From NCBI GenBank assembly GCA_913061095.1, contig CAJXVM010000002.1, forward strand, positions 186,001-250,000: 64,000 nt of DNA, in the 5' to 3' direction. Under the pieces are notes generated by a model. That model did not search any database. It saw only the letters and a list, made by a program, of their open reading frames with translations, and was not told where the DNA came from. The position numbers and the translations under genes are program-made. Positions 1 to 64,000 of this stretch are shown here, one piece after another. Position 1 is the stretch's first letter. Each line of letters opens with the position of its first letter. This stretch comes from an uncultured Ignavibacteria bacterium. GTDB taxonomy: Bacteria > Bacteroidota > Ignavibacteria > SZUA-365.

Positions 1-708
1 CGTCTTGACCGCATCGCCGGCGTCTTCGCCGATCCCGCGCGCCGTGATGAACGCGGACGCCACAGTGCGCTCGAGAACATGCATCCCCCGCTCGCGCTGT
101 TCGACCGCCTGCCCGAGGGCATGCCCGTGCTCGTGAAAATCGCGCCGGGCGTGGATCCTCCATCCGACTGGAGCGTCGCCACCGTGGCCGTCGGACGCGA
201 ATGCAGCGAGCAGCTGCTGCACCGCGGTCTCGACCTGCCGCCGGTCTGCGCCCTGCATGCCGATGAGGGGCTCCGCTGGGAGCCGTCGAACGCAAAGGCT
301 GACGTGCTGCCGGATCTTCCGTCGCTGCTGCGCAGTGGTCCGCGCTGCCTGGTCGAGCCACACGCCGCCATCATTCGCACGGGCGCCGTGGCGCAGTACT
401 TCGGGGAACTGGGAGCGGTCATGCACGATGCGCACATCGCGTACGGATGGACAGACACGCAGCCGCCCGCCTCGCCGTGGCATCAGGTCTTCCGCATCCT
501 GCGCGTGGAAAAATTTCATCGGAAGGAGCTTCGCCGCATTGCGGCCGAACTGGATTTTGGTCCGTCAACGGAACTGAAAAAACGCGGCTTCCCCGACGCG
601 CCGGAGGATCTGCGCCGTCAGCTCCGCCTGCGCGGTTCCCGGCGGGGAGTGATTCTCCTCACGCGCCAGGGCGACGGACACCTCATGGTATTTGCGGAAC
701 GGTTGTGA
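1..708 (+). CDS. THUMP-like class I SAM-dependent methyltransferase, C-terminal part (partial)
   Basis: The frame is open from base 1, so the gene begins upstream and 235 codons are visible. The residues DPARRDERGRHS near the edge, then VLVKIAPGVD about 25 residues later, match the end of the Rossmann methyltransferase core and the THUMP-like C-terminal domain of a family of probable RNA methyltransferases. The tail (RRGVILLTRQGDGHLMVFAERL) is a typical final beta segment of that domain. The SAM-binding N-terminal half is outside the window, so substrate cannot be judged. A strong hairpin follows 35 bases after the stop. Family call is from motif recognition; exact target unknown. Confidence 0.7.
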   Translation, partial: RLDRIAGVFADPARRDERGRHSALENMHPPLALFDRLPEGMPVLVKIAPGVDPPSDWSVATVAVGRECSEQLLHRGLDLPPVCALHADEGLRWEPSNAKADVLPDLPSLLRSGPRCLVEPHAAIIRTGAVAQYFGELGAVMHDAHIAYGWTDTQPPASPWHQVFRILRVEKFHRKELRRIAAELDFGPSTELKKRGFPDAPEDLRRQLRLRGSRRGVILLTRQGDGHLMVFAERL

Positions 709-743
709 CGAAGCGATACCGACAGCAGAGAGGGCACCACAAA

Positions 744-768
744 AAGGGCGATCCGATGGATCGCCCTT
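744..768. terminator. Bidirectional intrinsic terminator between convergent genes
   Basis: A perfect 11-bp stem (AAGGGCGATCC, loop GAT, GGATCGCCCTT) lies between the plus-strand methyltransferase gene and the minus-strand dipeptidase gene. A five-A run precedes the stem, which gives a T run on the minus strand. Confidence 0.75.
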
Positions 769-794
769 GTCATACAGGATGGCCGGAACGGCTG

Positions 795-2180
795 TCAGCC
801 CGCAGATTTCATTTTGGCGTACTCCTCAAGGAAGTGCACGGTCGTCTGCATTCCGTTGCGGAACTGCGAGATGTCCATTTTCTCATTCGGGGCGTGGAGG
901 TTGTCGTCGGGCAGTCCGAAGCCGAGCAGGATTGCGTCGACGCCGAGCAGATGCTGGAAATCGGCCACGACGGGAATCGAGCCGCCTTCGCGCGTGAAGA
1001 ACGGATCCTTCTTGAAAACCTTTTTGATCGCCGTGGATGCGGCCTTCATGCCGTCCGCCGTGAGCGGTGTCAGGGCGGCGTAGCCGTTATTGTCGTACAG
1101 CTTGACATCCACCTTCACGGTGTCCGGTGTGATATCCTTGATATAATCCTTGAACGCCTTGGCGATCTTGTCGGGATCCTGGTTGGCGACGAGGCGCATG
1201 GACACCTTGGCGTGCGCCTCGGCGGGAAGCACCGTCTTCACGCCCGCGCCCGTGTGTCCGCCCCAGATGCCGTTGATCTCGAAGGTCGGACGCGCGCCGG
1301 TACGCTCGATCGTGGAATATCCCTTTTCACCGAAGGTGCTCACCGCGCCGAGGTTCTTCGCGTACATCGCGTCGTCGTGCGGAATTTTCGCCAGCTCGTT
1401 GCGTTCCTTGCGCGAGAGCGGCACCACATCGCTGTAGAAACCGGGGATTTTCACCTTGCTGGTTTTCGGATCCTTGCACTTGACCAGCAGCTCCGACAGC
1501 ACCTGAATGGGATTGGCCACGCCGCCGCCGAAGGTGCCGCTGTGCTGATCTCCGCTCAGCGACTTGACCGAGACCTCGAGGTATGTCAGTCCGCGCAGAC
1601 CGTAGGTAATGCTCGGCTTGGTTTTGCCGATCATGTTCGTATCGGAGATCAGGATGGTGTCGGACTTCAGCAGCGCGCGATGCTTCTTGATGAAATCCAC
1701 CAGGTTCGTGCTGCCGACCTCTTCCTCACCCTCCACGATGACTTTAATGTTCACCGGTAACTTCTTGACAGTCTTGAGGTAGGCCTCGATCACCTTGAAG
1801 TGAATGAACACCTGTCCCTTGTCATCCGACGTTCCGCGGCCGAACATCTTGCCGCCCTTGATGGTCATTTCGAAGGGATCGGTTTTCCACTTCTCCAGCG
1901 GCTCGACCGGCTGCACGTCATAATGACCGTAGACCAGAATCGTCGGAGCGCCCTTTGCGCCCATCCACTCGCCATAGACGACAGGATTGCCCTTCGTCGG
2001 ATACTGTTTGACGTTCTTCAGTCCGGCAGCCTTCAGCTGTTTTTCAGTGAATTTCGCGGCTTTCGAGATGTCCTTCCGGCGGTCCGCATGAGCGCTGATG
2101 CTCGGAATTTTGATGAATTCGGCCAGTTCTTCCAGAAAACGGTCCTGATTGGCCTTCAAATAATCCACAACCTCTTTCAT
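795..2180 (-). CDS. M20 family metallodipeptidase
   Basis: A 461-residue cytoplasmic zinc peptidase of the M20 dipeptidase group (CNDP/PepV-like), expected to cleave dipeptides or short peptides. Metal-site motifs are in order: YGHYDVQP (His and catalytic Asp), GRGTSDDKG (bridging Asp), VEGEEEVGS (catalytic Glu and metal Glu), SDTNM (Asp) and DNLHAPNEK (last His), with the dimerisation domain between. The open frame extends 61 codons further upstream, but that part is repeat sequence. The ATG at 2180 is preceded by GGAG and starts MKEVVDYLKAN as in homologues. It stands alone on the minus strand. Function is well supported; substrate is not known. Confidence 0.93.
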   Translation of the reverse strand: MKEVVDYLKANQDRFLEELAEFIKIPSISAHADRRKDISKAAKFTEKQLKAAGLKNVKQYPTKGNPVVYGEWMGAKGAPTILVYGHYDVQPVEPLEKWKTDPFEMTIKGGKMFGRGTSDDKGQVFIHFKVIEAYLKTVKKLPVNIKVIVEGEEEVGSTNLVDFIKKHRALLKSDTILISDTNMIGKTKPSITYGLRGLTYLEVSVKSLSGDQHSGTFGGGVANPIQVLSELLVKCKDPKTSKVKIPGFYSDVVPLSRKERNELAKIPHDDAMYAKNLGAVSTFGEKGYSTIERTGARPTFEINGIWGGHTGAGVKTVLPAEAHAKVSMRLVANQDPDKIAKAFKDYIKDITPDTVKVDVKLYDNNGYAALTPLTADGMKAASTAIKKVFKKDPFFTREGGSIPVVADFQHLLGVDAILLGFGLPDDNLHAPNEKMDISQFRNGMQTTVHFLEEYAKMKSAG

Positions 2181-2275
2181 CACTGTATCTCCGAATTGTG
2201 CGGGGAAATTGGCGTAATACGCTCGAATTGCGGAATATACGAAAAAATCCGCAGAAGACATGATAAAAAGATGGT

Positions 2276-2360
2276 AACCCCACGCGTGAGCGTGGGAACT
2301 GCGTGACCGCCACCGCCAAAATCGCATCGATTGCGCTAACCCCACGCGTAAGCGTGTGGT
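2276..2360. repeat. Two dispersed palindromes (CCCACGC tetraloop family)
   Basis: Copies at 2276-2298 (arms CCCACGC and GCGTGGG, loop GTGA) and 2338-2360 (loop GTAA, right arm imperfect). They lie in the 342-base gap upstream of the dipeptidase. The same family recurs at 9829, 12336, 12384, 26723, 26762 and 26816. Apart from these and the palindrome at 2415 I see no gene in this gap. Confidence 0.85.
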
Positions 2361-2414
2361 CACGCGGAGCGGCTCTCTCCACCCCGGAGAATACTCAAAC
2401 GGCCATTTCCCCCG

Positions 2415-2432
2415 TTTTAGGCATGCCTAAAA
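2415..2432. promoter_or_regulatory. Perfect 18-bp palindrome, DtxR/MntR-like operator candidate
   Basis: TTTTAGGCATGCCTAAAA is a perfect inverted repeat in an AT-rich stretch. The half-site TTAGGC/GCCTAA resembles operators bound by DtxR/MntR-family metal regulators. It sits about 235 bases upstream of the dipeptidase start and just beyond the 3' end of the barrel gene; neither neighbour is an obvious metal gene. Resemblance only. Confidence 0.35.
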
Positions 2433-2522
2433 TTTATTTTAATGCACCCTAAAATTCTTCGCAATCATATCAGTGACAGGGACTTACAGTAATCGAGCCC
2501 TTCCGGACCGCATTGGGGATGA

Positions 2523-3188
2523 TCAGAACGGCTTGAATTGCAGATTCACCGCGACCGGCAGTTCGAGATCGATGTGATCAAGAGCGTAGTGGTCCATCCT
2601 GTAGAACGGATGCTTCGAGCGCGTTTCCCAGATCAGGTTCAGTCTGTACTCCACGCCGATGCGCAGGTTCTCATGGACATACCAGCCGAGTCCGAGGATT
2701 CCGCTCAGCGCGTATGTGGCATTTTTCAGGAGCGGATCATGGAAGGGATTGTAGGTCCAGGTGGAGTAGAACACTGCCGTGCCCTGCATTCCCGCGATGA
2801 CGGCGAGCCGTGACGTGTTTCGGAAAACGCGCACCGCACCCGCGGAGAGCAGCAGTGTCGTTCCCGGATTGACGTCAACCTGACTGTCCCTCGAAAAACT
2901 CCTGAATGCCATCAGTTGAATGTCTTTACCGCTTCTACTCAAAAAACTGCGTTCTTCTGTCGTCGCGTATCCACCGGACAACCGCAGTTCAACCACGTCC
3001 GAGACCGGAACAACCAGGTACAAGTTCGGGATCTGCCAGTCCAGCGTCGGAAGAAAATATCCCTCCGCCATGACAGCGACCGATCTGTTGGACTGGAAGA
3101 CAGCAAACGCATCCAATTGCTGCGCGGCGACGGGCATCCGGACAACGAGCATCGCCACGATTATAATGAGCAGAGCTCCGGGCTTCAC
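2523..3188 (-). CDS. Small outer-membrane beta-barrel-like protein, function unknown
   Basis: A 221-residue protein with a clear signal peptide (hydrophobic LLIIIVAMLVV, then cleavage after AAQQ). The rest alternates polar and hydrophobic residues with aromatic ends, and finishes in a strand LELPVAVNLQFKPF with a terminal Phe, as in outer-membrane beta barrels. Its start overlaps the stop of the upstream gene by four bases (ATGA), so the two are translationally coupled. The two products have similar length and layout, so they may form a paired barrel or be distant duplicates. No family is recognised with confidence. Confidence 0.65.
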   Translation of the reverse strand: MKPGALLIIIVAMLVVRMPVAAQQLDAFAVFQSNRSVAVMAEGYFLPTLDWQIPNLYLVVPVSDVVELRLSGGYATTEERSFLSRSGKDIQLMAFRSFSRDSQVDVNPGTTLLLSAGAVRVFRNTSRLAVIAGMQGTAVFYSTWTYNPFHDPLLKNATYALSGILGLGWYVHENLRIGVEYRLNLIWETRSKHPFYRMDHYALDHIDLELPVAVNLQFKPF

Positions 3189-3841
3189 AGCCGCACCCCG
3201 AGGCTGAAACTGACGTGATGATTGAGACTCCAGGTTTCCTGTTCCGATTCATTGGACAGGTATTCACTCGATGAAATCCAGTAATTCCCCTTCAGACGGT
3301 ATTCGGCGTGGATGAAAAGCGATGAAGCGGCGACCAGGCCAACCCCGAAGCGGCAGCCGAGGCTCACTGCATGAGACCAGGCTTTGCTGTCGGTGTCCAT
3401 CAGGATCATCTGGTGCACGACATCTTTTCGTCGTGTTTTTTGGTATTGCACTGCGTAACGAACCTCAGGACCGAGCGTCAGGACCAGCCGTTCTTTGTTC
3501 CCGATGAGCCATATCGGTGCGACATTGACGGCTACGGACTGCGCGGACTCATCTGCGAAACTCGAGGTGGAGTCGTCATCGTCGCTGCTTTCCCCTGATT
3601 GAAGCGCAAGGGATGGATTCAGGCCGAATCGCCATTGAAAACGTTCATTCCCCGGAATCATGATACCGATGCCGGCCTCCCAGGACCGCAGTGTCAGTCC
3701 GTCAATCGAGAACAGCAGCGCCGGACTCGAATCGCTGAAGAAATCCCGGACGTCTTCGTGCGTCTCCTCGCGGTCCTGCGCGATGCCGTTGTGGGCGAGC
3801 AGCATAAGCAATGCGACTGCGGTTGCGGTAATGCGTCTCAT
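3185..3841 (-). CDS. Small outer-membrane beta-barrel-like protein, function unknown
   Basis: A 218-residue secreted protein. The signal peptide is MRRITATAVALLMLLAHNGIAQ, with an Ala-Gln cleavage end typical of this organism. The mature part carries amphipathic strands and an acidic loop (SGESSDDDDSTSS, about residues 83-95) that would suit an extracellular loop, and ends in the strand VSFSLGVRL. First gene of a two-gene unit with the downstream barrel gene (4-base overlap). The gap upstream of 3841 is 49 bases, so it may be cotranscribed with the gene ending at 3891. Function unknown. Confidence 0.65.
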   Translation of the reverse strand: MRRITATAVALLMLLAHNGIAQDREETHEDVRDFFSDSSPALLFSIDGLTLRSWEAGIGIMIPGNERFQWRFGLNPSLALQSGESSDDDDSTSSFADESAQSVAVNVAPIWLIGNKERLVLTLGPEVRYAVQYQKTRRKDVVHQMILMDTDSKAWSHAVSLGCRFGVGLVAASSLFIHAEYRLKGNYWISSSEYLSNESEQETWSLNHHVSFSLGVRL

Positions 3842-3890
3842 TGATCCTCCTGAGATGATGAATCCCCTGTCTATGTCGGGATGGATGTTG

Positions 3891-4673
3891 CTAGCGCAGC
3901 TGCGCGGCCATGCGTTCGAGACGCAGGATGGCGGCGGCGATGCGGGCGTGCCGCTTCTTGGTCAGATTGTTGAGTTCCGCGGCATCCGGCATGTCGCCGA
4001 GTCCCACACGCTCGAGCAGCGAACCATCATGCTTGCGAAGAAACGCGCGCGCGTGTTCCGCTCCCTCTTCTGCGGCGGCGGCGCGTCGTTCGGGAGACCA
4101 GGCATCCTCGATGCCGAGATACTGCAGCGCCCGTTCGAGCAGATCCGCGTCGGGATGCCGCGAGTCGAGCATCATCTGCGTGTAGCGTGCGACCTCCCGC
4201 TGCCGCGCCGCGGTGACTGTGTCGGAGAGCAGGTAGTGCCAGAGCATCGTCGAGGCGGCTTCCTGCCGGAGCGTGTTGAGATACGGATTCGCCGCGAAGC
4301 GCTGCAGCAGGTAGCTCACCCGCGCCTCCGCCTCGACCCAGCTCCGCTTCTCCTGTTTCAGGCGCATCATCTCCCGTGACATCGCACTGACGAGCTCGAC
4401 GTAGGCGGGATCACCCTCCCCCAGCCGCGTCATCGCCGCACTGTCGAGCGACGCCGGTCCCATCGGCGAATAACTCAGATCTACCTCGTCCGGCGGCACT
4501 GCGAAACGATACTCCCCCGGCTCCGCGATAAAAATCTGCGCATCCGCAATATTCGTCGTTATCAATATTGCGATCAGCGTACCGAAAAGCTGCCGTATAT
4601 GAATCGGATTCAAGTGCAAAGTGCAAAGCGCAAAGTGCAAAGGGTGCCTGCCGCTGAATTTCCGGATCAACAT
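3891..4673 (-). CDS. Secreted protein of unknown function, helical C-terminus, repeat-invaded N-terminus
   Basis: About 260 residues. I chose the ATG at 4673 because GGAGGGG lies just upstream; an in-frame ATG at 4739 and a TTG at 4613 are alternatives. The TTG would give a cleaner signal peptide (NPIHIRQLFGTLIAILITTNIADAQ). Between the two starts the frame reads through TGCAAAG heptamer repeats (residues HFALCTLHL), so the original start region was probably altered by repeat insertion. The mature part is helical and charged (REMMRLKQEKRSWVEAEARV), without a domain I recognise. Same strand as the two barrel genes, 49 bases before them. Confidence 0.55.
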   Translation of the reverse strand: MLIRKFSGRHPLHFALCTLHLNPIHIRQLFGTLIAILITTNIADAQIFIAEPGEYRFAVPPDEVDLSYSPMGPASLDSAAMTRLGEGDPAYVELVSAMSREMMRLKQEKRSWVEAEARVSYLLQRFAANPYLNTLRQEAASTMLWHYLLSDTVTAARQREVARYTQMMLDSRHPDADLLERALQYLGIEDAWSPERRAAAAEEGAEHARAFLRKHDGSLLERVGLGDMPDAAELNNLTKKRHARIAAAILRLERMAAQLR

Positions 4674-4813
4674 TCGCCCCTCCGTGGGGACCATACGAAA
4701 CGGTGTCATTATACACAGCACCCCGCCGATAATCAACAATTATCGACACTGATATACGAAATCCCGAAGCAGAGAATCCAGCGACTTCCTCCCTTTGCAC
4801 TTTGCACTTTGCA
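4615..4813. repeat. Inverted pair of TGCAAAG heptamer arrays
   Basis: Four tandem units (TGCAAAG x2, CGCAAAG, TGCAAAG) at 4615-4642 face three reverse units (CTTTGCA x3) at 4793-4813, about 150 bases apart. The first array lies inside the N-terminal coding region of the unknown secreted protein, the second upstream of it. A related piece lies at 41311-41344. Confidence 0.85.
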
Positions 4814-4974
4814 CTTCTATCTGGCCGGCCAATGACAGATTGAAATCCCGGTTTCGATTTTTCCATCAGCATTCCCTGAATTCCAACAGGACCAATTCAG
4901 TTCCATATATGCCGGATGGATTTCAATCTGTCCTACATGTCACATTTTGTCATCTTTCCCATTAGATTGCATGC

Positions 4975-6894
4975 ATGGTAATTTTCTCCACCACCGCCCT
5001 GAGCAAAACCTTCCACGACCAGCCGCTGTTTGCCGACGTCTCCTTCGGGATGGTGGAAGGCGAGCGCGTGGGCATCATCGGACGCAACGGCGTGGGCAAG
5101 ACAACGCTGATGCGCATCATCGCGGGAGCGGAGCCGCCGGACGAAGGAAAGGTGACGTTCAACAGCCAGGCGAGTTTCGAGTACCTCGAGCAGATGCCGG
5201 TGTTCAGCCGCAAGCAGACGGTGCTTGACGCGGTGATGGAGGGGCGGAAGGATATCCAGTCCATGCTCGACCGGCACGCCGAGCTGTGCGGGCTCGTGGC
5301 GCGATCGCAGGACGCGAACCTGCAGCGGGAGCTCGACGAGGTGACCGAGCGCATCGAGAGCGCACACGGCTGGACCCTCGAAACCGACGCACGCATCATG
5401 CTGCAGAAACTCGGCGTCTCGCAGTTCGACGCCGACGTACGGCGGCTCTCGGGCGGACAGCGCAAGCGCGTCGCACTCGCGCGCGCCCTGCTGCGCGATC
5501 CCGACCTGCTCATCCTCGACGAGCCAACGAATCACCTCGACGCGGATTCGGTGCAGTGGCTGCAGGACCGCCTGCAGAATTCCCCGCGCGCCCTTCTGCT
5601 GATCACGCATGACCGCTACTTCCTCGACGCCGTGGTGAACCGCATCGTGGAAATGGATCAGCAGCAGCTCGTCAGCTTCCCGGGCAATTACGAAGAATAT
5701 CTCGAACGCCGCGAGGCCATGATCAGCGCGCAGGAGGCCGAGGCCGATCGCACGCGCTCGAAGCTGCGGCAGGAGCTGGCGTGGCTGCAGCGCGGCGCGC
5801 CCGCGCGGCGCACGAAACAGAAAAGCCGCATCGACTGGATCGAGCGCATGGAGGCCGCGCCCAAGCCCGTCGAGGAGAAGCGCATCAAGATCGAAGTCGG
5901 CGACAGCTTCCTCGGCAGCAAGATCATCGACGCGGTGAACATCTCGAAGAGCATCGGCGGGAAGCTTCTGTTCGAGCACTTCACCTACCAGGCCACCGCT
6001 GGCGACCGCATCGGCATCATCGGACCAAACGGCTGCGGCAAATCCACCCTGCTCAACGTGATGGCCGGTGAGATCGAACCCGACACCGGCTCGGTGAAAA
6101 TCGGCAGCTCGGTGCGCATCGGTTACTTCCGGCAGGAGAACCTCGACTTCGATCCCACCAAAAGCGTCATCGGCACGCTGCGCTCGGTGGCGGAGTACAT
6201 CGACACCGGCGTGGGACGCGAGCGCTACCTCTCGGCATCCGACATGCTGCGTAAGTTCCACTTTCCGAACAGACAGCAGTCCGCCCTTGTCGGCACGCTC
6301 TCCGGCGGCGAGCGTCGGCGCCTCTCCCTGCTCATGGTGCTGATGAATGATCCGAACGTGCTCTTCCTCGACGAGCCCACCAACGACTTCGACCTGCAGA
6401 CCATGAACGCCCTGGAGGAATACCTGCAGCATTTCCAGGGCTTCCTCGTCATCGTCTCCCACGACCGCATGTTCCTCGACCGCACGGTGGAGTACATTTA
6501 TTCGTTCGATGGCGAGGGGCACATCAAGCAGTATCCCGGCAACTACACGGCCTACCTCGAGCGGAAGGAAAAAGAAGAGGCCGCGCGCGCGGAGGAGCTG
6601 GCGGAGCAGCGCAGGAAAAGGGAGCGCGAGGGAAAGAAGGATGCAAAGGGAAACGGCAAACCGAAGAATCCGAAGAAGCTGACGTGGAAGGAAGAGCGGG
6701 AGTACGAACGCCTCGAGCAGGAGATCGCCGCGCTGGAGGAGGAAAAGGCGGCGCTCACCGCCGAGATGCACGCGGGAGATCAGTCCGACTACACCGCCCT
6801 GGCCGACATGGGACAGCGCATCCAGGACATCGACGACCGCATCGCCGTCCTCTCCGACCGCTGGCTCGAACTCGCCGCCAGGCTGGAGGGATGA
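4975..6894 (+). CDS. uup: ABC-F family ATPase, Uup-like
   Basis: A 639-residue soluble protein with two ABC ATPase domains and no membrane segment, as in ABC-F ribosome-associated factors. Walker A motifs are GRNGVGKTT (about residue 37) and GPNGCGKST (about 349); signatures are LSGGQRKRVALARAL and LSGGERRRLSLL; Walker B are LILDEPTNHLD and LFLDEPTNDFD. The arm or linker lies at about 230-300 and a charged coiled coil of about 90 residues ends the protein, which fits the Uup branch rather than EttA. Uup has been linked to translation and DNA-junction tolerance. Single gene, with a terminator at 6952. Confidence 0.9.
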   Translation: MVIFSTTALSKTFHDQPLFADVSFGMVEGERVGIIGRNGVGKTTLMRIIAGAEPPDEGKVTFNSQASFEYLEQMPVFSRKQTVLDAVMEGRKDIQSMLDRHAELCGLVARSQDANLQRELDEVTERIESAHGWTLETDARIMLQKLGVSQFDADVRRLSGGQRKRVALARALLRDPDLLILDEPTNHLDADSVQWLQDRLQNSPRALLLITHDRYFLDAVVNRIVEMDQQQLVSFPGNYEEYLERREAMISAQEAEADRTRSKLRQELAWLQRGAPARRTKQKSRIDWIERMEAAPKPVEEKRIKIEVGDSFLGSKIIDAVNISKSIGGKLLFEHFTYQATAGDRIGIIGPNGCGKSTLLNVMAGEIEPDTGSVKIGSSVRIGYFRQENLDFDPTKSVIGTLRSVAEYIDTGVGRERYLSASDMLRKFHFPNRQQSALVGTLSGGERRRLSLLMVLMNDPNVLFLDEPTNDFDLQTMNALEEYLQHFQGFLVIVSHDRMFLDRTVEYIYSFDGEGHIKQYPGNYTAYLERKEKEEAARAEELAEQRRKREREGKKDAKGNGKPKNPKKLTWKEEREYERLEQEIAALEEEKAALTAEMHAGDQSDYTALADMGQRIQDIDDRIAVLSDRWLELAARLEG

Positions 6895-6899
6895 TGTTG

Positions 6900-7022
6900 T
6901 TCTTGGGGGCACAAGGACACGAAGACACCAGGACACTAAGGGATATGAAAACGGCGGCCCGATCGGGCCGCCGCTATTTCATTCTTTTGTGTCTTCGTGA
7001 CTTCGCGCCTTCGTGATCCCAG
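6900..7022. repeat. Inverted GAAGACAC-type repeat flanking a terminator at a convergent gene end
   Basis: Left arm 6904-6942 (GGGGGCACAAGGACACGAAG and following) and right arm about 6985-7020 (TTTTGTGTCTTCGTGACTTC and following) are roughly reverse complements made of degenerate 7-9-base units. They enclose the hairpin at 6952. The same design is seen at 18060-18195 and 40021-40148, each time between convergent genes. Confidence 0.8.
6952..6973. terminator. Bidirectional terminator hairpin
   Basis: CGGCGGCCC, loop GATC, GGGCCGCCG: a 9-bp GC stem followed by CTATTTC on plus and preceded by AAAA. It lies between the convergent ABC-F and lipoprotein genes, in the middle of an inverted repeat. 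Confidence 0.7.
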
Positions 7023-7034
7023 GATATGAGTGAT

Positions 7035-7661
7035 TTATTGCGGGGGTTGGGATTCACGGGCCATGCGCTCGATGTCGGCGAAGACCTCCTTGCAAGCGGG
7101 ATCGTCACGGAAACGCTGGATCAGTCCCATATACGCGCCCATGATTTTTTCGGTGCTCGCGAGCAGTTCGGGATCGTTCATGTACTCGTCGAGCACGCGC
7201 GAGAATTCCTCCGAGCCGGTGTAATTCGGTTCGAGCCGGCCGGTAAACTGCATGTCGAGCTTCTGCATCTGGCGGGCGAAACTCTCCTGCAGCGCGATGT
7301 AGCGGCGCAGCGATGCCGCGGCTTCCTTCCCCTCGGTCACCTGCTCGGCTTCATCCGCCCACTGCGCAAGCGCCTCGTAATACGGGATCTGTATCTGCAC
7401 CGTCTTGACGAACAGCTCGCGCTCGACGCCTTCGAGTCCGGAAAGATCCGGGAGTTTCTCCTCGGGGATGTCACCGGTCGGTGCCAGCTCTCCATCCGTG
7501 CCACCCGGCGACATGCCGGCATTCGGGTCGCCCTGATCCTCCGCAAGCGGAATGTTGACGCGCGGGGGGGTGTTCTGCTGTGCCTGCTGCTGCTCTGTGT
7601 CATCCCCGCCGCAGGCGGTCAGGATCATGGCGGCCGTAAAAAGGACAAGTATCTGCTTCAC
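7035..7661 (-). CDS. Lipoprotein of unknown function
   Basis: A 208-residue predicted lipoprotein. I chose the GTG at 7661 because AGGA precedes it and it gives the signal MKQILVLFTAAMILTAC with a lipobox LTAC; the frame stays open to 7826 but the extra part is not protein-like. After a Gln/Pro/Asp-rich linker the domain is helical (about residues 65-205), with conserved-looking pieces ELFVKTVQIQIPYYEALAQW and RDDPACKEVFADIERMA. This may be a helical periplasmic domain, but I do not recognise the family. Convergent with the ABC-F gene. Confidence 0.65.
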   Translation of the reverse strand: MKQILVLFTAAMILTACGGDDTEQQQAQQNTPPRVNIPLAEDQGDPNAGMSPGGTDGELAPTGDIPEEKLPDLSGLEGVERELFVKTVQIQIPYYEALAQWADEAEQVTEGKEAAASLRRYIALQESFARQMQKLDMQFTGRLEPNYTGSEEFSRVLDEYMNDPELLASTEKIMGAYMGLIQRFRDDPACKEVFADIERMARESQPPQ

Positions 7662-7737
7662 GATGTTCCTCGTGTGAAATGGCGGTACATCTTTCAAGGT
7701 ACGGACACGAACCGGAACGAACAATGACACAAAACGG

Positions 7738-7767
7738 AACCGCCCGGAGTTGATGCTCCGAGCGGTT
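7738..7767. terminator. Intrinsic terminator of the racemase-acetyltransferase pair
   Basis: Stem AACCGCCCGGAG with CTCCGAGCGGTT (one mismatch) around a 6-base loop. A run AAAA at 7731-7734 gives Ts on the minus strand, where the racemase gene ends at 7823. TTTT at 7774 would serve the plus strand. Confidence 0.75.
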
Positions 7768-7822
7768 GCGGTTCTTTTATATGTGAGCAGGTCTGCGGAA
7801 TGGCCACACAAACGCCAGCTGA

Positions 7823-8950
7823 TCACACCAGCGGCAGTTCGTGGACCTTGCCGCGCACGGTTTTGTAGATGAACTTCGAGGTCATCAGCCGCGCGACGCC
7901 CATGTAGCTGGGTTTGAAGCGGACGGTATCACCCACGTGATAGCGGGGCTTCCCTTTTTCATCCTTGTTGTCGCCGAGTTCGAACACCGTGAGGTCGGAG
8001 GTTGTGCCGGCAAAGCGCACGTTTTTATCCTTCGGAGACACGTCATCGACGTCAACATCGAGCAGTCCGAAATCCATCAGCGCCCGGCAGTGGGTATCGT
8101 CACTGCGTGGCTGCGTTTCGGCCTCGGCCACGTGTCCGACTGCCGCCTCGCTGATGATGCCGTCGGGGGTAGTCTGCTTCTCCTCGAGTTCGAGGATGTT
8201 CGCCTGATACTCGAACACCTCTGTGGAAAGATTGCGGAATCGCTTGTTGTCCAGCGGGGAGGTGCCGAGGAACACGGCTTCGCCGATCCGGTAGTGGTTC
8301 ATCGTCGGAGGGAGCCGCTTGCTTCCGATCAGCGGAAGCGTGATCGAACTGCCGCCGGAGATGATGGGGATTTTCCGGTCGAACATCTGTTCGAGGATCT
8401 GGCGGTACAGCGAGAGCTGTATCATCTTGTCGTAGGTCGGCTCGATGCCGTACATGCAGCCCAGGTTCGAACCGAGTCCGATCACATCGATATTCTCCAT
8501 CGCGAAGGCGCGGCTGTAGAAATCAACGATGTTTTCGCGTACGATACCCTCGCGCAGTTCGCCGAGCTCGATCATGACGATGACGCGGTGCACCACCCCA
8601 CTGCGCGCGGCGGCGTCGTTCATGAGCTCGAGTGTGCGCATGGAGCTGATCAGCGATATGTCGGCCAGCTGCACGATGGAGGGCACGAGGTTCTGCGGCA
8701 CCGGTTTGATATACATCGTGACGATGTCGGGCCGCAGGCTTTTAATCACCTCGAGACTCGAGAGACGTGAATCGCCGACGCTGTGCACCTCCTTGATGGA
8801 TGGATGCGCGAGGATGTTGCGCAGCGATTCCTTGTGTCCGCTGAGCACTTTCGAGATCAGCGTCCACTCGGAATTGTGCTTCTTCATCAGCGCATTGATT
8901 TTCTCGATGTTGCCGATGACGCGGTCAGTATGGATGAGCAGTTCAGCCAT
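7823..8950 (-). CDS. Alanine/ornithine racemase family PLP enzyme
   Basis: A 375-residue fold-type III PLP protein of the alanine racemase N-terminal superfamily, closest in appearance to the ornithine/alanine racemase group. The candidate PLP lysine is K34 in LISKVLSGHK. Barrel motifs follow: VMIELGELREGI, GLGSNLGCMYGIEPT, IISGGSSITLP (phosphate grip) and RIGEAVFLGTSP. The C-terminal third (from about residue 260) forms the beta domain. Expected reaction is racemisation of a cytosolic amino acid, but the substrate is not fixed by sequence. It lies nine bases after a GNAT acetyltransferase gene, so the pair is cotranscribed and may act on related amino compounds. Confidence 0.8.
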   Translation of the reverse strand: MAELLIHTDRVIGNIEKINALMKKHNSEWTLISKVLSGHKESLRNILAHPSIKEVHSVGDSRLSSLEVIKSLRPDIVTMYIKPVPQNLVPSIVQLADISLISSMRTLELMNDAAARSGVVHRVIVMIELGELREGIVRENIVDFYSRAFAMENIDVIGLGSNLGCMYGIEPTYDKMIQLSLYRQILEQMFDRKIPIISGGSSITLPLIGSKRLPPTMNHYRIGEAVFLGTSPLDNKRFRNLSTEVFEYQANILELEEKQTTPDGIISEAAVGHVAEAETQPRSDDTHCRALMDFGLLDVDVDDVSPKDKNVRFAGTTSDLTVFELGDNKDEKGKPRYHVGDTVRFKPSYMGVARLMTSKFIYKTVRGKVHELPLV

Positions 8951-8959
8951 GGGACGCCC

Positions 8960-9400
8960 TTACTTTTTGTAGCGCATTTCCGCGTACTTGTTCGTGAAGC
9001 CGATGCGCTCGTAGAGGCGCTTGGCGGGATTGTCGTACTCGACGTGCAGCTTGACGTCGCCGTCGGCTTCCTCGATGCCGCGCTCGCAGACCTGGCGTCC
9101 GATGCCCTTGCCGCGCTTGCTGGCATCCACGGCCACGTACACGAGAATATTCTCGGGAATATATCCCTTCATGCCGGTCTTGTTCATGACCAGGGCACCG
9201 ACGAGTTCGCCCTCGTCCTCCGCCGCCAGGGCGAAGCCGCCGAGTCCGCCGTTGAGTCCGAACGAAAAATCGATGCAGTTGCGAATGGCGTCCTTCGGAT
9301 CGCCGAACTGGTCGAGATGGGTAAAGAGAAAGTCGACGAAGCGGTCGGTACCGATCTGCTTGTCGAGTTCGTCGTAGCTGTCGAAACGTGTAATCTTCAT
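8960..9400 (-). CDS. GNAT family N-acetyltransferase
   Basis: A 146-residue single-domain acetyltransferase. Motif A is visible as VYVAVDASKRGKGIGRQVCE (the R/Q-x-x-G-x-G/A acetyl-CoA loop is KRGKGIG), followed by HVEYDNPAKRLYERIGF, the usual motif B with the N-P-A-x-x-L-Y-x-x-x-G-F pattern. First gene of a two-gene unit with the racemase (nine-base gap). The neighbour suggests a free amino acid or amine substrate, but that is inference. TTGGTTA repeats begin right at the start codon, so its leader and promoter are hard to read. Confidence 0.85.
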   Translation of the reverse strand: MKITRFDSYDELDKQIGTDRFVDFLFTHLDQFGDPKDAIRNCIDFSFGLNGGLGGFALAAEDEGELVGALVMNKTGMKGYIPENILVYVAVDASKRGKGIGRQVCERGIEEADGDVKLHVEYDNPAKRLYERIGFTNKYAEMRYKK

Positions 9401-9935
9401 GGTCGTTGGTTATTGGTTATTGGTTATTTGTTTTTTGCAGGACGGATTGCGTGCCGTTCCGCCAAATGTCATACGCGGAGGATGCGTTCCCGATATGCGA
9501 CATCTTCGGGACGTCATCGAAGCAGGCAGGCAATCCGTCATTCGCTTCGCGGTCCATAACGAACCCGGCAGACAATCCGTCATTCGCTTCGCGGACCGCT
9601 GCAATCCCGGCAGGGTATACGTCATACAGGATATCCCCTGAACCGGGGTATGCGGTTTGTATCTGAAAATTGCGTGGACTTGTCAGGCGGGTATAAAAGA
9701 TACAGATGTCAGATTGTTTGACTGTCCATCTAATAATAACGGCATTTTTTGGTATACGGTTCCAGTGGGGAAGCAATGGAATCAGTCGCGCCCTTTCAGG
9801 GCGAATATATTGAACGTCATATGCGCGCAACCCCACGCTTACGCGTGGGGTTAGCGTATCCGGATCCAGAGGGGCGAGATAAATCTCGCCCCTACATCGC
9901 TTTCCATGCGGGCGAGATGAATCTCGCCCCTACGG
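9401..9935. repeat. Gene-free repeat cluster (five repeat types)
   Basis: This 535-base gap holds no convincing gene. In order: TTGGTTA tandem units (about 9405-9432); a 24-base direct repeat with one difference (9529-9552 and 9571-9594, core CAATCCGTCATTCGCTTCGC); hairpin CGCCC-TTTCA-GGGCG (9789-9803); the palindrome AACCCCACGC-TTAC-GCGTGGGGTT (9829-9852); and two hairpins GGGGCGAGAT-AA-ATCTCGCCCC (9871-9892) and GGGCGAGAT-GA-ATCTCGCCC (9910-9929). The last two sit directly after the flotillin stop. The short open frames here only translate repeats. Confidence 0.85.
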
Positions 9936-11291
9936 TTATTCCGTCTTGTCGGCGAGTTTCTGCGTGGCGTCCTGGAGCTCCTCCTTTTTGAAATTGCTGA
10001 GGATGTTGACACCGGTGGCGTTTTCGATGATTTCGTTCAGGGAGATCACCGCGGAGGGCAGCTGGCCCATGAGTCCGGCGACGGACTTCCCGCTGCCGGA
10101 ATCCACCACGGAAATCTTGTCGATGTTCAGCTTGCCCACGGTGCTGACCAGTTCCTCGATGATGTCGGGCAGCATGTTGAGCACGAACACCTTCTCGCCC
10201 TCGCCGTCGGCGCGTTTGTAGGTGTCGATCATCTGGTTGAGGATGTTGACGTTGGCCAGTCCATTCTCGATGATCTTCGCCGCGTCGCCCTTGGCCTCCA
10301 GCTCGGCCGCCTCCTTCTTCGCGCGGGCGGGCTCGATGACGTCGGCCATCAGGCTCTTCTTCTTCAACTCGATGCGCTCCTTTTCCACCTCCTGCTCGTA
10401 GACCACGCGCGCCTTTTCCCCTGCGACCTCGGCCTCCTTCTCCTTGATGATGGCCTCGCGCTCCAGCTCCGCCATCTTGATGCGCAGCGCGTTGTTCTCG
10501 ATCTCCACATCCTGCTGCGCGCGCGCCTTGTTGACCTGCACGGTGCGGTCGGTATCGATGCGTGCCGATTCGATGTCTCTCTGCGAATTCGCCTTCGCAA
10601 TTTCGGCGAGCCGCTGGGCGTCTGCTTCCGCCTGCTCCGCTTCGGACTTCCGCTCCGCCTCGGCCTTGCGCGCCTGCGAAAGCACCTCGGCAGTCTTGCG
10701 GCGTCCGATGCTGTCGAGATAACCGGCGTCATCGGACACGTTCTGAATTTTCAGCGTGTCGAGCTGCAGTCCGAGAGCCTTGAGATCCGTGTCGGCCTCC
10801 TCGATGAGGCTGCTGGCGAACTTCAGGCGATCATCGTTGACCTCCTCGGGCGTCAGCGTCGCCAGCACGCCGCGCAGGTTTCCTTCCAGTGTGTCCTTGG
10901 CGATTTCATGCACCTCGGCGCGTGATTTCCCCAGGAAGCGCTCCACCGCGTTCCCGAAGGTGGGCTCGCTGCTGTCGACCTTGATGTTGGCGATGGCCTC
11001 CACTTTCAGCGGAATCCCGCCCATCGAATAGGCGTTCATCACGCTCAGATCCAGCGGAATCGTCTCCAGCGACATGCGCGCGGCCTTTTCGATCAGCGGA
11101 ATGCGCAGGGCGCGACCGCCGCGGATGAGGCGGTATCCGACGGAGCCGCCGTCGGGCAGGCGGCGCTTGCGGCCGGAGAGTACGATGACTTCGTTGGGAT
11201 GACAGATGAGCAGCAGACGGCTGATGGCCACCATGATGATGATGACCGCGAAGAGTGCGATGCCGAAAATCGCGACAATGAATTCTTCCAT
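9936..11291 (-). CDS. Flotillin-like SPFH domain protein (YqiK type)
   Basis: A 451-residue membrane-scaffold protein. One N-terminal transmembrane helix (about residues 5-28) is followed by the SPFH/Band 7 domain (about 33-200, with VVGYRLI-like and IPLKVEAIANIKV segments). A long Ala/Glu/Lys-rich coiled coil (about 200-335, repeats such as EAERKSEAEQAEADAQR) and a C-terminal oligomerisation region come next. Flotillins form large rings at the inner membrane. The next gene upstream (78 bases) is its usual NfeD/YqiJ-like partner, so this is a flotillin-NfeD operon. Family call is firm; the role here is not known. Confidence 0.92.
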   Translation of the reverse strand: MEEFIVAIFGIALFAVIIIMVAISRLLLICHPNEVIVLSGRKRRLPDGGSVGYRLIRGGRALRIPLIEKAARMSLETIPLDLSVMNAYSMGGIPLKVEAIANIKVDSSEPTFGNAVERFLGKSRAEVHEIAKDTLEGNLRGVLATLTPEEVNDDRLKFASSLIEEADTDLKALGLQLDTLKIQNVSDDAGYLDSIGRRKTAEVLSQARKAEAERKSEAEQAEADAQRLAEIAKANSQRDIESARIDTDRTVQVNKARAQQDVEIENNALRIKMAELEREAIIKEKEAEVAGEKARVVYEQEVEKERIELKKKSLMADVIEPARAKKEAAELEAKGDAAKIIENGLANVNILNQMIDTYKRADGEGEKVFVLNMLPDIIEELVSTVGKLNIDKISVVDSGSGKSVAGLMGQLPSAVISLNEIIENATGVNILSNFKKEELQDATQKLADKTE

Positions 11292-11369
11292 GACAGGTTC
11301 CGGTAGCTGTATCAGAAATGGGTTGATTGTCTGTTCGGGACGGGCGCAGCCGCGCGCGATGCGATCGGA

Positions 11370-12188
11370 TCAGAAATCCGCGCGATCCACATACGCCGTA
11401 TCCTTCTCGAGGGAGAGGATGAAGATCGGTTCACCGTACGGGATCTCATCCTCGGTCGCGTCTTCGTGGACGAGCGCAATCAGCTCGATCACGTTTCCGG
11501 CCGCGACGATGCGGACCTTGCCCTTGCGTGTTTTCGACGGCGGCAGGGAGACGGTGCCCTTGTGCCCGATGAGCTGATGCACGTGCACGGTCTGACCGGA
11601 TTCCGAGCCACGCAGGTAGCGCATGAAGCGGTGTCCGACCACCCCCGCGAACAGTCCCATCCCGATCGCGGATCCGAGCGTGACGCCGAAGGGCATCACG
11701 AGCCAGGTGAGGACGCTGCCGGTCATTCCGAAAAACGTGGTCATGTACACGAGGTTGCGGAAACTGAAGAATTCGAATGCGGATGCAAGGGGGGATGCAT
11801 GCGCGGCGCCTGCCGCATCCTCCACCGACGCGACGGCGGGATGATCGGCATCCACGGTCGTCCCGGCGGGGATATCCGATCCGCCGACCTCTCCTGTCGT
11901 ATCGATATCCGTCCCGCCGATGTCGGCATCGCCACCAAAGTCGGCATCTCCACCGATATCGGCATGGACGTCACCCACATCCGCGGATACGTCACCGACG
12001 TCGGCATGAATATCGAGCGAGTGATCGATATCGGCGTGGACATCGAGGGAATGATCCACATCCATGTCGCCGTGCACATCGAGGGAGTGATCCGCATCGA
12101 TATCCGAATCCGCGTCACCGCCGGCGAACAGCGAAATCGTCAGCAGCACGCCGCCGAACACGAGACAGGCCAGGTACAACGTCAGCAT
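11370..12188 (-). CDS. NfeD/YqiJ-like membrane protein with Asp/His-rich linker
   Basis: A 272-residue partner of flotillin. TM1 is at about residues 3-22, two or three more TM segments at 145-187, and a C-terminal OB-fold-like soluble domain at 195-270 (IGHKGTVSLPPSKTRKGKVRI). Between TM1 and TM2 lies a linker of about 90 residues (23-115) made almost only of Asp, His, Gly, Ala, Val, Ile, Ser and Leu in imperfect repeats such as DVDHSLDVHADIDHS. The first Arg after TM1 is at residue 144. Ordinary family members lack such an acidic insert. It is the first gene of the operon with the flotillin. Confidence 0.8.
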   Translation of the reverse strand: MLTLYLACLVFGGVLLTISLFAGGDADSDIDADHSLDVHGDMDVDHSLDVHADIDHSLDIHADVGDVSADVGDVHADIGGDADFGGDADIGGTDIDTTGEVGGSDIPAGTTVDADHPAVASVEDAAGAAHASPLASAFEFFSFRNLVYMTTFFGMTGSVLTWLVMPFGVTLGSAIGMGLFAGVVGHRFMRYLRGSESGQTVHVHQLIGHKGTVSLPPSKTRKGKVRIVAAGNVIELIALVHEDATEDEIPYGEPIFILSLEKDTAYVDRADF

Positions 12189-12529
12189 CGCAGCTCCCGC
12201 GCTGATTCAACTGGTATATATCGTCAGGGACACTGGGTCCGGTGATTGCAGAGAGTGATTGAATGTACGGATATTTTCGTTGAGATGTTGGTGGTTTTTG
12301 GTTACTGGTTGTTGGTTGTTGGGGAGCGCTCCCGCAACCCCACGCTTACGCGTGAGGTTAGCGCGTCCTGCTCCTGCTCATACAACCCCACGCTCACGCG
12401 TGGGGTTAGCGCTCCTCCCCCGCCTAAAAAAAATTTGACAAAAACTTGATTTTTACTGCATTTTTCTAAGAAAGTACTTAAGTTAATGACAAGTAGTCTC
12501 TTTAATTGCAACAGGTTAAGAGGTTGATT
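12189..12529. repeat. Gene-free stretch with TTGGTTA units and two tetraloop palindromes
   Basis: TTGGTTA-like units lie at about 12286-12321. Palindromes follow at 12336-12359 (arms AACCCCACGC and GCGTGAGGTT, loop TTAC, one mismatch) and 12384-12407 (loop TCAC, perfect). The last 100 bases are AT-rich and should hold the promoter of the giant surface-protein gene; TTGACA at 12435 is present but no well-spaced downstream box is clear. Confidence 0.8.
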
Positions 12530-15500
12530 ATGCCATCATCCGTTACTTCGAGACCTACTGCCCTGTTTGCGATGCCGGCGGTCGTGCTGCTGCTGCTCTT
12601 CGGAGCGCGGCAGGTGACGGCGCAGAACATCACCACGGTTCTGACGGTATTCGACAACGTGGGCAATAGTACCGATCTGCGCATCGGCATCAATGCGAAC
12701 GCATCCGACGGCATTGATCCTGCGCTCGGTGAAGTAGAACTGACACCCATCGTCCCCGGGACGTTCGACGCACGCCTGATCGACAATGACTTCCGGTCGC
12801 CGTCGATCCTGGGGAACGGTGTGCTCAAGGATCTGCGCGGCATCTTTATCCCCCCGCCGATTTCGCAGACCTTCGAAGTACTCGCGCGCCGCGATCCCAC
12901 CGCGGCAACGACGTGGATGAAATGGAGCACCCCGCTGGCGACGGGCATCTCGAGCATGCGCCTGGTCTCCTATCCCGATCCGACGATCGTGGATGAGGAC
13001 ATGAGCACGCTCTCGCAGATCGAGCTCCCGCCCGGAACGAACCGCTACTTCATCGAAGTGGTCTATGGCGATCCGCCCCCCACGCGCTACACGCTGAACG
13101 TGGAAATCGATCCCCCCGCGAAGGGGACGGTCGTGCGCATCCCCTTCCAGCCGGATTACGCTCCCGGACAGGGCGTGACGCTCGTGGCATTCAACCTCCC
13201 CGCCCCGGATACCTGCTATCGCTTCTCGCACTGGGAGGGCGATGCCTCCGGAACGAACAATATCCTGAACATCACGATGAATAATAATAAGACCGTCATC
13301 GCGAAGTACGAACCGCGTACGTATCCGATCACGGTCTCCGAGCTCGATACGTTTGTCGTGACCCAGAATCCGCCGGATCCGCAGAAACTGTTCGTCTCGA
13401 TGACGAATACGAACTGCAACGCGTGGAACGCGGCGGCGACGGTGCCCTGGCTGCGCCTGTCAAAGACGTCGGGCAACGGTATCGACTCAATGGAGGTGGA
13501 AGTCGTGACCTCGGCTATCCCGTGTCCGGGAACGCACGCGGGCACGATCGAAATCACCTCCGACTTCACCGATCCGGAAGTGACCGTGGTGCCGGTTATC
13601 CTGCGCATCGGACGCACGGACCTGCGGGCCACGGTGGACGGCAGTCCCACGATCCTCAGCTGCGAGGACAAGGCCACCGACCTGATCACGGTGACGCTGT
13701 TCAATGACGGACTCAACGCCGTCTCGTTCACCGACGCCCCCGACCTGGGCGACGGCTTCGTGCTGAAGAACCCGGGTATTTTCCCACTCAGCCTGCCGTC
13801 GCGCGACAGCGTGAAAATGTACGTGGAATTCGCGCCGCTGCCGACGCAGCGCGGCACGGTGATCGAGAATGTAATTCTCTCGGCGGATGCCTGCGGCCTC
13901 GAGGTGCTGTTCAAGCTCGAAGCCGCCCGCATCGCTCCCACGGTGACGGCCGACGTGTTCGAGCTGGATTTCGGCGTAATCAACTCATGCGCCACCGATC
14001 CGCTGCCCCAGCGCGACATCACGCTCGAGAACGCGCACAGCCAGCTGGCGGTGCTGCGCTACAGCATTCCTTCGGGATTCACGCTCATCAACGCGCCGGA
14101 TTCCCTTCCGGGTGGCAGCAGCGTGACGGTGACGATCGAGCCGTCACGGACCGGTCCCGACATGATCGACGCGCAGATGAGCATCGAAGCGGATTTCGGG
14201 ATCTGCGCCGAGAATTTCAGCATCGATCTGATGGGCACGCGGCAGGATCCGAGCTTCTTCGCCGAAGCGGTGGCCACACCGGGACTGCTTCCCCCGCAGA
14301 TCTATGACACGACCTGCGTGGGCGCTTACTCCGAAGCCAAGAACATCCGCATCATCAACGACGGCGACGCCGAGCTGCTGATTACCGTCGACGTAGCGCC
14401 CCCGTTCGAGATCGACGCCTTCAGCAATACGTTCCAGCTGGAACCGGGCATGGATCGCGTGGTGCCGGTGCGCTTCCATCCCACCGACACCGGCACGGTG
14501 GAGCAGACGCTGACCATCAGTGCGAATCTCTGTGACCTCGAGGCGAGCGTGGACCTGCGCGGCTCGACATTCAGCCAGCAGATTCTCAGCTCCTCGGTAA
14601 CGCCGAACAACCTCGTGCTCGCCAACTGCGAGCCCAGCGCCAAAATGCTGCTGCAGGTGACCAACGACGGCACCGAGCCGGTGACCTTCACCGACCTCCC
14701 CGCCCTGCCCTTCGGCTTCGAGTGGGATGCCTCGACGACGCCTCCAATCGTGATTCCTCCTGATCCGACGAATCCCTTCGAGGCATTCATCGTCTTCGCG
14801 CCGCCGCTGGGCGATGGCGGCACCTTCGGCGGAAGCGTGCAGTGGTTCGGCGAACCCTGCGGATCCACCGTGTACTTCACGCTCTCCGGCGAGCGCATCC
14901 TCCCGCAGGTGTCCATCACCCCGCAGGTGCTGGATTTCGGCGAGATCATTTCCTGCACGAGCAATCAGACCGGTCCCGGACGCGTGATCACCGTCGAGAA
15001 TAACAGTCCGCTGCCGATCACGCTCAACGCCGTTGTATCGACCGCGCTGTATGAGCTGCGGCTCGGTCCGGGCGCCTTCCCGTCCCAGGGCGTGGAGATT
15101 CCGGCGAACGATTCGCGCGAGGTGGATGTGATCGCGAAGCCCGGTTCGGGCGGCGCGTTCAACGACACGCTCATGCTCGAGATCATCGCCGGCAGCGGCG
15201 GCTTCTGCCGCGAGACCATCCCGATCGAACTGCGCGGCGAGCGCTACGCTCCGCGCTTCATCGTGCGCGAGAACGGCTACAGCACGAATTACGGCGATGT
15301 GTGCGTGGGCAGCAGTTCCGTGCGCGGTTTCATCGTCGAGAACACCGGCGACAAGACGCTGACCGTCACATCAGGCGGCTTCCCCGCGCTCGCGCCCTTC
15401 CAGCTTCTTTCGAAGCCCTTCAAGGTGACGCTGGACCCGGGCACGTTCCGGGAATTCCCCGTGCGGTACAGTCCGCTGCAGGTCGGCATCGATGCCGCGA

Positions 15501-17281
15501 CGACGTTTTTCACATCGGACTTCTGCGCCGATTCGGTGGACTTCACACTGCGGGGACGCGGCGTGCAGCCCTCCTTCTCGATCACCGCGGTGCAGCCGCA
15601 GGGTGAAATCGAAATCCTGAGCTGCGAGACCGGACCGAGCCGGCAGATCCGCGCGACCGTCGAGAACACCGGCGGCACGCCCGTGACGGTGGCCGACGGC
15701 AGCCTGCTGCCCGAGGGATTCGCGTACGATCCCCCGCAGCAGTTCCCCTTCACGCTGCAGCCCGGCCAGACGCGCGACGTGCTCGTGCGCTTTACCGCCG
15801 AGACGGCCGGCCGCTACAGCGGACAGGTGACGCTCTTCGGTGATCCCTGCGACATCGAGGCCGCCTTCCCCGTGCAGGCGCGCATCCTCAGCAGCACGTT
15901 CACCGTCGAGCCCGAAGCAATCGACTTCGGCGCGATCACCATCTGTCCCGACGGCTTCGTGCGTCCCTCCGACGCCGAGAAACTCCGCCGGGTGCTGACC
16001 TTCACGAACACCGGCGAAATCCCGGTGCAGCTCGAGGCCGAGGTGCAGCCCGCATCCTCCCCGCTGCGCATCGTCTCGCCGGTGAGCTGGCCGCTGACCA
16101 TCGCGCGCGGACAGCAGCAGCAGATCACCGTGGCGCTCGAGCCGCCCTTCGACGAGGTAGCGCGTGAATTCGACGGCGCCATCGAACTGACCGTCGTGCG
16201 CGATCAGCGCTGCGCACCCGAGACCCGCGTGATTCCCTTCGGCGGATTCCTCAACCGCGTGGCCTACGCGTTTACGCGCGACACGATACGCGGCACGGCC
16301 ACCTGCGCCACCGAACCGGTGGAACTGCAGGCGGAACTGATGAACATGGGTGACACCCCTGTCGACCTGGTGCTCGCCCTGACGGGATCCGAGGCCTTCT
16401 CGCTTGCCGACGAGGAGCCCGTGCTCCGCATCCCGCCGCGCGAGCGGCGCACGGTGCGCGTGCTCTACGAGCCGGCCGAGGGTGAAGGATTCGAGGCCAT
16501 GCTCACCGCGGCCGAAGAGCTGTGCCGCAGCGAAGTCTCGGTGGTGCTGGCGGTCGATTACGAGCGTCCGTCCACCGCGCTGAGCTGCGCCGGCAGCAAC
16601 GGCAACGCGCTGCAGATGAGCGCGCGTCCGGGCGACATGATTGAAATCCCGGTCGCCCTCACCGAGGAAGTCGCCTGTGAAATCACCGAGGGCACGCTTT
16701 CCTTCGACGTCACCTTCGACGGACGTTCGCTGACGCCTGACCGTCTCATCACGGGACAGGGCGCGGCGGAATTCACGCGTACGGATGCAGGCCGCATCCG
16801 CGTGACCGTCAGCGCTTCGTCGTTCCGCGCCGGTGAGCTTGTCCGCGTTGTCATGGAAGTGCTGGTCGGACGCACGGAGAGCACGGAATGGACGGTGACC
16901 GAGGCGATGTTCGAACCCGACGTGGCCGATGTCACGACGGACGAGAACTGCGCCGGTGTCGTCACCATTCGTCCGCGCAACGGCGTGTCCACGCTCGAGG
17001 ATCTCGGCATCACGTCGATGAGTCCCCCGCGTCCCAACGTGCTTGACGGCGCGGCCGGACGCCGGACCGAGCTGAACTTCACGCTCGAATCCGACGCGCA
17101 TGTCGAGCTGGCGGTGTACGACCTGCTCGGCAACCGCGTGGCGCAGGTCCACAGCGGCATGCTCCGGCGCGGCGCGCACGCGATGCGCTTCTCCGCCGAG
17201 CGGCTGCGCGCGGGCATTTACTTCGTGACCATGACGACCGGAACCTTCCGCAGCACGCAGAAACTGATCGTAGCCAACTAA
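12530..17281 (+). CDS. Giant T9SS surface protein with nine cysteine-paired Ig-like repeats
   Basis: A 1583-residue exported protein. The ATG at 12530 follows AAGAGG; a TTG at 12506 is an in-frame alternative. A signal peptide ends VTAQ. Domains in order: InlB-type beta repeat (about 187-260, FSHWEGDASGTNN), BACON-like domain (264-361), nine repeats of about 105-120 residues (363-1345) of the choice-of-anchor D/ASH type, a cohesin-like beta domain (about 1350-1480), and a T9SS sorting domain (1510-1583, VYDLLGNRVAQVH ... GIYFVTM). Each of the nine repeats has one Cys near its start and one near its end. Expected to be secreted by T9SS and attached to the cell surface. A barrel gene follows after 11 bases. 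Confidence 0.85.
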   Translation: MPSSVTSRPTALFAMPAVVLLLLFGARQVTAQNITTVLTVFDNVGNSTDLRIGINANASDGIDPALGEVELTPIVPGTFDARLIDNDFRSPSILGNGVLKDLRGIFIPPPISQTFEVLARRDPTAATTWMKWSTPLATGISSMRLVSYPDPTIVDEDMSTLSQIELPPGTNRYFIEVVYGDPPPTRYTLNVEIDPPAKGTVVRIPFQPDYAPGQGVTLVAFNLPAPDTCYRFSHWEGDASGTNNILNITMNNNKTVIAKYEPRTYPITVSELDTFVVTQNPPDPQKLFVSMTNTNCNAWNAAATVPWLRLSKTSGNGIDSMEVEVVTSAIPCPGTHAGTIEITSDFTDPEVTVVPVILRIGRTDLRATVDGSPTILSCEDKATDLITVTLFNDGLNAVSFTDAPDLGDGFVLKNPGIFPLSLPSRDSVKMYVEFAPLPTQRGTVIENVILSADACGLEVLFKLEAARIAPTVTADVFELDFGVINSCATDPLPQRDITLENAHSQLAVLRYSIPSGFTLINAPDSLPGGSSVTVTIEPSRTGPDMIDAQMSIEADFGICAENFSIDLMGTRQDPSFFAEAVATPGLLPPQIYDTTCVGAYSEAKNIRIINDGDAELLITVDVAPPFEIDAFSNTFQLEPGMDRVVPVRFHPTDTGTVEQTLTISANLCDLEASVDLRGSTFSQQILSSSVTPNNLVLANCEPSAKMLLQVTNDGTEPVTFTDLPALPFGFEWDASTTPPIVIPPDPTNPFEAFIVFAPPLGDGGTFGGSVQWFGEPCGSTVYFTLSGERILPQVSITPQVLDFGEIISCTSNQTGPGRVITVENNSPLPITLNAVVSTALYELRLGPGAFPSQGVEIPANDSREVDVIAKPGSGGAFNDTLMLEIIAGSGGFCRETIPIELRGERYAPRFIVRENGYSTNYGDVCVGSSSVRGFIVENTGDKTLTVTSGGFPALAPFQLLSKPFKVTLDPGTFREFPVRYSPLQVGIDAATTFFTSDFCADSVDFTLRGRGVQPSFSITAVQPQGEIEILSCETGPSRQIRATVENTGGTPVTVADGSLLPEGFAYDPPQQFPFTLQPGQTRDVLVRFTAETAGRYSGQVTLFGDPCDIEAAFPVQARILSSTFTVEPEAIDFGAITICPDGFVRPSDAEKLRRVLTFTNTGEIPVQLEAEVQPASSPLRIVSPVSWPLTIARGQQQQITVALEPPFDEVAREFDGAIELTVVRDQRCAPETRVIPFGGFLNRVAYAFTRDTIRGTATCATEPVELQAELMNMGDTPVDLVLALTGSEAFSLADEEPVLRIPPRERRTVRVLYEPAEGEGFEAMLTAAEELCRSEVSVVLAVDYERPSTALSCAGSNGNALQMSARPGDMIEIPVALTEEVACEITEGTLSFDVTFDGRSLTPDRLITGQGAAEFTRTDAGRIRVTVSASSFRAGELVRVVMEVLVGRTESTEWTVTEAMFEPDVADVTTDENCAGVVTIRPRNGVSTLEDLGITSMSPPRPNVLDGAAGRRTELNFTLESDAHVELAVYDLLGNRVAQVHSGMLRRGAHAMRFSAERLRAGIYFVTMTTGTFRSTQKLIVAN

Positions 17282-17292
17282 GGAGCGCATCC

Positions 17293-18057
17293 ATGAAACG
17301 CATCAGCATCACTCTCCTCTTTGCACTGACGCTCGTCGGCATGCACTCTGCGCATGCGCAGGGTCTCCGTGTTGGCGACAGGGCCTGGTACACCGTGCGC
17401 GGCGGACTGTTCGCGGGCGTGAACCAGAGCTTCCATTCCGGCGACGTGCCCCTGTGGCCGTCGCCCGACAACGCATTCTACTCCGACGCCACGAGCACCA
17501 ATTTCATTTTCGGCGTACACGGTGAAAAAGCCGTGACGCGCTACCTGGTGCTCGGACTGCGCCTGACCTTCGACCAGATGTCGGGCGCGGTTGACGGCCG
17601 CTTCACCGATCCCTTCCGCGTCGCCGATCCGAACGACCCGCGCATCGTCAACGATCTCGTGCGCGATCAGAGCGTGGACTACACGCTGCAGTACCTGTCC
17701 GTCGGCGGATACGGCAAGCTGTATCCCATGCGCGGACCGGGCTTCTTCGTCAGCGGCGGCATCCATGTCGGCACACTGATCAAGGACGATTTCAATCATA
17801 CCGCGACGGTGGTGGAGCCGGAGTGGGCGAAAGGCAGCGAATCTCCGTCGCAGAGCGGCGAGATCGAGGACGTCAACGGCATGCGCTACGCGGCCAGCGC
17901 CGGACTCGGCTGGGATTTCTACTTCCGCTACGGCTTCCTCTCCCCGCAGGTCATGTACGAATTCGGCCTGACCAACGTCATCGACGCCCCCTACGCGGAT
18001 TCGTGGAAAATCGACAACGTCCGCCTCGTCGTCGACCTGACTTTTCCCATTCCATGA
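17293..18057 (+). CDS. Outer-membrane beta-barrel protein
   Basis: A 254-residue protein with a signal peptide (MKRISITLLFALTLVGMHSAHAQ) and a mature part of alternating strands: YTVRGGLFAGVNQSF, YLVLGLRLTFDQM, YTLQYLSVGGYGKLY, FFVSGGIHVGTLI, and a final VRLVVDLTFPIP. The layout is that of an opacity-like or PorT-like porin-fold protein of 8-12 strands. It begins 11 bases after the giant surface protein and shares its strand, so the two are probably one operon. It may help secrete or anchor that protein, which is inference. A terminator follows at 18114. Confidence 0.75.
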   Translation: MKRISITLLFALTLVGMHSAHAQGLRVGDRAWYTVRGGLFAGVNQSFHSGDVPLWPSPDNAFYSDATSTNFIFGVHGEKAVTRYLVLGLRLTFDQMSGAVDGRFTDPFRVADPNDPRIVNDLVRDQSVDYTLQYLSVGGYGKLYPMRGPGFFVSGGIHVGTLIKDDFNHTATVVEPEWAKGSESPSQSGEIEDVNGMRYAASAGLGWDFYFRYGFLSPQVMYEFGLTNVIDAPYADSWKIDNVRLVVDLTFPIP

Positions 18058-18059
18058 TC

Positions 18060-18195
18060 TTGGGGGGCACAAAGGACACCAAGACTCGAAGACACGAAGG
18101 AATTGTTCAACGGAAACACCCAGCAAACTTGCTGGGTGTTTCTGTTATAACAGTCTCTTCGTGTCTTTGGGTCTTCGTGCCCTTCGTGCTCCCAA
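18060..18195. repeat. Inverted GAAGACAC-type repeat flanking a terminator at a convergent gene end
   Basis: Left arm about 18060-18100 (GGGGGGCACAAAGGACACCA and onward) mirrors the right arm about 18152-18196 (CTTCGTGTCTTTGGGTCTTC and onward). The ends TTGGGGGGCAC and GTGCTCCCAAG mark the element borders. Same family as at 6900 and 40021. Confidence 0.8.
18114..18141. terminator. Bidirectional terminator hairpin
   Basis: AAACACCCAGCA, loop AACT, TGCTGGGTGTTT: a perfect 12-bp stem between the convergent barrel and EncFtn genes, at the centre of an inverted repeat. Confidence 0.75.
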
Positions 18196-18197
18196 GA

Positions 18198-18482
18198 TCA
18201 ATGAGAAAACTTCTTGTCGGTGAAGAGATAGTCTTTGAGTTCTTCTTCGAATTTGGCGTCGTTGCGGCGGAGCCATTCGATGAGCATGGCCGCGTGCTCT
18301 TTTTCCTCGTCGCGGTTGTGGATGAGGATGGCCTTCAGATCGTCATCCTCGCAGATGTCGATGCGCTGATGATACCAGTCCACTGCCTCCAGCTCCTCGA
18401 CGAGGGAAACGATCGCGCGGTGCATGTCTTTTGTCTTTTCGGACAGTTTTGATTCAAGCTCGTGATAGCCTTCGCTTGCCAT
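18198..18482 (-). CDS. EncFtn-family (encapsulated ferritin-like) ferroxidase subunit
   Basis: A 94-residue two-helix protein with the EncFtn signature: HRAIVSLVEELEAVDWYHQR and HNRDEEKEHAAMLIEWLRRN. E30, E60 and H63 line up with the di-iron ligands E32, E62 and H65 of the Rhodospirillum rubrum protein (recalled alignment, offset of two). EncFtn subunits form decamers that oxidise iron and are normally cargo of encapsulin shells. Here the chain stops at YLFTDKKFSH, without the long C-terminal tail and encapsulin-targeting peptide, and no shell gene is nearby. GGAGGATC lies eight bases before the ATG. It follows the M23 peptidase gene by 57 bases on the same strand. Confidence 0.88.
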   Translation of the reverse strand: MASEGYHELESKLSEKTKDMHRAIVSLVEELEAVDWYHQRIDICEDDDLKAILIHNRDEEKEHAAMLIEWLRRNDAKFEEELKDYLFTDKKFSH

Positions 18483-18539
18483 GATGTGATCCTCCGGAAT
18501 GATGACTGGGTCTGAACGGGAACACGTCAGGCAGCACGG

Positions 18540-20774
18540 TCACATATTCTTTTTCATGACACTCGTGTTGCCGAGGCGGTCCCTGGCATGTATGGTAAGC
18601 AATCCCCGGCCCAATTCCTTGTACACGTCGTACGGCACGAAGAGAATATCGCGTCGCTCATCATATTCCACGGGGACGAGGGCTTTGTCAATATGTACCG
18701 CCACCGCATCCCAGTCGACGCCCGCTCCCTTATCGGTGATGGAAATGCGCACCGGCTCGCGGCTGCGGCGAACAACGGCCGCGGAGATGTCTGGTCCCTC
18801 ATCGTCGTATGTCAGACGGTACGTCCCCAGCCAGCGCCCGAAACGCGCGGCGACAGCGGGCGAATGTGGGATGTCGACGCTGCCGTAATGCCTGACGGGA
18901 TAATCGGCGTCGACCATCAGCTTTGAAGAAGGACGCGCGGGAAGGATGCTCGCGAGGGGACGTCCGGCGAGGGGCATGTCGGCGGGACCGACGGTCCATG
19001 CATCCAGCGTATCGGAGACGCGCTCGATGCTGCAGAGCAGCGACCGGTAGACATCCCCCCGATCAAAGGTCAGGATGAATCGGCCGTCGTCGGAGCGCAC
19101 CTGTCCGCCGATATCCGCGCTGATGTGGAAGCCGCTGAGCGCGTCGGTCCACCGCAGCTGCTTGTTCCCCACGCGGTACGCGACGGTCACTTCCGCCTCG
19201 CCTGCGAAGCCCGGCCAGGTCGGCAGCACCGCGCGGTACGTGTCCTCCGCGACCGGGAACACGCGTCCGATCTCCCGGCGCGTGCCCTGCGTGATGCTCA
19301 CGATGGGCGGCGCGGCGAAGGGCACGGCGGTTTTAAGCTCGTAGACTATTTCATCGTAGAGGATTTCGCGGTGGGGATACAGGCGTCCGGCGGGGCGCTT
19401 CAGTCCGCCCGGCGCCCAGGTACCCTGCACGATGCGGTTCCCGAAGGCATCGACGGTCACCGCGCGGATGCGGCTGCTGCGGTACGGACCGAGATCGAGC
19501 GTCACCCCGGCGCCGGCAGCGCTGCTGTCTAACTGCCGCACGGCATCCCAGCCGCGCGGACCGTCCTCTTCGATCAGCAGGGACGCGGGTGCGCCGTCCG
19601 TGCGCAGCGTCAGGGCGCGTCCGTCGATCGCATGGGTGAGACGGATATCCGCGGCGATCATGACCGTCATGCTGAGCATGGAGCGGTTGCCGGCGAGATC
19701 CTCGGCGACGATCATGATGCGTTTCGGTCCCGCGCCCAGCGCGGCCGCCGACAGCTCGCCCGCCTGCCGGTCGCGCGGCCAGTAGGTTTCGAGTGCATTC
19801 CCCTCCTCGCGGAAGAGCTTGCGGAACTCGCCCTTGCGCGCGCGCATCAGCCAGTTGTCGCGGTCGATGCGAATGTGAAATCCCAGCGAATCCGCGAAGC
19901 GGTTGCTCACCGCCGCAAACACCTCGCGTCCGTCGACGTACATCGTCAGCTTGTACGGCGTGGGAAAATCCGTGGCGCCCTCCGCGCGGTCATGCGCCCG
20001 CAGCATGAGTCCCGCCCGTCCCCGGATCACCGGCACGGTGCGGAGGCGATACGAGGAGCCGCCGCCCGCGAGGTTGTACATCTGCTGCGTCCATTCATCG
20101 TCGATGGCGGAGGCGGCGTCGAGCGGCACGATGCAGAGCTGCCGCAGTTCGGGGGGAATGGAATCGGCCGGACGCAGATGCGGCGAGAGGCCGGGGTTGA
20201 CGGGATTGAAATCCGGGTCGCGCACTTCGAAGTGCAGATGGGCGGGACCCGCTCCCGTGGCGCCGGTAAACGCGATCACCTCTCCCTTCTTCACGCGCAC
20301 GGTGTCACGGGTCCACCGCACCGTGCCGTACGACCGGTCCTCCCGCGCGAGCTGCGCGCGGAAGGCGTCTCGGATGCGGTCGGGAAATCCCTTCAGATGC
20401 GCATAGCAGGTATAGTAGCCGTCCGCGTGCCGCAGCGTGAGAAACCAGCCGTAGCCGCCCGGTTCGAAATACATGGAGTGCAGGATGCCATCGCGCGCGG
20501 CGTAGACATCGTAGCCCGTGCGTCCGTTGGTGCTGACGTCGATGCCCGCGTGGAAATGCGTGGAGCGGAATTCCGCGAAATCCGACGTGCGCACCGTGCC
20601 CGCGTTCGTGGGCCAGAGATAGTCATTCCAGTCCGTCTCCGTCGTATCGTAGCGCGGGGGCGGCGGCGGATCCGCGGGCGGTGCCGGCGACGTGCCGCGC
20701 AGCAGCATGTAGCCGGACGTGCCGATGGCGGCGACGAGGATGATGATCGACAGGATGCGCGAGCGGTGCTTCAC
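18540..20774 (-). CDS. M23 family metallopeptidase with long C-terminal beta region
   Basis: A 744-residue envelope protein anchored by an N-terminal TM or uncleaved signal (residues 7-25) and a Pro-rich linker (APPADPPPPPR). The lysostaphin-like M23 domain is at about residues 55-200: HFHAGIDVS supplies the first zinc His and Asp, CYAHLKG the middle part, and GPAHLHFEVRD the last two His. These are intact, so peptidoglycan endopeptidase activity is plausible. The remaining 540 residues look like Ig-like beta modules (VAEDLAGNRSMLSMTV, ITDKGAGVDWDAVAVHID). The gene begins seven bases after the FAH-family gene and is followed by EncFtn. Confidence 0.88.
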   Translation of the reverse strand: MKHRSRILSIIILVAAIGTSGYMLLRGTSPAPPADPPPPPRYDTTETDWNDYLWPTNAGTVRTSDFAEFRSTHFHAGIDVSTNGRTGYDVYAARDGILHSMYFEPGGYGWFLTLRHADGYYTCYAHLKGFPDRIRDAFRAQLAREDRSYGTVRWTRDTVRVKKGEVIAFTGATGAGPAHLHFEVRDPDFNPVNPGLSPHLRPADSIPPELRQLCIVPLDAASAIDDEWTQQMYNLAGGGSSYRLRTVPVIRGRAGLMLRAHDRAEGATDFPTPYKLTMYVDGREVFAAVSNRFADSLGFHIRIDRDNWLMRARKGEFRKLFREEGNALETYWPRDRQAGELSAAALGAGPKRIMIVAEDLAGNRSMLSMTVMIAADIRLTHAIDGRALTLRTDGAPASLLIEEDGPRGWDAVRQLDSSAAGAGVTLDLGPYRSSRIRAVTVDAFGNRIVQGTWAPGGLKRPAGRLYPHREILYDEIVYELKTAVPFAAPPIVSITQGTRREIGRVFPVAEDTYRAVLPTWPGFAGEAEVTVAYRVGNKQLRWTDALSGFHISADIGGQVRSDDGRFILTFDRGDVYRSLLCSIERVSDTLDAWTVGPADMPLAGRPLASILPARPSSKLMVDADYPVRHYGSVDIPHSPAVAARFGRWLGTYRLTYDDEGPDISAAVVRRSREPVRISITDKGAGVDWDAVAVHIDKALVPVEYDERRDILFVPYDVYKELGRGLLTIHARDRLGNTSVMKKNM

Positions 20775-20781
20775 GATGGGC

Positions 20782-21444
20782 TTACGATCCCGCCACGGTG
20801 AAACCTGCGCGGAGGATGTCTTCGAGCGAGAGGTCGAGCTGGTCGCCCGGCGCGATGCGCGCGACGCCGTGCGGCGTGCCGGTGAAGATCAGGTCTCCCG
20901 GCTGCAGCGTGATGATGCTGCTGATATGCGCGATGATCGCGGGGACGGGAAAGATCATCAGCGAGGAGTCGCCCTCCTGCCGCAGTTCGCCGTTGACGCG
21001 CAGGCGGAAATGCAGTTTGCCCAGGTCGCGGAAACGCTGGATGGGCAGGAAATCCGACACGCAGGCCGCGGTTTCGAATCCCTTCGACGTCGTCCACGGC
21101 AGTCCTTTGTCGCGAAGGGCGGACTGCGTATCGCGCGCGGTGAGATCGAGTCCGACTGCGACACCCGTGACATGATGCAGCGCGTCGTCCTTTGTGATGT
21201 TGCGTCCCTCGCGTCCCACCAGCAGCACCACTTCCACCTCGTGATGGATATCCGTGCTGAAGGCGGGCAGCTCGATCTGGCGTGTCTGCGTGATCAGGGA
21301 TGCTGCGGGTTTGAGAAACAGCACCGGTTCGTCGGGCATTTCATTATTCAGTTCCTCGACGTGCCTGACGTAATTGCGGCCGATACCGTAAATCGTACCG
21401 ACATCGACGCGCGTATTGTCCGGAAGAAGATTGATCGATGGCAT
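20782..21444 (-). CDS. Fumarylacetoacetate hydrolase family protein
   Basis: A 220-residue FAH-fold protein of the short, single-domain type, acting on beta-diketo or oxaloacetate-like acids. Motifs: [13 protein letters not shown] (start of the fold), [11 protein letters not shown] (metal-binding Glu pair), [12 protein letters not shown] (metal Asp), [13 protein letters not shown] and [15 protein letters not shown]. All are typical of metal-dependent FAH hydrolases, decarboxylases or isomerases; the substrate cannot be read. First gene of the unit FAH, M23, EncFtn on the minus strand. The gap upstream holds a 9-base minisatellite. Confidence 0.88.
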
Positions 21445-21510
21445 GGCGTTCGGCAGCTCGCTTCGTGAATAATGATGGAAATATACGGAGGAGCGGGGAG
21501 GATCGGAAGG

Positions 21511-21649
21511 AGCGCGAGGAGCGCGAGGAGCGCGAGGAGCGCGAGGATCGCGAGGAGCGCGAGGATCGCGAGGAGCGCGAGGAGCGCGAGGATCGCGAGG
21601 AGCGCGAGGAGCGCGAGGATCGCGAGGAGCGCGAGGATCGCGAGGATCG
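21511..21649. repeat. Nine-base minisatellite, fifteen units
   Basis: Fifteen tandem units, ten AGCGCGAGG and five ATCGCGAGG, in the order AAAABABAABAABAB. Bases 21511-21645 are perfect apart from the two-base A/B difference. Both strands stay open through it (Glu-Arg repeats on plus, Ser-Arg repeats on minus), but no start site or domain supports a gene. It lies between the FAH gene start and the end of the FG-GAP gene. Confidence 0.9.
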
Positions 21650-21734
21650 AATCAAACGTCAGCCCGAGTAGCGAGCGCCGTCCGATTCCCGGGGATGACC
21701 GACGCTCGTACCGCGCGAGCGTATCGAGGGCCCG

Positions 21735-23423
21735 TCAATACACCACCACCCGGGCGGAGTGGTACGATCCCGCAGATTCGGCGGTGAGGAAATACACGCC
21801 CGGGGTGAGGGCGGCGGTCGGCAGCATGGCCTCGCGGCTGATGTGCCAGGTAAGGACCCGCCGGCCGAGGGCGTCGAAGAGCTGGAGGTGGCCGGACGCT
21901 TCGCCGGGCAGGGTGATGCGGACTGTGCCGCCGGCGGGAACGGGATTGGGATACACGGTCATGTCGACGACGGTCGGCGGCCGCAGGGCTTCGATACCCA
22001 CCGAGATCTCATCTGTTCCGGATACAATATGGAACAGCCCTCTTTGGACCGGTTGCTCTTGGAAATTGATATCGTATGCACTGGATGCAATATAATCTCG
22101 CAATCCATCTCCATTATAATCGCCCGAGACGACGCTCTTGCAGTATTCATATCTGTGGCTCATCATTGTGTATGCCATCGCCGTGTCACGGATTCCCTGT
22201 GGCCCCCCTGCGTAAATTACGACAAAAGTCAACAGCCACCGGTTAAATCTGACGACATAATCATCATATCCATCTGCGTTCCAGTCTCCGATGTTGTGAA
22301 AATAGCCACCGAATGCTCCAAATTTATCGGGATCCGGATTGTGGAGAATTGTTCGCTCATCTGTTATGAATCCACTATCGCTTCCGTGGAATACTGCAAT
22401 ATCCCCGTCTTCGGGGAAAATAAGATCCGCATGGGAGTCTTTGTTGATATCCAGTATGGGATATGGCGGGATAAATCCTCGGGTAATAGCTGTAAGCGTC
22501 AATCCATCAATTAACTGCACTGGACGGATATCATTCTCTTTGATTCCGTAATGACCGAGGAAAAGCTCTTTGGAGGGACGTTCTGAACCCGGAGTCATAT
22601 CCTTGCGCTTACTCACTCCGGCAACAATATCATCGATCCCATCCCCATTTACATCCGCTAGACTCACGATGTATCCGAAAGAACGATCACATCCATCGGT
22701 CGGATAAATTTCGTATCGTTCGCTTAAAGGTTTCTCCTGTGCGCCAAGATAGACCAGCACAATCCCTCCCTTGCACGTTGCGCTGTCTGGGTCATAATAA
22801 TAGGGCGCACTCGTGACAAGATCCGTGTAGCCATCGCCGTTGAAATCTCCGGTCTCCATGTAGCGACCAAAATCTTCTGCCGTTGACCAATCTTCATGTA
22901 TCCCAAGTCTCATATCGGGTGAATCCTCGTAAATACACCCGTCAACGTCCTTGGCAAAGTAGATGTATACGCTGTCGGCAATCGTTGAATGTAATCCCTC
23001 ACCGGTCAAACTGTCTATTCTTCTTCCAAGTCGCTGGACAGCGATATCCATGAGTCCATCCCCGTTGAAATCCCCTCCTGCGAGCGTGCCACTCCCGGTC
23101 AGCATGGCGTCTTCTTTGTCATCAAGAATTCCGGGACCACCGTAGTAGATCAGCACTTTCTGTCTGCCAAAGGCAGAAACCGCAAAATCCGTGTATCCAT
23201 CACGATTGGCGTCCGGCAGGGTCAGGAGTCCCCACCCGAGATAATCCGCTCGGTCCTCTCTACCCTGAACAGTCATGATGATATCGTCGTAGGCTTCCTG
23301 GGCCTTGAGGGGTGTGCCGGAGAATGCAATCAGGCCGCCGAGGCAAACGATCAGAAATGCGTTTCCCGTGACGGCGTCCCAGACTGAGATGTGTCGTCCT
23401 TTCAGGACGAAGAGCAACTGCAA
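21735..23423 (-). CDS. FG-GAP repeat protein with T9SS sorting domain
   Basis: A 562-residue secreted beta-propeller. The TTG at 23423 has AAGGAGGG just upstream; the signal region ends LKAQ. FG-GAP/VCBS blades are marked by calcium-loop motifs DANRDGYTDFAV, DFNGDGLMDIAV, DFNGDGYTDLVT, DVNGDGIDDIVA, DINKDSHADLIF, DWNADGYDDYVV and DYNGDGLRDYIA. The last 75 residues are a T9SS sorting domain (MTVYPNPVPAGGTVRI, LFDALGRRVLTW, GVYFLTAE). Likely secreted and surface-bound. A CGTCC-TTTCA-GGACG hairpin repeat lies within the first codons. AT-richer than its neighbours in the middle. Confidence 0.88.
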   Translation of the reverse strand: MQLLFVLKGRHISVWDAVTGNAFLIVCLGGLIAFSGTPLKAQEAYDDIIMTVQGREDRADYLGWGLLTLPDANRDGYTDFAVSAFGRQKVLIYYGGPGILDDKEDAMLTGSGTLAGGDFNGDGLMDIAVQRLGRRIDSLTGEGLHSTIADSVYIYFAKDVDGCIYEDSPDMRLGIHEDWSTAEDFGRYMETGDFNGDGYTDLVTSAPYYYDPDSATCKGGIVLVYLGAQEKPLSERYEIYPTDGCDRSFGYIVSLADVNGDGIDDIVAGVSKRKDMTPGSERPSKELFLGHYGIKENDIRPVQLIDGLTLTAITRGFIPPYPILDINKDSHADLIFPEDGDIAVFHGSDSGFITDERTILHNPDPDKFGAFGGYFHNIGDWNADGYDDYVVRFNRWLLTFVVIYAGGPQGIRDTAMAYTMMSHRYEYCKSVVSGDYNGDGLRDYIASSAYDINFQEQPVQRGLFHIVSGTDEISVGIEALRPPTVVDMTVYPNPVPAGGTVRITLPGEASGHLQLFDALGRRVLTWHISREAMLPTAALTPGVYFLTAESAGSYHSARVVVY

Positions 23424-23548
23424 CTTTACCCTCCTTTTTCTTGAACCTAACGAATCCGCGGCGGGGATTCAACCCGGGGGTATGACACGCGAGGAGGAGC
23501 ATCATTCCCGGAATGAATCAATGTCTTTTGTATCGGCGATCATCCGCT

Positions 23549-23598
23549 ATACGATTCCATTGTATATTTTGCGCACAGAATATACGATTCAATCGTAT
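23549..23598. promoter_or_regulatory. Paired ATACGATT-type operator candidates
   Basis: ATACGATT-C-AATCGTAT (23582-23598) is a perfect 17-base palindrome; ATACGATTCCATTGTAT (23549-23565) is a degenerate copy 33 bases away. They lie 126-175 bases upstream of the FG-GAP gene start. On the minus strand TATATTCT lies between them and resembles a -7 box. The form fits TetR-like operators; no regulator gene is in the window. Confidence 0.4.
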
Positions 23599-23648
23599 GG
23601 GTCATGATCCCGATATCCCCAGGCGTGAACGCAGCCTTCGGTGGCTAT

Positions 23649-23714
23649 TTTACCCGGGTAAAATGTGAATATTACCCGGGTATAAATACCGATTTCCGGG
23701 TTTTACCCGGGTAA
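23649..23714. promoter_or_regulatory. Three TTACCCGGGTAA palindromes
   Basis: Copies at 23649-23664 (TTTTACCCGGGTAAAA, perfect 16 bases), 23673-23684 (TTACCCGGGTAT) and 23703-23714 (TTACCCGGGTAA). Centres are 22 and 30 bases apart. Surrounding sequence is AT-rich. Looks like a multi-site operator upstream of the FG-GAP gene; the regulator is unknown. Confidence 0.45.
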
Positions 23715-23760
23715 TATTGCATATCCACCTTGAATATTCTGCATCCCCCTTCGAAAATTC

Positions 23761-23791
23761 AGGAGCGGTCCGCCATCGACGAACCGCTCCT
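23761..23791. terminator. Hairpin terminator beyond ahcY
   Basis: AGGAGCGGT and ACCGCTCCT form a 9-bp stem about 190 bases after the ahcY stop on the minus strand, followed there by GAATTTTC. Confidence 0.55.
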
Positions 23792-23804
23792 CTGTGTTTT
23801 CATC

Positions 23805-23925
23805 CTGTCATGTTCCGTCCCATCATCCTGACATCCATCCCCCATCATTCCATCCTGCCATCATTTCATCGTGTCATTTAGTCATCTTTCCATCTTGCCA
23901 TCTTTCCATCTTTCCATCAATCCCG
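23805..23925. repeat. Degenerate ATCTTTCC/ATCCTGCC octamer repeat
   Basis: Periodic 8-base units (CATCTTTC, CATCTTGC, CATCCTGC and similar) between the ahcY terminator and the ahcY stop. Most regular at 23887-23922. No gene is seen in the 556-base gap 23424-23979 besides these sites. Confidence 0.7.
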
Positions 23926-23979
23926 CAGATGGCAGCACATGTTCAGGATCCGGGGACAAAACGGACTGACACGCGATCC

Positions 23980-25260
23980 TTACGTTCCCGCGCTGTAGTC
24001 GTCCATGTATTCCTTCTGCTCCTTGGTGAGCTTGTCGATCTTGTAGCGCATGGTGCGGAGCTTGAGGGCGGCGATGTCCTGGTCCTGCTTGACGGGAATG
24101 TCGTGCACGCCTGTGTCGAGACGCTTGCCCTTTTTCGCGAGCTCGGCGAGGCGCAGCTGCGAGAGGAACTGGTTGGCGAAGGACATGTCCATCACCTCGG
24201 AGGGATGTCCCTCGGCGGCGGCAAGATTCACGAGACGGCCCTGCGCCAGCAGGTAGATGCGGCGGCCGTTTTTCTTGATGATGTACTCTTCGTTGTTCGC
24301 GCGGATGGTGCGCTTGCTCTTCTTGATCTTCTCCAGCTCAGGGATGTTGATCTCGCAGTCGTAATGACCGGTGTTGCAGACCACGGCGCCGTCTTTCATC
24401 ATTCTGAAATGCTTGTCGCGGATGACATCCTTCACGCCGGTGGCGGTAATGAACACGTCGCCCACCTTCGCGGCCTGATCCATGGTCATGACCTCGTGTC
24501 CTTCGAGCGTCGCCTTGAGCGCGGCCGTCGGCTTGACCTCGGTGACGATGGTGTTGGCGCCGAGTCCCTTCGCCCGGTCGGCCACACCCTTTCCGCAGTG
24601 GCCGTAGCCGGCGACGACGACGTTCTTGCCCGCGAACAGAATGCTGGTCGCGCGCATGATGCCGTCGAGGGTGGACTGTCCGGTACCGTACACGTTGTCG
24701 AAATCCCATTTCGTCTCGGCGTCGTTGACGGCGATGATGGGGTACTTGAGCTCGCCCGCGTCGGCCATGGAGCGCAGACGGTGCACGCCGGTGGTGGTCT
24801 CCTCGGTGCCGCCGAGGATTTCCGGGATGAGCTTGCGGTGCTTGTTGTGAATGGTGAAGATGAGATCCGCGCCGTCATCGAGCGTGAGGTTGGGTTTGAA
24901 GTCGAGCGTGCGCTCGATGGCCCAGTAGAATTCCTTCACGTTCATGCCGTGCCAGGCGTAGATCGACGTGCCCTTCGCGGCAAGCGCGGCGGCGACTTCG
25001 TCGTTGGTGGAAAGCGGATTGCAGCCGCTCCAGCTCACGTCGGCGCCGGCGGCGGCGAGCGTTTCGACGAGCACTGCGGTCTCCTTGGTCACGTGCAGGC
25101 AGCCCGCGATGCGGAATCCCTTCAGCGGCTTCGTCTTTTTGTACTTCTCGCGCAGCGCCATCATCACCGGCATGCGGCTCTCGGCCCATTCGATTTTCCT
25201 GCGGCCTTCGGCGGCGAGACGGATGTCCTTGACCTTGTAGTTGTTCTTGGCTTTTGCCAT
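23980..25260 (-). CDS. ahcY: Adenosylhomocysteinase
   Basis: A 426-residue cytosolic enzyme that splits S-adenosylhomocysteine into adenosine and homocysteine, NAD-dependent. The start MAKAKNNYKVKDI follows AGGAG by ten bases; 43 further upstream codons are discarded. Visible motifs: GCLHVTKETAVLVETL and SWSGCNPLSTND (substrate), NNVYG-like DNVYGTGQST, NAD-binding GYGHCGKGVADRAKG, and the C-terminal NAD-wrapping tail ending KLTKEQKEYMDDY, near the usual KPDHYRY position. It follows metK by 31 bases, so production and recycling of SAM are cotranscribed. Confidence 0.96.
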   Translation of the reverse strand: MAKAKNNYKVKDIRLAAEGRRKIEWAESRMPVMMALREKYKKTKPLKGFRIAGCLHVTKETAVLVETLAAAGADVSWSGCNPLSTNDEVAAALAAKGTSIYAWHGMNVKEFYWAIERTLDFKPNLTLDDGADLIFTIHNKHRKLIPEILGGTEETTTGVHRLRSMADAGELKYPIIAVNDAETKWDFDNVYGTGQSTLDGIMRATSILFAGKNVVVAGYGHCGKGVADRAKGLGANTIVTEVKPTAALKATLEGHEVMTMDQAAKVGDVFITATGVKDVIRDKHFRMMKDGAVVCNTGHYDCEINIPELEKIKKSKRTIRANNEEYIIKKNGRRIYLLAQGRLVNLAAAEGHPSEVMDMSFANQFLSQLRLAELAKKGKRLDTGVHDIPVKQDQDIAALKLRTMRYKIDKLTKEQKEYMDDYSAGT

Positions 25261-25291
25261 CAGAGTTTGACTCCTGTATTGATAGTTACGG

Positions 25292-26440
25292 TTATGCCAG
25301 TTCTTTTTTGATCTGCTTGACCAGGTCGAGCTTCTCCCAGGTGAACTTCTTGTCGTCACGGCCGAAGTGTCCGTAGGCGGCGGTGTCACGATACACGGGA
25401 CGGCGCAGCTTCAGGCGTTCGATGATGCCGTTGGGGGTGAGATCGACGTTCTTTTTCACCCAGCGCTCGATGTCGGTGTCGCTCACGCCGTTGTTCGCTG
25501 TGCCGTGCGTCTCGATGTGCACGGAGACGGGATTGACCACGCCGATCGCGTATCCGATCTGAATGGTGACTTCGTCTGCGACGCCCGCGGCCACGAGATT
25601 CTTCGCGAGATGGCGCGTGGCGTAGGCGGCGCTGCGGTCGACTTTCGAGGGATCCTTGCCGCTGAACGCGCCGCCGCCGTGCGGAGCCCATCCGCCGTAG
25701 GTGTCGACGATGATCTTGCGTCCGGTAAGCCCCGAGTCGCCGTGGGGTCCCCCGATCTCGAATCGTCCGGTGGGATTGACGTGCAGCTTGAACTTGCCCT
25801 CGAGCAGTTCATCCGGAAAGACCTTCGGCAGGACGTGCTCGATGACGTCTTCGCGGATTTTTTTCTGCGAGACGCCGGGATCGTGCTGCGTGGAGATCAC
25901 GATGGTGCGCACGCGCTTCGCCGAGCGTCCCTCGTACTCGAAGGTCACCTGTGACTTCGAATCGGGACGCAGATACGGCATGACCGTGGGATAATGTTTC
26001 CGGAGGTCCGCCAGGCGCTTGACCAGCTTGTGGGAGTACAGGATGGGCTGGGGCATGTACTCGGGCGTGGCGTTGGTGGCGTAGCCGAACATGATGCCCT
26101 GGTCGCCGGCGCCGCCGGATTTCACGCCGCGGAAAATGTCGGGCGACTGCTGGTGGATGTGGGATGCGACGCCGCAGCTGTCCGCGTCGAAGCGGTACTT
26201 CGGATCGGTGTAGCCGATCTCGCGGACGGTCTCGCGCACGACCTCCTGCACGTCGACGTAGGCGTCGGTGGTGATTTCACCGCCAACGAGCACGAAGCCC
26301 GTTGTGGTGAAGCACTCGCAGGCCACGCGGGCGTTCGGATCGTCTTTGAGAATGGAGTCGAGCACCGCGTCGGAGATCTGGTCGCAGATCTTGTCGGGGT
26401 GTCCCTCGGAGACGGATTCGGAAGTGAAGAGATATGCCAT
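25292..26440 (-). CDS. metK: S-adenosylmethionine synthase
   Basis: A 382-residue enzyme making SAM from methionine and ATP. Canonical start [21 protein letters not shown] (shown in part; ATP-binding GHPDK), then [12 protein letters not shown], the [17 protein letters not shown] signature and [19 protein letters not shown] with the P-loop. Length and motifs fit bacterial MetK. The frame is open 36 codons upstream, with another ATG at 26494 beside GGAGGA and a small hairpin. I keep the conserved start. First gene of metK-ahcY; the long leader contains repeats and no known SAM riboswitch that I can recognise. Confidence 0.96.
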
Positions 26441-26663
26441 GATCTGTAATTCCGTTCTATTGAAATTGGTCCTTGTCGTCGATGCCGTAGTCATTCCTCC
26501 GGTGATCCTGCAGCTTACAGGCTCAGTACCGGTCGTCATTCCTGTCAATCTGATCCGACGGGGCGCCGGACAGATGCGGGAGGTGCTGATTGTGAAACCG
26601 CACGTGTTCCCGGCAGAATGCGGTATTATCTCAATTTACGGGAAATTTTTTTTATGTGAAACC

Positions 26664-26977
26664 GATTGCGATTGCGATTGCGATTGCGATTGCGAGTGCG
26701 AGTGCGATATCGATTGCGGTATCCCCACGCGTGAGCGTGGGGTTGGGCGCGTGCCTCCCTCACCCCACCCTCACGGGTGGGGTTACCCCGTACCGCTGGA
26801 TCCTGCGCTTTCATCCCCCACCCTCACGGGTGGGGCTACCCGTGCCGCTGCGGACGGTGCATGATCGATATCGAACTCGCCATCGCCGTCGCCATCGATC
26901 ACGCTCTCGCTCTCGATATCGATATCGCAATCGATCTCGCTCTCGATATCGATATCGATATCGCAATCGACCTCGTA
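26664..26977. repeat. Hexamer arrays flanking three tetraloop palindromes
   Basis: Left array 26664-26717: nine hexamers, mostly GATTGC. Right array 26863-26977: about nineteen hexamers of pattern NNTCGN, including GCAATC units, so partly the reverse complement of the left. Between them lie palindromes at 26723-26742 (CCCCACGC-GTGA-GCGTGGGG), 26762-26784 (ACCCCACCC-TCAC-GGGTGGGGTT) and 26816-26835 (CCCCACCC-TCAC-GGGTGGGG). The arms change together (ACGC with GCGT, ACCC with GGGT). This fills most of the 584-base divergent gap between metK and tRNA-Thr; no gene is supported here. Confidence 0.88.
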
Positions 26978-26984
26978 TTCCCGA

Positions 26985-27016
26985 CTTGCGTGAAAGTCCG
27001 GACGTTATTACATTTG
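26985..27016 (+). promoter_or_regulatory. Bacteroidota-type promoter of tRNA-Thr
   Basis: CTTG (26985-26988), 20 bases, TACATTTG (27009-27016), a perfect match to the TAnnTTTG -7 box. Transcription would start about seven bases later, at or just before the tRNA 5' end (27025). Confidence 0.7.
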
Positions 27017-27024
27017 AAATCTCT

Positions 27025-27100
27025 GCCATCCTAGCTCAGTTGGTAGAGCAGCTCACTCGTAATGAGCAGGTCGTCGGTTCGAGTCCGATGGATGGCTCCA
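27025..27100 (+). tRNA. tRNA-Thr (anticodon CGT), CCA encoded
   Basis: Acceptor GCCATCC pairs with GGATGGC. The D arm contains AGCTCAGTTGGTAGAGC. The anticodon stem GCTCA/TGAGC encloses CTCGTAA, giving anticodon CGT at 27058-27060 (reads ACG). The T arm has GGTTCGAGTCC. Body 27025-27097, and CCA at 27098-27100 is in the genome. Confidence 0.97.
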
Positions 27101-27111
27101 GAGAAGGAAGA

Positions 27112-27136
27112 CCCCGCCGCTTTTCGGCGGGGTTTT
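27112..27136 (+). terminator. Terminator after tRNA-Thr
   Basis: CCCCGCCG, loop CTTTT, CGGCGGGG followed by TTTT. It lies between the tRNA and the pabAB start at 27152. Confidence 0.85.
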
Positions 27137-27151
27137 CCTATTTTAGCGGTC

Positions 27152-29506
27152 ATGCACCTGCTGCTGATCGATAACTTCGACTCCTTTACCTGGAATCTCG
27201 CGCAACTGTTCATGACGCTGGACTGCAGGGTCTCGGTGCGGCGCAATACGACGCCGCTCGCCGAACTCATTGCGCTTGCGCCGGATGCGCTGCTGATTTC
27301 TCCGGGACCCGGCACGCCGCACGAGAGCGGTGTGAGCATGGAAGCGCTGCGGCACTGGATGCATCGCATCCCGGTGCTGGGCGTGTGTCTCGGCATGCAG
27401 GTGATCAACGAGTGCTTCGACGGACGCACGGTGCATGCCGCGGAGCCGGTGCACGGCAAGACGCAGCCGCTGCGCCACGATGGCTCGGGCGTGTTCGCCG
27501 CGCTCCCCTCCCCCTTCCGCGCCGCGCGCTACCATTCCCTCGCTGTCGAACGACACTCCGATGAACTCATCGAACAGGCATGGACGCAGGACGGCACGGT
27601 CATGGCGCTGCGGCACGCCTCGCTGCCTCTGCACGGCGTTCAGTTCCATCCGGAATCGTTTCTGACCGAGCACGGTGAGAGCATGGCGCGGAACTTTCTG
27701 GCTCTCGTGGGTGATGCAGGGGGACCGGAGACAGGCCGAGCCGTTGGCTCGGCCCTACAAGATCAGGACCTACAAGGATTGGTCCGGCAAAAACCGCCAC
27801 CGCGGGTACCGGATGAAATCGGTATCGGCAGCGTGATCGCGTCGTGGCGATGGTCGGCCGCGGCGGAGGATCTGCCGGCGATGTCCGCCGCAGCATTCGC
27901 GGAGAAGGCGCATCGCCGCGCGGACGGCACGCCGCATCTGATTCTGCTCAGCGGCGGTGAGCATGACTGCAGCCGGCGCTCCATTGCCTTCCTGCGTCCC
28001 GCCGCCATCCTGCGCGCGAAAAACGGACGCTCCACGCTTACCACCGCGGATTCCATCCTCCACGACGACAGCGATCCCTTTGCCCTCCTGCGGATGGCGC
28101 ATGACGGACTGATGCGCTCCCGCGAGGATGCTTCATCGCACACGCATGCGCATGCTCCGGCACGCGAAGCGAACGCACCGCCCTTTCCATCCCCCATGAT
28201 CAGCGGCTATGTCGCCTACGAAGCGGCGCGCGAGATCGAAACGCTCCCCGCCGCCGCGCACGATGAACTCGCGCTCCCCGACATGTTCTTTCTCTGGCCG
28301 ACTGAGATGCTGATCCGTTCACATGACGACGGCGCGGTCACCCGCCTCAGCCTCACCTGGAGGCATGACGGCGCGCTACTCAGCGAGATCACGGCTGCCG
28401 TGGCTTCCTCCGCACCGGAGCAGTCCTCCGCGTCGGAGCAATCCCCCGAGCCACGACTTGATAAATCGGGAGGATTTCTGCGCCGATCCTTTTCCCGCAG
28501 GGATTACGAGGACGCGGTGCGGCGCGTGCGCCGGCACATCCGCGACGGGGATGTGTACCAGGTCAATCTCTCGCAGCGTTTCGTGTTTCCGCTGCGGGAG
28601 CATCCCTTCCGCCTGTGGCTGCGGCTGTTCGCGGCCAATCCCGCTCCGTTCTACGCGTATGTCGACGCCGGCGACCACCGGGTGCTGAGCACGTCGATGG
28701 AACGGCTGTTCCGGATCGCAAGAAGTGACCTCGCGCAGCAGGAGCTGCAATCGCGGGAGCCGGAACAGGGGGCGTCCGTTCCCGACGAAGCCGTGGAATC
28801 CGCGCAGGGACAGATGGTCATTGAAACGCGTCCGATCAAGGGCACGCGTCCCCGGGGTGCGACGGCCGCGGAAGACGCGCGGCTGGAGCGCGAACTTGCA
28901 TCGAGCGCGAAAGACGATGCGGAACTGTCGATGATCGTGGATCTCGCGCGCAACGATATCGGACACGTCTGCCGCGCGGGCAGCGTGCGCGTGGCGGAGC
29001 ACAAGCGCATCGAGCGCTACGCGAATGTCATGCATCTCGTGTCGGTGGTGCGCGGCACACTGCGCGCGGATGCGGACATCGCCGCGGTGTTCCGCGCGCT
29101 CCTCCCCGGAGGATCGATTACCGGCTGTCCGAAAATCCGCGCCATGGAAATCATCGACGCGCTCGAACCGGTGACGCGACATGTGTACACCGGGAGTATC
29201 GGGATGCTGGCGGCCGACGGCACGGCGGATTTCAGCATCGCCATCCGCACGGCCGTCGCGAAAGACAACGAGTGTCACCTTTCCGTCGGCGGCGGCATCG
29301 TGTACGATTCAGATCCCGCCGCGGAATACGCGGAGACGCTCGACAAGGGCGCGACGTTTTTCCGCCTCGCCGGCGTCACGCCGCATTTTACGGATGCGGG
29401 GGATGCCGGTGCGGGGGATGCCGGTGCGGGGGATGCCGGTGCGGGGGATGCGAATGCGCGGGATGGTGATCAAAGCAACACGGATATTCGGAACATGGAG
29501 GATTAA
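27152..29506 (+). CDS. pabAB: Fused aminodeoxychorismate synthase (glutaminase PabA plus PabB)
   Basis: A 784-residue fusion making 4-amino-4-deoxychorismate from chorismate and glutamine for folate. Residues 1-190 are the glutaminase: IDNFDSFTWN, ISPGPGTPHESG, nucleophile Cys in GVCLGMQ, and HPESF. Residues about 250-745 are the chorismate-binding domain, with PIKGTRPRG (Lys marks PabB; anthranilate synthase has Ala here), ELSMIVDLARNDIG, GSITGCPKIRAMEIID and YTGSIGM. The linker at 194-201 is translated from a palindromic repeat, and the C-terminal tail carries three DAGAG repeats. pabC starts four bases after the stop. Confidence 0.92.
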   Translation: MHLLLIDNFDSFTWNLAQLFMTLDCRVSVRRNTTPLAELIALAPDALLISPGPGTPHESGVSMEALRHWMHRIPVLGVCLGMQVINECFDGRTVHAAEPVHGKTQPLRHDGSGVFAALPSPFRAARYHSLAVERHSDELIEQAWTQDGTVMALRHASLPLHGVQFHPESFLTEHGESMARNFLALVGDAGGPETGRAVGSALQDQDLQGLVRQKPPPRVPDEIGIGSVIASWRWSAAAEDLPAMSAAAFAEKAHRRADGTPHLILLSGGEHDCSRRSIAFLRPAAILRAKNGRSTLTTADSILHDDSDPFALLRMAHDGLMRSREDASSHTHAHAPAREANAPPFPSPMISGYVAYEAAREIETLPAAAHDELALPDMFFLWPTEMLIRSHDDGAVTRLSLTWRHDGALLSEITAAVASSAPEQSSASEQSPEPRLDKSGGFLRRSFSRRDYEDAVRRVRRHIRDGDVYQVNLSQRFVFPLREHPFRLWLRLFAANPAPFYAYVDAGDHRVLSTSMERLFRIARSDLAQQELQSREPEQGASVPDEAVESAQGQMVIETRPIKGTRPRGATAAEDARLERELASSAKDDAELSMIVDLARNDIGHVCRAGSVRVAEHKRIERYANVMHLVSVVRGTLRADADIAAVFRALLPGGSITGCPKIRAMEIIDALEPVTRHVYTGSIGMLAADGTADFSIAIRTAVAKDNECHLSVGGGIVYDSDPAAEYAETLDKGATFFRLAGVTPHFTDAGDAGAGDAGAGDAGAGDANARDGDQSNTDIRNMED
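27734..27754. repeat. Palindromic repeat inside the pabAB linker
   Basis: GGCCGAGCC, loop GTT, GGCTCGGCC: a 9-bp hairpin followed by CTACAAG. It lies in frame between the glutaminase and PabB domains. The flanking CTACAAGATCAGGACCTACAAGGATT has a short direct repeat of CCTACAAG/ACCTACAAGG type. Confidence 0.75.
29402..29461. repeat. Fifteen-base coding tandem repeat at the pabAB 3' end
   Basis: Three identical units GATGCCGGTGCGGGG (29402-29446) plus a degenerate fourth and a partial unit before them. Each encodes Asp-Ala-Gly-Ala-Gly, so copy number can change without a frameshift. Confidence 0.9.
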
Positions 29507-29510
29507 AAGG

Positions 29511-30335
29511 ATGCAGCAGCTTGCGTATGTGAACGGGGAATTTCATCCGGCGCGGGAGGCGCGGGTGCCGGCGCTGGATGCGGGGATGCAGTTCGGGGCG
29601 GGACTGTTCGAGACGCTGCTCGCCGCGTGGGGACGCCCGCATCTGCTCGGGCGCCATCTCGGGCGGCTGCGCGCCTCGTGCACCGCGCTGGGACTGCCGT
29701 GTCCGCTCGACGACGAACGCGCCGCCCGTGTCATCGCGGAGCTGCTCGAGCGTGGCGGACTCACCGAGATGGAGGCGCGCGTGAAAATCATCGTCACACC
29801 CGGGGATCTCGCGCAGCATTACACGCATCGCGATCCGACCGTCGTCGTCACCGCAGAGCCGTACGTGCGTCCCCCGCAGCACATCCCCTGGTCGCTCATG
29901 GCGCCGCGCGAAACGCTGGCATCCCCCATTGCGGGGCACAAGAGCACGAGCTACTTCGCGTACCGGCTGCTGCTGCATCGCGCGCGGGCTGAGGGATTCG
30001 ACGACGCGGTTCTGCTCGACCGCGACGGCCATGTGTCCGAGACCACCATCGCATCGCTGCTGCTCTTCGAGGATGGGAGAATGATACGTCCCGCCTCGCC
30101 CGATGTGCTTCGCGGCATCACGGCCGAGGTGATTGAAGAGTCCGCGCGGGGACTCGGCATGGAGGTTGTGCATCGCGCGGTCGCGGCAGATGAACTTACC
30201 GCGGGCGCGGCGGTGTGCGTGTGCAACAGCCTGCTCGGAATCGCCGCCGTGCAGCGGATCGGCGCGCAGCGGATCGCGCCGCTCGCCGACGCGGCCCTCG
30301 CGGAGCTGCGCGCGGCCTGGCGGGCGCTTCCGTGA
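29511..30335 (+). CDS. pabC: Aminodeoxychorismate lyase (class IV aminotransferase fold)
   Basis: A 274-residue fold-type IV PLP enzyme, predicted to release pyruvate from aminodeoxychorismate and give 4-aminobenzoate. Motifs: YVNGEF, GMQFGAGLFETLLA, PLP-lysine in AGHKSTSYFAYRLL, GHVSETTIASLLLF (Glu facing PLP) and DVLRGITAEVI. The class IV family also holds branched-chain and D-amino acid transaminases. The position four bases after the pabA-pabB fusion decides for PabC. The ATG at 29511 follows GGAGGATTAAAAGG. Confidence 0.9.
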   Translation: MQQLAYVNGEFHPAREARVPALDAGMQFGAGLFETLLAAWGRPHLLGRHLGRLRASCTALGLPCPLDDERAARVIAELLERGGLTEMEARVKIIVTPGDLAQHYTHRDPTVVVTAEPYVRPPQHIPWSLMAPRETLASPIAGHKSTSYFAYRLLLHRARAEGFDDAVLLDRDGHVSETTIASLLLFEDGRMIRPASPDVLRGITAEVIEESARGLGMEVVHRAVAADELTAGAAVCVCNSLLGIAAVQRIGAQRIAPLADAALAELRAAWRALP

Positions 30336-30440
30336 ATCGCGGGATGCGCAAATCCAGCATCCTTCGGGGTTTGTATCCAAGGGCCATCAATCCTATATTC
30401 GTATGATTACGAGCTGCGTTCAACTCTTCCCGGAGAAAAT

Positions 30441-30962
30441 GTGTCTTCCGAATTGATCGTCTTCCTCATCCTGGCTGCCGTCGGCGTACTCTCAGGGATA
30501 CTGATGATCACGCGCCCGAATCCCGTCAACAGCGCTCTGTTTCTCATCCTCAATTTCATGGCCCTCGCGGGCCTGTACATCACGCTGCACGCACAGTTCG
30601 TGGCCATCATCCAGATCCTGGTCTATGCCGGAGCGATCATGGTGCTCGTGCTGTTCGTGATCATGCTGCTGAATCTAGAGGATGAGGAGCCGCTGCGGGA
30701 GCAGATGTCCAAGCGGCATTACGGCTCTCTGCTCGTCGCCCTGCTGGCGCTGGTGCTGATCGTGCAGGTCATCGGCTGGAACAGCGGCGGCACGCTCGAG
30801 ACGATGCGCGAGCAGTCCCCGCACGCCCTGCGCATCGGCACGGTGGAGCACATCGGCAGTGTGCTGTTCACCGAGCACGTCTATCCCTTCGAACTGACAT
30901 CCATTCTGCTGCTGGCGGCCATCGTCGGCGCGATCGTCATGGCCAAGAAGCGATTTCCCTGA
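30441..30962 (+). CDS. nuoJ: NADH-quinone oxidoreductase subunit J
   Basis: A 173-residue membrane subunit of complex I with five TM segments. Conserved parts are NPVNSALFLILNFMALAGLYI and the pi-bulge helix VYAGAIMVLVLFVIMLLNL. Starts at GTG 30441, five bases after GGAG. First gene of the membrane-arm operon J, K, L, M, antiporter, N. The preceding gene is pabC, so subunits A-I must be encoded elsewhere. Confidence 0.95.
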   Translation: MSSELIVFLILAAVGVLSGILMITRPNPVNSALFLILNFMALAGLYITLHAQFVAIIQILVYAGAIMVLVLFVIMLLNLEDEEPLREQMSKRHYGSLLVALLALVLIVQVIGWNSGGTLETMREQSPHALRIGTVEHIGSVLFTEHVYPFELTSILLLAAIVGAIVMAKKRFP

Positions 30963-30989
30963 TCGAAGCACACAACGGAACACGGATTC

Positions 30990-31292
30990 ATGGTACCGAT
31001 ACACTACTACCTCATTCTCAGCGCAGTCATGTTCATCACCGGCGTCGTGGGGGTTCTTACCCGGCGCAACGCCATCATCATCTTCATGTGCATCGAGCTC
31101 ATGCTGAATTCGGTGAACCTTACCTTCGTGGCCTTCTCCGCCTATCTCGGCAATGAGACGGGCCAGATGTTCGTCTTTTTCATCATGGCGGTCGCCGCGG
31201 CCGAGGCGGCGGTGGGTCTCGCCATCGTCATCGCCCTGTTCCGCAACCGTCAGACGGTGAACATCAACGATGTGAACATCCTCCGCTGGTAG
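30990..31292 (+). CDS. nuoK: NADH-quinone oxidoreductase subunit K
   Basis: A 100-residue, three-TM subunit of the complex I membrane arm (MrpC-like). It keeps the buried glutamates in [15 protein letters not shown] and in the [15 protein letters not shown] helix that form part of the proton path. Ends [10 protein letters not shown] as usual. It follows nuoJ by 27 bases; a 103-base gap with a 13-base tandem repeat separates it from nuoL. Confidence 0.96.
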
Positions 31293-31344
31293 CACGCGGG
31301 CGCCGCGTGCGGGTTCCGCATGCGGGTGCCGCACGCAGGTGCAG
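31293..31344. repeat. Thirteen-base imperfect tandem repeat, four units
   Basis: Units CACGCGGGCGCCG, CGTGCGGGTTCCG, CATGCGGGTGCCG and CACGCAGGTGCAG begin right after the nuoK stop and fill half the nuoK-nuoL gap. GC-rich and able to form hairpins. Confidence 0.8.
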
Positions 31345-31395
31345 AACAGCGCACTGAGTCATCCATCAGCAATTGTCTAACGTCCTTTTCTATCC

Positions 31396-33330
31396 ATGCA
31401 TCAATACGTCGGGCTTATCGTACTGTTTCCGCTCATCGGCCTGCTGATCAACGGGCTGCTCGGGTGGAAAATCAAGAATGAAAAAGTCATCGGCAGCATC
31501 GGCAGCGGTGCTGTGGGACTTTCATTCGCCCTTGCCGTGGCGATTTTCATCGACATGCTGGGCGCCGCTCCCGAGCAGCGCAGTCATGTCGTGGAGCTGT
31601 TCACCTGGATTGCCGCCGGCAGTTTCAAGGTGTCGGCCGCTTACCAGGTCGATCAGCTGTCGGTGCTGATGACGCTGGTCGTCACCGGCGTCGGCTTCCT
31701 CATCCACGTGTATTCGATCGGCTACATGCACGGCGACCGGAGCTTCGCGCGGTTCTTCACCTACCTGAACCTGTTCATTTTCGCCATGCTCAACCTGGTG
31801 CTCGCCGACAACTACGTGCTGATGTTCCTCGGCTGGGAGGGCGTCGGACTCTGCTCGTACCTGCTGATCGGGTTCTGGTATCAGAAAAAGTTCGAGGGCG
31901 TGACGATCACGTGGACCGGCGACGCGGGCAACAAGGCTTTCTGGGTCAACCGCATCGGCGACTTCGCGTTCATGCTCGGCATGTTCCTGATCTTCAAGGA
32001 GTTCGGTACGCTGACCTTCAATGAGGTCATGGGACAGGCCGACACGATGGCCGTGGGCAACAGCACGGTGTTCTGGATCACGCTGCTGCTGTTCATCGGC
32101 GCGACAGGCAAGTCGGCGCAGATTCCACTGTTCATCTGGCTGCCCGACGCCATGGCGGGTCCGACTCCGGTCAGCGCGCTCATCCATGCCGCGACCATGG
32201 TCACCGCCGGCGTATACATGGTGGCGCGCAATTCGGCGCTGTATGCGCTGGCACCCGACACGATGATGGTGGTCGCCATCGTCGGCGCCGTGACCGCGAT
32301 CATGGCCGCGTCGATCGGCATCGCGCAGAATGATATCAAGAAAGTGCTGGCCTACTCGACGGTCAGTCAGCTGGGATACATGTTCCTCGCCCTGGGCGTC
32401 GGCGCCTTCACGGCGGGGATTTTCCACGTCATGACGCATGCCTTCTTCAAGGCCTGCCTCTTCCTGGGCTCGGGCTCGGTGATTCACGCCATGCATGAGG
32501 AGCAGGACATCCGCCACATGGGCGGACTCAAGAAAGTCATGCCGTACACGTACTGGACCTTCCTGATTTCGAGTTTCGCGATCGCGGGCTTCCCGCCGCT
32601 GTCGGGTTTCTTCTCGAAGGATGAAATTCTCTGGAAGTCCTTCGCCGACGGGTCGCCGATTCTCTGGTTCATCGGTGCCGCCGCGGCGTTGATGACGGCG
32701 TTTTACATGTTCCGCATGGTGACGCTTACATTTGAAGGGAAGCCGCGCTGGGCCGACGACAAGCACCCGCATGAATCCCCGCCGTCGATGACCATTCCGC
32801 TCATCGCGCTTGCCGCGCTGGCGGTCGTTGGCGGTTTCGTGGGCGTGCCCGCGGTACTGGGCGGCGGCAACGCCATTCACCAGTGGCTGCATCCCGTCTT
32901 CGCGCAGGCGGAGAAAACCATGGCGCTTCCCGAGCATCACGCACACACCACCGAGTACATTCTCATGGCCATCAGTGTCGCCATCGGTGTGACGGGATGG
33001 TGGGTCGGCCGCAGGATGTTTCTCAAGGACCCGAACGCCGACGAGCGCATCGCCGCGAAAACCGGCTTCCTCTATCGGCTGCTGGCGCGCAAATATTTCG
33101 TCGACGAGGCCTATGACGCCGCCGTCGTACGTCCCGTCGTGAAGACCTCGGATTCATTCCTCTTCCGCTTTTTCGACGTCCGCATCATTGACGGCATCGT
33201 CAACGGAGCCGGCGCGCTCGCGGGCTGGACCAGCCGCACGCTGCGCGTCATCCAGACCGGCGTGGTGCAGAATTACGCTGCACTGATCGTCGTCGGACTC
33301 GTCATCGTTCTCGGATTGATCATATTGTGA
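31396..33330 (+). CDS. nuoL: NADH-quinone oxidoreductase subunit L
   Basis: A 644-residue antiporter-like proton-pumping subunit. The core motif LFLGWEGVGLCSYLLIGFWY carries the key Glu; GKSAQIPLFIWLPDAMAGPTPVSALIHAATMVTAGVYM (here split by description) carries the Lys and His of the channel; KKVLAYSTVSQLGYMF is the central half. The C-terminal part from about residue 520 includes the lateral helix and last TM (VVGLVIVLGLIIL). Full length for the family. It follows nuoK and precedes nuoM by 14 bases. Confidence 0.96.
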   Translation: MHQYVGLIVLFPLIGLLINGLLGWKIKNEKVIGSIGSGAVGLSFALAVAIFIDMLGAAPEQRSHVVELFTWIAAGSFKVSAAYQVDQLSVLMTLVVTGVGFLIHVYSIGYMHGDRSFARFFTYLNLFIFAMLNLVLADNYVLMFLGWEGVGLCSYLLIGFWYQKKFEGVTITWTGDAGNKAFWVNRIGDFAFMLGMFLIFKEFGTLTFNEVMGQADTMAVGNSTVFWITLLLFIGATGKSAQIPLFIWLPDAMAGPTPVSALIHAATMVTAGVYMVARNSALYALAPDTMMVVAIVGAVTAIMAASIGIAQNDIKKVLAYSTVSQLGYMFLALGVGAFTAGIFHVMTHAFFKACLFLGSGSVIHAMHEEQDIRHMGGLKKVMPYTYWTFLISSFAIAGFPPLSGFFSKDEILWKSFADGSPILWFIGAAAALMTAFYMFRMVTLTFEGKPRWADDKHPHESPPSMTIPLIALAALAVVGGFVGVPAVLGGGNAIHQWLHPVFAQAEKTMALPEHHAHTTEYILMAISVAIGVTGWWVGRRMFLKDPNADERIAAKTGFLYRLLARKYFVDEAYDAAVVRPVVKTSDSFLFRFFDVRIIDGIVNGAGALAGWTSRTLRVIQTGVVQNYAALIVVGLVIVLGLIIL

Positions 33331-33344
33331 GCTGATAAAACGCG

Positions 33345-34886
33345 ATGATTCCACACGTACTGAATGTCGTTCTCTTCCTTCCCCTCATCGGTGCCGCCGC
33401 GGTCATGCTCGCACGGCGCAGTGACAGCGCAGCGCGCTGGACGGGGGTCGTATTCTCCCTGCTGACCTTTGTGCTTTCGCTCGAGCTGTTTTTCGGCTAC
33501 GACGCGAACAATCCCGCAATGCAGTTCGTGGAAAAGGTCAGCTGGATTCCGGCGCTCAACGTCAGCTATCACGTCGGACTGGACGGCATTTCCATGCTGC
33601 TGGTGGTGCTGACCACCTTCATCACGCCCATCGTGCTGATCTCCTCGTGGAGTTCGATCACGAAGAACGTCCCGCTCTACATCGCAATGATGCTGATTCT
33701 CGAGACGGCGATGATCGGCGTTTTTTCCTCCCTTGACATCTTCCTCTTTTACGTGTTCTGGGAGATGATTTTGATTCCGATGTATTTCATCATCGGCATC
33801 TGGGGCGGAAAGAACCGCATTTACGCCACCGTGAAGTTCTTCATCTACACGATGGTCGGGTCGCTGCTGATGCTCATCGCCATCATCTGGCTGGGTTATT
33901 ATGCGTCGACCATGCCGGGCGGGGAATTCACCACCGACATCACGATGCTCTTCGACATTGCGCCGACGATTCCCCTCGGCATTCAGGGATGGATGTTCGC
34001 CGCGTTCGCGCTGAGCTTTCTGATCAAGGTGCCGGCCTTTCCGCTGCACACCTGGCTTCCCGACGCGCATGTGGAAGCGCCCACCGGCGGCTCGGTGATT
34101 CTGGCGGGCGTGCTGCTCAAGATGGGTACGTACGGACTGATTCGCTTCAATCTTCAGCTCTTTCCCCAGGCTTCCCTTGAATTCGCCTCCTTCCTTTCGG
34201 TGCTCGGCGTTGTGGGCATCATTTACGGGGCGCTCGTCTCCATGGTCCAGAAGGATGTCAAAAAGCTCGTGGCCTACTCCTCGGTGAGTCACATGGGCTT
34301 CATCCTGCTGGGATTGTTCGGCGTGACGGTGACCGGTCTGCAGGGCGGACTGATTCAGATGGTCAACCACGGGCTTTCCACCGGCGCGCTCTTCCTCATT
34401 GTCGGAATGATTTACGATCGCCGCCACACGCGGATGATCGAAGAGTTCGGCGGACTCGCGCGGCAGATCCCGATTTTCGCGACGTTCTTCATGATCGTCA
34501 CGCTGTCGTCGATCGGCCTGCCCGGGCTCAACGGCTTTGTCGGGGAGTTTCTGATTCTCCTCGGGTCATTCCAGTCTGACGTACTCGGTTCGCCGTGGTA
34601 CGTCGTCTTTGCCGCCAGCGGTGTGGTGTTCGCCGCCGTATACATGCTCTGGATGTACCAGCGCGTCGTATTCGGCGTGTCGCGGAACCCGGAAAACGAA
34701 AAGCTGTCGGACCTTTCCATCCGCGAGATCGGGCTGCTTCTGCCTGTTGTCCTCTTCATCGTCTGGATCGGCGTCTATCCGTCCACCTTCCTGGACAAGA
34801 CGGAGTCGTCGGTGCAGCGCGTCGTCGAAAAACTCGAAAAGGTGCAGCGGGGTGAATATCTGACCACCTCCGTTTCAGAACAGTAA
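33345..34886 (+). CDS. nuoM: NADH-quinone oxidoreductase subunit M
   Basis: A 513-residue antiporter-like subunit with about 14 TM segments. Characteristic parts: FLFYVFWEMILIPMYFIIGIWGG (key Glu), KVPAFPLHTWLPDAHVEAPT (Lys and His), QKDVKKLVAYSSVSHMGFIL, and GLPGLNGFVGEFLIL. Its TAA stop overlaps the ATG of the antiporter gene by one base (TAATG), so the two are translationally coupled. Confidence 0.96.
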   Translation: MIPHVLNVVLFLPLIGAAAVMLARRSDSAARWTGVVFSLLTFVLSLELFFGYDANNPAMQFVEKVSWIPALNVSYHVGLDGISMLLVVLTTFITPIVLISSWSSITKNVPLYIAMMLILETAMIGVFSSLDIFLFYVFWEMILIPMYFIIGIWGGKNRIYATVKFFIYTMVGSLLMLIAIIWLGYYASTMPGGEFTTDITMLFDIAPTIPLGIQGWMFAAFALSFLIKVPAFPLHTWLPDAHVEAPTGGSVILAGVLLKMGTYGLIRFNLQLFPQASLEFASFLSVLGVVGIIYGALVSMVQKDVKKLVAYSSVSHMGFILLGLFGVTVTGLQGGLIQMVNHGLSTGALFLIVGMIYDRRHTRMIEEFGGLARQIPIFATFFMIVTLSSIGLPGLNGFVGEFLILLGSFQSDVLGSPWYVVFAASGVVFAAVYMLWMYQRVVFGVSRNPENEKLSDLSIREIGLLLPVVLFIVWIGVYPSTFLDKTESSVQRVVEKLEKVQRGEYLTTSVSEQ

Positions 34887-36412
34887 TGATCAGGAGCACC
34901 TTGTTGAAACCGTTTTCACGACTTCTCACAGCGTGCCTCGGCGCGCTTGCGGTTCTCGTGCTTTTCGCGCAGCCGGCCCTTGCGTCGGAGGGCGGCGAAA
35001 TGCATATCGTTGAACCCGAACCCCTGATGGTCATTCCCTTCGTCCTTCTGCTGCTCGCCATCGCCCTGATGCCCTTCATCAACGGCAAGTGGTGGCATCA
35101 CTATTTTCCGCATGTATCGATCGGACTGGGAACGATCACCGTCATCTACTACGTCTTTTTCCTCGAGAATCCGGTGCGCATGCTGCATTCGGGCATCGAG
35201 TATTTCAGCTTCATCTGTCTCGTCGGTTCGCTGTTCGTCGTGGCCGGCGGGATGCACATCGCACTGAAGGGCTACGCGACACCGATAAAGAACGTCATCA
35301 TCCTTGCGGTCGGAGCCGTGCTCGCCAACATCGTGGGCACCACCGGCGCGTCGATGATTCTGATTCGTCCCTTCATGCGCAACAACAAGACGCGCCTCCA
35401 CGCGTATCACATCGTCTTTTTCATCTTCATCGTCAGCAATATCGGCGGCGGACTTACGCCCATCGGCGATCCCCCGCTCTTTCTCGGGTACCTGCGCGGC
35501 ATTCCGTTCTTCTGGGTGCTTGAGAACGTCTGGCACATCTGGCTGCTGACGATTGTCATCGTCCTTGCCGTGTTCGTGGCCATCGACTGGTATTTTTACA
35601 TGAAGATGCCGGCGGATGTGCGCGCGAAGCAAGACGAGGCCGGTGATACGACCAAGGTGCAGGGCATGCACAATGTCGGCTTCCTGCTGATGATTCTCGT
35701 GGCCGTGTTCATCCAGGATCCGCCGTTCGTGCGCGAGCTGATCATGATCGTCGCCGCCGTCGGATCGTATTACACGACAAAGGAACCGGTACACCGCGCG
35801 AACGATTTCAACTTTTTCCCGATCAAGGAGGTGGGATTCCTCTTCCTCGGGCTCTTCGCGACGATGGTGCCGGCGCTCGACTGGCTCGAGCTCAACGCCG
35901 CCACGCTGGGCATCACGCATCCCGGACAGTTTTACTGGGGCACGGGCGTGCTGTCGTCCTTCCTCGACAATGCGCCGACGTATCTGAACTTCCTCAGCGC
36001 CGAGATCGGTCTGCTGGTGAAGCCGGAACTCGTCGACCAGGTGAAGGAGGTCATCGCCAACGGCGCGCTGCAGGCGCCGAACTTCAGCCAGTACTCCTCC
36101 GAAGTACAGGAGACCGTGCGCACGCTCGTCGAGTATCATCCTGCGATGGTCGCCGCGAACGAAGTGCCGCTGAGCGACATCCAGGTATCCGAGTTGATCA
36201 GCTGGAACCCGGTATACGTCGCCGCGATCAGCGTTTCAGCGGTGTTTTTCGGCGCGATGACATATATCGGCAATGCCCCGAATTTCATGGTCAAGTCGAT
36301 CGCCGAACAGATGGGCGCGCGCATGCCGTCTTTCTTCGGCTACATGATCAAGTTTTCAATTCCCATTCTGCTGCCGATCTTCGCACTGATCTGGTGGCTG
36401 TATTTTCTCTGA
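34886..36412 (+). CDS. Sodium:proton antiporter-like ion transporter (NhaD/CitMHS_2 type) inside the nuo operon
   Basis: A 508-residue polytopic protein of the ion-transporter superfamily. A signal-like first helix (LLTACLGALAVLVLFAQPALA) is followed by 11-12 TM segments. Family motifs are SNIGGGLTPIGDPPLFLGYL, SSFLDNAPTYLNFLS and MTYIGNAPNFMVKSIAEQMG, as in NhaD and related putative citrate or sodium transporters. It lies between nuoM (one-base overlap) and nuoN (36 bases). This is not a complex I subunit. From memory, an antiporter gene also lies in the complex I operon of Rhodothermus marinus. The transported ion here is inferred. Confidence 0.82.
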   Translation: MIRSTLLKPFSRLLTACLGALAVLVLFAQPALASEGGEMHIVEPEPLMVIPFVLLLLAIALMPFINGKWWHHYFPHVSIGLGTITVIYYVFFLENPVRMLHSGIEYFSFICLVGSLFVVAGGMHIALKGYATPIKNVIILAVGAVLANIVGTTGASMILIRPFMRNNKTRLHAYHIVFFIFIVSNIGGGLTPIGDPPLFLGYLRGIPFFWVLENVWHIWLLTIVIVLAVFVAIDWYFYMKMPADVRAKQDEAGDTTKVQGMHNVGFLLMILVAVFIQDPPFVRELIMIVAAVGSYYTTKEPVHRANDFNFFPIKEVGFLFLGLFATMVPALDWLELNAATLGITHPGQFYWGTGVLSSFLDNAPTYLNFLSAEIGLLVKPELVDQVKEVIANGALQAPNFSQYSSEVQETVRTLVEYHPAMVAANEVPLSDIQVSELISWNPVYVAAISVSAVFFGAMTYIGNAPNFMVKSIAEQMGARMPSFFGYMIKFSIPILLPIFALIWWLYFL

Positions 36413-36448
36413 GAAGGAATTTTTCCTCCACTGCGATTTCAGGCTTTC

Positions 36449-37879
36449 ATGATGGAACAACTGCTCACTGACTCCCTCAATACGGCGCCGATCACCGGCA
36501 TGGTCATCCTCTCGCTGATCGTGGTGATGATCAACGCGCTGAAAAAGGAACCACTCGCGACCGAGTACTGGGTGTCGCTCGTCGGTATCGTGATCAATAT
36601 CGGACTGGCGGTGTGGGTCTTCCCGGAACGCGGAACGGCCTTCAGCGGCTCGGTGATGACCGGCGGCTACGCCAGTGTCACGGCCATCATCTTCCTGACC
36701 GCCGCGGCGCTGACCATCATGCTGGCACGCGTGTACATCGACAAGATCGGTGCAAATTTCGGCGAGTTCTTCCATCTCATCCTGTTCGTCACGACAGGCA
36801 TGATGAGTTTTGCGGCCGGCCTGGACCTGCTCGTGACCTTTGTCGGACTCGAGCTGATGTCGATTCCGCTGTACGTGCTCGCCGGCATCACCCGGCGCAA
36901 CCTGAAAGCCACTGAAGCAGCACTGAAGTATTTCCTTCTTGGCGCCTTCTCAACGGGCTTCTTCGTATACGGGATCGGCCTGATCTACGGCATGACCGGC
37001 ACGACGAAAATCCTCGACATCGCACAGAACATCAACGCGTATTCATCCGAGCCCCTGTTCATGGTCGGTGCCGGACTGATGCTCGTCGGCTTCGCCTTCA
37101 AGGTCGGCGCGGTGCCCTTCCACATGTGGGTACCCGACGTATACGAGGGCTCGCCGACCATGGTCTCCGCGTTCATGTCCACCGGCGTCAAGGCGGCGGC
37201 ATTCTCCGCTCTGCTGCTGGTGTTCACCGCGACTTTCGACTTCATGCACAGCAGCATCAATACCGTCGTCGCGGTGCTGTCTGTCGCCTCGATGGTGATC
37301 GGCAACATCGTGGCCCTGTCGCAGAAGAACTTCAAGCGCATGCTCGCCTATTCCAGCATCGCCCATGCCGGCTACATGCTCATCGGCATCACGGCCGGCG
37401 GCGGCGTCAGCATCGCGGGCGTGCTGTTCTACCTCGTCGCCTACATGCTCACGAATCTCGGCGCCTTCGGCATCGCATCGTTCATAGAGAACAGCGACCA
37501 GACCGGCACCGACATCGACGATTTCCGCGGCCTCTACCAGCGGCATCCCGCGCTGGCCGTGATACTGGGTGTGTTCATGTTCTCGCTGATTGGACTGCCG
37601 CCGTTCGCCGGATTTTTCGGCAAATACTACATCTTCGTTGCGGCCATCGAGAACGGCTACACCTGGCTGACCATCGTCGGTGTCATCACGAGCATGATAT
37701 CGGTGTATTACTATCTGCGTGTGGTCGTGGTGATGTTCTTCCAGCCGGAAGGCGAGCAGGTGCAGACGGCGCGCTTCGGTCGTGAAGGTGCATTCGCGCT
37801 CGCCGTCGCGGCGGCCGGCGTGCTACTGATCGGCGTGTTTCCGTCTGTGGTACTCGACTGGGTAAGCGCCCTGTTCTGA
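36449..37879 (+). CDS. nuoN: NADH-quinone oxidoreductase subunit N
   Basis: A 476-residue antiporter-like subunit. LVTFVGLELMSIPLYVLAGI carries the essential Glu, FKVGAVPFHMWVPDVYEGSP the Lys and His segment, and QKNFKRMLAYSSIAHAGYML the second half; LIGLPPFAGFFGKYYIF is typical. Two adjacent ATGs start it; no strong ribosome site is visible. Completes J, K, L, M, N. The next gene starts seven bases later. Confidence 0.96.
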   Translation: MMEQLLTDSLNTAPITGMVILSLIVVMINALKKEPLATEYWVSLVGIVINIGLAVWVFPERGTAFSGSVMTGGYASVTAIIFLTAAALTIMLARVYIDKIGANFGEFFHLILFVTTGMMSFAAGLDLLVTFVGLELMSIPLYVLAGITRRNLKATEAALKYFLLGAFSTGFFVYGIGLIYGMTGTTKILDIAQNINAYSSEPLFMVGAGLMLVGFAFKVGAVPFHMWVPDVYEGSPTMVSAFMSTGVKAAAFSALLLVFTATFDFMHSSINTVVAVLSVASMVIGNIVALSQKNFKRMLAYSSIAHAGYMLIGITAGGGVSIAGVLFYLVAYMLTNLGAFGIASFIENSDQTGTDIDDFRGLYQRHPALAVILGVFMFSLIGLPPFAGFFGKYYIFVAAIENGYTWLTIVGVITSMISVYYYLRVVVVMFFQPEGEQVQTARFGREGAFALAVAAAGVLLIGVFPSVVLDWVSALF

Positions 37880-37886
37880 TTCGTTT

Positions 37887-39470
37887 ATGCTTCCTGTCTA
37901 TACATCCGATGAGATGCGCGGCTGCGATGCGGCCGCCATCGAACAGTACGGCATCCCCGGCATCGTCCTGATGGAAAATGCCTCGCGCGGCGCCGTGGAC
38001 GAAGCGGAGACAATCCTTGGTCCCCTGCGCGACACGTGGATCATCATCATCAGCGGAAAGGGCAACAACGGCGGGGACGGCTTCTGCATGGCGCGGCATT
38101 TCGTCAATCGCGGCGCGCTGGTGGAAGTGTTCACGCTCGGTCCCGACGACGCATCGAAGGGAGACGCGAAGACCAATCTCGACATCCTCCGTCAGATGGA
38201 GAAGGATACGGGACGGTTGCACGTGCATCTGCTCAGCAGCACCGCTTCGCTCGAGGAGCTGCTGCTCAAGGGTCCGGCATTCGTGGTGGATGCGATGCTG
38301 GGCACGGGTCTCTCGTCGCCCGTGAAGGGGGAAATCGCTGAAATCATCGAAGTGCTCAATCGCAGTGATGTGCCGGTGCTTGCAGTGGACATGCCGACGG
38401 GCATCAACGCTGATACGGGGGATGTGCTCGGCGTCGCCGTCGAGGCGGATCTGACCTGCACGATGGGTGGACTCAAGCGCGGTCTGCTGCTGCGCGACGG
38501 TCGCCGATACGCCGGTGTGGTGCGAAGCATCGATATCGGCATGCCTCGGGAGGGGTACGCGCAGGATGCGACCTCCACCTTCCAGCTCGAACAGACGGAT
38601 ATCACCGACTGGCTGCCGCGGCGCTCCTTCGACGTCCACAAATACCAGATGGGCAGCATTTTCGTCATCGCCGGCTCCGTCGGGCTCACCGGCGCGGCGG
38701 CGATGGCATCCGAGGCCGCGCTTCGCAGCGGTGCCGGCATCGTGAAACTGGGCATCCCCGAACGCCTAAACGCCGTGATGGAGACCAAACTCACGGAAGT
38801 GATGACCGTGCCGTTCACGGAAACCGGTGAGGGCACGCTGGCACTCGCCGATTACGACGCGATGCTCGAGTACATAAATTCATCGACCGTCGGCATCGTG
38901 GGTCCGGGACTGTCGCGTCAATACGAAACGCAGAATCTCGCACGAAAGCTCATCGAGCATGCGCAGGTGCCGCTGCTGCTTGACGCCGACGCCCTGTTCG
39001 CGCTCAGCGGACATCTCGACGTCCTGCACCAGACCGAGGCGGATGTCATCCTGACGCCGCATGTCGGAGAGTTCGCGCGTCTCGTCTCGCAGTCGCGTGA
39101 GGAGATCGAGACCAAGCGCATCGATATCGCCCGAACCTTCGCGACGGAGTTCGGCGCGACGCTTGTTCTGAAGGGCGCGCCCACGGTGATCGCCGCGAAA
39201 GACGGACGCGTGTTTGTGAACTCAACGGGCAATGCCGGGATGGCGACGGCCGGCGCGGGCGATGTCCTCTCCGGAATCATAGCCGGACTTGCTGCACAGG
39301 GCTGCGCTGCGATCGAAGCCGCCTGCGCCGGTGTATACCTGCACGGGCTCGCCGGCGACCACGCCCGTGATGAGATGGGTGAATACGGCCTGATCGCCAC
39401 CGATCTTATCAGCTCATTCGCGGAGATACTCAGGGAAGCAGCTCTTCGTCCCTTCTCCGGCACATCGTGA
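37887..39470 (+). CDS. nnr: Bifunctional NAD(P)H-hydrate epimerase / ADP-dependent NAD(P)H-hydrate dehydratase
   Basis: A 527-residue fusion repairing damaged NADH and NADPH (NADHX, NADPHX). Residues 1-215 are the YjeF_N epimerase: ISGKGNNGGDGFCMARHF and VDAMLGTGLSSPVKG. Residues about 230-515 are the kinase-like dehydratase: GSVGLTGAAAMASEAALRSGAG, LTPHVGEFARL, VLKGAPTVIA and the GTAGAGDVLSG-like STGNAGMATAGAGDVLSG. It follows nuoN by seven bases, linking NADH repair to NADH oxidation. Confidence 0.94.
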   Translation: MLPVYTSDEMRGCDAAAIEQYGIPGIVLMENASRGAVDEAETILGPLRDTWIIIISGKGNNGGDGFCMARHFVNRGALVEVFTLGPDDASKGDAKTNLDILRQMEKDTGRLHVHLLSSTASLEELLLKGPAFVVDAMLGTGLSSPVKGEIAEIIEVLNRSDVPVLAVDMPTGINADTGDVLGVAVEADLTCTMGGLKRGLLLRDGRRYAGVVRSIDIGMPREGYAQDATSTFQLEQTDITDWLPRRSFDVHKYQMGSIFVIAGSVGLTGAAAMASEAALRSGAGIVKLGIPERLNAVMETKLTEVMTVPFTETGEGTLALADYDAMLEYINSSTVGIVGPGLSRQYETQNLARKLIEHAQVPLLLDADALFALSGHLDVLHQTEADVILTPHVGEFARLVSQSREEIETKRIDIARTFATEFGATLVLKGAPTVIAAKDGRVFVNSTGNAGMATAGAGDVLSGIIAGLAAQGCAAIEAACAGVYLHGLAGDHARDEMGEYGLIATDLISSFAEILREAALRPFSGTS

Positions 39471-39895
39471 GCGCCCGAATCAACTCCCGCCGCACTCTCC
39501 TTCCCGCGGCCGGCTGGTTTCTTCTCATCATGGTTCTTCTCTCCCTTCCCGGTGAGTCGTTCAGAAACGTACAGATCGGCATTTCCGACAAGCTGGTTCA
39601 CGTCCTGCTCTTCGGCGCGCAGCTCCTGCTTTTCTGGATCGCGCTGGAGCTGCCTCGCGCGCGATTCCGTACGCAGCGCCAGTCCCTCGCCGTGGCGGCG
39701 TCGATCACGTTCGTGTTCGGGATGCTGAGCGAACCCTATCAGGCAGCGTTCACCTCGAGGATGGCCGACCCGTACGACGCTATCGCAAACGGCATCGGCG
39801 TCCTCGCCGCGGGATTGCTCATCCGCTTTTTCCCGCGGGAGTTCCTGCGCTTCGCGCGGAAAGCGTACCGGCTCGGCATCCCCGAAAAAAAATGA
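39467..39895 (+). CDS. VanZ-like family membrane protein
   Basis: A 142-residue protein with four TM segments and the VanZ-family pattern: SLPGESF, then KLVHVLLFGAQLLLFW, a middle helix FVFGMLSEPYQAAF with the conserved Glu, and DPYDAIANGIGVLAAGLLI. Starts at GTG 39467, overlapping the previous stop by four bases. Last gene of the nuo operon before the terminator at 39984. Function of this family outside glycopeptide resistance is mostly unknown. Confidence 0.8.
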   Translation: MSARINSRRTLLPAAGWFLLIMVLLSLPGESFRNVQIGISDKLVHVLLFGAQLLLFWIALELPRARFRTQRQSLAVAASITFVFGMLSEPYQAAFTSRMADPYDAIANGIGVLAAGLLIRFFPREFLRFARKAYRLGIPEKK

Positions 39896-39920
39896 ATTTT
39901 ATTTAGACCAGGTATTGATT

Positions 39921-39949
39921 ATCACGAATCCGGGATGTATATTCGTGAT
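39921..39949. other. Inverted repeat ATCACGAAT ... ATTCGTGAT
   Basis: Nine-base perfect arms at 39921-39929 and 39941-39949 around 11 bases, just after the VanZ-like gene and before the terminator. It may be an mRNA 3' structure or a protein-binding site; no T run follows. Confidence 0.45.
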
Positions 39950-39983
39950 GTACCTTTCTAGTTGATAATGGTCCGATTGTGAT

Positions 39984-40010
39984 AAAAGCCGCCCCGCACA
40001 GGCGGCTTTT
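39984..40010. terminator. Terminator of the nuo operon
   Basis: AAAAGCCGCC, loop CCGCACA, GGCGGCTTTT followed by ATTTTATT. A strong stem ending in Ts on both strands, between convergent genes. Confidence 0.88.
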
Positions 40011-40020
40011 ATTTTATTGA

Positions 40021-40148
40021 ATCTGAACAACGAAGGACGCGAAGGAAGCGAAGGTATTTTAACCTTCGCTCTCTTCGCAGCTTCGTTGTTCAGACGTTGT
40101 TCAGAATTCTGTTCGTGGCCTCGTGGCCTGGTGTCTTCGTGTTCCCAA
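40021..40148. repeat. Inverted GAAGGA-type repeat at a convergent gene end
   Basis: Left arm 40024-40057 (GAACAACGAAGGACGCGAAG and onward) mirrors the right arm 40061-40095 (AACCTTCGCTCTCTTCGCAG and onward). A tail TGGTGTCTTCGTGTTCCCAA resembles the right ends of the elements at 6900 and 18060. Confidence 0.75.
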
Positions 40149-40159
40149 AAGTGATATTG

Positions 40160-41242
40160 TTACCCGTGACGGATGGTGAGCATATCGCCGTCCTGGACGA
40201 CGTATTCCTTTCCCTCGAGGCGCCAGTGCCCTGATTCCTTGCAGGCCGAAATGGATCCGTATTCTACGAAATCCTCAAAATGCACGACCTCGGCGCGGAT
40301 GAAGCGGTCCTGCAGGTCGGAGTGGATCACGCCGGCGGCTTCGGGCGCCGTGCTTCCCTCGCGCAGCGGCCAGGACCGGCATTCATCGTCTCCGAAGGTC
40401 AGGAAGGAAATCAGTCCGAGCATCTGGTATGCCGCGCGGATGATACGCGTGAGCGCCGATTCCTCGATGCCGTAATCCTTCATGAACTCCTCGGCTTCGT
40501 CCTCCTCCATCTGGGCCAGCTCCATCTCGATCTTGCCGAAAAACGCATCAACGCTGATCCCCCTGTCCGCGAATGTTTCGCGGATCTCCGACACCACCGC
40601 GTCGGAATCCCCGACCCTGTCCTCCTCCAGGTTGAGCACGACGAGCATGGGTTTCTGCGTGAGGAACTGGAATCCCTTCACGAGCTGGGCATCCTGCCGG
40701 TCGATTTCCAGCGTCCGCAGCGGCTGCTCGTTCTCCAGGGCCTCGTGAAAGCGCTCGAGGATGACCAGCTCATGCTTGAGTTTGTCATCCTGCACTTTCT
40801 GCACCTGCTTGCGGAGTTTGTCGATGCGGTTTTCCACCATGGCGAGATCACTGAGCAGGAATTCCGTCTCGAGAATCTCGATGTCGCGCGCCGGGTCGAT
40901 GCTTCCCTCGGGATGCGGATACATCGGATCGTCGAACATGCGCACGACATGCATCAGCGCGTCGTTTGTTTTCACCGAACCGAGAAAAGCGCTGGTGAAC
41001 TGCGTGGAATCCCGATCGCCTTTTTTAAGTCCAATCACGTCGACGAATTCGACCGACGAGTACACTTTCTTTTTGGGATTGAAATGCTCCGCGAGCGTAT
41101 CCACGCGGCTGTCGGGCACTTTCACCATGGAGGCGTTGGACTGCTGCTTCATCAGCGTCGCCTCGTCGAGATGCGTCCGCGTCATGGTCTGAAACAGTGT
41201 GGATTTTCCGCTGAACGGGAGGCCGACGATTCCGATTTGCAT
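40160..41242 (-). CDS. YchF-like (DUF933/TGS) ATPase, divergent
   Basis: A 360-residue Obg-superfamily P-loop protein. The G1 motif is GLPFSGKST (residues 7-15) where YchF has GLPNVGKST. After FVDVIGLKKG the usual switch sequence GASKGEGLGN is replaced by DRDSTQF. NLEED (NxxE in place of NKxD) supports ATP rather than GTP use. A coiled coil is at about 125-175, and the C-terminal TGS domain (SFLTFGDDECRSWPL, GSTAPEAAGVIHSDLQDRFI) is intact. YchF acts at the ribosome; this looks like a divergent paralogue. Upstream TATCTTAG (reverse complement of 41273-41280) may be its -7 box. Confidence 0.85.
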   Translation of the reverse strand: MQIGIVGLPFSGKSTLFQTMTRTHLDEATLMKQQSNASMVKVPDSRVDTLAEHFNPKKKVYSSVEFVDVIGLKKGDRDSTQFTSAFLGSVKTNDALMHVVRMFDDPMYPHPEGSIDPARDIEILETEFLLSDLAMVENRIDKLRKQVQKVQDDKLKHELVILERFHEALENEQPLRTLEIDRQDAQLVKGFQFLTQKPMLVVLNLEEDRVGDSDAVVSEIRETFADRGISVDAFFGKIEMELAQMEEDEAEEFMKDYGIEESALTRIIRAAYQMLGLISFLTFGDDECRSWPLREGSTAPEAAGVIHSDLQDRFIRAEVVHFEDFVEYGSISACKESGHWRLEGKEYVVQDGDMLTIRHG

Positions 41243-41310
41243 GATTCACTCTATCCGTGTTCTACAGGATGTCTAAGATACGGCAATTTTGTGTGTATTG
41301 ACAGAATCGG

Positions 41311-41344
41311 GTGCAAAGTGCACAGTGCACTTTTTCCTTTGCAC
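41311..41344. repeat. TGCAAAG-family inverted repeat
   Basis: GTGCAAAG (41311-41318) and CTTTGCAC (41337-41344) enclose TGCACAGTGCACTTTTTC. Related to the heptamer arrays at 4615-4813. Lies between ychF and the gltA terminator. Confidence 0.7.
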
Positions 41345-41352
41345 TTAAATAA

Positions 41353-41386
41353 AACACCCCCTCGATCTTTCGACCAAGGGGGCGTT
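41353..41386 (-). terminator. Terminator of the citrate synthase gene
   Basis: Minus-strand stem AACGCCCCCT/AGGGGGTGTT (one G-T pair) followed by TTATTT, starting 28 bases after the gltA stop. Confidence 0.8.
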
Positions 41387-41413
41387 TGAAAAGTCGCGGT
41401 TCACACGGTGGAA

Positions 41414-42691
41414 TTACTCCTTCACCTGCTCCTTGACCCATGTGGTGGGGACGGACTTCGGACGGGTAATGGGGAGTCCGTAGGCGCGGGCGACGACGGC
41501 CTGGGAAGCGATTCCCAGTGCGCGGCTGACGCTGAAGAGCACCGTGTAGTACGAGAACTCCTTGAGTCCGTAGTGATAGAGCATCGCGCCGGAGCCGGCG
41601 TCGACGTTCGGCCAGGGATCGGCGATTTTCTTGATCTGGCGCAGCACGCCCGGCACCACGTCAAAGACGTTGGAGACGGTCTGGAACACGGGATCGTCCA
41701 TGCAGTATTGCTTGCCGAATGCAAGGAACGCGTCGAAGCGCGGGTCGGTGATGCGCAGCACGGCGTGTCCGTAGCCCGGAATCACCTTGCCGGAGTCCAG
41801 CGTCTCCCATGCGAACTTCTCGAGCTGCTCCTTATTCGGAGCGCCGCCGAATTTCTCGTTGACGTCGAGAATCCACTTGAGGCATTCCTGGTTTGCGAGT
41901 CCGTGCAGCGGACCCGCGAGCCCGTTGAGTCCGGCCGAGATCGCGTAATACAGATCCGACAGGGCACTGTTGACCGTGGCAGCGGAGAAGGCACTGACGT
42001 TGCCGCCCTCATGGTCGCTGTGCAGCACCAGGTACAGGCGCATGAACTTGGTAAATTCGCCGTTGGGATCGCCGAGGCCGAGCATGTGCACGTAGTTGGC
42101 GCCCCAGTCGAGATTCGGATCGGGGCTGATCGGATCGCCCTTGCCGAAACGCTTGCGGTAAATCCATGCCGCGATGTTCGGAAGCTTCGCGATGATGGAG
42201 ATCGCGTCCGCGAGCGTTGCTTCCCAGTATTGATCCTTTGTCATGCCCTCGTCGTAGCGCTTGCGGAATATGGATTCCTTCTCCATGACGAGAATGGCCG
42301 TATTGAACATCGCCATCGGATGGGAGTCGTCGGGCATTGCGCTGAGCACGTCCCAGACGTACTTCGGCACTTCCTGCTCGGCCTGCAGCTGATCCTGCAG
42401 ATCCTTCAGTTCTTCCTCATTGGGGAGTGAACCGCTGAGAAGCAGGTAGAAAATTTCCTCGGGCAGCTTGTCGGTGAGTTCTTTCAGCTCGATGCCGCGG
42501 ATGATCAGTCCCTTGTCAGGCGGTACGACGGAGGTGTCGCACACGAGGCCCTTCACGCCGCGCATGCCGCCGTAGACCTGTTTGACGGTCACCTGTGAAA
42601 CAACCTTGTCTCCGTGCTCCTTGACCAGCTGCTTGATTTCATCGCGCTGGGGAGCATAGACTTCTGCCAGTTTTTCCTGGAGTTTCGGCAT
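41414..42691 (-). CDS. gltA: Citrate synthase, eukaryotic (mitochondrial) type
   Basis: A 425-residue enzyme condensing acetyl-CoA and oxaloacetate. The long form, with VYGGMRGVKGLVCDTSVVPPD near the N-terminus and GLNGLAGPLHGLANQECLKW, is that of mitochondrial-type synthases rather than the usual bacterial GltA. Catalytic residues are visible: His in LVLHSDHEGGN, His in VIPGYGHAVLRITDPR (GHAVLR), and Asp in PNVDAGSGAML. Single gene on the minus strand with its own terminator. Confidence 0.93.
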   Translation of the reverse strand: MPKLQEKLAEVYAPQRDEIKQLVKEHGDKVVSQVTVKQVYGGMRGVKGLVCDTSVVPPDKGLIIRGIELKELTDKLPEEIFYLLLSGSLPNEEELKDLQDQLQAEQEVPKYVWDVLSAMPDDSHPMAMFNTAILVMEKESIFRKRYDEGMTKDQYWEATLADAISIIAKLPNIAAWIYRKRFGKGDPISPDPNLDWGANYVHMLGLGDPNGEFTKFMRLYLVLHSDHEGGNVSAFSAATVNSALSDLYYAISAGLNGLAGPLHGLANQECLKWILDVNEKFGGAPNKEQLEKFAWETLDSGKVIPGYGHAVLRITDPRFDAFLAFGKQYCMDDPVFQTVSNVFDVVPGVLRQIKKIADPWPNVDAGSGAMLYHYGLKEFSYYTVLFSVSRALGIASQAVVARAYGLPITRPKSVPTTWVKEQVKE

Positions 42692-42846
42692 AGGTCCTTC
42701 CTCTTGTTTAGGGTGTAGGTACGTGGATTAAGGGTATCAGGATCAACATAGAGATTTCAGGGTAAAAAAGAAAGATCCGGGAAAGGAAATCCTCCGTTTC
42801 TTTGCCCGGAATTGAGGGATTGAAGAGCAGGAGGACGTGTAACGGA

Positions 42847-42876
42847 TTTGAACTCTGCAAACTTTTTGTATATTGG
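42847..42876 (+). promoter_or_regulatory. Candidate promoter of the base-repair cluster
   Basis: TTTG (42847-42850), 18 bases, TATATTGG (42869-42876), one mismatch to TAnnTTTG. It would give a leader of about 85 bases before the Nudix ATG at 42968. Confidence 0.4.
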
Positions 42877-42967
42877 AGGCAAAACCACCATCGCTCAAGG
42901 GAACGGATGGTGTCGGATTCGCAGGACACCGGTTCAGGAATTGTACGACAGCCATACAGGTGCAGAT

Positions 42968-43366
42968 ATGTTTGACGAAAAAGAAGAAATGGTACGTGTA
43001 GCCGCCGCGATCATCCGCAGGGATGACAACGTGCTCATCTGCCAGCGCGGCATCAACCACCGGTATGGACTGAAATGGGAATTCCCGGGCGGCAAGCTGA
43101 TTCCCGGAGAAACCCTGCGCGAATGCCTGGAACGGGAGCTCTTCGAGGAACTGAACATCGAACCCGTCAAGGCGCGGGAACTGAAAACCATCCAGGCGAC
43201 ATACAGCGACGGCGGGAACTTCCTCATTACGTTTTTCATCGTTGATGAATACAGCGGTGAACTCAAGAACAACGTCTTCGAGGAGATCAAGTGGGTGACT
43301 TCGGAAGAAATCACACAATATGAGATGCTCGAGGGTTCCATTCCGATTCTTCCTCTCCTGAAATAA
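42968..43366 (+). CDS. MutT-like Nudix NTP pyrophosphohydrolase
   Basis: A 132-residue Nudix protein. The box GGKLIPGETLRECLERELFEELNI fits GX5EX7REUXEEXGU except for Asn at the last Gly position. The fold and length match MutT/NTP pyrophosphohydrolases that clean oxidised or modified dNTPs. An upstream extension of the frame to 42848 is not protein-like; the ATG at 42968 starts MFDEKEEMVRVAAAII. The adenine/thymine glycosylase gene follows after three bases and Ogg2 after that, which supports a role in 8-oxo-dGTP removal. Confidence 0.85.
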   Translation: MFDEKEEMVRVAAAIIRRDDNVLICQRGINHRYGLKWEFPGGKLIPGETLRECLERELFEELNIEPVKARELKTIQATYSDGGNFLITFFIVDEYSGELKNNVFEEIKWVTSEEITQYEMLEGSIPILPLLK

Positions 43367-43369
43367 ATA

Positions 43370-44431
43370 GTGCGTGTGCCTGGCAACACAGCAGTTCACG
43401 ACGACAGGCGCCGCACGCTCAACCGTATCCTCCTGCGCTGGTACGCCCGGCACGGGCGCAGCCTGCCGTGGCGCGATGTGGACAATCCCTATTACGTTCT
43501 CATCAGTGAATTCATGCTGCAGCAGACGCAGGTCGCGCGGGTGATGGAGCATTTTCCGCGATGGATCGCGCGTTTCCCGACTGTCGCGAAGCTCGCGAAT
43601 GCCCGCAGACGCGAGGTGCTGCTGGCATGGTCGGGACTCGGGTATAACCGGCGGGCGATGTACCTGCATGCTGCGGCGCAGGAAATCATGCGGCGGCACG
43701 GGGGACGCATTCCCGACGACGTCGAGGCGCTTCACGCCCTGCCCGGATTCGGACGTTATACGGCACACGCCGTCGCGTGCTTCGGGTACTACCGCCGCCT
43801 GCCCGTCGTGGATGTCAACGTTCGGCGCGTGCTTTCGCGTCTCGCGCGCAACATGAAAACGGACACCAACATGCTGGCGGAACCCGACGTCTGGGATATC
43901 GCCTCCGCGCTTCTGCCGCCGCTCGCCCACTACAACTGGAACCAGGCGCTGATGGATCTCGGCGCCACGGTATGCACGGCGCGCCGACCCTCCTGCGACA
44001 TGTGTCCCTTGCGCGGACGATGTCCCTCGGCGGGAAGACTCGCTCCCGGCACACCCTTCGGCCGCCATGCTGCGTCTCACGGGACGGCGGCGCCGGATCC
44101 CGGCACGGTTTCATCCGGCACGACGGCATCCATGCGGGGGACAGACAATGCGTCCACCCCGGCTGCGGTGCGCGAAACACCGCGGCGCATTCACAGGGGA
44201 CGCCTGATAGAACATCTGCGCCGCTGCTCACGGCACTGCGACAACGGGGGGCGGCTCTGCAGCATGCTTTTCGATCGCTGCGGGGAGGATGAACGCGCGC
44301 GGCTGCTCGATATTCTCGCGTCCCTGCAGCGGGACGGCATGATACGCGCGCGGGCACACCAGCGTGTCGTGCAGGACATCCGCGCCTTCGCCGAACCACT
44401 TGACATCCTGCGCATCTGTCTGACTGATTGA
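43370..44431 (+). CDS. MutY/MIG-family DNA glycosylase lacking the MutY C-terminal domain
   Basis: A 353-residue HhH-GPD glycosylase. Present are E47 in ISEFMLQQTQ, the hairpin LPGFGRYTAHAV, D148 in VVDVNVRRV, and the 4Fe-4S cysteines C202, C209, C212 and C218 (C-x6-C-x2-C-x5-C). At the position of MutY Ser120 (Lys in endonuclease III) this protein has Y130, as in the thymine glycosylase MIG. After the cluster there is a Pro/Thr/Ala-rich linker and an unrelated helical tail (about 275-353) instead of the Nudix-like 8-oxoG reader. It starts at GTG 43370, three bases after the Nudix gene. Confidence 0.85.
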   Translation: MRVPGNTAVHDDRRRTLNRILLRWYARHGRSLPWRDVDNPYYVLISEFMLQQTQVARVMEHFPRWIARFPTVAKLANARRREVLLAWSGLGYNRRAMYLHAAAQEIMRRHGGRIPDDVEALHALPGFGRYTAHAVACFGYYRRLPVVDVNVRRVLSRLARNMKTDTNMLAEPDVWDIASALLPPLAHYNWNQALMDLGATVCTARRPSCDMCPLRGRCPSAGRLAPGTPFGRHAASHGTAAPDPGTVSSGTTASMRGTDNASTPAAVRETPRRIHRGRLIEHLRRCSRHCDNGGRLCSMLFDRCGEDERARLLDILASLQRDGMIRARAHQRVVQDIRAFAEPLDILRICLTD

Positions 44432-44450
44432 ATCCCTAACTGCACTGACC

Positions 44451-45080
44451 ATGGATCCTGCCGCGAAAAACGAACTTCTTGAGGACTACGCATCACACCG
44501 CGATGCCATCCGTGCGCGGCTGGATGAATTCCGCGCGGTTCCGCCCGATCGCTGGTTTTACGAACTCGCCTACTGCCTTCTCACCCCGCAGTCCAGCGCC
44601 CGCCAGTGCTACCTCGTCGCGCAGGAGCTCGAGCGCCGCGATTTCTTCGGCGCGGCCTTCGACCCGACTCCCCTCCTCCGCTCGCATGAAGGCGGATACG
44701 TGCGCTTCCACAACACCAAGGCCGAGCGTCTGCTCGAGGCGCGCGAGGCCTGGCCGCGCATCGCGCAGCGTCTGCACGATCACGATGACGACAAGGCGCT
44801 GCGCAACCGTCTTGCCGAGACGGTGAAGGGACTCGGATTCAAGGAAGCCAGCCACTTCCTGCGCAACATCGGACGCACGGAGCTTACGATCGTCGACCGG
44901 CATATTCTGCGCAACCTCGTCCGGCTCGGTGTGCTTCCCGAATGGCCGCCGTCGATTTCCCGCCGTCGCTATCTGGAAATTGAAGCGCTTTTTGAGGATC
45001 TTGCATACACACTCGGCATCCCGGGCGACGAACTCGACCTCCTGCTCTGGCGCCGCGAAACCGGATTCGTGCTGAAATAA
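44451..45080 (+). CDS. 8-oxoguanine DNA glycosylase/AP lyase, Ogg2 type
   Basis: A 209-residue HhH glycosylase of the Ogg2 family (Methanocaldococcus Ogg type). The hairpin ETVKGLGFKEASHFLRNIG carries K131, the Schiff-base lysine, and LTIVDRHILRNL carries D149, the same 18-residue spacing as in the archaeal enzyme. It removes 8-oxoguanine and nicks the abasic site, the task of MutM in other bacteria. No iron-sulphur cluster. It begins 20 bases after the MutY/MIG-type gene, completing a Nudix, MutY-like, Ogg set. Confidence 0.9.
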   Translation: MDPAAKNELLEDYASHRDAIRARLDEFRAVPPDRWFYELAYCLLTPQSSARQCYLVAQELERRDFFGAAFDPTPLLRSHEGGYVRFHNTKAERLLEAREAWPRIAQRLHDHDDDKALRNRLAETVKGLGFKEASHFLRNIGRTELTIVDRHILRNLVRLGVLPEWPPSISRRRYLEIEALFEDLAYTLGIPGDELDLLLWRRETGFVLK

Positions 45081-45082
45081 TC

Positions 45083-45910
45083 ATGACTTCCCATCCTGAC
45101 AATCCATCCGCACCCGCGCTGCGCCTTGAAGACGTATCCTTCGCGTATGATTCGGAGGAGGTGCTGCGCGGTATCTCCTGCGATATCGCACCTGGCGAGT
45201 TTGTCGGCATTGTCGGACCGAACGGCGCGGGCAAGACAACGCTCATCCGCATGATCTCGGGTATGCTGACTCCCGACAGCGGCCATGCGCGTGTGGACGG
45301 CCACGACATCGCACACATGCATCCGCGTGAGCGCGCGCTCCGCATTGCTCTCGTGCCGCAGGATGAACGTGTCGTTTTTCCGTGGTCCGTCACATCCATG
45401 GTGCTTCTCGGGCGCCACCCGCATCGCGGTGGACTGGGTTTCGAAAAAGCGGAAGACTTCGAAGCGGCGGAGGATGCGATGACGCTCATGCGGATATCCC
45501 ATCTCGCCTCACGCAGCGTTCTCGATCTGTCCGGCGGCGAACTGCATCGCGTGCTCATCGCGCGGGCGCTGGCGCAGCAGACGCCCGTGCTGCTGCTCGA
45601 CGAACCCAACGCGCATCTCGACATCCGGCATCAGGTGGAGCTGTTCGATCTGCTCGCCCGTCTGCATGGCGAGGAGGGACGCACAGTGGTCATCATCACG
45701 CATGATCTCAACCTCGCCGCCACGCACTGCGACCGCATCCTCCTGATCGATGAGGGGCGGCTCGCCGCATCCGGATCCCCTGGCGACGTGCTTCGTGAGG
45801 AGCTGATATCGCGGCATTTCGGCGTGGGCGTCGAGGTGCGCACGGATCAGGAGTCCGGTCGTCCCGTGCTTCGCGTGCTGCGGAAAAACCGCGTTCCCGT
45901 CTCATCCTAG
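45083..45910 (+). CDS. ABC transporter ATPase of the iron-siderophore/vitamin B12 type
   Basis: A 275-residue single ATPase subunit. Walker A GPNGAGKTT, signature LDLSGGELHRVLIARALAQ, Walker B VLLLDEPNAHLD and switch His in IITHDLNLAATHCD are intact. The region ALVPQDERVVFPWSVTSMVLLGRHPH is typical of FecE/BtuD-type importers. No permease or binding protein is near. It lies two bases after the Ogg2 stop and so is cotranscribed with the repair genes. Partner subunits must be encoded elsewhere or be absent. Confidence 0.85.
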   Translation: MTSHPDNPSAPALRLEDVSFAYDSEEVLRGISCDIAPGEFVGIVGPNGAGKTTLIRMISGMLTPDSGHARVDGHDIAHMHPRERALRIALVPQDERVVFPWSVTSMVLLGRHPHRGGLGFEKAEDFEAAEDAMTLMRISHLASRSVLDLSGGELHRVLIARALAQQTPVLLLDEPNAHLDIRHQVELFDLLARLHGEEGRTVVIITHDLNLAATHCDRILLIDEGRLAASGSPGDVLREELISRHFGVGVEVRTDQESGRPVLRVLRKNRVPVSS

Positions 45911-46005
45911 TCCCGGCGCATGCACCGGAAAACACGCGAATGCGTTTTTCCTTAGTGCGCCCGTGCCTATCTTAGAAGCATCGTATTCCATCGACCCAAG
46001 GAGCC

Positions 46006-46461
46006 ATGGCAAAGTCCCGACATGAAGTACGCGAAAAAGCGATGCAGGTGCTCTACGCTTACGAGATTTCCCGCGAGCCGATCGAGATGCTTCTCGAATC
46101 CATCGCCGGCGAGGAACTCAATGAAGACGAGGAGCTGTACCGCTTCGCGCAGGCGCTGGTGTATTCCGTTCTCAATCACCGCAGCGAGGCCGACGAACTG
46201 ATCAGGGAAAAAGCCCGGCACTGGGATTTCGATCGCATCGCCACGCTCGACCGCATCGTGCTTCGCCTTGGTATCGTGGAATTCCTGCATTTCCCGGAAA
46301 TCCCCATCAAGGTGACCATCAACGAATGCGTCGAAATCGCCAAGCGTTTCAGCACCGACCAGAGCGGACGCTTCGTCAACGGCATGCTCGACAGCATTCT
46401 CACCTCGCTGAAGGAACAGGACCGCATCCGCAAGGAAGGGCGGGGTCTGATCGACAGCTGA
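46006..46461 (+). CDS. nusB: Transcription antitermination factor NusB
   Basis: A 151-residue helical RNA-binding protein acting with NusE in rRNA antitermination. Start MAKSRHEVREKAMQVLYAYE and the C-terminal signature EIPIKVTINECVEIAKRFSTDQSGRFVNGMLDSI (described in part) are diagnostic. A possible promoter has TATCTTAG at 45968-45975, the same box seen upstream of ychF. The MFS gene begins 64 bases later. Confidence 0.94.
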   Translation: MAKSRHEVREKAMQVLYAYEISREPIEMLLESIAGEELNEDEELYRFAQALVYSVLNHRSEADELIREKARHWDFDRIATLDRIVLRLGIVEFLHFPEIPIKVTINECVEIAKRFSTDQSGRFVNGMLDSILTSLKEQDRIRKEGRGLIDS

Positions 46462-46525
46462 CCGCCATACGGCAGCCCGCCGTCACTGGACAACTGATCG
46501 ACACGCAACCGCAGAAAGGACGCGC

Positions 46526-47875
46526 ATGAACATCACTGCGACTGCAGCGTTGCGGCGCACCGCGCATGACCGCGTGCTGCACGGATGGTATATGTACGAC
46601 TGGGCGAACTCCGCCTTCGCGGTCACCATTCTCGCGGCATTGTTCGGTCCCTACCTCGATAAGGTCGTCGTGCCCGAGGGCGGCATCGACATCGCCCTGC
46701 TCGGTGTGTCTGGCCTCACGGCGACGTCGCTCTACGGCTACGCCCTCGGGTTCTCCGCCCTGTTCGTTCTCCTCTCCTCCCCCATTCTCGGCGCCATCGC
46801 CGATTCCACTGCCACGAAAAAGCGCTTCCTGATGTTTTTCTGCTATCTCGGCAGCCTCAGCTCCCTGCTGCTGTTTTTCGTGGATGCAGGGGACGTGCTT
46901 CCGGCCCTGCTGCTGTTCATGGTCGCGAACTTCAGCTTCGTGTCCGCCAACGTGTTCTACGACTCCTTCCTCCCACACATCGCCGCGCCGAACATGCAGG
47001 ACGTCGTCTCGGGCAAGGGCTATGCTTACGGGTACGCGGGAGGCGGCATTCTTTTTCTCCTGCAGCTTCTGCTGGTGCAGTTTCACGGAGTGATCGGCAT
47101 CAGCGAAGTGATGGCCGTGCGCGTGGCGCTCGGGAGCGTCGGACTCTGGTGGGGTGGCTTCGCGCTGATCACCTTCTCGCGTCTCGAGGAGCCGCCGCTG
47201 CACGGTTCGCGTCCCGCAACGACCCGTCTCGTCGCCGACGGCTTCCGCCGCATTGTGCTGACGATGAAGAAAATCCGTTCGCTGCGGCAGATGGGCATTT
47301 TTCTCCTGGCTTTCATGATATACAACGACGGCATCCAGACCGTGATCGCCATGGCGACGGTGTACGGCAGCGAGGAACTCGACTTCGACACACTCACGCT
47401 GATGGGTGCGCTGCTGATGATACAGTTCGTCGGCGTGCTCGGGGCCCAGCTCTTCGGCATGCTGGCGAAGCGCTACGGCAGCAAGAACATGGTCATCGCA
47501 TCGCTCGCGATCTGGACGGGGGTGGTCGTGTACGCGTTCTTCATGACGGAGCCCATGGAGTTCTGGATACTCGGTGCCGTGGTCGGACTCGTGCTCGGCG
47601 GCAGCCAGGCCCTCTCACGCTCCCTATACAGCCGCATCATCCCGCCCGCCGCCTCGGCCGAATTCTTCGGCTTCTTTTCCGTCTTCGAAAAATTCTCCGC
47701 CATCTGGGGTCCCATCGCCTTCGCCCTCATCCGTCAGCTCACCGGCAGTGCCCGCTTGAGCATCCTCTCCCTCGTCGGTTTCTTCGTCGTCGGCATGATC
47801 ATACTCACGTTCGTGAGGATGAATGCCGCCATACGGGAAAAAGACCGCCTGGATGAAATGCTCAAACACCAATAA
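46526..47875 (+). CDS. MFS transporter, UMF1/Atg22-like family
   Basis: A 449-residue transporter with about 12 TM segments. The start RVLHGWYMYDWANSAFAVTIL is the hallmark of the UMF1 (vacuole effluxer Atg22-like) family, and the second half has VVGLVLGGSQALSRSLYSRIIP and AEFFGFFSVFEKFSAIWGP. Substrate unknown; yeast Atg22 exports amino acids. Follows nusB by 64 bases. The stop codon lies inside a CCAATAACCAACAACC repeat (47869-47897). Confidence 0.9.
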   Translation: MNITATAALRRTAHDRVLHGWYMYDWANSAFAVTILAALFGPYLDKVVVPEGGIDIALLGVSGLTATSLYGYALGFSALFVLLSSPILGAIADSTATKKRFLMFFCYLGSLSSLLLFFVDAGDVLPALLLFMVANFSFVSANVFYDSFLPHIAAPNMQDVVSGKGYAYGYAGGGILFLLQLLLVQFHGVIGISEVMAVRVALGSVGLWWGGFALITFSRLEEPPLHGSRPATTRLVADGFRRIVLTMKKIRSLRQMGIFLLAFMIYNDGIQTVIAMATVYGSEELDFDTLTLMGALLMIQFVGVLGAQLFGMLAKRYGSKNMVIASLAIWTGVVVYAFFMTEPMEFWILGAVVGLVLGGSQALSRSLYSRIIPPAASAEFFGFFSVFEKFSAIWGPIAFALIRQLTGSARLSILSLVGFFVVGMIILTFVRMNAAIREKDRLDEMLKHQ

Positions 47876-47897
47876 CCAACAACCATAAACCAACAAC
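47869..47897. repeat. CCAATAACCAACAACC repeat across the transporter stop codon
   Basis: Reverse-complement form of the TTGGTTATTGG family seen at 9405 and 12286. The TAA stop of the transporter is part of the repeat, so the repeat may have supplied the present stop. Confidence 0.65.
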
Positions 47898-47969
47898 GAT
47901 TCGACTACAGGGATTCCGGATCGCGACACTGCCGCGAAATGGATTCGCATGCGCGAATCGGCTTCGGAA

Positions 47970-48001
47970 TTTGACATTGGGGACAAAAAGCCGTAGGTAA
48001 T
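47970..48001 (+). promoter_or_regulatory. Candidate promoter of the alcohol dehydrogenase gene
   Basis: TTTG (47970-47973, within TTTGACA), 20 bases, TAGGTAAT (47994-48001). The spacing equals that of both tRNA promoters. It leaves a leader of about 145 bases. Confidence 0.45.
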
Positions 48002-48155
48002 ATATATACCCCGACGCCGCTGCGCCGGCTGTCGGGAGAGTGGGAGTCGACCAGAACATCGCTTCTTTCATTCTGTCGCGTCGAATGCGGAGCATTCGGC
48101 GGTTCGGTGCAGACGGCCACAGGGACATGTGACATCATGACCAGGAGAAGAACAT

Positions 48156-49220
48156 ATGGCCAGGCAGATGAAGACATTTGTCATGAAGAACATTGGAGAA
48201 ACAGGCGTCATGGAGAAGCCCGTACCCGAGGATCCCGGTCCGACCGGCGCCATCGTGAGAACGACCGCTGCGCTGGTGTGCACATCCGATACGCATACCG
48301 TCAAGGGCGCGATCGGTGAGCGGGAGAATATCACGCTCGGACACGAGGCCGTCGGCGTCGTTGAAAGCGTCGGCAGCGAGGTATCTGTCGCGCAACCGGG
48401 CGACCGCGTCGCCGTGAACGCCATCACGCCCTGCTACACCTGCGAAAACTGTCTCCGCGGTTACACCTCGCAGTGCCAGCAGATGCTTGGCGGCTGGAAG
48501 TTCGCGAACATCAAGGACGGCGTGTTCGCCGAATATTTCCACGTCAACAATGCGGAGGCCAATCTCGCACCGATACCCGACAGTGTCCCTGACGAATCCG
48601 CCGTGTACACCACCGACATGATGAGCACCGGATTCATGGGCGCGGAACATGCCAATATCCCCATCGGCGGCTCAGCGGCCGTGTTCGCGCAGGGTCCGGT
48701 CGGACTGATGGCCACCGTGGGCGCGAAGCTGCGCGGGGCGGGACTGATCATCGCCGTCGAGAGCGTTCCGAAGCGCCAGGAACTGGCAAGGCATTTCGGC
48801 GCGGATGAAGTCGTGGACTTCACAAAGGAGGATCCTGTCGAGCGCATCCGCGATCTGACAGGCGGTGACGGCGTGGATTCCGCGATCGAGGCGCTCGGTG
48901 CGCAGGTCACGTTCGAAGCGGCGATTCGCGCCGTGCGTCCCGGAGGCACGGTGTCTGTCGCAGGGTATTTCGGTGAAGGCGAGTACGTGAAGATTCCGCG
49001 TGAGGACTGGGGTGTCGGCATGAGCGACAAGGTCATCCGCACCGGGTTGTGTCCCGGCGGACGCGAGCGCATGGGACGTCTGCTGCGCCTGATCGAAAAC
49101 GGGCGCGTTGATCCCACCCCCATGACGACGCATACATTCGGCTTCGATGACATCGAAAAGGCTTTCGAACTGATGGACAGCAAGGAAGACGGTGTGATCA
49201 AGCCGCTGGTCACCTTCTGA
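48156..49220 (+). CDS. Zinc-dependent alcohol dehydrogenase, secondary-ADH type
   Basis: A 354-residue medium-chain dehydrogenase close to the NADP-dependent secondary alcohol dehydrogenases of Thermoanaerobacter and Clostridium. Catalytic zinc ligands C42, H63 and D154 (YTTDMMSTGF) follow that branch. It also keeps the structural zinc cysteines C93, C96, C99 and C107 (PCYTCENCLRGYTSQC), which I recall as missing from the Thermoanaerobacter enzyme. Cofactor loop GPVGLMATVGAKLRGAGLII; cofactor preference unclear. AGGAGAAG precedes the ATG. Stands alone with a promoter and terminator. Confidence 0.9.
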   Translation: MARQMKTFVMKNIGETGVMEKPVPEDPGPTGAIVRTTAALVCTSDTHTVKGAIGERENITLGHEAVGVVESVGSEVSVAQPGDRVAVNAITPCYTCENCLRGYTSQCQQMLGGWKFANIKDGVFAEYFHVNNAEANLAPIPDSVPDESAVYTTDMMSTGFMGAEHANIPIGGSAAVFAQGPVGLMATVGAKLRGAGLIIAVESVPKRQELARHFGADEVVDFTKEDPVERIRDLTGGDGVDSAIEALGAQVTFEAAIRAVRPGGTVSVAGYFGEGEYVKIPREDWGVGMSDKVIRTGLCPGGRERMGRLLRLIENGRVDPTPMTTHTFGFDDIEKAFELMDSKEDGVIKPLVTF

Positions 49221-49246
49221 TTCCTGCAGTCACTGCATGACATGAG

Positions 49247-49277
49247 AGGGCGAATCGCACCGGCGGTTCGCCCTTTG
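49247..49277 (+). terminator. Terminator after the alcohol dehydrogenase gene
   Basis: AGGGCGAA and TTCGCCCT around a 12-base loop, followed by TTGT, 27 bases after the stop. Confidence 0.7.
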
Positions 49278-49345
49278 TCGTATCTGCGTGACTTTTTTCC
49301 TTCCGAAGTGTCTCAGGGATGTCCGCACATTCCGGAGCACGTATC

Positions 49346-50146
49346 ATGGACCGCAGATCATACCGACCGCACCGATTCTCCGCACGGGCACTGCTGCATG
49401 CCACACTGCCGACTGCGATGCTGCTGTGCACGGCATTCCTCCTGTCCGGCTGCCTTGAGATGTTCACCGAGGAGCTCCCTCCGGAGCCGCAGCCGATCGA
49501 GAATGACGAGGGAACGTTCACCCTGCATACGTCCTACCGTGCGATCCGCTCCTGTGCCGGCGGTGGCGGCGTGTTCATCGTATCCATGCGTCCCGGTCCG
49601 GGCTTCGCGGGTATCGTGCGTCTAACGCTCGAGTCCGACAGCGGGCTGCACGCGCAGCTCGACCGCTACCTGCTCGACGAGGATGACAGCGTGGCTGAGA
49701 TCCGCATCGCACCGATGTCCCTCGGCAGCGGCGACAGTTTGCGGATACTCCTCACGGCGCGTCACAACGGTTCCTTGCAGCGGCTACCGCTTGCCGTCAA
49801 TATGATCGAGTGGGAACATCCGTCTCCCGGTGCGGAGATCAGGCACCGTCAGCATTTCATCGACTGGCTGGCTGAAGCGCATCCCGAACTGGACATCAAC
49901 GGGAATGATTTCTTCGGCCGCTGGATGACCTATCCCCAGCATCTGATCGTGGAACACTGGACCTTTCTCAGCCGCGAGTGGGAAATGCGCATCTGCTTTC
50001 ACGTCATGATCCCCCCCGACGACTGGTCGAAGATGCTCCTGCGCCGCCGCGGGTGCCCCGAAGCGCTGTTTGCCGTCCATCGCGACACATACGGCAATGT
50101 CACGGAAATCCCCGTCGACGAGTACCCGAGATTCTACGGATACTGA
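49346..50146 (+). CDS. Lipoprotein of unknown function
   Basis: A 266-residue predicted lipoprotein. The ATG at 49346 is preceded by GGAG; the signal ends in the lipobox LLSGC. Residues about 40-160 look like a beta sandwich (GVFIVSMRPGPGFAGIVRLTLESD, AEIRIAPMSLGSGDSLRILLTA). The second half (RHRQHFIDWLAEAHPELDINGNDFF ... EHWTFLSREWEMRICFHVMIPPDDW) is rich in Trp and His and predicted mixed alpha/beta. No family recognised. Alone on plus, after a terminator. Confidence 0.7.
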   Translation: MDRRSYRPHRFSARALLHATLPTAMLLCTAFLLSGCLEMFTEELPPEPQPIENDEGTFTLHTSYRAIRSCAGGGGVFIVSMRPGPGFAGIVRLTLESDSGLHAQLDRYLLDEDDSVAEIRIAPMSLGSGDSLRILLTARHNGSLQRLPLAVNMIEWEHPSPGAEIRHRQHFIDWLAEAHPELDINGNDFFGRWMTYPQHLIVEHWTFLSREWEMRICFHVMIPPDDWSKMLLRRRGCPEALFAVHRDTYGNVTEIPVDEYPRFYGY

Positions 50147-50541
50147 TCAGCCGGCACTCCCCCTTGAAACTGGCTGAATCTATCCAGTACATACGGGTAT
50201 TCTGTACGGACTGTTCGGTGCCCTTCGTCTGGGTGTGCTGATCGATCTCGTCCTTCTCGCCGCGGCGCTGCTGCTGATTCTCGCCTCAACCCGCATGGCG
50301 GGACCGGCGAGTCTGCATCCGGGGCGGGCCGAGCCGAAGCACGCGTAACCGGGGTGGATCAAGCCGAAGCTCGCGCATCCGGAGCGGGAGCAACGCCATC
50401 TGTGACGGGGATTGATAAAACACGCGCGGGAAGTGAAAGAACGCACGCATTCCATACACTATCTTGTGTTCCGCACGATCCGAGTGCGACATCTGTCCGC
50501 ACGCACGGACGTTTGACAGGTCAACACAGGACGAGCGACAC
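50147..50541. other. 395-base gap with a 30-base imperfect tandem repeat and no supported gene
   Basis: Two and a half units of about 30 bases lie at 50316-50391 (core CCGGGGCGGGCCGAGCCGAAG / CCGGGGTGGATCAAGCCGAAG, partial). A stretch at about 50200-50344 could encode a hydrophobic segment (LIDLVLLAAALLLILA), but it has no proper start codon or ribosome site, so it may be a gene remnant. Confidence 0.5.
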
Positions 50542-52683
50542 ATGCGAGATCTTCGAACATCCCACACCGTTCTTCGATGCATCGTCCTCACAGCGCTGCT
50601 GTTTCTCGCGGCGCCGTCGGGCTGGGCACAGCTCGAGCGCATCGTCGAGAGCACGCATACGTACACAGACATCTGCATGCGAAATGACACACTCTTCGCG
50701 GTCGGAAGCGGGATATATGCATCGACGGATATGGGTGAAAACTGGTCCACGCTCGAAACCACGGGAATTCCGACCGGAACATTGTGTATTGCCGCCACGG
50801 CGGCGGATGATGCGCTGTACATCATGGGCAGCGACTCGATTCTGTATCGCCGGGATTCAGGAAGCGAAGTGTTCGTGTCGCTGGCGCATGTCTACGGTAC
50901 AAAACTCCTCGCCGACGGAGATCATGTCTACGTCACGAATCCGTTTTCCGTGACCGGAAGCAGCTGGCATTCGGGAGATCGCGGAGCGACGATTGAGGAA
51001 ATCACCGCACCACAGACCGCCAATGTGTGGATCACGCATTGTGAGGGACCGCGCATCTGGGCGCTGATCTGGCAGGGGACCGGCTATTCATCGGACGGCG
51101 GCAGAACATGGACTCCTGTCAGCGACAACAGCTTTGATTGCATGGCAGCATTCGGCGGTCGCTACTATGCATCGGAAAGGAGCACGCCATACACCGTGCG
51201 CAAATCCGACGATGGCATTACATGGACGGCAACCGGGAGCATCCCGCAGCTGAAACATGTCACGCAGATGTATGCCGGCAGAAATCATCTCTGGGCCGTG
51301 TCGGAAGGCACGCTGTACCGCAGCACGAATCCTGACGCGCTCTGGGAGGAAATGGCGCTCCTTCCGGGTTTCCGAAATGCCAGGCTGATCGCTGACGGCC
51401 GCAGTTGTCTGGTGCATACGCAGTTTGTCTCCCCGATCGTGAACGACGGGCAGCTCTACAGACATCGACTCGATACCGAATACTGGGAAATGACGGGTCC
51501 GGGCATCAGTATTGCAGTCGAGGGAGTATATGCGACGGAATCGGCACTGATCCTGGACGGAGGCGGCAGCGGTCGTCTCGGGAGCAGTGACGGCGGGACA
51601 ACATGGTGCACATCGTCATTCGGCGGGTTCCGTCAGCTGTCACTGACTGAATTCGGGGACACCCTCTATGCGTTCCATCAGATGAACCACGGAAAGACCG
51701 CCCTGTTCTCGACCGATTGGGGCGTGACCTGGAAGCAGCGCCCGGACAGTGAGATCGGCCAACTCTCCGCCATCGCGCAGCACGGCGACCGCATGTACAC
51801 GCTCGCCTACCTTGATCTGGAGACCTGGCCCTATGAGGTTACCGTTCTTAGTTCCGGAGACCGCGGTCTGCACTGGAAAACGGAGGGGATCCTTTCCAGC
51901 AAATACATCGTGCCCGGGAATTCGATACGAGTCAACGGGGATACGCTGCTCGCGATGACGCTCCACACGAGGGACTGCAACCGCGCGGCATATCACTGGT
52001 GGTATTCATCGGACGCAGGCGGCAGCTGGACCGACACGTACTGGAGAAACGAAATTTCATTCAATGAGATGGCTTTTTGTGCATCGCGCATCTATGCTGC
52101 GAGCGACGAGGCTCTCATGATGTCGGAAGACGGCTGCCGCACGTGGGAGCCGGTCCGCGAGATGCGTGCGAAGGATCGTCTGCTCGGTGCGGTGCAGGGA
52201 CAGCTGCTCGTCCTGGCGGGAGACAGTCTCTGTCTCATCGACGGCAGGGATCATACCGTCAGGATCATTTCCCTCGCTCCTGTCTTCAGTGAAGGAGAGA
52301 AAGCATACTTCGCACTCAACTCGCACACGCTGTACTGTGCCGCATTGAGGCGAGGAGATGTCTGGCGCGTGGATATCGCGGCTGCCGTCCTTGATGCGCA
52401 GCGCCTTCCGCCTCCCACCCCGTCCGATCTCGAGATTACCGCCATATGGCCGCAGCCGCTCGTCACGGATGGCACGGTCACCATCACTGTCCGCGGCGAG
52501 CACCATATGCGATGCACACTCCACGACCTGCTGGGAAGAACAGTGCGCACTCTCCATGACGGCTGGATGCGAAGAGGCGTCATCAGCATCCCATTCACGG
52601 TGCCGGGATTGCCCGCCGGCGTCTACATCCTGCGAGCGCGCCTCCCTTCCGAGTCCGTCTCACACGCCGTTGTCATCAGGTGA
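50542..52683 (+). CDS. BNR/Asp-box propeller protein with T9SS sorting domain
   Basis: A 713-residue secreted protein. The ATG at 50542 follows AGGACGAG; signal peptide MRDLRTSH...VLTALLFLAAPSGWAQ. At least seven Asp-box motifs (S-x-D-x-G-x-x-W type: STDMGENW, SSDGGRTW, SSDGGTTW, STDWGVTW, SSDAGGSW, SEDGCRTW, and SSGDRGLHW) mark a sialidase/sortilin-like beta propeller. Residues about 630-713 are a T9SS sorting domain (ITAIWPQPLVTDGTVTIT, LHDLLGRTVRTLHDG, GLPAGVYILRA). Predicted surface-bound; no catalytic function is implied by Asp boxes alone. Confidence 0.85.
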   Translation: MRDLRTSHTVLRCIVLTALLFLAAPSGWAQLERIVESTHTYTDICMRNDTLFAVGSGIYASTDMGENWSTLETTGIPTGTLCIAATAADDALYIMGSDSILYRRDSGSEVFVSLAHVYGTKLLADGDHVYVTNPFSVTGSSWHSGDRGATIEEITAPQTANVWITHCEGPRIWALIWQGTGYSSDGGRTWTPVSDNSFDCMAAFGGRYYASERSTPYTVRKSDDGITWTATGSIPQLKHVTQMYAGRNHLWAVSEGTLYRSTNPDALWEEMALLPGFRNARLIADGRSCLVHTQFVSPIVNDGQLYRHRLDTEYWEMTGPGISIAVEGVYATESALILDGGGSGRLGSSDGGTTWCTSSFGGFRQLSLTEFGDTLYAFHQMNHGKTALFSTDWGVTWKQRPDSEIGQLSAIAQHGDRMYTLAYLDLETWPYEVTVLSSGDRGLHWKTEGILSSKYIVPGNSIRVNGDTLLAMTLHTRDCNRAAYHWWYSSDAGGSWTDTYWRNEISFNEMAFCASRIYAASDEALMMSEDGCRTWEPVREMRAKDRLLGAVQGQLLVLAGDSLCLIDGRDHTVRIISLAPVFSEGEKAYFALNSHTLYCAALRRGDVWRVDIAAAVLDAQRLPPPTPSDLEITAIWPQPLVTDGTVTITVRGEHHMRCTLHDLLGRTVRTLHDGWMRRGVISIPFTVPGLPAGVYILRARLPSESVSHAVVIR

Positions 52684-52754
52684 CGCTCCCCTGCTCGCCA
52701 CCGCGCCGCTTCTGCCTTCCGGCATCGAAAAGGACGACAGTCAAGCCCCCGCAT

Positions 52755-52786
52755 CTTGCTCCTGCGCGCATTTCCGTCTATATTGC
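52755..52786 (+). promoter_or_regulatory. Bacteroidota-type promoter of tRNA-Pro
   Basis: CTTG (52755-52758), 20 bases, TATATTGC (52779-52786). Same -33 box and spacing as the tRNA-Thr promoter; the start would fall next to the tRNA 5' end at 52794. Confidence 0.65.
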
Positions 52787-52793
52787 GATACAT

Positions 52794-52867
52794 CGGGGTG
52801 TAGCGTAGCCCGGTATCGCGCCTGCTTTGGGAGCAGGAGGTCGTCGGTTCAAATCCGGCCACCCCGA
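52794..52867 (+). tRNA. tRNA-Pro (anticodon TGG), no encoded CCA
   Basis: Acceptor CGGGGTG pairs with CACCCCG. The anticodon stem CCTGC/GCAGG encloses TTTGGGA, giving anticodon TGG (reads CCA). T arm GGTTCAAATCC. Discriminator A at 52867; the next bases are CAG, so the CCA end must be added after transcription, unlike the tRNA-Thr in this window. Confidence 0.96.
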
Positions 52868-52885
52868 CAGTTCAGAGACGAGCAT

Positions 52886-52905
52886 GGCCCTGAGAAATCA
52901 GGGCC
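52886..52905 (+). terminator. Terminator after tRNA-Pro
   Basis: GGCCCTGA, loop GAAA, TCAGGGCC followed by TTCGTCGTT. Confidence 0.7.
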
Positions 52906-53002
52906 TTCGTCGTTACTGCTCTGCTACTCCCTGTGCTCCAGATCCCATTCTCGGACGCCTCCCGGAGAACAGCTCACCAGTTCACAGACTTCCCGCCGCA
53001 CA

Positions 53003-53893
53003 TCAGGGATACTTCCGCACAACGCGGAATCCCAGAATCCAGACCGCCCTGACCTCATCGAAGGGAACGCCGACCCGGTAGGCCGAGCGACATTCCGATG
53101 CCAGGCAGAAGAAACAGCCGCCGCGACAGACGCGGCCGTCGCTGGGTGCGGGACCGCGTGGATCAACCTGTGCCGTACTATCGTACGCGTTCCAGCTCCA
53201 CCAGTCCCAGCACCACTCCCACACGTTCCCGTGCAAGTCATACAGTCCGAAATCATTCGGCCACTTGCCGGCGACGGGATGCGACTCTCCGCCCGAATTC
53301 CCGCCATACCAGCCCGCCGCATTCAGCGCGTAGTCAAGCGGCGTATTGCTTTCATGCGTCATCTCACCCGTAAAGTAGTCCGTTGTCGTGCCTGCACGAC
53401 AGGCATACTCCCATTCCGCTTCGGTCGGAAGCCGGTAGCCATTCGCCGTCCAGTCGCAGACCGTATTCATCCCGGTGTCACTGTAGCAGGGAGTCAGTCC
53501 TTCCAGCTCCGAAAGGGCATTGCAGTACGCGACCGCCTCATCCCAGCTGACCTGTTCCACGGGCAGATCCTCTCCGTCGAAGTGGCTCGGATTGTATCCC
53601 ATCACGGCGGTGAATTGCGCCTGCGTCACTTCCGTGCGGCTCATCAGAAATGACGATGCCAGGGCCACCTGATGAACCGGCTGCTCGAACCACTCCGCAT
53701 GGCCGGTAGAATCTCCCATCAGGAAGCTTCCGGCCGGAATGAATGCATATCGGGTGCTGTCATAGGCCTGGCTGCCGGGTGACACGGCGTCATCCCCGTT
53801 GCTCCCGCATCCGGATCCGATCAGACAGACGGCAAGCGCGACAGCCAAGGTAAAGCAGGCATGAAGGGTGTTCTCTGTGATGGCCATTTGCAC
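53003..53893 (-). CDS. FGE-sulfatase (SUMF1) domain lipoprotein with a Cys pair at the FGE active-site position
   Basis: A 296-residue predicted lipoprotein (lipobox ending C29 in LIGSGC). The SUMF1 domain covers about residues 50-294: YAFIPAGSFLMGD, RTEVTQAQFTAVMGYNPSHF, LPVEQVSWDEAVAYCNALS, GYRLPTEAEWEYACRAG, LYDLHGNVWEWCWDWW and LGFRVVR. At the end, GGCFFCLASECRSAYR places C263 and C268 as a C-x4-C pair, as in formylglycine-generating enzyme; most envelope SUMF1 proteins lack the first of these. No sulfatase gene is near. Whether it is an active oxidase or only a structural fold is open. Confidence 0.82.
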   Translation of the reverse strand: MQMAITENTLHACFTLAVALAVCLIGSGCGSNGDDAVSPGSQAYDSTRYAFIPAGSFLMGDSTGHAEWFEQPVHQVALASSFLMSRTEVTQAQFTAVMGYNPSHFDGEDLPVEQVSWDEAVAYCNALSELEGLTPCYSDTGMNTVCDWTANGYRLPTEAEWEYACRAGTTTDYFTGEMTHESNTPLDYALNAAGWYGGNSGGESHPVAGKWPNDFGLYDLHGNVWEWCWDWWSWNAYDSTAQVDPRGPAPSDGRVCRGGCFFCLASECRSAYRVGVPFDEVRAVWILGFRVVRKYP

Positions 53894-54004
53894 GGTACCC
53901 CCATGGACCGGTTTCAGATATACTGCATTTATTCTGATAATATCATACTATGTTGTCCGGGTAAATGCAACTTCCCTCCCACGGTCGAGATGCATATATA
54001 AAAA

Positions 54005-54030
54005 CAGCGGCTCCCCGAAGGGAGCCGCTG
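54005..54030 (-). terminator. Terminator of the DUF4397 gene
   Basis: CAGCGGCTCCC, loop CGAA, GGGAGCCGCTG, with a five-T run on the minus strand, 28 bases after the stop. Confidence 0.88.
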
Positions 54031-54057
54031 CCGTGGATGATGATGGCGTTCACCTAT

Positions 54058-56211
54058 TTAGCGCGCGATCACCAGCATCTTCGAGGAAATTTGCTGACCG
54101 GACTGCAGACGGTAGATGTACATGCCTGCGGGCAGTGCGCCGCCGACATCGCTGAGTCCGTTCCACGTCGCCGTGTGCACACCGGCGGAGCGCATACCGC
54201 GAACCACGGTGGCGACCCGCTGGCCGAGGCTGTTGAAGACCTCGAGCGTCACGTTGCCGGCCTCAGGCAGCGCATAGCGGAAGCTGGTGCCGGAAACGAC
54301 GGGGTTCGGTGAGTTCTGCTCGAGGGCGAAGCTGAGCTCACCGCCTTCGGCGATGGACTTGCGCGGACCCTTGCCGCCCGGCTTGATGATGCGAAGGATG
54401 TCGCTTCCGACAAACGCGCGTCCGTCGTTGAGCTGGCCGGTCACGGTCACGGACACACAGTCGTTGTTCATGACGGAACCGAGCGTGGCTGTGACGGCCG
54501 GACGCTTGAATTTGAAGGTCCAGTCGTTATACATGTCCGTACCGCCATTGCTGCAATCCCAGCAGTTCGAGGGCACGCCCATGAACGGCGAGGCGACGTC
54601 GCCCGCACCGGGCTTGCCGGTCGGCATCACACCGTTGAGACGCACGGTCGAAGCATCGATATTCGTCACGTCGAACCAGTTCGTTCCGAGAACGGAAACG
54701 GGGAGCTTACCCTTGGCGCGGACGTTGAAGGGATTCGGGCAACCGCCGGCCATCACATCGACATAGACGCTGAGCGGAAGCGCAACCACGGTACCGTTCG
54801 GCAGCGCTGCGAAGAGTCCGAACGGCGCACCGTTCTGATTGCTGGCCGGAGCGAGGAAGCCGGATGCGAACACAACCGCGGCGCCGCCGCCAAGACCGGA
54901 GAGGTCAGCAAGGTACGAGGCCACCACGACGTTGTTATTGCCGCCCGGTGTGATGTCGAGGATGTAGCTGCCTGCGGGAACGGTGAAGTAGCCGGTGAAG
55001 TCGCCGTAAGCAGCATCATCGACGATAGTGCCCACGCCGCGGGCGATCACGTCAACTGCCGGAGCATCGGTGGCGCCATGCAGCACGTTCAAATCGACAC
55101 CCGTCGCAGTCGTTCCTACTTCACGTCCGCCATCGGTGCTGAAGAGCGTGAATGCGATGCTGCGGGAATCGGGATTGGCGGCAAAGTTGGCCGGATTCAG
55201 CACTCCGTTGGCAACAACCACGTAGGTCTTGGTGTCGCTGAGAGTCACGGGGAAGGTGGCGATGATGTCGCCGGGACCGGTGCTGTTTCCGGGCGCGACG
55301 CCGATGGTCAGCAGCACTTCGGCCGGGACGGTCTCGTACTGCGTGGCAGCGCGAAAGGCAAAGTCATCCTGGAACAGGGTTCCGTTCACATAGATGTCTA
55401 CAACCGCAGCTGCGGGATCCGCGGCGTTGTGGATCACCTGCAGGCGGGCCGTGGGAGGCGGAATGCTCGGAAGCGCAACCACGGTGCCGTTCGGCAATGC
55501 CGCGTAAAGTCCGAATGCAGGACCACTCTGGTTGTTCGCCGGAGCGAGGAAACCGGAAGCGAACACGACAGCGGCGCCGCCACCGAGACCGGAGAGGTCG
55601 GCCAGATAGGAAGCCACGATGGTATTATTGTCGTTGCCCGGGGTGATATCGAGTTTGTAGCTGGCGGCAGGAACAGTGACGTAACCAGTCATGTCGCCGT
55701 AGGCCGCGTCGTTGACGAGAATGCCGGAGCCGCGGTTGATGACGTCGACGGTCGGCGCATCAGTTGCGCCATGCAGCACGTTGATGTCAACGCCAGTGGC
55801 GCTGCTGCCCGTCTCGCGTCCCATATCGGTGCTGAAAAGCGTGAATGCGGTGCTGCGGGAATCGGGATTCGCGGCGAAGTTGGCAGGCGTCAGCACGCCG
55901 TTGGCAACCGCGATGTAGGTCTTGTTCGCATCGAAAGTCACATTGAAAGTGGTGATGATGTCACCAGAACCAGTGCTGTTCCCGGGGGCAACTCCAATCG
56001 CAAGCGAAACGCCGGCAGGAACGTTAACAAACGGCGTTGCTGTGCGAAAATCAAAATCATCCTGAAAGATGGAATTGTTGACGTACAGATCGACGGTTGC
56101 TGCTGCCGGATCGGCGGCGTTGTGGATGACCTGCAGGCGAGCCTGCTGGGCTGTCATAGTTGATGCTGCAAGCATGAAAGCTGCGATGAACAGGGAGACT
56201 GTGTATTTCAT
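54058..56211 (-). CDS. Secreted DUF4397 tandem-domain protein with T9SS sorting domain
   Basis: A 717-residue exported protein; signal peptide ends ASTMTAQ. Two long near-identical units (about residues 23-250 and 255-480) each begin ARLQVIHNAADPAAA and contain IGVAPGNSTGSGDIITTF-like and GVDxNVLHGATDAPxVDV motifs, the mark of DUF4397. A further beta domain (about 485-620, VMAGGCPNPFNVRAKGKLPV) and a T9SS sorting domain (about 630-717, LEVFNSLGQRVATVVRG, GMYIYRLQ) follow. The unit similarity suggests recent duplication. Alone on the minus strand with its own terminator. Confidence 0.87.
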   Translation of the reverse strand: MKYTVSLFIAAFMLAASTMTAQQARLQVIHNAADPAAATVDLYVNNSIFQDDFDFRTATPFVNVPAGVSLAIGVAPGNSTGSGDIITTFNVTFDANKTYIAVANGVLTPANFAANPDSRSTAFTLFSTDMGRETGSSATGVDINVLHGATDAPTVDVINRGSGILVNDAAYGDMTGYVTVPAASYKLDITPGNDNNTIVASYLADLSGLGGGAAVVFASGFLAPANNQSGPAFGLYAALPNGTVVALPSIPPPTARLQVIHNAADPAAAVVDIYVNGTLFQDDFAFRAATQYETVPAEVLLTIGVAPGNSTGPGDIIATFPVTLSDTKTYVVVANGVLNPANFAANPDSRSIAFTLFSTDGGREVGTTATGVDLNVLHGATDAPAVDVIARGVGTIVDDAAYGDFTGYFTVPAGSYILDITPGGNNNVVVASYLADLSGLGGGAAVVFASGFLAPASNQNGAPFGLFAALPNGTVVALPLSVYVDVMAGGCPNPFNVRAKGKLPVSVLGTNWFDVTNIDASTVRLNGVMPTGKPGAGDVASPFMGVPSNCWDCSNGGTDMYNDWTFKFKRPAVTATLGSVMNNDCVSVTVTGQLNDGRAFVGSDILRIIKPGGKGPRKSIAEGGELSFALEQNSPNPVVSGTSFRYALPEAGNVTLEVFNSLGQRVATVVRGMRSAGVHTATWNGLSDVGGALPAGMYIYRLQSGQQISSKMLVIAR

Positions 56212-56354
56212 GGAAACCTCTCTCTATGTAATGGAAGATTGTTCAGTGAAAAGCTTAACTGTTTTATTTTTGCTGACTTCTTTGATGGATTATCTTAGAC
56301 AGATACTAGAACAGCCTTTAGCTTCGCAGTAGTTCCCCAGACCGGAAAAAAAAA

Positions 56355-56378
56355 TCCCGGACCGATATCGATCCGGGA
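56355..56378 (-). terminator. Terminator after the two-TM protein gene
   Basis: TCCCGGA and TCCGGGA around CCGATATCGA; on the minus strand it is followed by nine Ts. It lies 128 bases after the stop at 56506. Between them two small hairpins share GTCATTTTTCTGAC (56404-56417 and 56424-56437). Confidence 0.75.
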
Positions 56379-56505
56379 GTTTCGCAAGCATCTTGATACA
56401 CCGGTCATTTTTCTGACCGGGCAGTCATTTTTCTGACTCATAAGTCAGAACGTTTAATACAACGATACAGTGCTCATTCCTTAGTGGTATTCCCTCCCCC
56501 GCCCG

Positions 56506-57039
56506 TTACTTCCGTGTGCCGGCGTCCCGTCCCTCGGAGCCGTAGCCTTCACTTACGAGCTGACGGCGCACGATGGCGGTCCATTCCTCCTGAAGCTCCC
56601 TGTTGAGTGTTGACAGGCGTCCGTACATCATCATATCATTTGTGGTATGCAGGATTTCCTCGAGTTCCAGTCGCGCGTAGGATTCGAGTTCGCGCAGCTT
56701 CATCGCGGTCATGAGCGCGAAGCCGTACTTCTCTCCCCATTTGAACAGTCCGCGCAGCGTCGCCACGGCAGCGGCCACGCCGACGAGAAGAATCGTCTTG
56801 AGCGTGAGCGAAGGATCCGGATTCGGCAGTTGCGTCAGGTAGGTCACTACGGCGGGTGTCGCAACACCGAGCAGGACGACCAGCACATTGAAAAAGCTGT
56901 TGAGGCGCTTGAGCCACTGGGCGTGCCGGGTATAATCCAGACGCTCCATGCCGATCTCCTCGATCGACTCCAGCAGCGCCTCTTTTGCTCCCTCGACAAG
57001 ATGTCCGGAATGTTCGCTGCTTTCGCTTGCTTCACTCAT
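56506..57039 (-). CDS. Two-TM membrane protein, SLATT-like
   Basis: A 177-residue protein with an acidic N-terminal helix (to about 30), the segment YTRHAQWLKRLNSFFN, two TM helices (VLVVLLGVATPAVVTYL and TILLVGVAAAVATLRGLF) separated by LTQLPNPDPSLTLK, and a C-terminal helical region with KWGEKYGFALMTAMKLRELES. The layout (helix, TM, short loop, TM, helix) is that of SLATT or DUF4231 proteins, some of which are membrane effectors of conflict systems. No nucleotide synthase or other defence gene is next to it. The family call is tentative. Confidence 0.5.
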   Translation of the reverse strand: MSEASESSEHSGHLVEGAKEALLESIEEIGMERLDYTRHAQWLKRLNSFFNVLVVLLGVATPAVVTYLTQLPNPDPSLTLKTILLVGVAAAVATLRGLFKWGEKYGFALMTAMKLRELESYARLELEEILHTTNDMMMYGRLSTLNRELQEEWTAIVRRQLVSEGYGSEGRDAGTRK

Positions 57040-57154
57040 ATCAGCCTCGGCCAGAAAATGTCGCGATGGATAGTGGAGGGAAATCCTGTGGCACTATTGT
57101 AGTGATTTCGCGCGGGAATGACAACTGTCCGGCGCAACGGACCTGCGGCCCCGG

Positions 57155-57619
57155 TCATTTCCCCGTATCGGGGGGCATCGGCGGAGGAAGGCGCTGGTAA
57201 AGCTGCGTCAGTTCGCGGTTGAGATCGTCATCGCCGACAAAGCCGCCATCCGCGCTGCGCCGAAAATTCAACGCGACGTACTTGTCGTTTTCGCTGAGCA
57301 GGATGAATGAAACGATAGTCGGCGCACCGTTTTCCTGGCCCGGCTGGTAGTCGCCGGCAAATGCGGCGTACGGGATCGCGGTGCCCTGCTGTGCTTCCAG
57401 AATCAATTCGTCGGGGAAGTGAGACCAGCGCTTCTCGCTCCCCTCCCACATGACGGTAACGTTGACGAGCAGATAGGGAGCATTGGCCGTATTCACGATC
57501 TCGAGTCCCCTGTCGTCTGTCCGCAGCTCCATTTCGGGGATTGGGACCTGCGCGCGCGCCGCGCCGAACAGGGCCATCATGCACATAATTAGAATCGCGG
57601 TCTGTCTGATGCGTCTCAT
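57155..57619 (-). CDS. Small secreted protein of unknown function
   Basis: A 154-residue protein. The ATG at 57619 gives a good signal peptide (MRRIRQTAILIMCMMALFGAARAQ) and I prefer it to the earlier ATG at 57658. The mature part is beta-rich (LRTDDRGLEIVNTANAPYLLVNVTVMWEG, APTIVSFILLSENDKYVALNFRR) and ends in a Pro-rich tail. It may be a single Ig-like periplasmic domain. It lies 115 bases upstream of the two-TM gene on the same strand, so possibly cotranscribed. Confidence 0.6.
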   Translation of the reverse strand: MRRIRQTAILIMCMMALFGAARAQVPIPEMELRTDDRGLEIVNTANAPYLLVNVTVMWEGSEKRWSHFPDELILEAQQGTAIPYAAFAGDYQPGQENGAPTIVSFILLSENDKYVALNFRRSADGGFVGDDDLNRELTQLYQRLPPPMPPDTGK

Positions 57620-58051
57620 ATGCTCTCTCTTGACGTGATACTCTGTCGGATGCCTCACCTCCTGCTGATCAACATCGCAGCGTTTAATGGGATTCCCCGC
57701 TCACGCGGCATCCCGCCAGCGCGCGGCATTCACCAGCGCACGGCATTCACCAGCGCGTGACATTCACCAGCGCGCGGCATCCCGCCAGGCCCCAGGCAGG
57801 CAGATTCTCCTTTCCGGACTCTCTGAAACCGTGAAAGAAATGTAGATCAGCAGAAAGTGAATTCCAAGGTACGGTATGCGCGATGGAAGCCTGGCGTCGC
57901 CGGAACACGCCGATAATGAAAGCATTCGCGCGCGGATTGGAAGAACCACTCCGCTCATCGATGTAGATTGACTGCAGACCGCGAAATAAAGCGCGGAACG
58001 GCGATGAGGAATCGCCGCAATTCAGTCAGCAACAGAACCGAGGAGGGTCCC
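57620..58051. other. 432-base divergent gap with a 17-base minisatellite
   Basis: Four units of 17-18 bases lie at 57721-57788 (core CGCGCGGCATTCACCAG), with a related piece from about 57704. Divergent promoters for the genes at 57619 (minus) and 58052 (plus) should be here; no clear box was found. A small hairpin CGGCGAT/ATCGCCG lies near 58000. No gene seen. Confidence 0.7.
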
Positions 58052-58960
58052 ATGCGTCCGCTGCTTATCACCCTGCTGCTCCTGGCCACGGGAGCAACGC
58101 TTTCCGCCCAGTCCACCATCGTCCTGCAGCCCGGGCCCGAAGACGGCAAGGATGCCATGGTCTGGGACGATCCGCTCTACAACAAGGCCGCGCGAAATTA
58201 CGCCGAGCACACCGAGATGCTGGTTCATGCCTGGACCGACCAGGGCGTGCCGGTGTACGCGCGGAGTTACATCGCCTTCGACCTTTCCGACATTCGCCGC
58301 AGAGACCTGCTTTCAGCCGAGTTGATTCTCGCGAACAATCCCGAGGGAACATTCGACGGCGAGCATCAGCCGTGGAGCGGTCCGAACCGTGCATTCATCC
58401 GACGCGTCATTACTCCGTGGACCGAACAGGAGATTTCCTGGGACAACCAGCCGTCCTACACCGACTACCATCAGGTGCTCATGCCGGCGTCGGTCAATGG
58501 ACATCAGACCTATCATGTGGATGTGACGGAACTGCTGCGCGACATGCTCTACCGTTTCCCCGACCGGAGCCACGGATTTGTCATCCTCCTCGAAGAGGAG
58601 TCGCATTACCGCGCGCTGGTGTTCGCCACCAGCGACTATCCGGTGGAGGAAAAGCGCCCGAAGCTTATCCTGAGGTTTGCCGGTGCAACCCCGGTGAAGC
58701 GGGTCCGTGCAACCGCACCCATGGATCTCACGGTCTATCCGAATCCTGCATCCGAGCAGATCGATGTCCATGCGGTGCTGCCCGCGGGTAGTCAGGGACA
58801 TGTGGAACTGCTTGACGCCGTTGGACAGGTGCTGCGCTCCTGGCAGGTACATAAGAGCACTGTGCTGCATGTCCCGCTTGGCGGACTGCCACCGGGACAG
58901 TACTGGGTGCGCCTCGGCAACAATGCATCCGTGACGGTAAAAGCCGTGGCGTTACACTGA
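58052..58960 (+). CDS. DNRLRE-like domain protein with T9SS sorting domain
   Basis: A 302-residue secreted protein. The ATG at 58052 follows GAGGAGGG; signal peptide MRPLLITLLLLATGATLSAQ. Residues about 20-215 match the DNRLRE / carbohydrate-binding-like beta domain (RSYIAFDLSDIRRRDLLSAEL, WTEQEISWDNQPSYTD, YHVDVTELLRDMLY, HGFVILLEEE, YPVEEKRPKLIL). Residues 228-302 are a T9SS sorting domain (LTVYPNPASEQIDVHAVL, LLDAVGQVLRSWQ, GLPPGQYWVRLG). Predicted surface-bound. The hairpin at 59010 may end its transcript. Confidence 0.85.
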   Translation: MRPLLITLLLLATGATLSAQSTIVLQPGPEDGKDAMVWDDPLYNKAARNYAEHTEMLVHAWTDQGVPVYARSYIAFDLSDIRRRDLLSAELILANNPEGTFDGEHQPWSGPNRAFIRRVITPWTEQEISWDNQPSYTDYHQVLMPASVNGHQTYHVDVTELLRDMLYRFPDRSHGFVILLEEESHYRALVFATSDYPVEEKRPKLILRFAGATPVKRVRATAPMDLTVYPNPASEQIDVHAVLPAGSQGHVELLDAVGQVLRSWQVHKSTVLHVPLGGLPPGQYWVRLGNNASVTVKAVALH

Positions 58961-59009
58961 ACCACGGGAAACCGCTGCAATGGGGTGCGTTCGGAGATAC
59001 CATGATACA

Positions 59010-59040
59010 TGGACCGATGGCAAACGGCGTCATCGGTCCA
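59010..59040 (+). terminator. Hairpin after the DNRLRE gene
   Basis: TGGACCGATG and CATCGGTCCA form a perfect 10-bp stem with an 11-base loop, 50 bases after the stop. No T run follows, so termination is uncertain. Confidence 0.45.
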
Positions 59041-59100
59041 TTGCATTACTGATTCAGCAAACTGTAATGCTGCTTTCAGGCTGCTGAAAGATTGCGCTGT

Positions 59101-59108
59101 TACCTTTG
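59101..59108 (+). promoter_or_regulatory. Possible -7 box of the PilX-like gene
   Basis: TACCTTTG matches TAnnTTTG exactly. The best -33 match (TTTC at 59074-59077) is 23 bases away, longer than the 20 bases seen before the tRNAs, so support is weak. Confidence 0.3.
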
Positions 59109-59246
59109 TTCACACCAGCCTGCCTCCGCCCCTGTCCGACAGGTGCGACCGCGGTATCGTCCGGGATACGGAACGCGTACACCGCGAACGCGTACACCGT
59201 GGAACTGACACGAGTATTCTCATATCATTCATACAGCGGAGGAATT

Positions 59247-60371
59247 ATGGACAAGTTGATGACGTATATACTGCTCGGCCTCGTGGTCACGACAGTATAT
59301 ACGGCCGTACAGAGCGTTGGCTCTCCCGCGGAAAAGGCGGGGGACGATGAGGTCCGCAGCAGTGCAATCCAGGCACGTGAACTCGCCGTGTCCGGCGTCG
59401 AATACGCCGTTCGCAGAATTACGGATGAACCCGACTGGGCGCGCGAAGAGCTGCCCGAGGAGATCACCTTGCCGGGTGTGCTGATCGAAGCGACGCCGAC
59501 GGACTGGCACGATTTCGTGAACGCCGACGCGAACGGGGATAACGCCTGCTTCGTCGTTGCGCGCAGCAGTGTGGAGGACGCGTCCGCCCGTGCGGAGGCC
59601 ATCATCGAGCGGCCGGGCGTGTGGGATACACCGAACGCTCTGCGATACGCCCTGTTCGCGGGGGAGAACCTGCATCTGGACGGGGACATCGTCGTGCGCG
59701 ATCTCGCCCGCCGGCGCTGGAACGCCAATGTGCACACCAACGGGAATCTCATTATCAGCGACGCGACGCTCGTGCAGGGCTTCGGGACATACAGCAGCAC
59801 GTTGAATGACGCGCACGTACCCGCGGAGAGCGTCTTCCTGCCGAATGTCAATCGTGGCGGTGTCGGTGTATACAGACATCCACAGATCGATCTGCCCGCG
59901 ATCAATCTCGTGCGATGGGAGCAGCTCGCCACACGCACCTATGCCTCGAGCACGACGCTGGCCGGTGAGCTTCATATCGGCGAAGCCTCGGATCCCGGAT
60001 TCTGGCTGATCAAGGGACACTGCAATCTGAAAGCAAATATCCGAGGAACCGGCGTAATCTTCGTTGAAGGGGATCTCCGGCTCTACGGATCGGATGCACG
60101 CTCGGTCGCTCGCGAGGCGGATGAGCATCTCTGCATCGTTGTCATGGGGAATGTGTTCGCGGAAGACGCAAAGCATACGGCAAATATTGTGTGCGACGGA
60201 TCCTTCTACGGGAGAGGAGAGGTGTTCCTGTACGGCTCTATCGCAACGCGGGGAAAAATCAGCAACAACGGGACGCTGGATATCTTCTATCGTCCCCTGC
60301 CCCCGGAACTTGCAGCCTCCGTCTGGGGACGAGAACCGCAGCCCCCTCGTATCGCGATGTACTTCGAATAA
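59247..60371 (+). CDS. PilX-like / pseudopilin-related membrane-anchored protein
   Basis: A 374-residue protein; the ATG at 59247 follows GCGGAGGA. One N-terminal TM helix (YILLGLVVTTVYTAV) is followed by SSAIQARELAVSGVEYAVRRI, the alanine-rich helix pattern of PilX-type minor pilins. The main part (about 130-340) is built of short repeated strands such as LHLDGDIVVRD, GNLIISDATLVQG, GELHIGEAS, GTGVIFVEGDLRLYG and GEVFLYGSIATRGKI, which suggests a right-handed beta helix as in bactofilin-like proteins. No pilus gene is near. Function unknown. Confidence 0.6.
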   Translation: MDKLMTYILLGLVVTTVYTAVQSVGSPAEKAGDDEVRSSAIQARELAVSGVEYAVRRITDEPDWAREELPEEITLPGVLIEATPTDWHDFVNADANGDNACFVVARSSVEDASARAEAIIERPGVWDTPNALRYALFAGENLHLDGDIVVRDLARRRWNANVHTNGNLIISDATLVQGFGTYSSTLNDAHVPAESVFLPNVNRGGVGVYRHPQIDLPAINLVRWEQLATRTYASSTTLAGELHIGEASDPGFWLIKGHCNLKANIRGTGVIFVEGDLRLYGSDARSVAREADEHLCIVVMGNVFAEDAKHTANIVCDGSFYGRGEVFLYGSIATRGKISNNGTLDIFYRPLPPELAASVWGREPQPPRIAMYFE

Positions 60372-60570
60372 CGACATGGATGCACCCCTAATAGAGTGCA
60401 GGCATGAAATCGATACAGAGAATCGTCACCCTTCGACAGCGTTCAGGGTGACGATTCTGTTTATCATGCGCGACGGACCGTCATAGCCAGTCCGTTGAAA
60501 AATGCTTCCCCCGGAGGGAAGGAATTGCATCGCCCCCGTCATGCCCGCACTGACGGAAACGGCGGTTTCG

Positions 60571-61656
60571 CTACTCCGTAGGCGGTGGCTCCGGTACCTG
60601 GTCCGCCGTATCACCCAGCTTGCGTCGTCGCGGCCGTCCTCCGGGAGCAACGGCGACAACGATGCTTCCGGGATTCGCCAGATCCTGGTCCCCACCCTGC
60701 GGTACGAAAGTCTGCTCATAGCTTCCGTCGGTCGTCAGAATCTCCGTTCCGCATTCCTCCAGGGCAAGCGTGGCCGTGCGATGGGGAAAGAGGTCGCGCG
60801 TGACATCCCCATGGCGCAGCGTGCGCGTGCTCTGCTCCTGCTTCGTCGAAATGATCGCAAGCTCCGGATGCATTTTTTCATAGAGGTCGAGCGGCGCGCT
60901 GTGCATGCTGCCGTGATGCGCAACCTTGATGACGGCGGCAGAGAGATAGCTCACGACTTTTTTCACGAGCGGATCGTGCTCACTGCTGCGTTCCAGCTGC
61001 GGATACTCCTGTGTTACATACGACCAGCTGTCGTACTCGGCGTCGCCCGCGAGAATGACGACAGACCTGCCCGCATCGCGCACTGCCTCGGCGCTCTGCG
61101 TTCCGCGGTATTCCCGGGAACGCATGAGGATCGCGTCGTCGCTGGTATGCTCGAAACGAAGCACGATCGATGCGTTGTTCATGTCCACCCCGTATGTGGC
61201 GTAGCGATTGCGCAGGGAAACCGAGGGCGCGAGTGCCGTGATGCGGACGCGCCCGAAATACCCCTCCATCCCGGAGGTCACCCGGCGCATGTTCACGCCC
61301 TGTGCAAGGACATTCTCGAGAATGCCCGCATATGTTGCGGACTTGTGACGGAAACCGCTGTCCCAGAATTCCATCGGACAGTACGCGGAGCGCAGCAGCG
61401 ACGATATGCCAGCGATGTGATCGTAATGCGGATGCGTTGCGCAGACGAAGGCCAGCCGCTTCTCCTGCGTAAGTCCATCACGCTGCTGGAGCTTCGCGAG
61501 ATAGGCCAGCGTCTTGTTTGCCTTGTAACAGTCGATGACGCCGTACTCCCGCTCACCGTTTGCATCCTCGGGAAACTGAACGATACAGGTGTCCCCGAAT
61601 CCCACATTCAGAAAATGGAATACAAGGTCTTCCCTTTTCAGCTTATCAGGCATCAT
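60571..61656 (-). CDS. Metallo-beta-lactamase fold hydrolase, ComEC/Rec2-like soluble type
   Basis: A 361-residue soluble MBL-fold protein. The metal motif THPHYDH (H75, H77, D79, H80) is intact; VVILAGDAEYDSW supplies the bridging Asp, and VIKVAHHGSMHSA the later His, the pattern of the ComEC nuclease-like domain. Unlike ComEC there are no membrane segments. The C-terminal tail is Pro/Arg-rich. The start overlaps the stop of the upstream gene (61646-62047) by 11 bases, so the two are coupled. A nuclease or phosphodiesterase is likely; the target is unknown. Confidence 0.82.
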   Translation of the reverse strand: MMPDKLKREDLVFHFLNVGFGDTCIVQFPEDANGEREYGVIDCYKANKTLAYLAKLQQRDGLTQEKRLAFVCATHPHYDHIAGISSLLRSAYCPMEFWDSGFRHKSATYAGILENVLAQGVNMRRVTSGMEGYFGRVRITALAPSVSLRNRYATYGVDMNNASIVLRFEHTSDDAILMRSREYRGTQSAEAVRDAGRSVVILAGDAEYDSWSYVTQEYPQLERSSEHDPLVKKVVSYLSAAVIKVAHHGSMHSAPLDLYEKMHPELAIISTKQEQSTRTLRHGDVTRDLFPHRTATLALEECGTEILTTDGSYEQTFVPQGGDQDLANPGSIVVAVAPGGRPRRRKLGDTADQVPEPPPTE

Positions 61657-62047
61657 GTCCCTCCTTCCGCAGCGCCTTATGGTAGCGGATCTTCACGCGC
61701 TCCTTGACAAACTGATCGACGCGCAGCAGCTGCGTTGTGCCGCGTGTCACCGCGATACGCGGGACGGCAGCAGCGGGCTCCGCGGTGCGAACGGCGCCGG
61801 CCAGGTAGACCTGTCCCTCCTCGAGCGACTGCCATTCCGGCACCGAGGCATGATCCTCCGTGATGTGCATTGCAGCCGCAAGTTCATCCGGTCCGATGAC
61901 AATTTCTTCTTCCGCCTCCCAGCAATCGAGCTCGTCGACGACAAGCTCGGCTCCAGGTTTCAGACGTGCCACGAGGATACGAAACAGCCGATCTCCCAGC
62001 TTTTCGTCCACCGTGATACGCCAGACACTATCAGTCTGCGCCTCCAT
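61646..62047 (-). CDS. Unknown protein coupled to the MBL-fold hydrolase
   Basis: A 133-residue soluble acidic protein without signal peptide. It begins MEAQTDSVWRITVDEKLGDRLFRILVARLKPG and contains ELDCWEAEEEIVIGPDELAAAMHI and LRVDQFVKERVKIRYHKALRK. No family is recognised. Its last 11 bases overlap the start of the MBL gene, which implies a functional pair (partner, inhibitor or specificity subunit). Nothing else in the surroundings hints at a pathway. Confidence 0.65.
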   Translation of the reverse strand: MEAQTDSVWRITVDEKLGDRLFRILVARLKPGAELVVDELDCWEAEEEIVIGPDELAAAMHITEDHASVPEWQSLEEGQVYLAGAVRTAEPAAAVPRIAVTRGTTQLLRVDQFVKERVKIRYHKALRKEGHDA

Positions 62048-62179
62048 GACAGTCCTCCGTTCAAATGACAGAAGCGCCGTCCGCTCAGATCGTGGATCGA
62101 GCGGCCCGGCATGTAGATGTACGATAAAGACGTGGGAAATATAGGATTTTTGGAGGGAAATTTCACGTCGTCGCCGGCA

Positions 62180-62776
62180 TCAGACGGTCGCAGACCAGGG
62201 CGGACCGTCCTGTCGGACCATTTCCTCGAGCACCTGCCGCGGATGCACGAATTCCTCGATGAACTTCACAAGGGATGCGGCCGCTCCGCGCAGCGCTTTC
62301 TCGGCATTGGCGTCGACAATCGCGCCGGACTCATCGAACACCTTCCGGATACCCGCGATGGAGACCGCGCCCGGCATGACGATCGCTCCAGCATGGGAAC
62401 AGACACTGCGCAGCTGTTCAAGGGTTTTGATCGCACCGATGCGTCCCGATGCCACGCCGAGCAGCGCGACCGGCTTCTGTTCAAGTGACGAAGGAAAACC
62501 GAGATTTTCGATGATCAGTTTCGTCATGGCGCTGAAGCTGCCATGGTATTCCGGTGAGGCGATTACCACTCCTGCCGCTTCGCGGACAGCGGCACGCAGC
62601 CGGCCGGCATCTTCCGTTTCCGGACTGCCCGGGAAGGAAAGCGTCATCTCACATGCATCGAGAATAACGGGATTCATCGCTCTGCGCTGAAGTTCATCAG
62701 CGACAATGCGCAGAGCGCGAAGCGTGTAATTGCCGGGACGGTTCGTCCCGGATATACAGATAATCTTTTCCATCAC
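62180..62776 (-). CDS. NAD(P)H-dependent FMN reductase
   Basis: A 198-residue flavodoxin-like reductase. The FMN phosphate loop is SGTNRPGNYTLRAL (variant of GSxRxxSxNxxL), followed by VVIASPEYHGSFSAMTKLIIENL, the P-E-Y-x-x-x-x-x-x-x-K signature, and PVALLGVASGRIGAIKTLEQLR. It reduces FMN or quinone-like compounds with NAD(P)H; the exact role is open. Lies 132 bases after the MBL-partner gene start on the same strand. Confidence 0.87.
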   Translation of the reverse strand: MMEKIICISGTNRPGNYTLRALRIVADELQRRAMNPVILDACEMTLSFPGSPETEDAGRLRAAVREAAGVVIASPEYHGSFSAMTKLIIENLGFPSSLEQKPVALLGVASGRIGAIKTLEQLRSVCSHAGAIVMPGAVSIAGIRKVFDESGAIVDANAEKALRGAAASLVKFIEEFVHPRQVLEEMVRQDGPPWSATV

Positions 62777-62830
62777 ACCGTCCAGTTGATTGCAGAGTAT
62801 CTGAACAACACGCTGAAGGGATTTCGGGTT

Positions 62831-63247
62831 TCAGATGCGAGGAACCGGACTGCGTGATCGAAGAAAGAGGTACAGAAAGACTGCCGCAAACAATCCATCG
62901 GTCAATGCTGAAGCAAGCACCATCCAGATGGGTTCAACGGCAGTGTAGTAGAGGAGGAGAAAGACCGCCGCGACCGTTTTCACGAGGATGATAAACGGCA
63001 TCAGCATTCCTCGCACCGATGCGGAACGGTAGGCGAGCATATAGAGCAACGCCATCAGGATATGGAACACTCCGCCCTGCGCCGGAAAGAAATGCTGCTC
63101 AATCGTACCCCATCCCGCCCATTCAAGGATGGGAACGGGCTGCACGATCAGGCCAACGCCGGTCGCGAATGAATGGATGGCGGCGAGGAGAAGGATGGTC
63201 CTCAGAATTGGGGCCACACGTATCGTGGGGGCGTCGGTCGGTTCCAT
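62831..63247 (-). CDS. Small four-TM membrane protein of unknown function
   Basis: A 138-residue membrane protein. I chose the ATG at 63247, which has AGGGA upstream and starts MEPTDAPTIRVAPILRTILL; the open frame continues to 63307. Four hydrophobic helices are visible (TILLLAAIHSFATGVGLIV, FHILMALLYMLAYRS, MPFIILVKTVAAVFLLLYY and DGLFAAVFLYLFL). The last helix is followed by an Arg-rich tail. No family recognised. It precedes the FMN reductase gene by 54 bases and may be cotranscribed. Confidence 0.65.
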   Translation of the reverse strand: MEPTDAPTIRVAPILRTILLLAAIHSFATGVGLIVQPVPILEWAGWGTIEQHFFPAQGGVFHILMALLYMLAYRSASVRGMLMPFIILVKTVAAVFLLLYYTAVEPIWMVLASALTDGLFAAVFLYLFLRSRSPVPRI

Positions 63248-63386
63248 GGCGGTCCCTGTCAGCTGTAGGAGGAAATGAAGCACCGCGGCGCTCGGCGTGA
63301 TGAACACCGCGGTGTGTTTTGTCTGCCAGGAACAAGATACAGAAACACGATATGTTTATCCAGAACTACCGGATATATGCGGCCGT

Positions 63387-64000
63387 TCAGGCGGCGCTGC
63401 GCGCGGCGTGGCGCTCGTAGTGCACGTCCGTCAGCTCGGTGGAGCGTTCCCAGAGACGCCGCGCAACCTCCTCATCCTGCGCGCGCTGAATCGGCTGCAC
63501 GCGAACGGGAGACCCGCTCATCTCGAGAAAACCATCCGGACCGAAGTACTCTCCTCCGCGCACGGAGGATTCCGTGGCCGCGCGGAGCGTTGGCAGCGCT
63601 GCCTGCTCGACGTCGTGAGCGATCAGGCGACTCGACCATTCCAGAAACGAGGAGTGCCGCTGCAGTTCGGTCATCGCGACACCGGGATGTGCGGCAACGG
63701 CAATCGTCGGGGCGCCTTCCTCTGCAAGACGGCGCTGCAGTTCAAACGTAAAGTGCAGGTTCGCGATCTTGCTATCTCCATATGCCTGCCATTTGCGGTA
63801 ACTGCGCCGTTCCCAGTGAAGATCTTCCAGGTCAGGGCGTCCCATCTTGTGCGCGCCACTGCTCACGGTGACCACACGCGATTCCGCGGTGCTTCGAAGC
63901 AGATCGAGCAGATGTCCCGTGAGCGCAAAATGACCAAGATGATTGACACCCATCTGCAGTTCGAATCCGTCCGCGGTTCTGGTGTACGGCGGAACCATCA
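63387..64000 (-). CDS. Short-chain dehydrogenase/reductase, C-terminal part (partial)
   Basis: The gene runs off the window edge; about 204 residues are visible and the NAD-binding TGxxxGxG start is missing. Visible SDR parts: [34 protein letters not shown] (given in part), [12 protein letters not shown] with the catalytic Ser, and [15 protein letters not shown] with Y and K of YxxxK, then [11 protein letters not shown]. This layout is typical of the retinol-dehydrogenase/WW-oxidoreductase-like SDR group. Substrate unknown. Confidence 0.88.

Follow-up and report, generated by a model that had tools for sequence, protein, structure and literature searches.

The Nudix hydrolase, the MutY-type adenine glycosylase and the Ogg2-type 8-oxoguanine glycosylase that are encoded side by side in the window, i.e., the whole stretch of 64,000 nucleotides that was analyzed, probably belong to an inherited, class-wide operon for an alternative GO system composed of a Nudix hydrolase, a winged-helix MutY and Ogg2; we estimate the probability of this reading at about 0.75. 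The three genes are genuinely inherited as one unit, which probably stands in for the textbook set of MutT, MutY and MutM. The source genome, from an uncultured Bacteroidota lineage, is 4.6 Mb in size, consists of 42 contigs and is rated 100% complete.

When the open reading frames (ORFs) were re-derived, the three genes were found head-to-tail on the + strand. The Nudix gene (42968..43366; ATG start, TAA stop, 132 amino acids) is separated by 3 bases from the gene for MutY (43370..44431; GTG start, TGA stop, 353 amino acids). The GTG at 43370 is the earliest possible start of the latter, because an in-frame stop is located at 43364-43366. After another 19 bases follows the gene for Ogg2 (44451..45080; ATG start, TAA stop, 209 amino acids). 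The sequence-only reading had reported a Nudix, a MutY-family and an Ogg2 gene in a row with gaps of 3 and 20 bases. The re-derived ORFs and their Pfam and NCBIfam families agree with this succession and with the first gap, whilst the second gap had been overestimated.

Alignment of the upstream regions of triads of the window's own family, f1, delineated a probable promoter plus leader at 42857..42967 (+ strand). A TATATT sequence at 42869-42874 is common to many f1 genomes, and the region containing it is the probable promoter; the leader element AAGGGAACGG at 42897-42906 is common to many triads of the same family. The leader (42869-42967) may also form a GGTGTC...GACACC hairpin in several f1 genomes, and the pairing partners seem to co-change in two of them. 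A search of the leader against Rfam revealed no Rfam family and no known riboswitch or RNA element. Further upstream, a citrate synthase gene is oriented divergently. Downstream, 2 bases past the Ogg2 gene, lies a gene for an ABC transporter ATPase (45083..45910, + strand), which is found behind the triad in f1 genomes and is followed by genes for NusB and an MFS-like transporter, without a permease partner. The ATPase gene, which we do not include in the system, is probably in the same transcript as the triad in the window's family only; it was not found within 5 kb of the triad in families f4, f12, f14 and f19.

The Nudix protein matches the NUDIX family of Pfam (PF00293; 4.3e-20). Its Nudix box, GKLIPGETLRECLERELFEELNI, is intact, conforms to the pattern GX5EX7REUXEE and is kept across the Nudix genes of the triads, which constitute a single ortholog clade that tracks the family lines in a tree. 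The enzyme may work like MutT, but the sequence does not settle whether 8-oxo-dGTP or another oxidised nucleotide is its substrate. It is also possible, although we consider this as the less probable option, that the cluster is a conserved repair operon whose Nudix protein, in the manner of NudG, hydrolyzes oxidised pyrimidine nucleotides or acts on some other small substrate; the operon would then serve against oxidative damage in general instead of providing a complete GO set. Indeed, the best relative in the PDB is the CTP pyrophosphohydrolase NudG (2rrk; 4e-16), ahead of E. coli MutT (2.5e-9), and the NCBIfam scores, 78.1 bits for NudG and 77.1 bits for mutt (TIGR00586), are both under cut-off, that of the mutt equivalog being 97.9 bits. 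Furthermore, proteins of the window's family have Ser (LEGS) at the position of Asn119 of E. coli MutT, a residue which we take to have a role in MutT. However, Asn (LEGN/LSGN) is found at this position in other families, including most of the other triads, and the gene has been retained beside two glycosylases of the 8-oxoG pathway in five families. Besides, MutT- and NudG-like enzymes overlap in sequence, so that similarity does not decide the matter. The designation "MutT-like Nudix" of the sequence-only reading stands with respect to the Nudix family and the intact box, whilst an 8-oxo-dGTPase activity does not follow from the sequence, as the score is below the MutT cut-off and NudG is equally near. 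A profile search located Nudix domains at seven places in the source genome, i.e., the gene of the triad and six others, and a second MutT-like enzyme may be present among the latter.

The conservation of the cluster was assessed in 100 relatives, which were searched for Ogg2, MutY and MutM, after which the loci were taken and the proteins of the window were located in them. By the thresholds used, both MutY and Ogg2 are present in 50 of the 100 genomes, and the full Nudix-MutY-Ogg2 triad is contiguous in 29 of these 50, with identical order and strand in all 29. Five families are represented among them: f1 (10 genomes), f4 (5), f12 (10), f14 (2) and f19 (2). In two further f19 genomes, MutY-Ogg2 is present but the Nudix gene is missing, and one f12 genome is undecidable with contigs ending inside the cluster. 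Neighboring genes in the triads commonly share 4-base ATGA overlaps. Pairs are also found: the Nudix and MutY genes adjoin, without Ogg2, in a genome of f3 (G014), and in a genome of f20 that lacks MutY (G076), the Nudix gene directly precedes that for Ogg2 with a 4-base overlap. These triads and pairs bear out conservation of the gene order in relatives, on which the sequence-only reading had made its proposal depend. The clustering is not obligatory. MutY and Ogg2 are encoded apart in f5, f6, f8, f16 and f17, and a profile of the triad Nudix proteins located the ortholog elsewhere in most of the split genomes of f5, f8 and f17, but in none of the eight f16 genomes searched. The separation in f5, f8, f16 and f17, together with the missing triad Nudix gene in f16, argues against the alternative GO system.

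In principle, the adjacency of the genes could result from shared ancestry in one lineage, in which case the genes would be hitch-hiking and their order would be without functional meaning. All triads are indeed confined to one class, the genes are apart in some families, and a single origin is likely, with the Nudix clade following the family lines. However, when 19 triad loci were compared across families, a relative in the locus of another family was found for all of the 44 triad ORFs, but for only 30 of the 173 flanking ORFs. Among these 30 are a block behind the triad that f4, f14 and f19 have in common (saccharopine dehydrogenase, DUF520 and amidase) and some ORFs that run antisense to the triad. 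Thus, the recurrence of the triad goes beyond chance, and it outlives its surroundings, which have mostly been turned over between the families. Moreover, after loss of a partner, the remaining two genes adjoin and overlap, as in G076. We therefore regard hitch-hiking as unlikely. Since the Nudix clade follows the families, the triad probably dates back to an early stage of the class and was later lost or dispersed in some families.

The second protein of the triad contains an HhH-GPD domain (3.5e-20) and an EndIII_4Fe-2S motif according to Pfam, and it matches the mutY family of NCBIfam (TIGR01084; 1.1e-74) over profile positions 3-208 of 277 only. The catalytic residues Glu47 and Asp148, as well as Tyr92 and the cysteines 202, 209, 212 and 218 of a [4Fe-4S] cluster, are present. 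Glu47 is found in 48 of 48 MutYs, Asp148 in 43 of 48, with Glu in four others, and the four cysteines in 46 of 48. Some deviating proteins deserve mention. In three genomes of genus g3 (L083, L086 and L087), the residue at position 148 is Glu in an otherwise normal-looking MutY that is encoded in a triad. A MutY-like protein of family f6 (L138:5110-5934) is devoid of the iron-sulphur cysteines and has Glu instead of the catalytic Asp (FIETNIR), resembling the clusterless MutYX. The MutY gene of the triad in G008, a one-contig genome, is split into two ORFs by a stop (L085:5642-6535), which may represent a sequencing error or decay, whilst the Nudix and Ogg2 genes are intact.

In canonical MutY, 8-oxoG is recognized by a C-terminal MutT-like domain with an FSH loop (PMC10993402). 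Such a domain is absent from the MutY of the window: a Pfam search did not detect PF14815 in the protein, nor any other family past residue 222. Instead, an AlphaFold2 model of residues 262-353 (mean pLDDT 89.7, pTM 0.80) displays the order H-E-H-H-E-E, and its structural matches are winged-helix proteins, including MarR-type regulators, with 2ns0 as the best one (Z 11.1 over 81 residues). The predicted winged-helix domain corresponds to residues 266-353 (44165..44428, + strand). A model of the whole protein is of low overall confidence (pLDDT 63), yet it matches MutY structures, including 8uuc, with which 224 residues could be aligned (model residues 28-351, Z 17.3, rmsd 5.2), the C-terminal domain included. 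The structure 8uuc is that of MutYX of Eggerthella and, according to Horvath and colleagues, MutYX and archaeal MutYA share a winged-helix C-terminal domain, which follows a MutY catalytic domain (PMC12585504). On the basis of this description and of the C-terminal model with its structural matches, the protein of the window is filed as a winged-helix MutY; as modelled, it combines an iron-sulphur cluster with a winged helix at the place where the MutT-like domain would be. It differs from MutYX, which was bound opposite 8-oxoG in 8uuc and is clusterless, whereas the MutY of the window keeps the four [4Fe-4S] cysteines. The canonical MutYs of other Bacteroidota classes belong to the same phylum and have a homologous catalytic domain, but those listed carry a MutT-like C-terminal domain with an FSH loop, match TIGR01084 to position ~266 and, except in G161, are found in genomes without Ogg2. 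When the catalytic domains were placed in a tree, the canonical MutYs grouped in a single clade (support 100), around which sequences of the class, of Thermomicrobium and of actinobacteria branch with weak deep nodes.

The MutT-like domain of canonical MutY is derived from a MutT-like enzyme (PMC11078426, PMC9266487). It could be imagined that the operon keeps or re-creates the unfused precursor of textbook MutY, in which the Nudix protein would provide the winged-helix MutY with 8-oxoG recognition in trans and would physically link the cleaning of the nucleotide pool to the removal of adenine. This idea appears very unlikely. It lacks tree support, because the triad Nudix genes group with those for stand-alone MutT and NudG, apart from the fused C-terminal domains of MutY, in a tree that is based on a short alignment and has weak deep nodes. 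In addition, no FSH loop was found in the triad Nudix proteins upon comparison with the MutT-like domains of canonical MutYs. Fission of a fused MutY into a Nudix protein and a MutY, which was also considered, is unsupported in view of the same grouping and the absent FSH loop.

The "MutY/MIG-type" label that the gene had received earlier is correct as to the MutY family but not as to the MIG type. That it encodes a T/G mismatch glycosylase (MIG) rather than an A/8-oxoG enzyme is highly improbable and was rejected on the basis of scores and tree: Tyr130 and a DVN motif recall MIG and the protein has no 8-oxoG-recognition domain, but, apart from the strong match to TIGR01084, its best MutY match in the PDB scores 187 bits (3.5e-54) against 106 bits for MIG (1kea), three short homologues from plasmids that resemble MIG are placed outside the MutYs as a whole in the catalytic-domain tree (98% at the split), and Val55 and Gln192, at positions which presumably decide between A/G and T/G specificity, are MutY-like in the window, although both vary in other families.

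The only Pfam match of the third protein is Ogg-HhH (PF22175; 1e-44), and it is related to MjaOgg (3fhf; 8.2e-31). The catalytic residues Lys131 and Asp149 are conserved in 44 of 44 relatives. The protein ends with GFVLK, and a C-terminal Lys is present in all 43 complete relatives, one more being truncated; this strictly conserved lysine senses 8-oxoG in Ogg2 (PMC3397491). The protein has the size of ~200 residues that is characteristic of Ogg2 and does not possess the A-domain of OGG1. The protein thus has every sequence feature that defines Ogg2, and an 8-oxoG glycosylase/AP lyase activity is predicted; family, catalytic residues and C-terminal lysine all agree with the earlier assignment as Ogg2-type. 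An Ogg2 of genome G026 (L096:5701-6456) has an apparent insertion of ~50 residues in the middle, so that a single open frame yields two separate matches. Ogg2 enzymes of archaea accept several bases opposite the 8-oxoG that they excise (PMC3397491, PMC5069365). Such a loose Ogg2 poses a puzzle in any cell that contains MutY, because the removal of 8-oxoG opposite A fixes the mutation. An attack of Ogg2 on 8-oxoG:A, of which known Ogg2 enzymes are capable, would oppose MutY and counts against the alternative GO system.

Profile searches of the source genome gave no match for MutM/Fpg (PF01149) and no second MutY or Ogg2, the latter being single-copy. HhH-GPD was found at three places; apart from the MutY of the triad, one is an ordinary Nth (L001) and the other a weak orphan (L003). 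The possibility raised in the sequence-only reading that a normal set exists elsewhere in the genome is thereby removed for MutM and MutY, whilst for MutT it is left with the six additional Nudix matches. MutM is also absent from 94 of the 100 relatives and present in six. MutY and Ogg2 tend to occur together: both were found in 50 genomes and neither in 40, with 5 + 5 discordant cases, and in the 81 genomes that are at least 95% complete, these numbers are 40, 36 and 3 + 2. As relatives are not independent, a test at the genome level overstates significance; counted by family (n = 21), both are present in 10, neither in 7, Ogg2 only in 3 and MutY only in 1 (Fisher p 0.008). No association of Ogg2 with the absence of MutM was detectable among the 100 genomes of the class, in which MutM is rare throughout. 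In a sample of 247 genomes of the phylum, Ogg2 matches above the curated cut-off come almost exclusively from the class, G161 being the one exception.

Families f7, f9, f11, f13, f15 and f18 as a whole possess a haem-copper oxidase gene but lack MutY and Ogg2, and MutM is nearly absent from them. Seven representatives (G029, G091, G034, G021, G049, G064 and G041; L225-L243) contain only Nth and one or two HhH-GPD proteins of ~210-275 amino acids. Oxygen respiration was considered as an explanation for the absence of MutY and Ogg2 from some families, but COX1 (PF00115) does not discriminate, as 97 of the 100 genomes have it.

In the alternative GO system that we propose, the three genes would be controlled by the single promoter in front of the Nudix gene. 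The Nudix protein would hydrolyze oxidised nucleoside triphosphates before they enter the DNA. The winged-helix MutY would remove adenine paired with 8-oxoguanine, upon which repair synthesis would restore C and give an 8-oxoG:C pair. Ogg2 would then remove 8-oxoG from this pair, as well as 8-oxoG formed directly in the DNA, and so take the place of the absent MutM. Presumably, the genes are co-transcribed and the three proteins cooperate with the substrates and the division of labor outlined here, and the triad would protect against G:C to T:A transversions, as a GO system does.

The GO system of E. coli likewise consists of three proteins, MutT, MutM and MutY, which by family cover the cleaning of the pool and the removal of adenine and of 8-oxoG, but its genes are scattered over distant loci in separate operons (PMC11078426), whereas they form a single cluster here. 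Moreover, MutM is replaced by Ogg2, which has an unrelated fold, and a winged helix replaces the MutT-like domain of MutY. Archaeal MutYAs are reported to be able to replace MutY in E. coli (PMC12585504); in the literature covered, no operon of MutYX or MutYA with Ogg2 and a Nudix gene was found to be described. The nearest operon precedent found is the sod-ogg operon of Thermoplasma volcanium, in which Ogg2 is part of an oxidative-stress transcription unit (PMC5069365); its partner there is superoxide dismutase instead of MutY and a Nudix protein. Plasmid records from outside the phylum gave only homologues of single genes: no Nudix or Ogg2 gene is annotated beside the MutY gene of T. roseum, and no MutY was recognized beside an Ogg2 of Fusobacterium. 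The parts and the type of system are known. In the literature covered on the gene context of MutY, Ogg2 and Nudix genes, the combination of the three in one conserved operon, with canonical MutY and MutM replaced by a winged-helix MutY and Ogg2, was not found, which is no proof of novelty.

If the proposal is correct, a whole bacterial class would run its defense against oxidised guanine from one operon, without MutM and with parts that are better known from archaea, i.e., Ogg2 and a winged-helix MutY. This class would escape surveys in which MutY homologues are dropped if they have no MutT-like domain at the C-terminus (as in PMC11078426). The operon would also offer two natural tests: how 8-oxoG is located by a MutY that is devoid of the MutT-like domain to which its recognition is ascribed, and how MutY can be paired with Ogg2, a subfamily for which little selectivity towards the opposite base has been reported.
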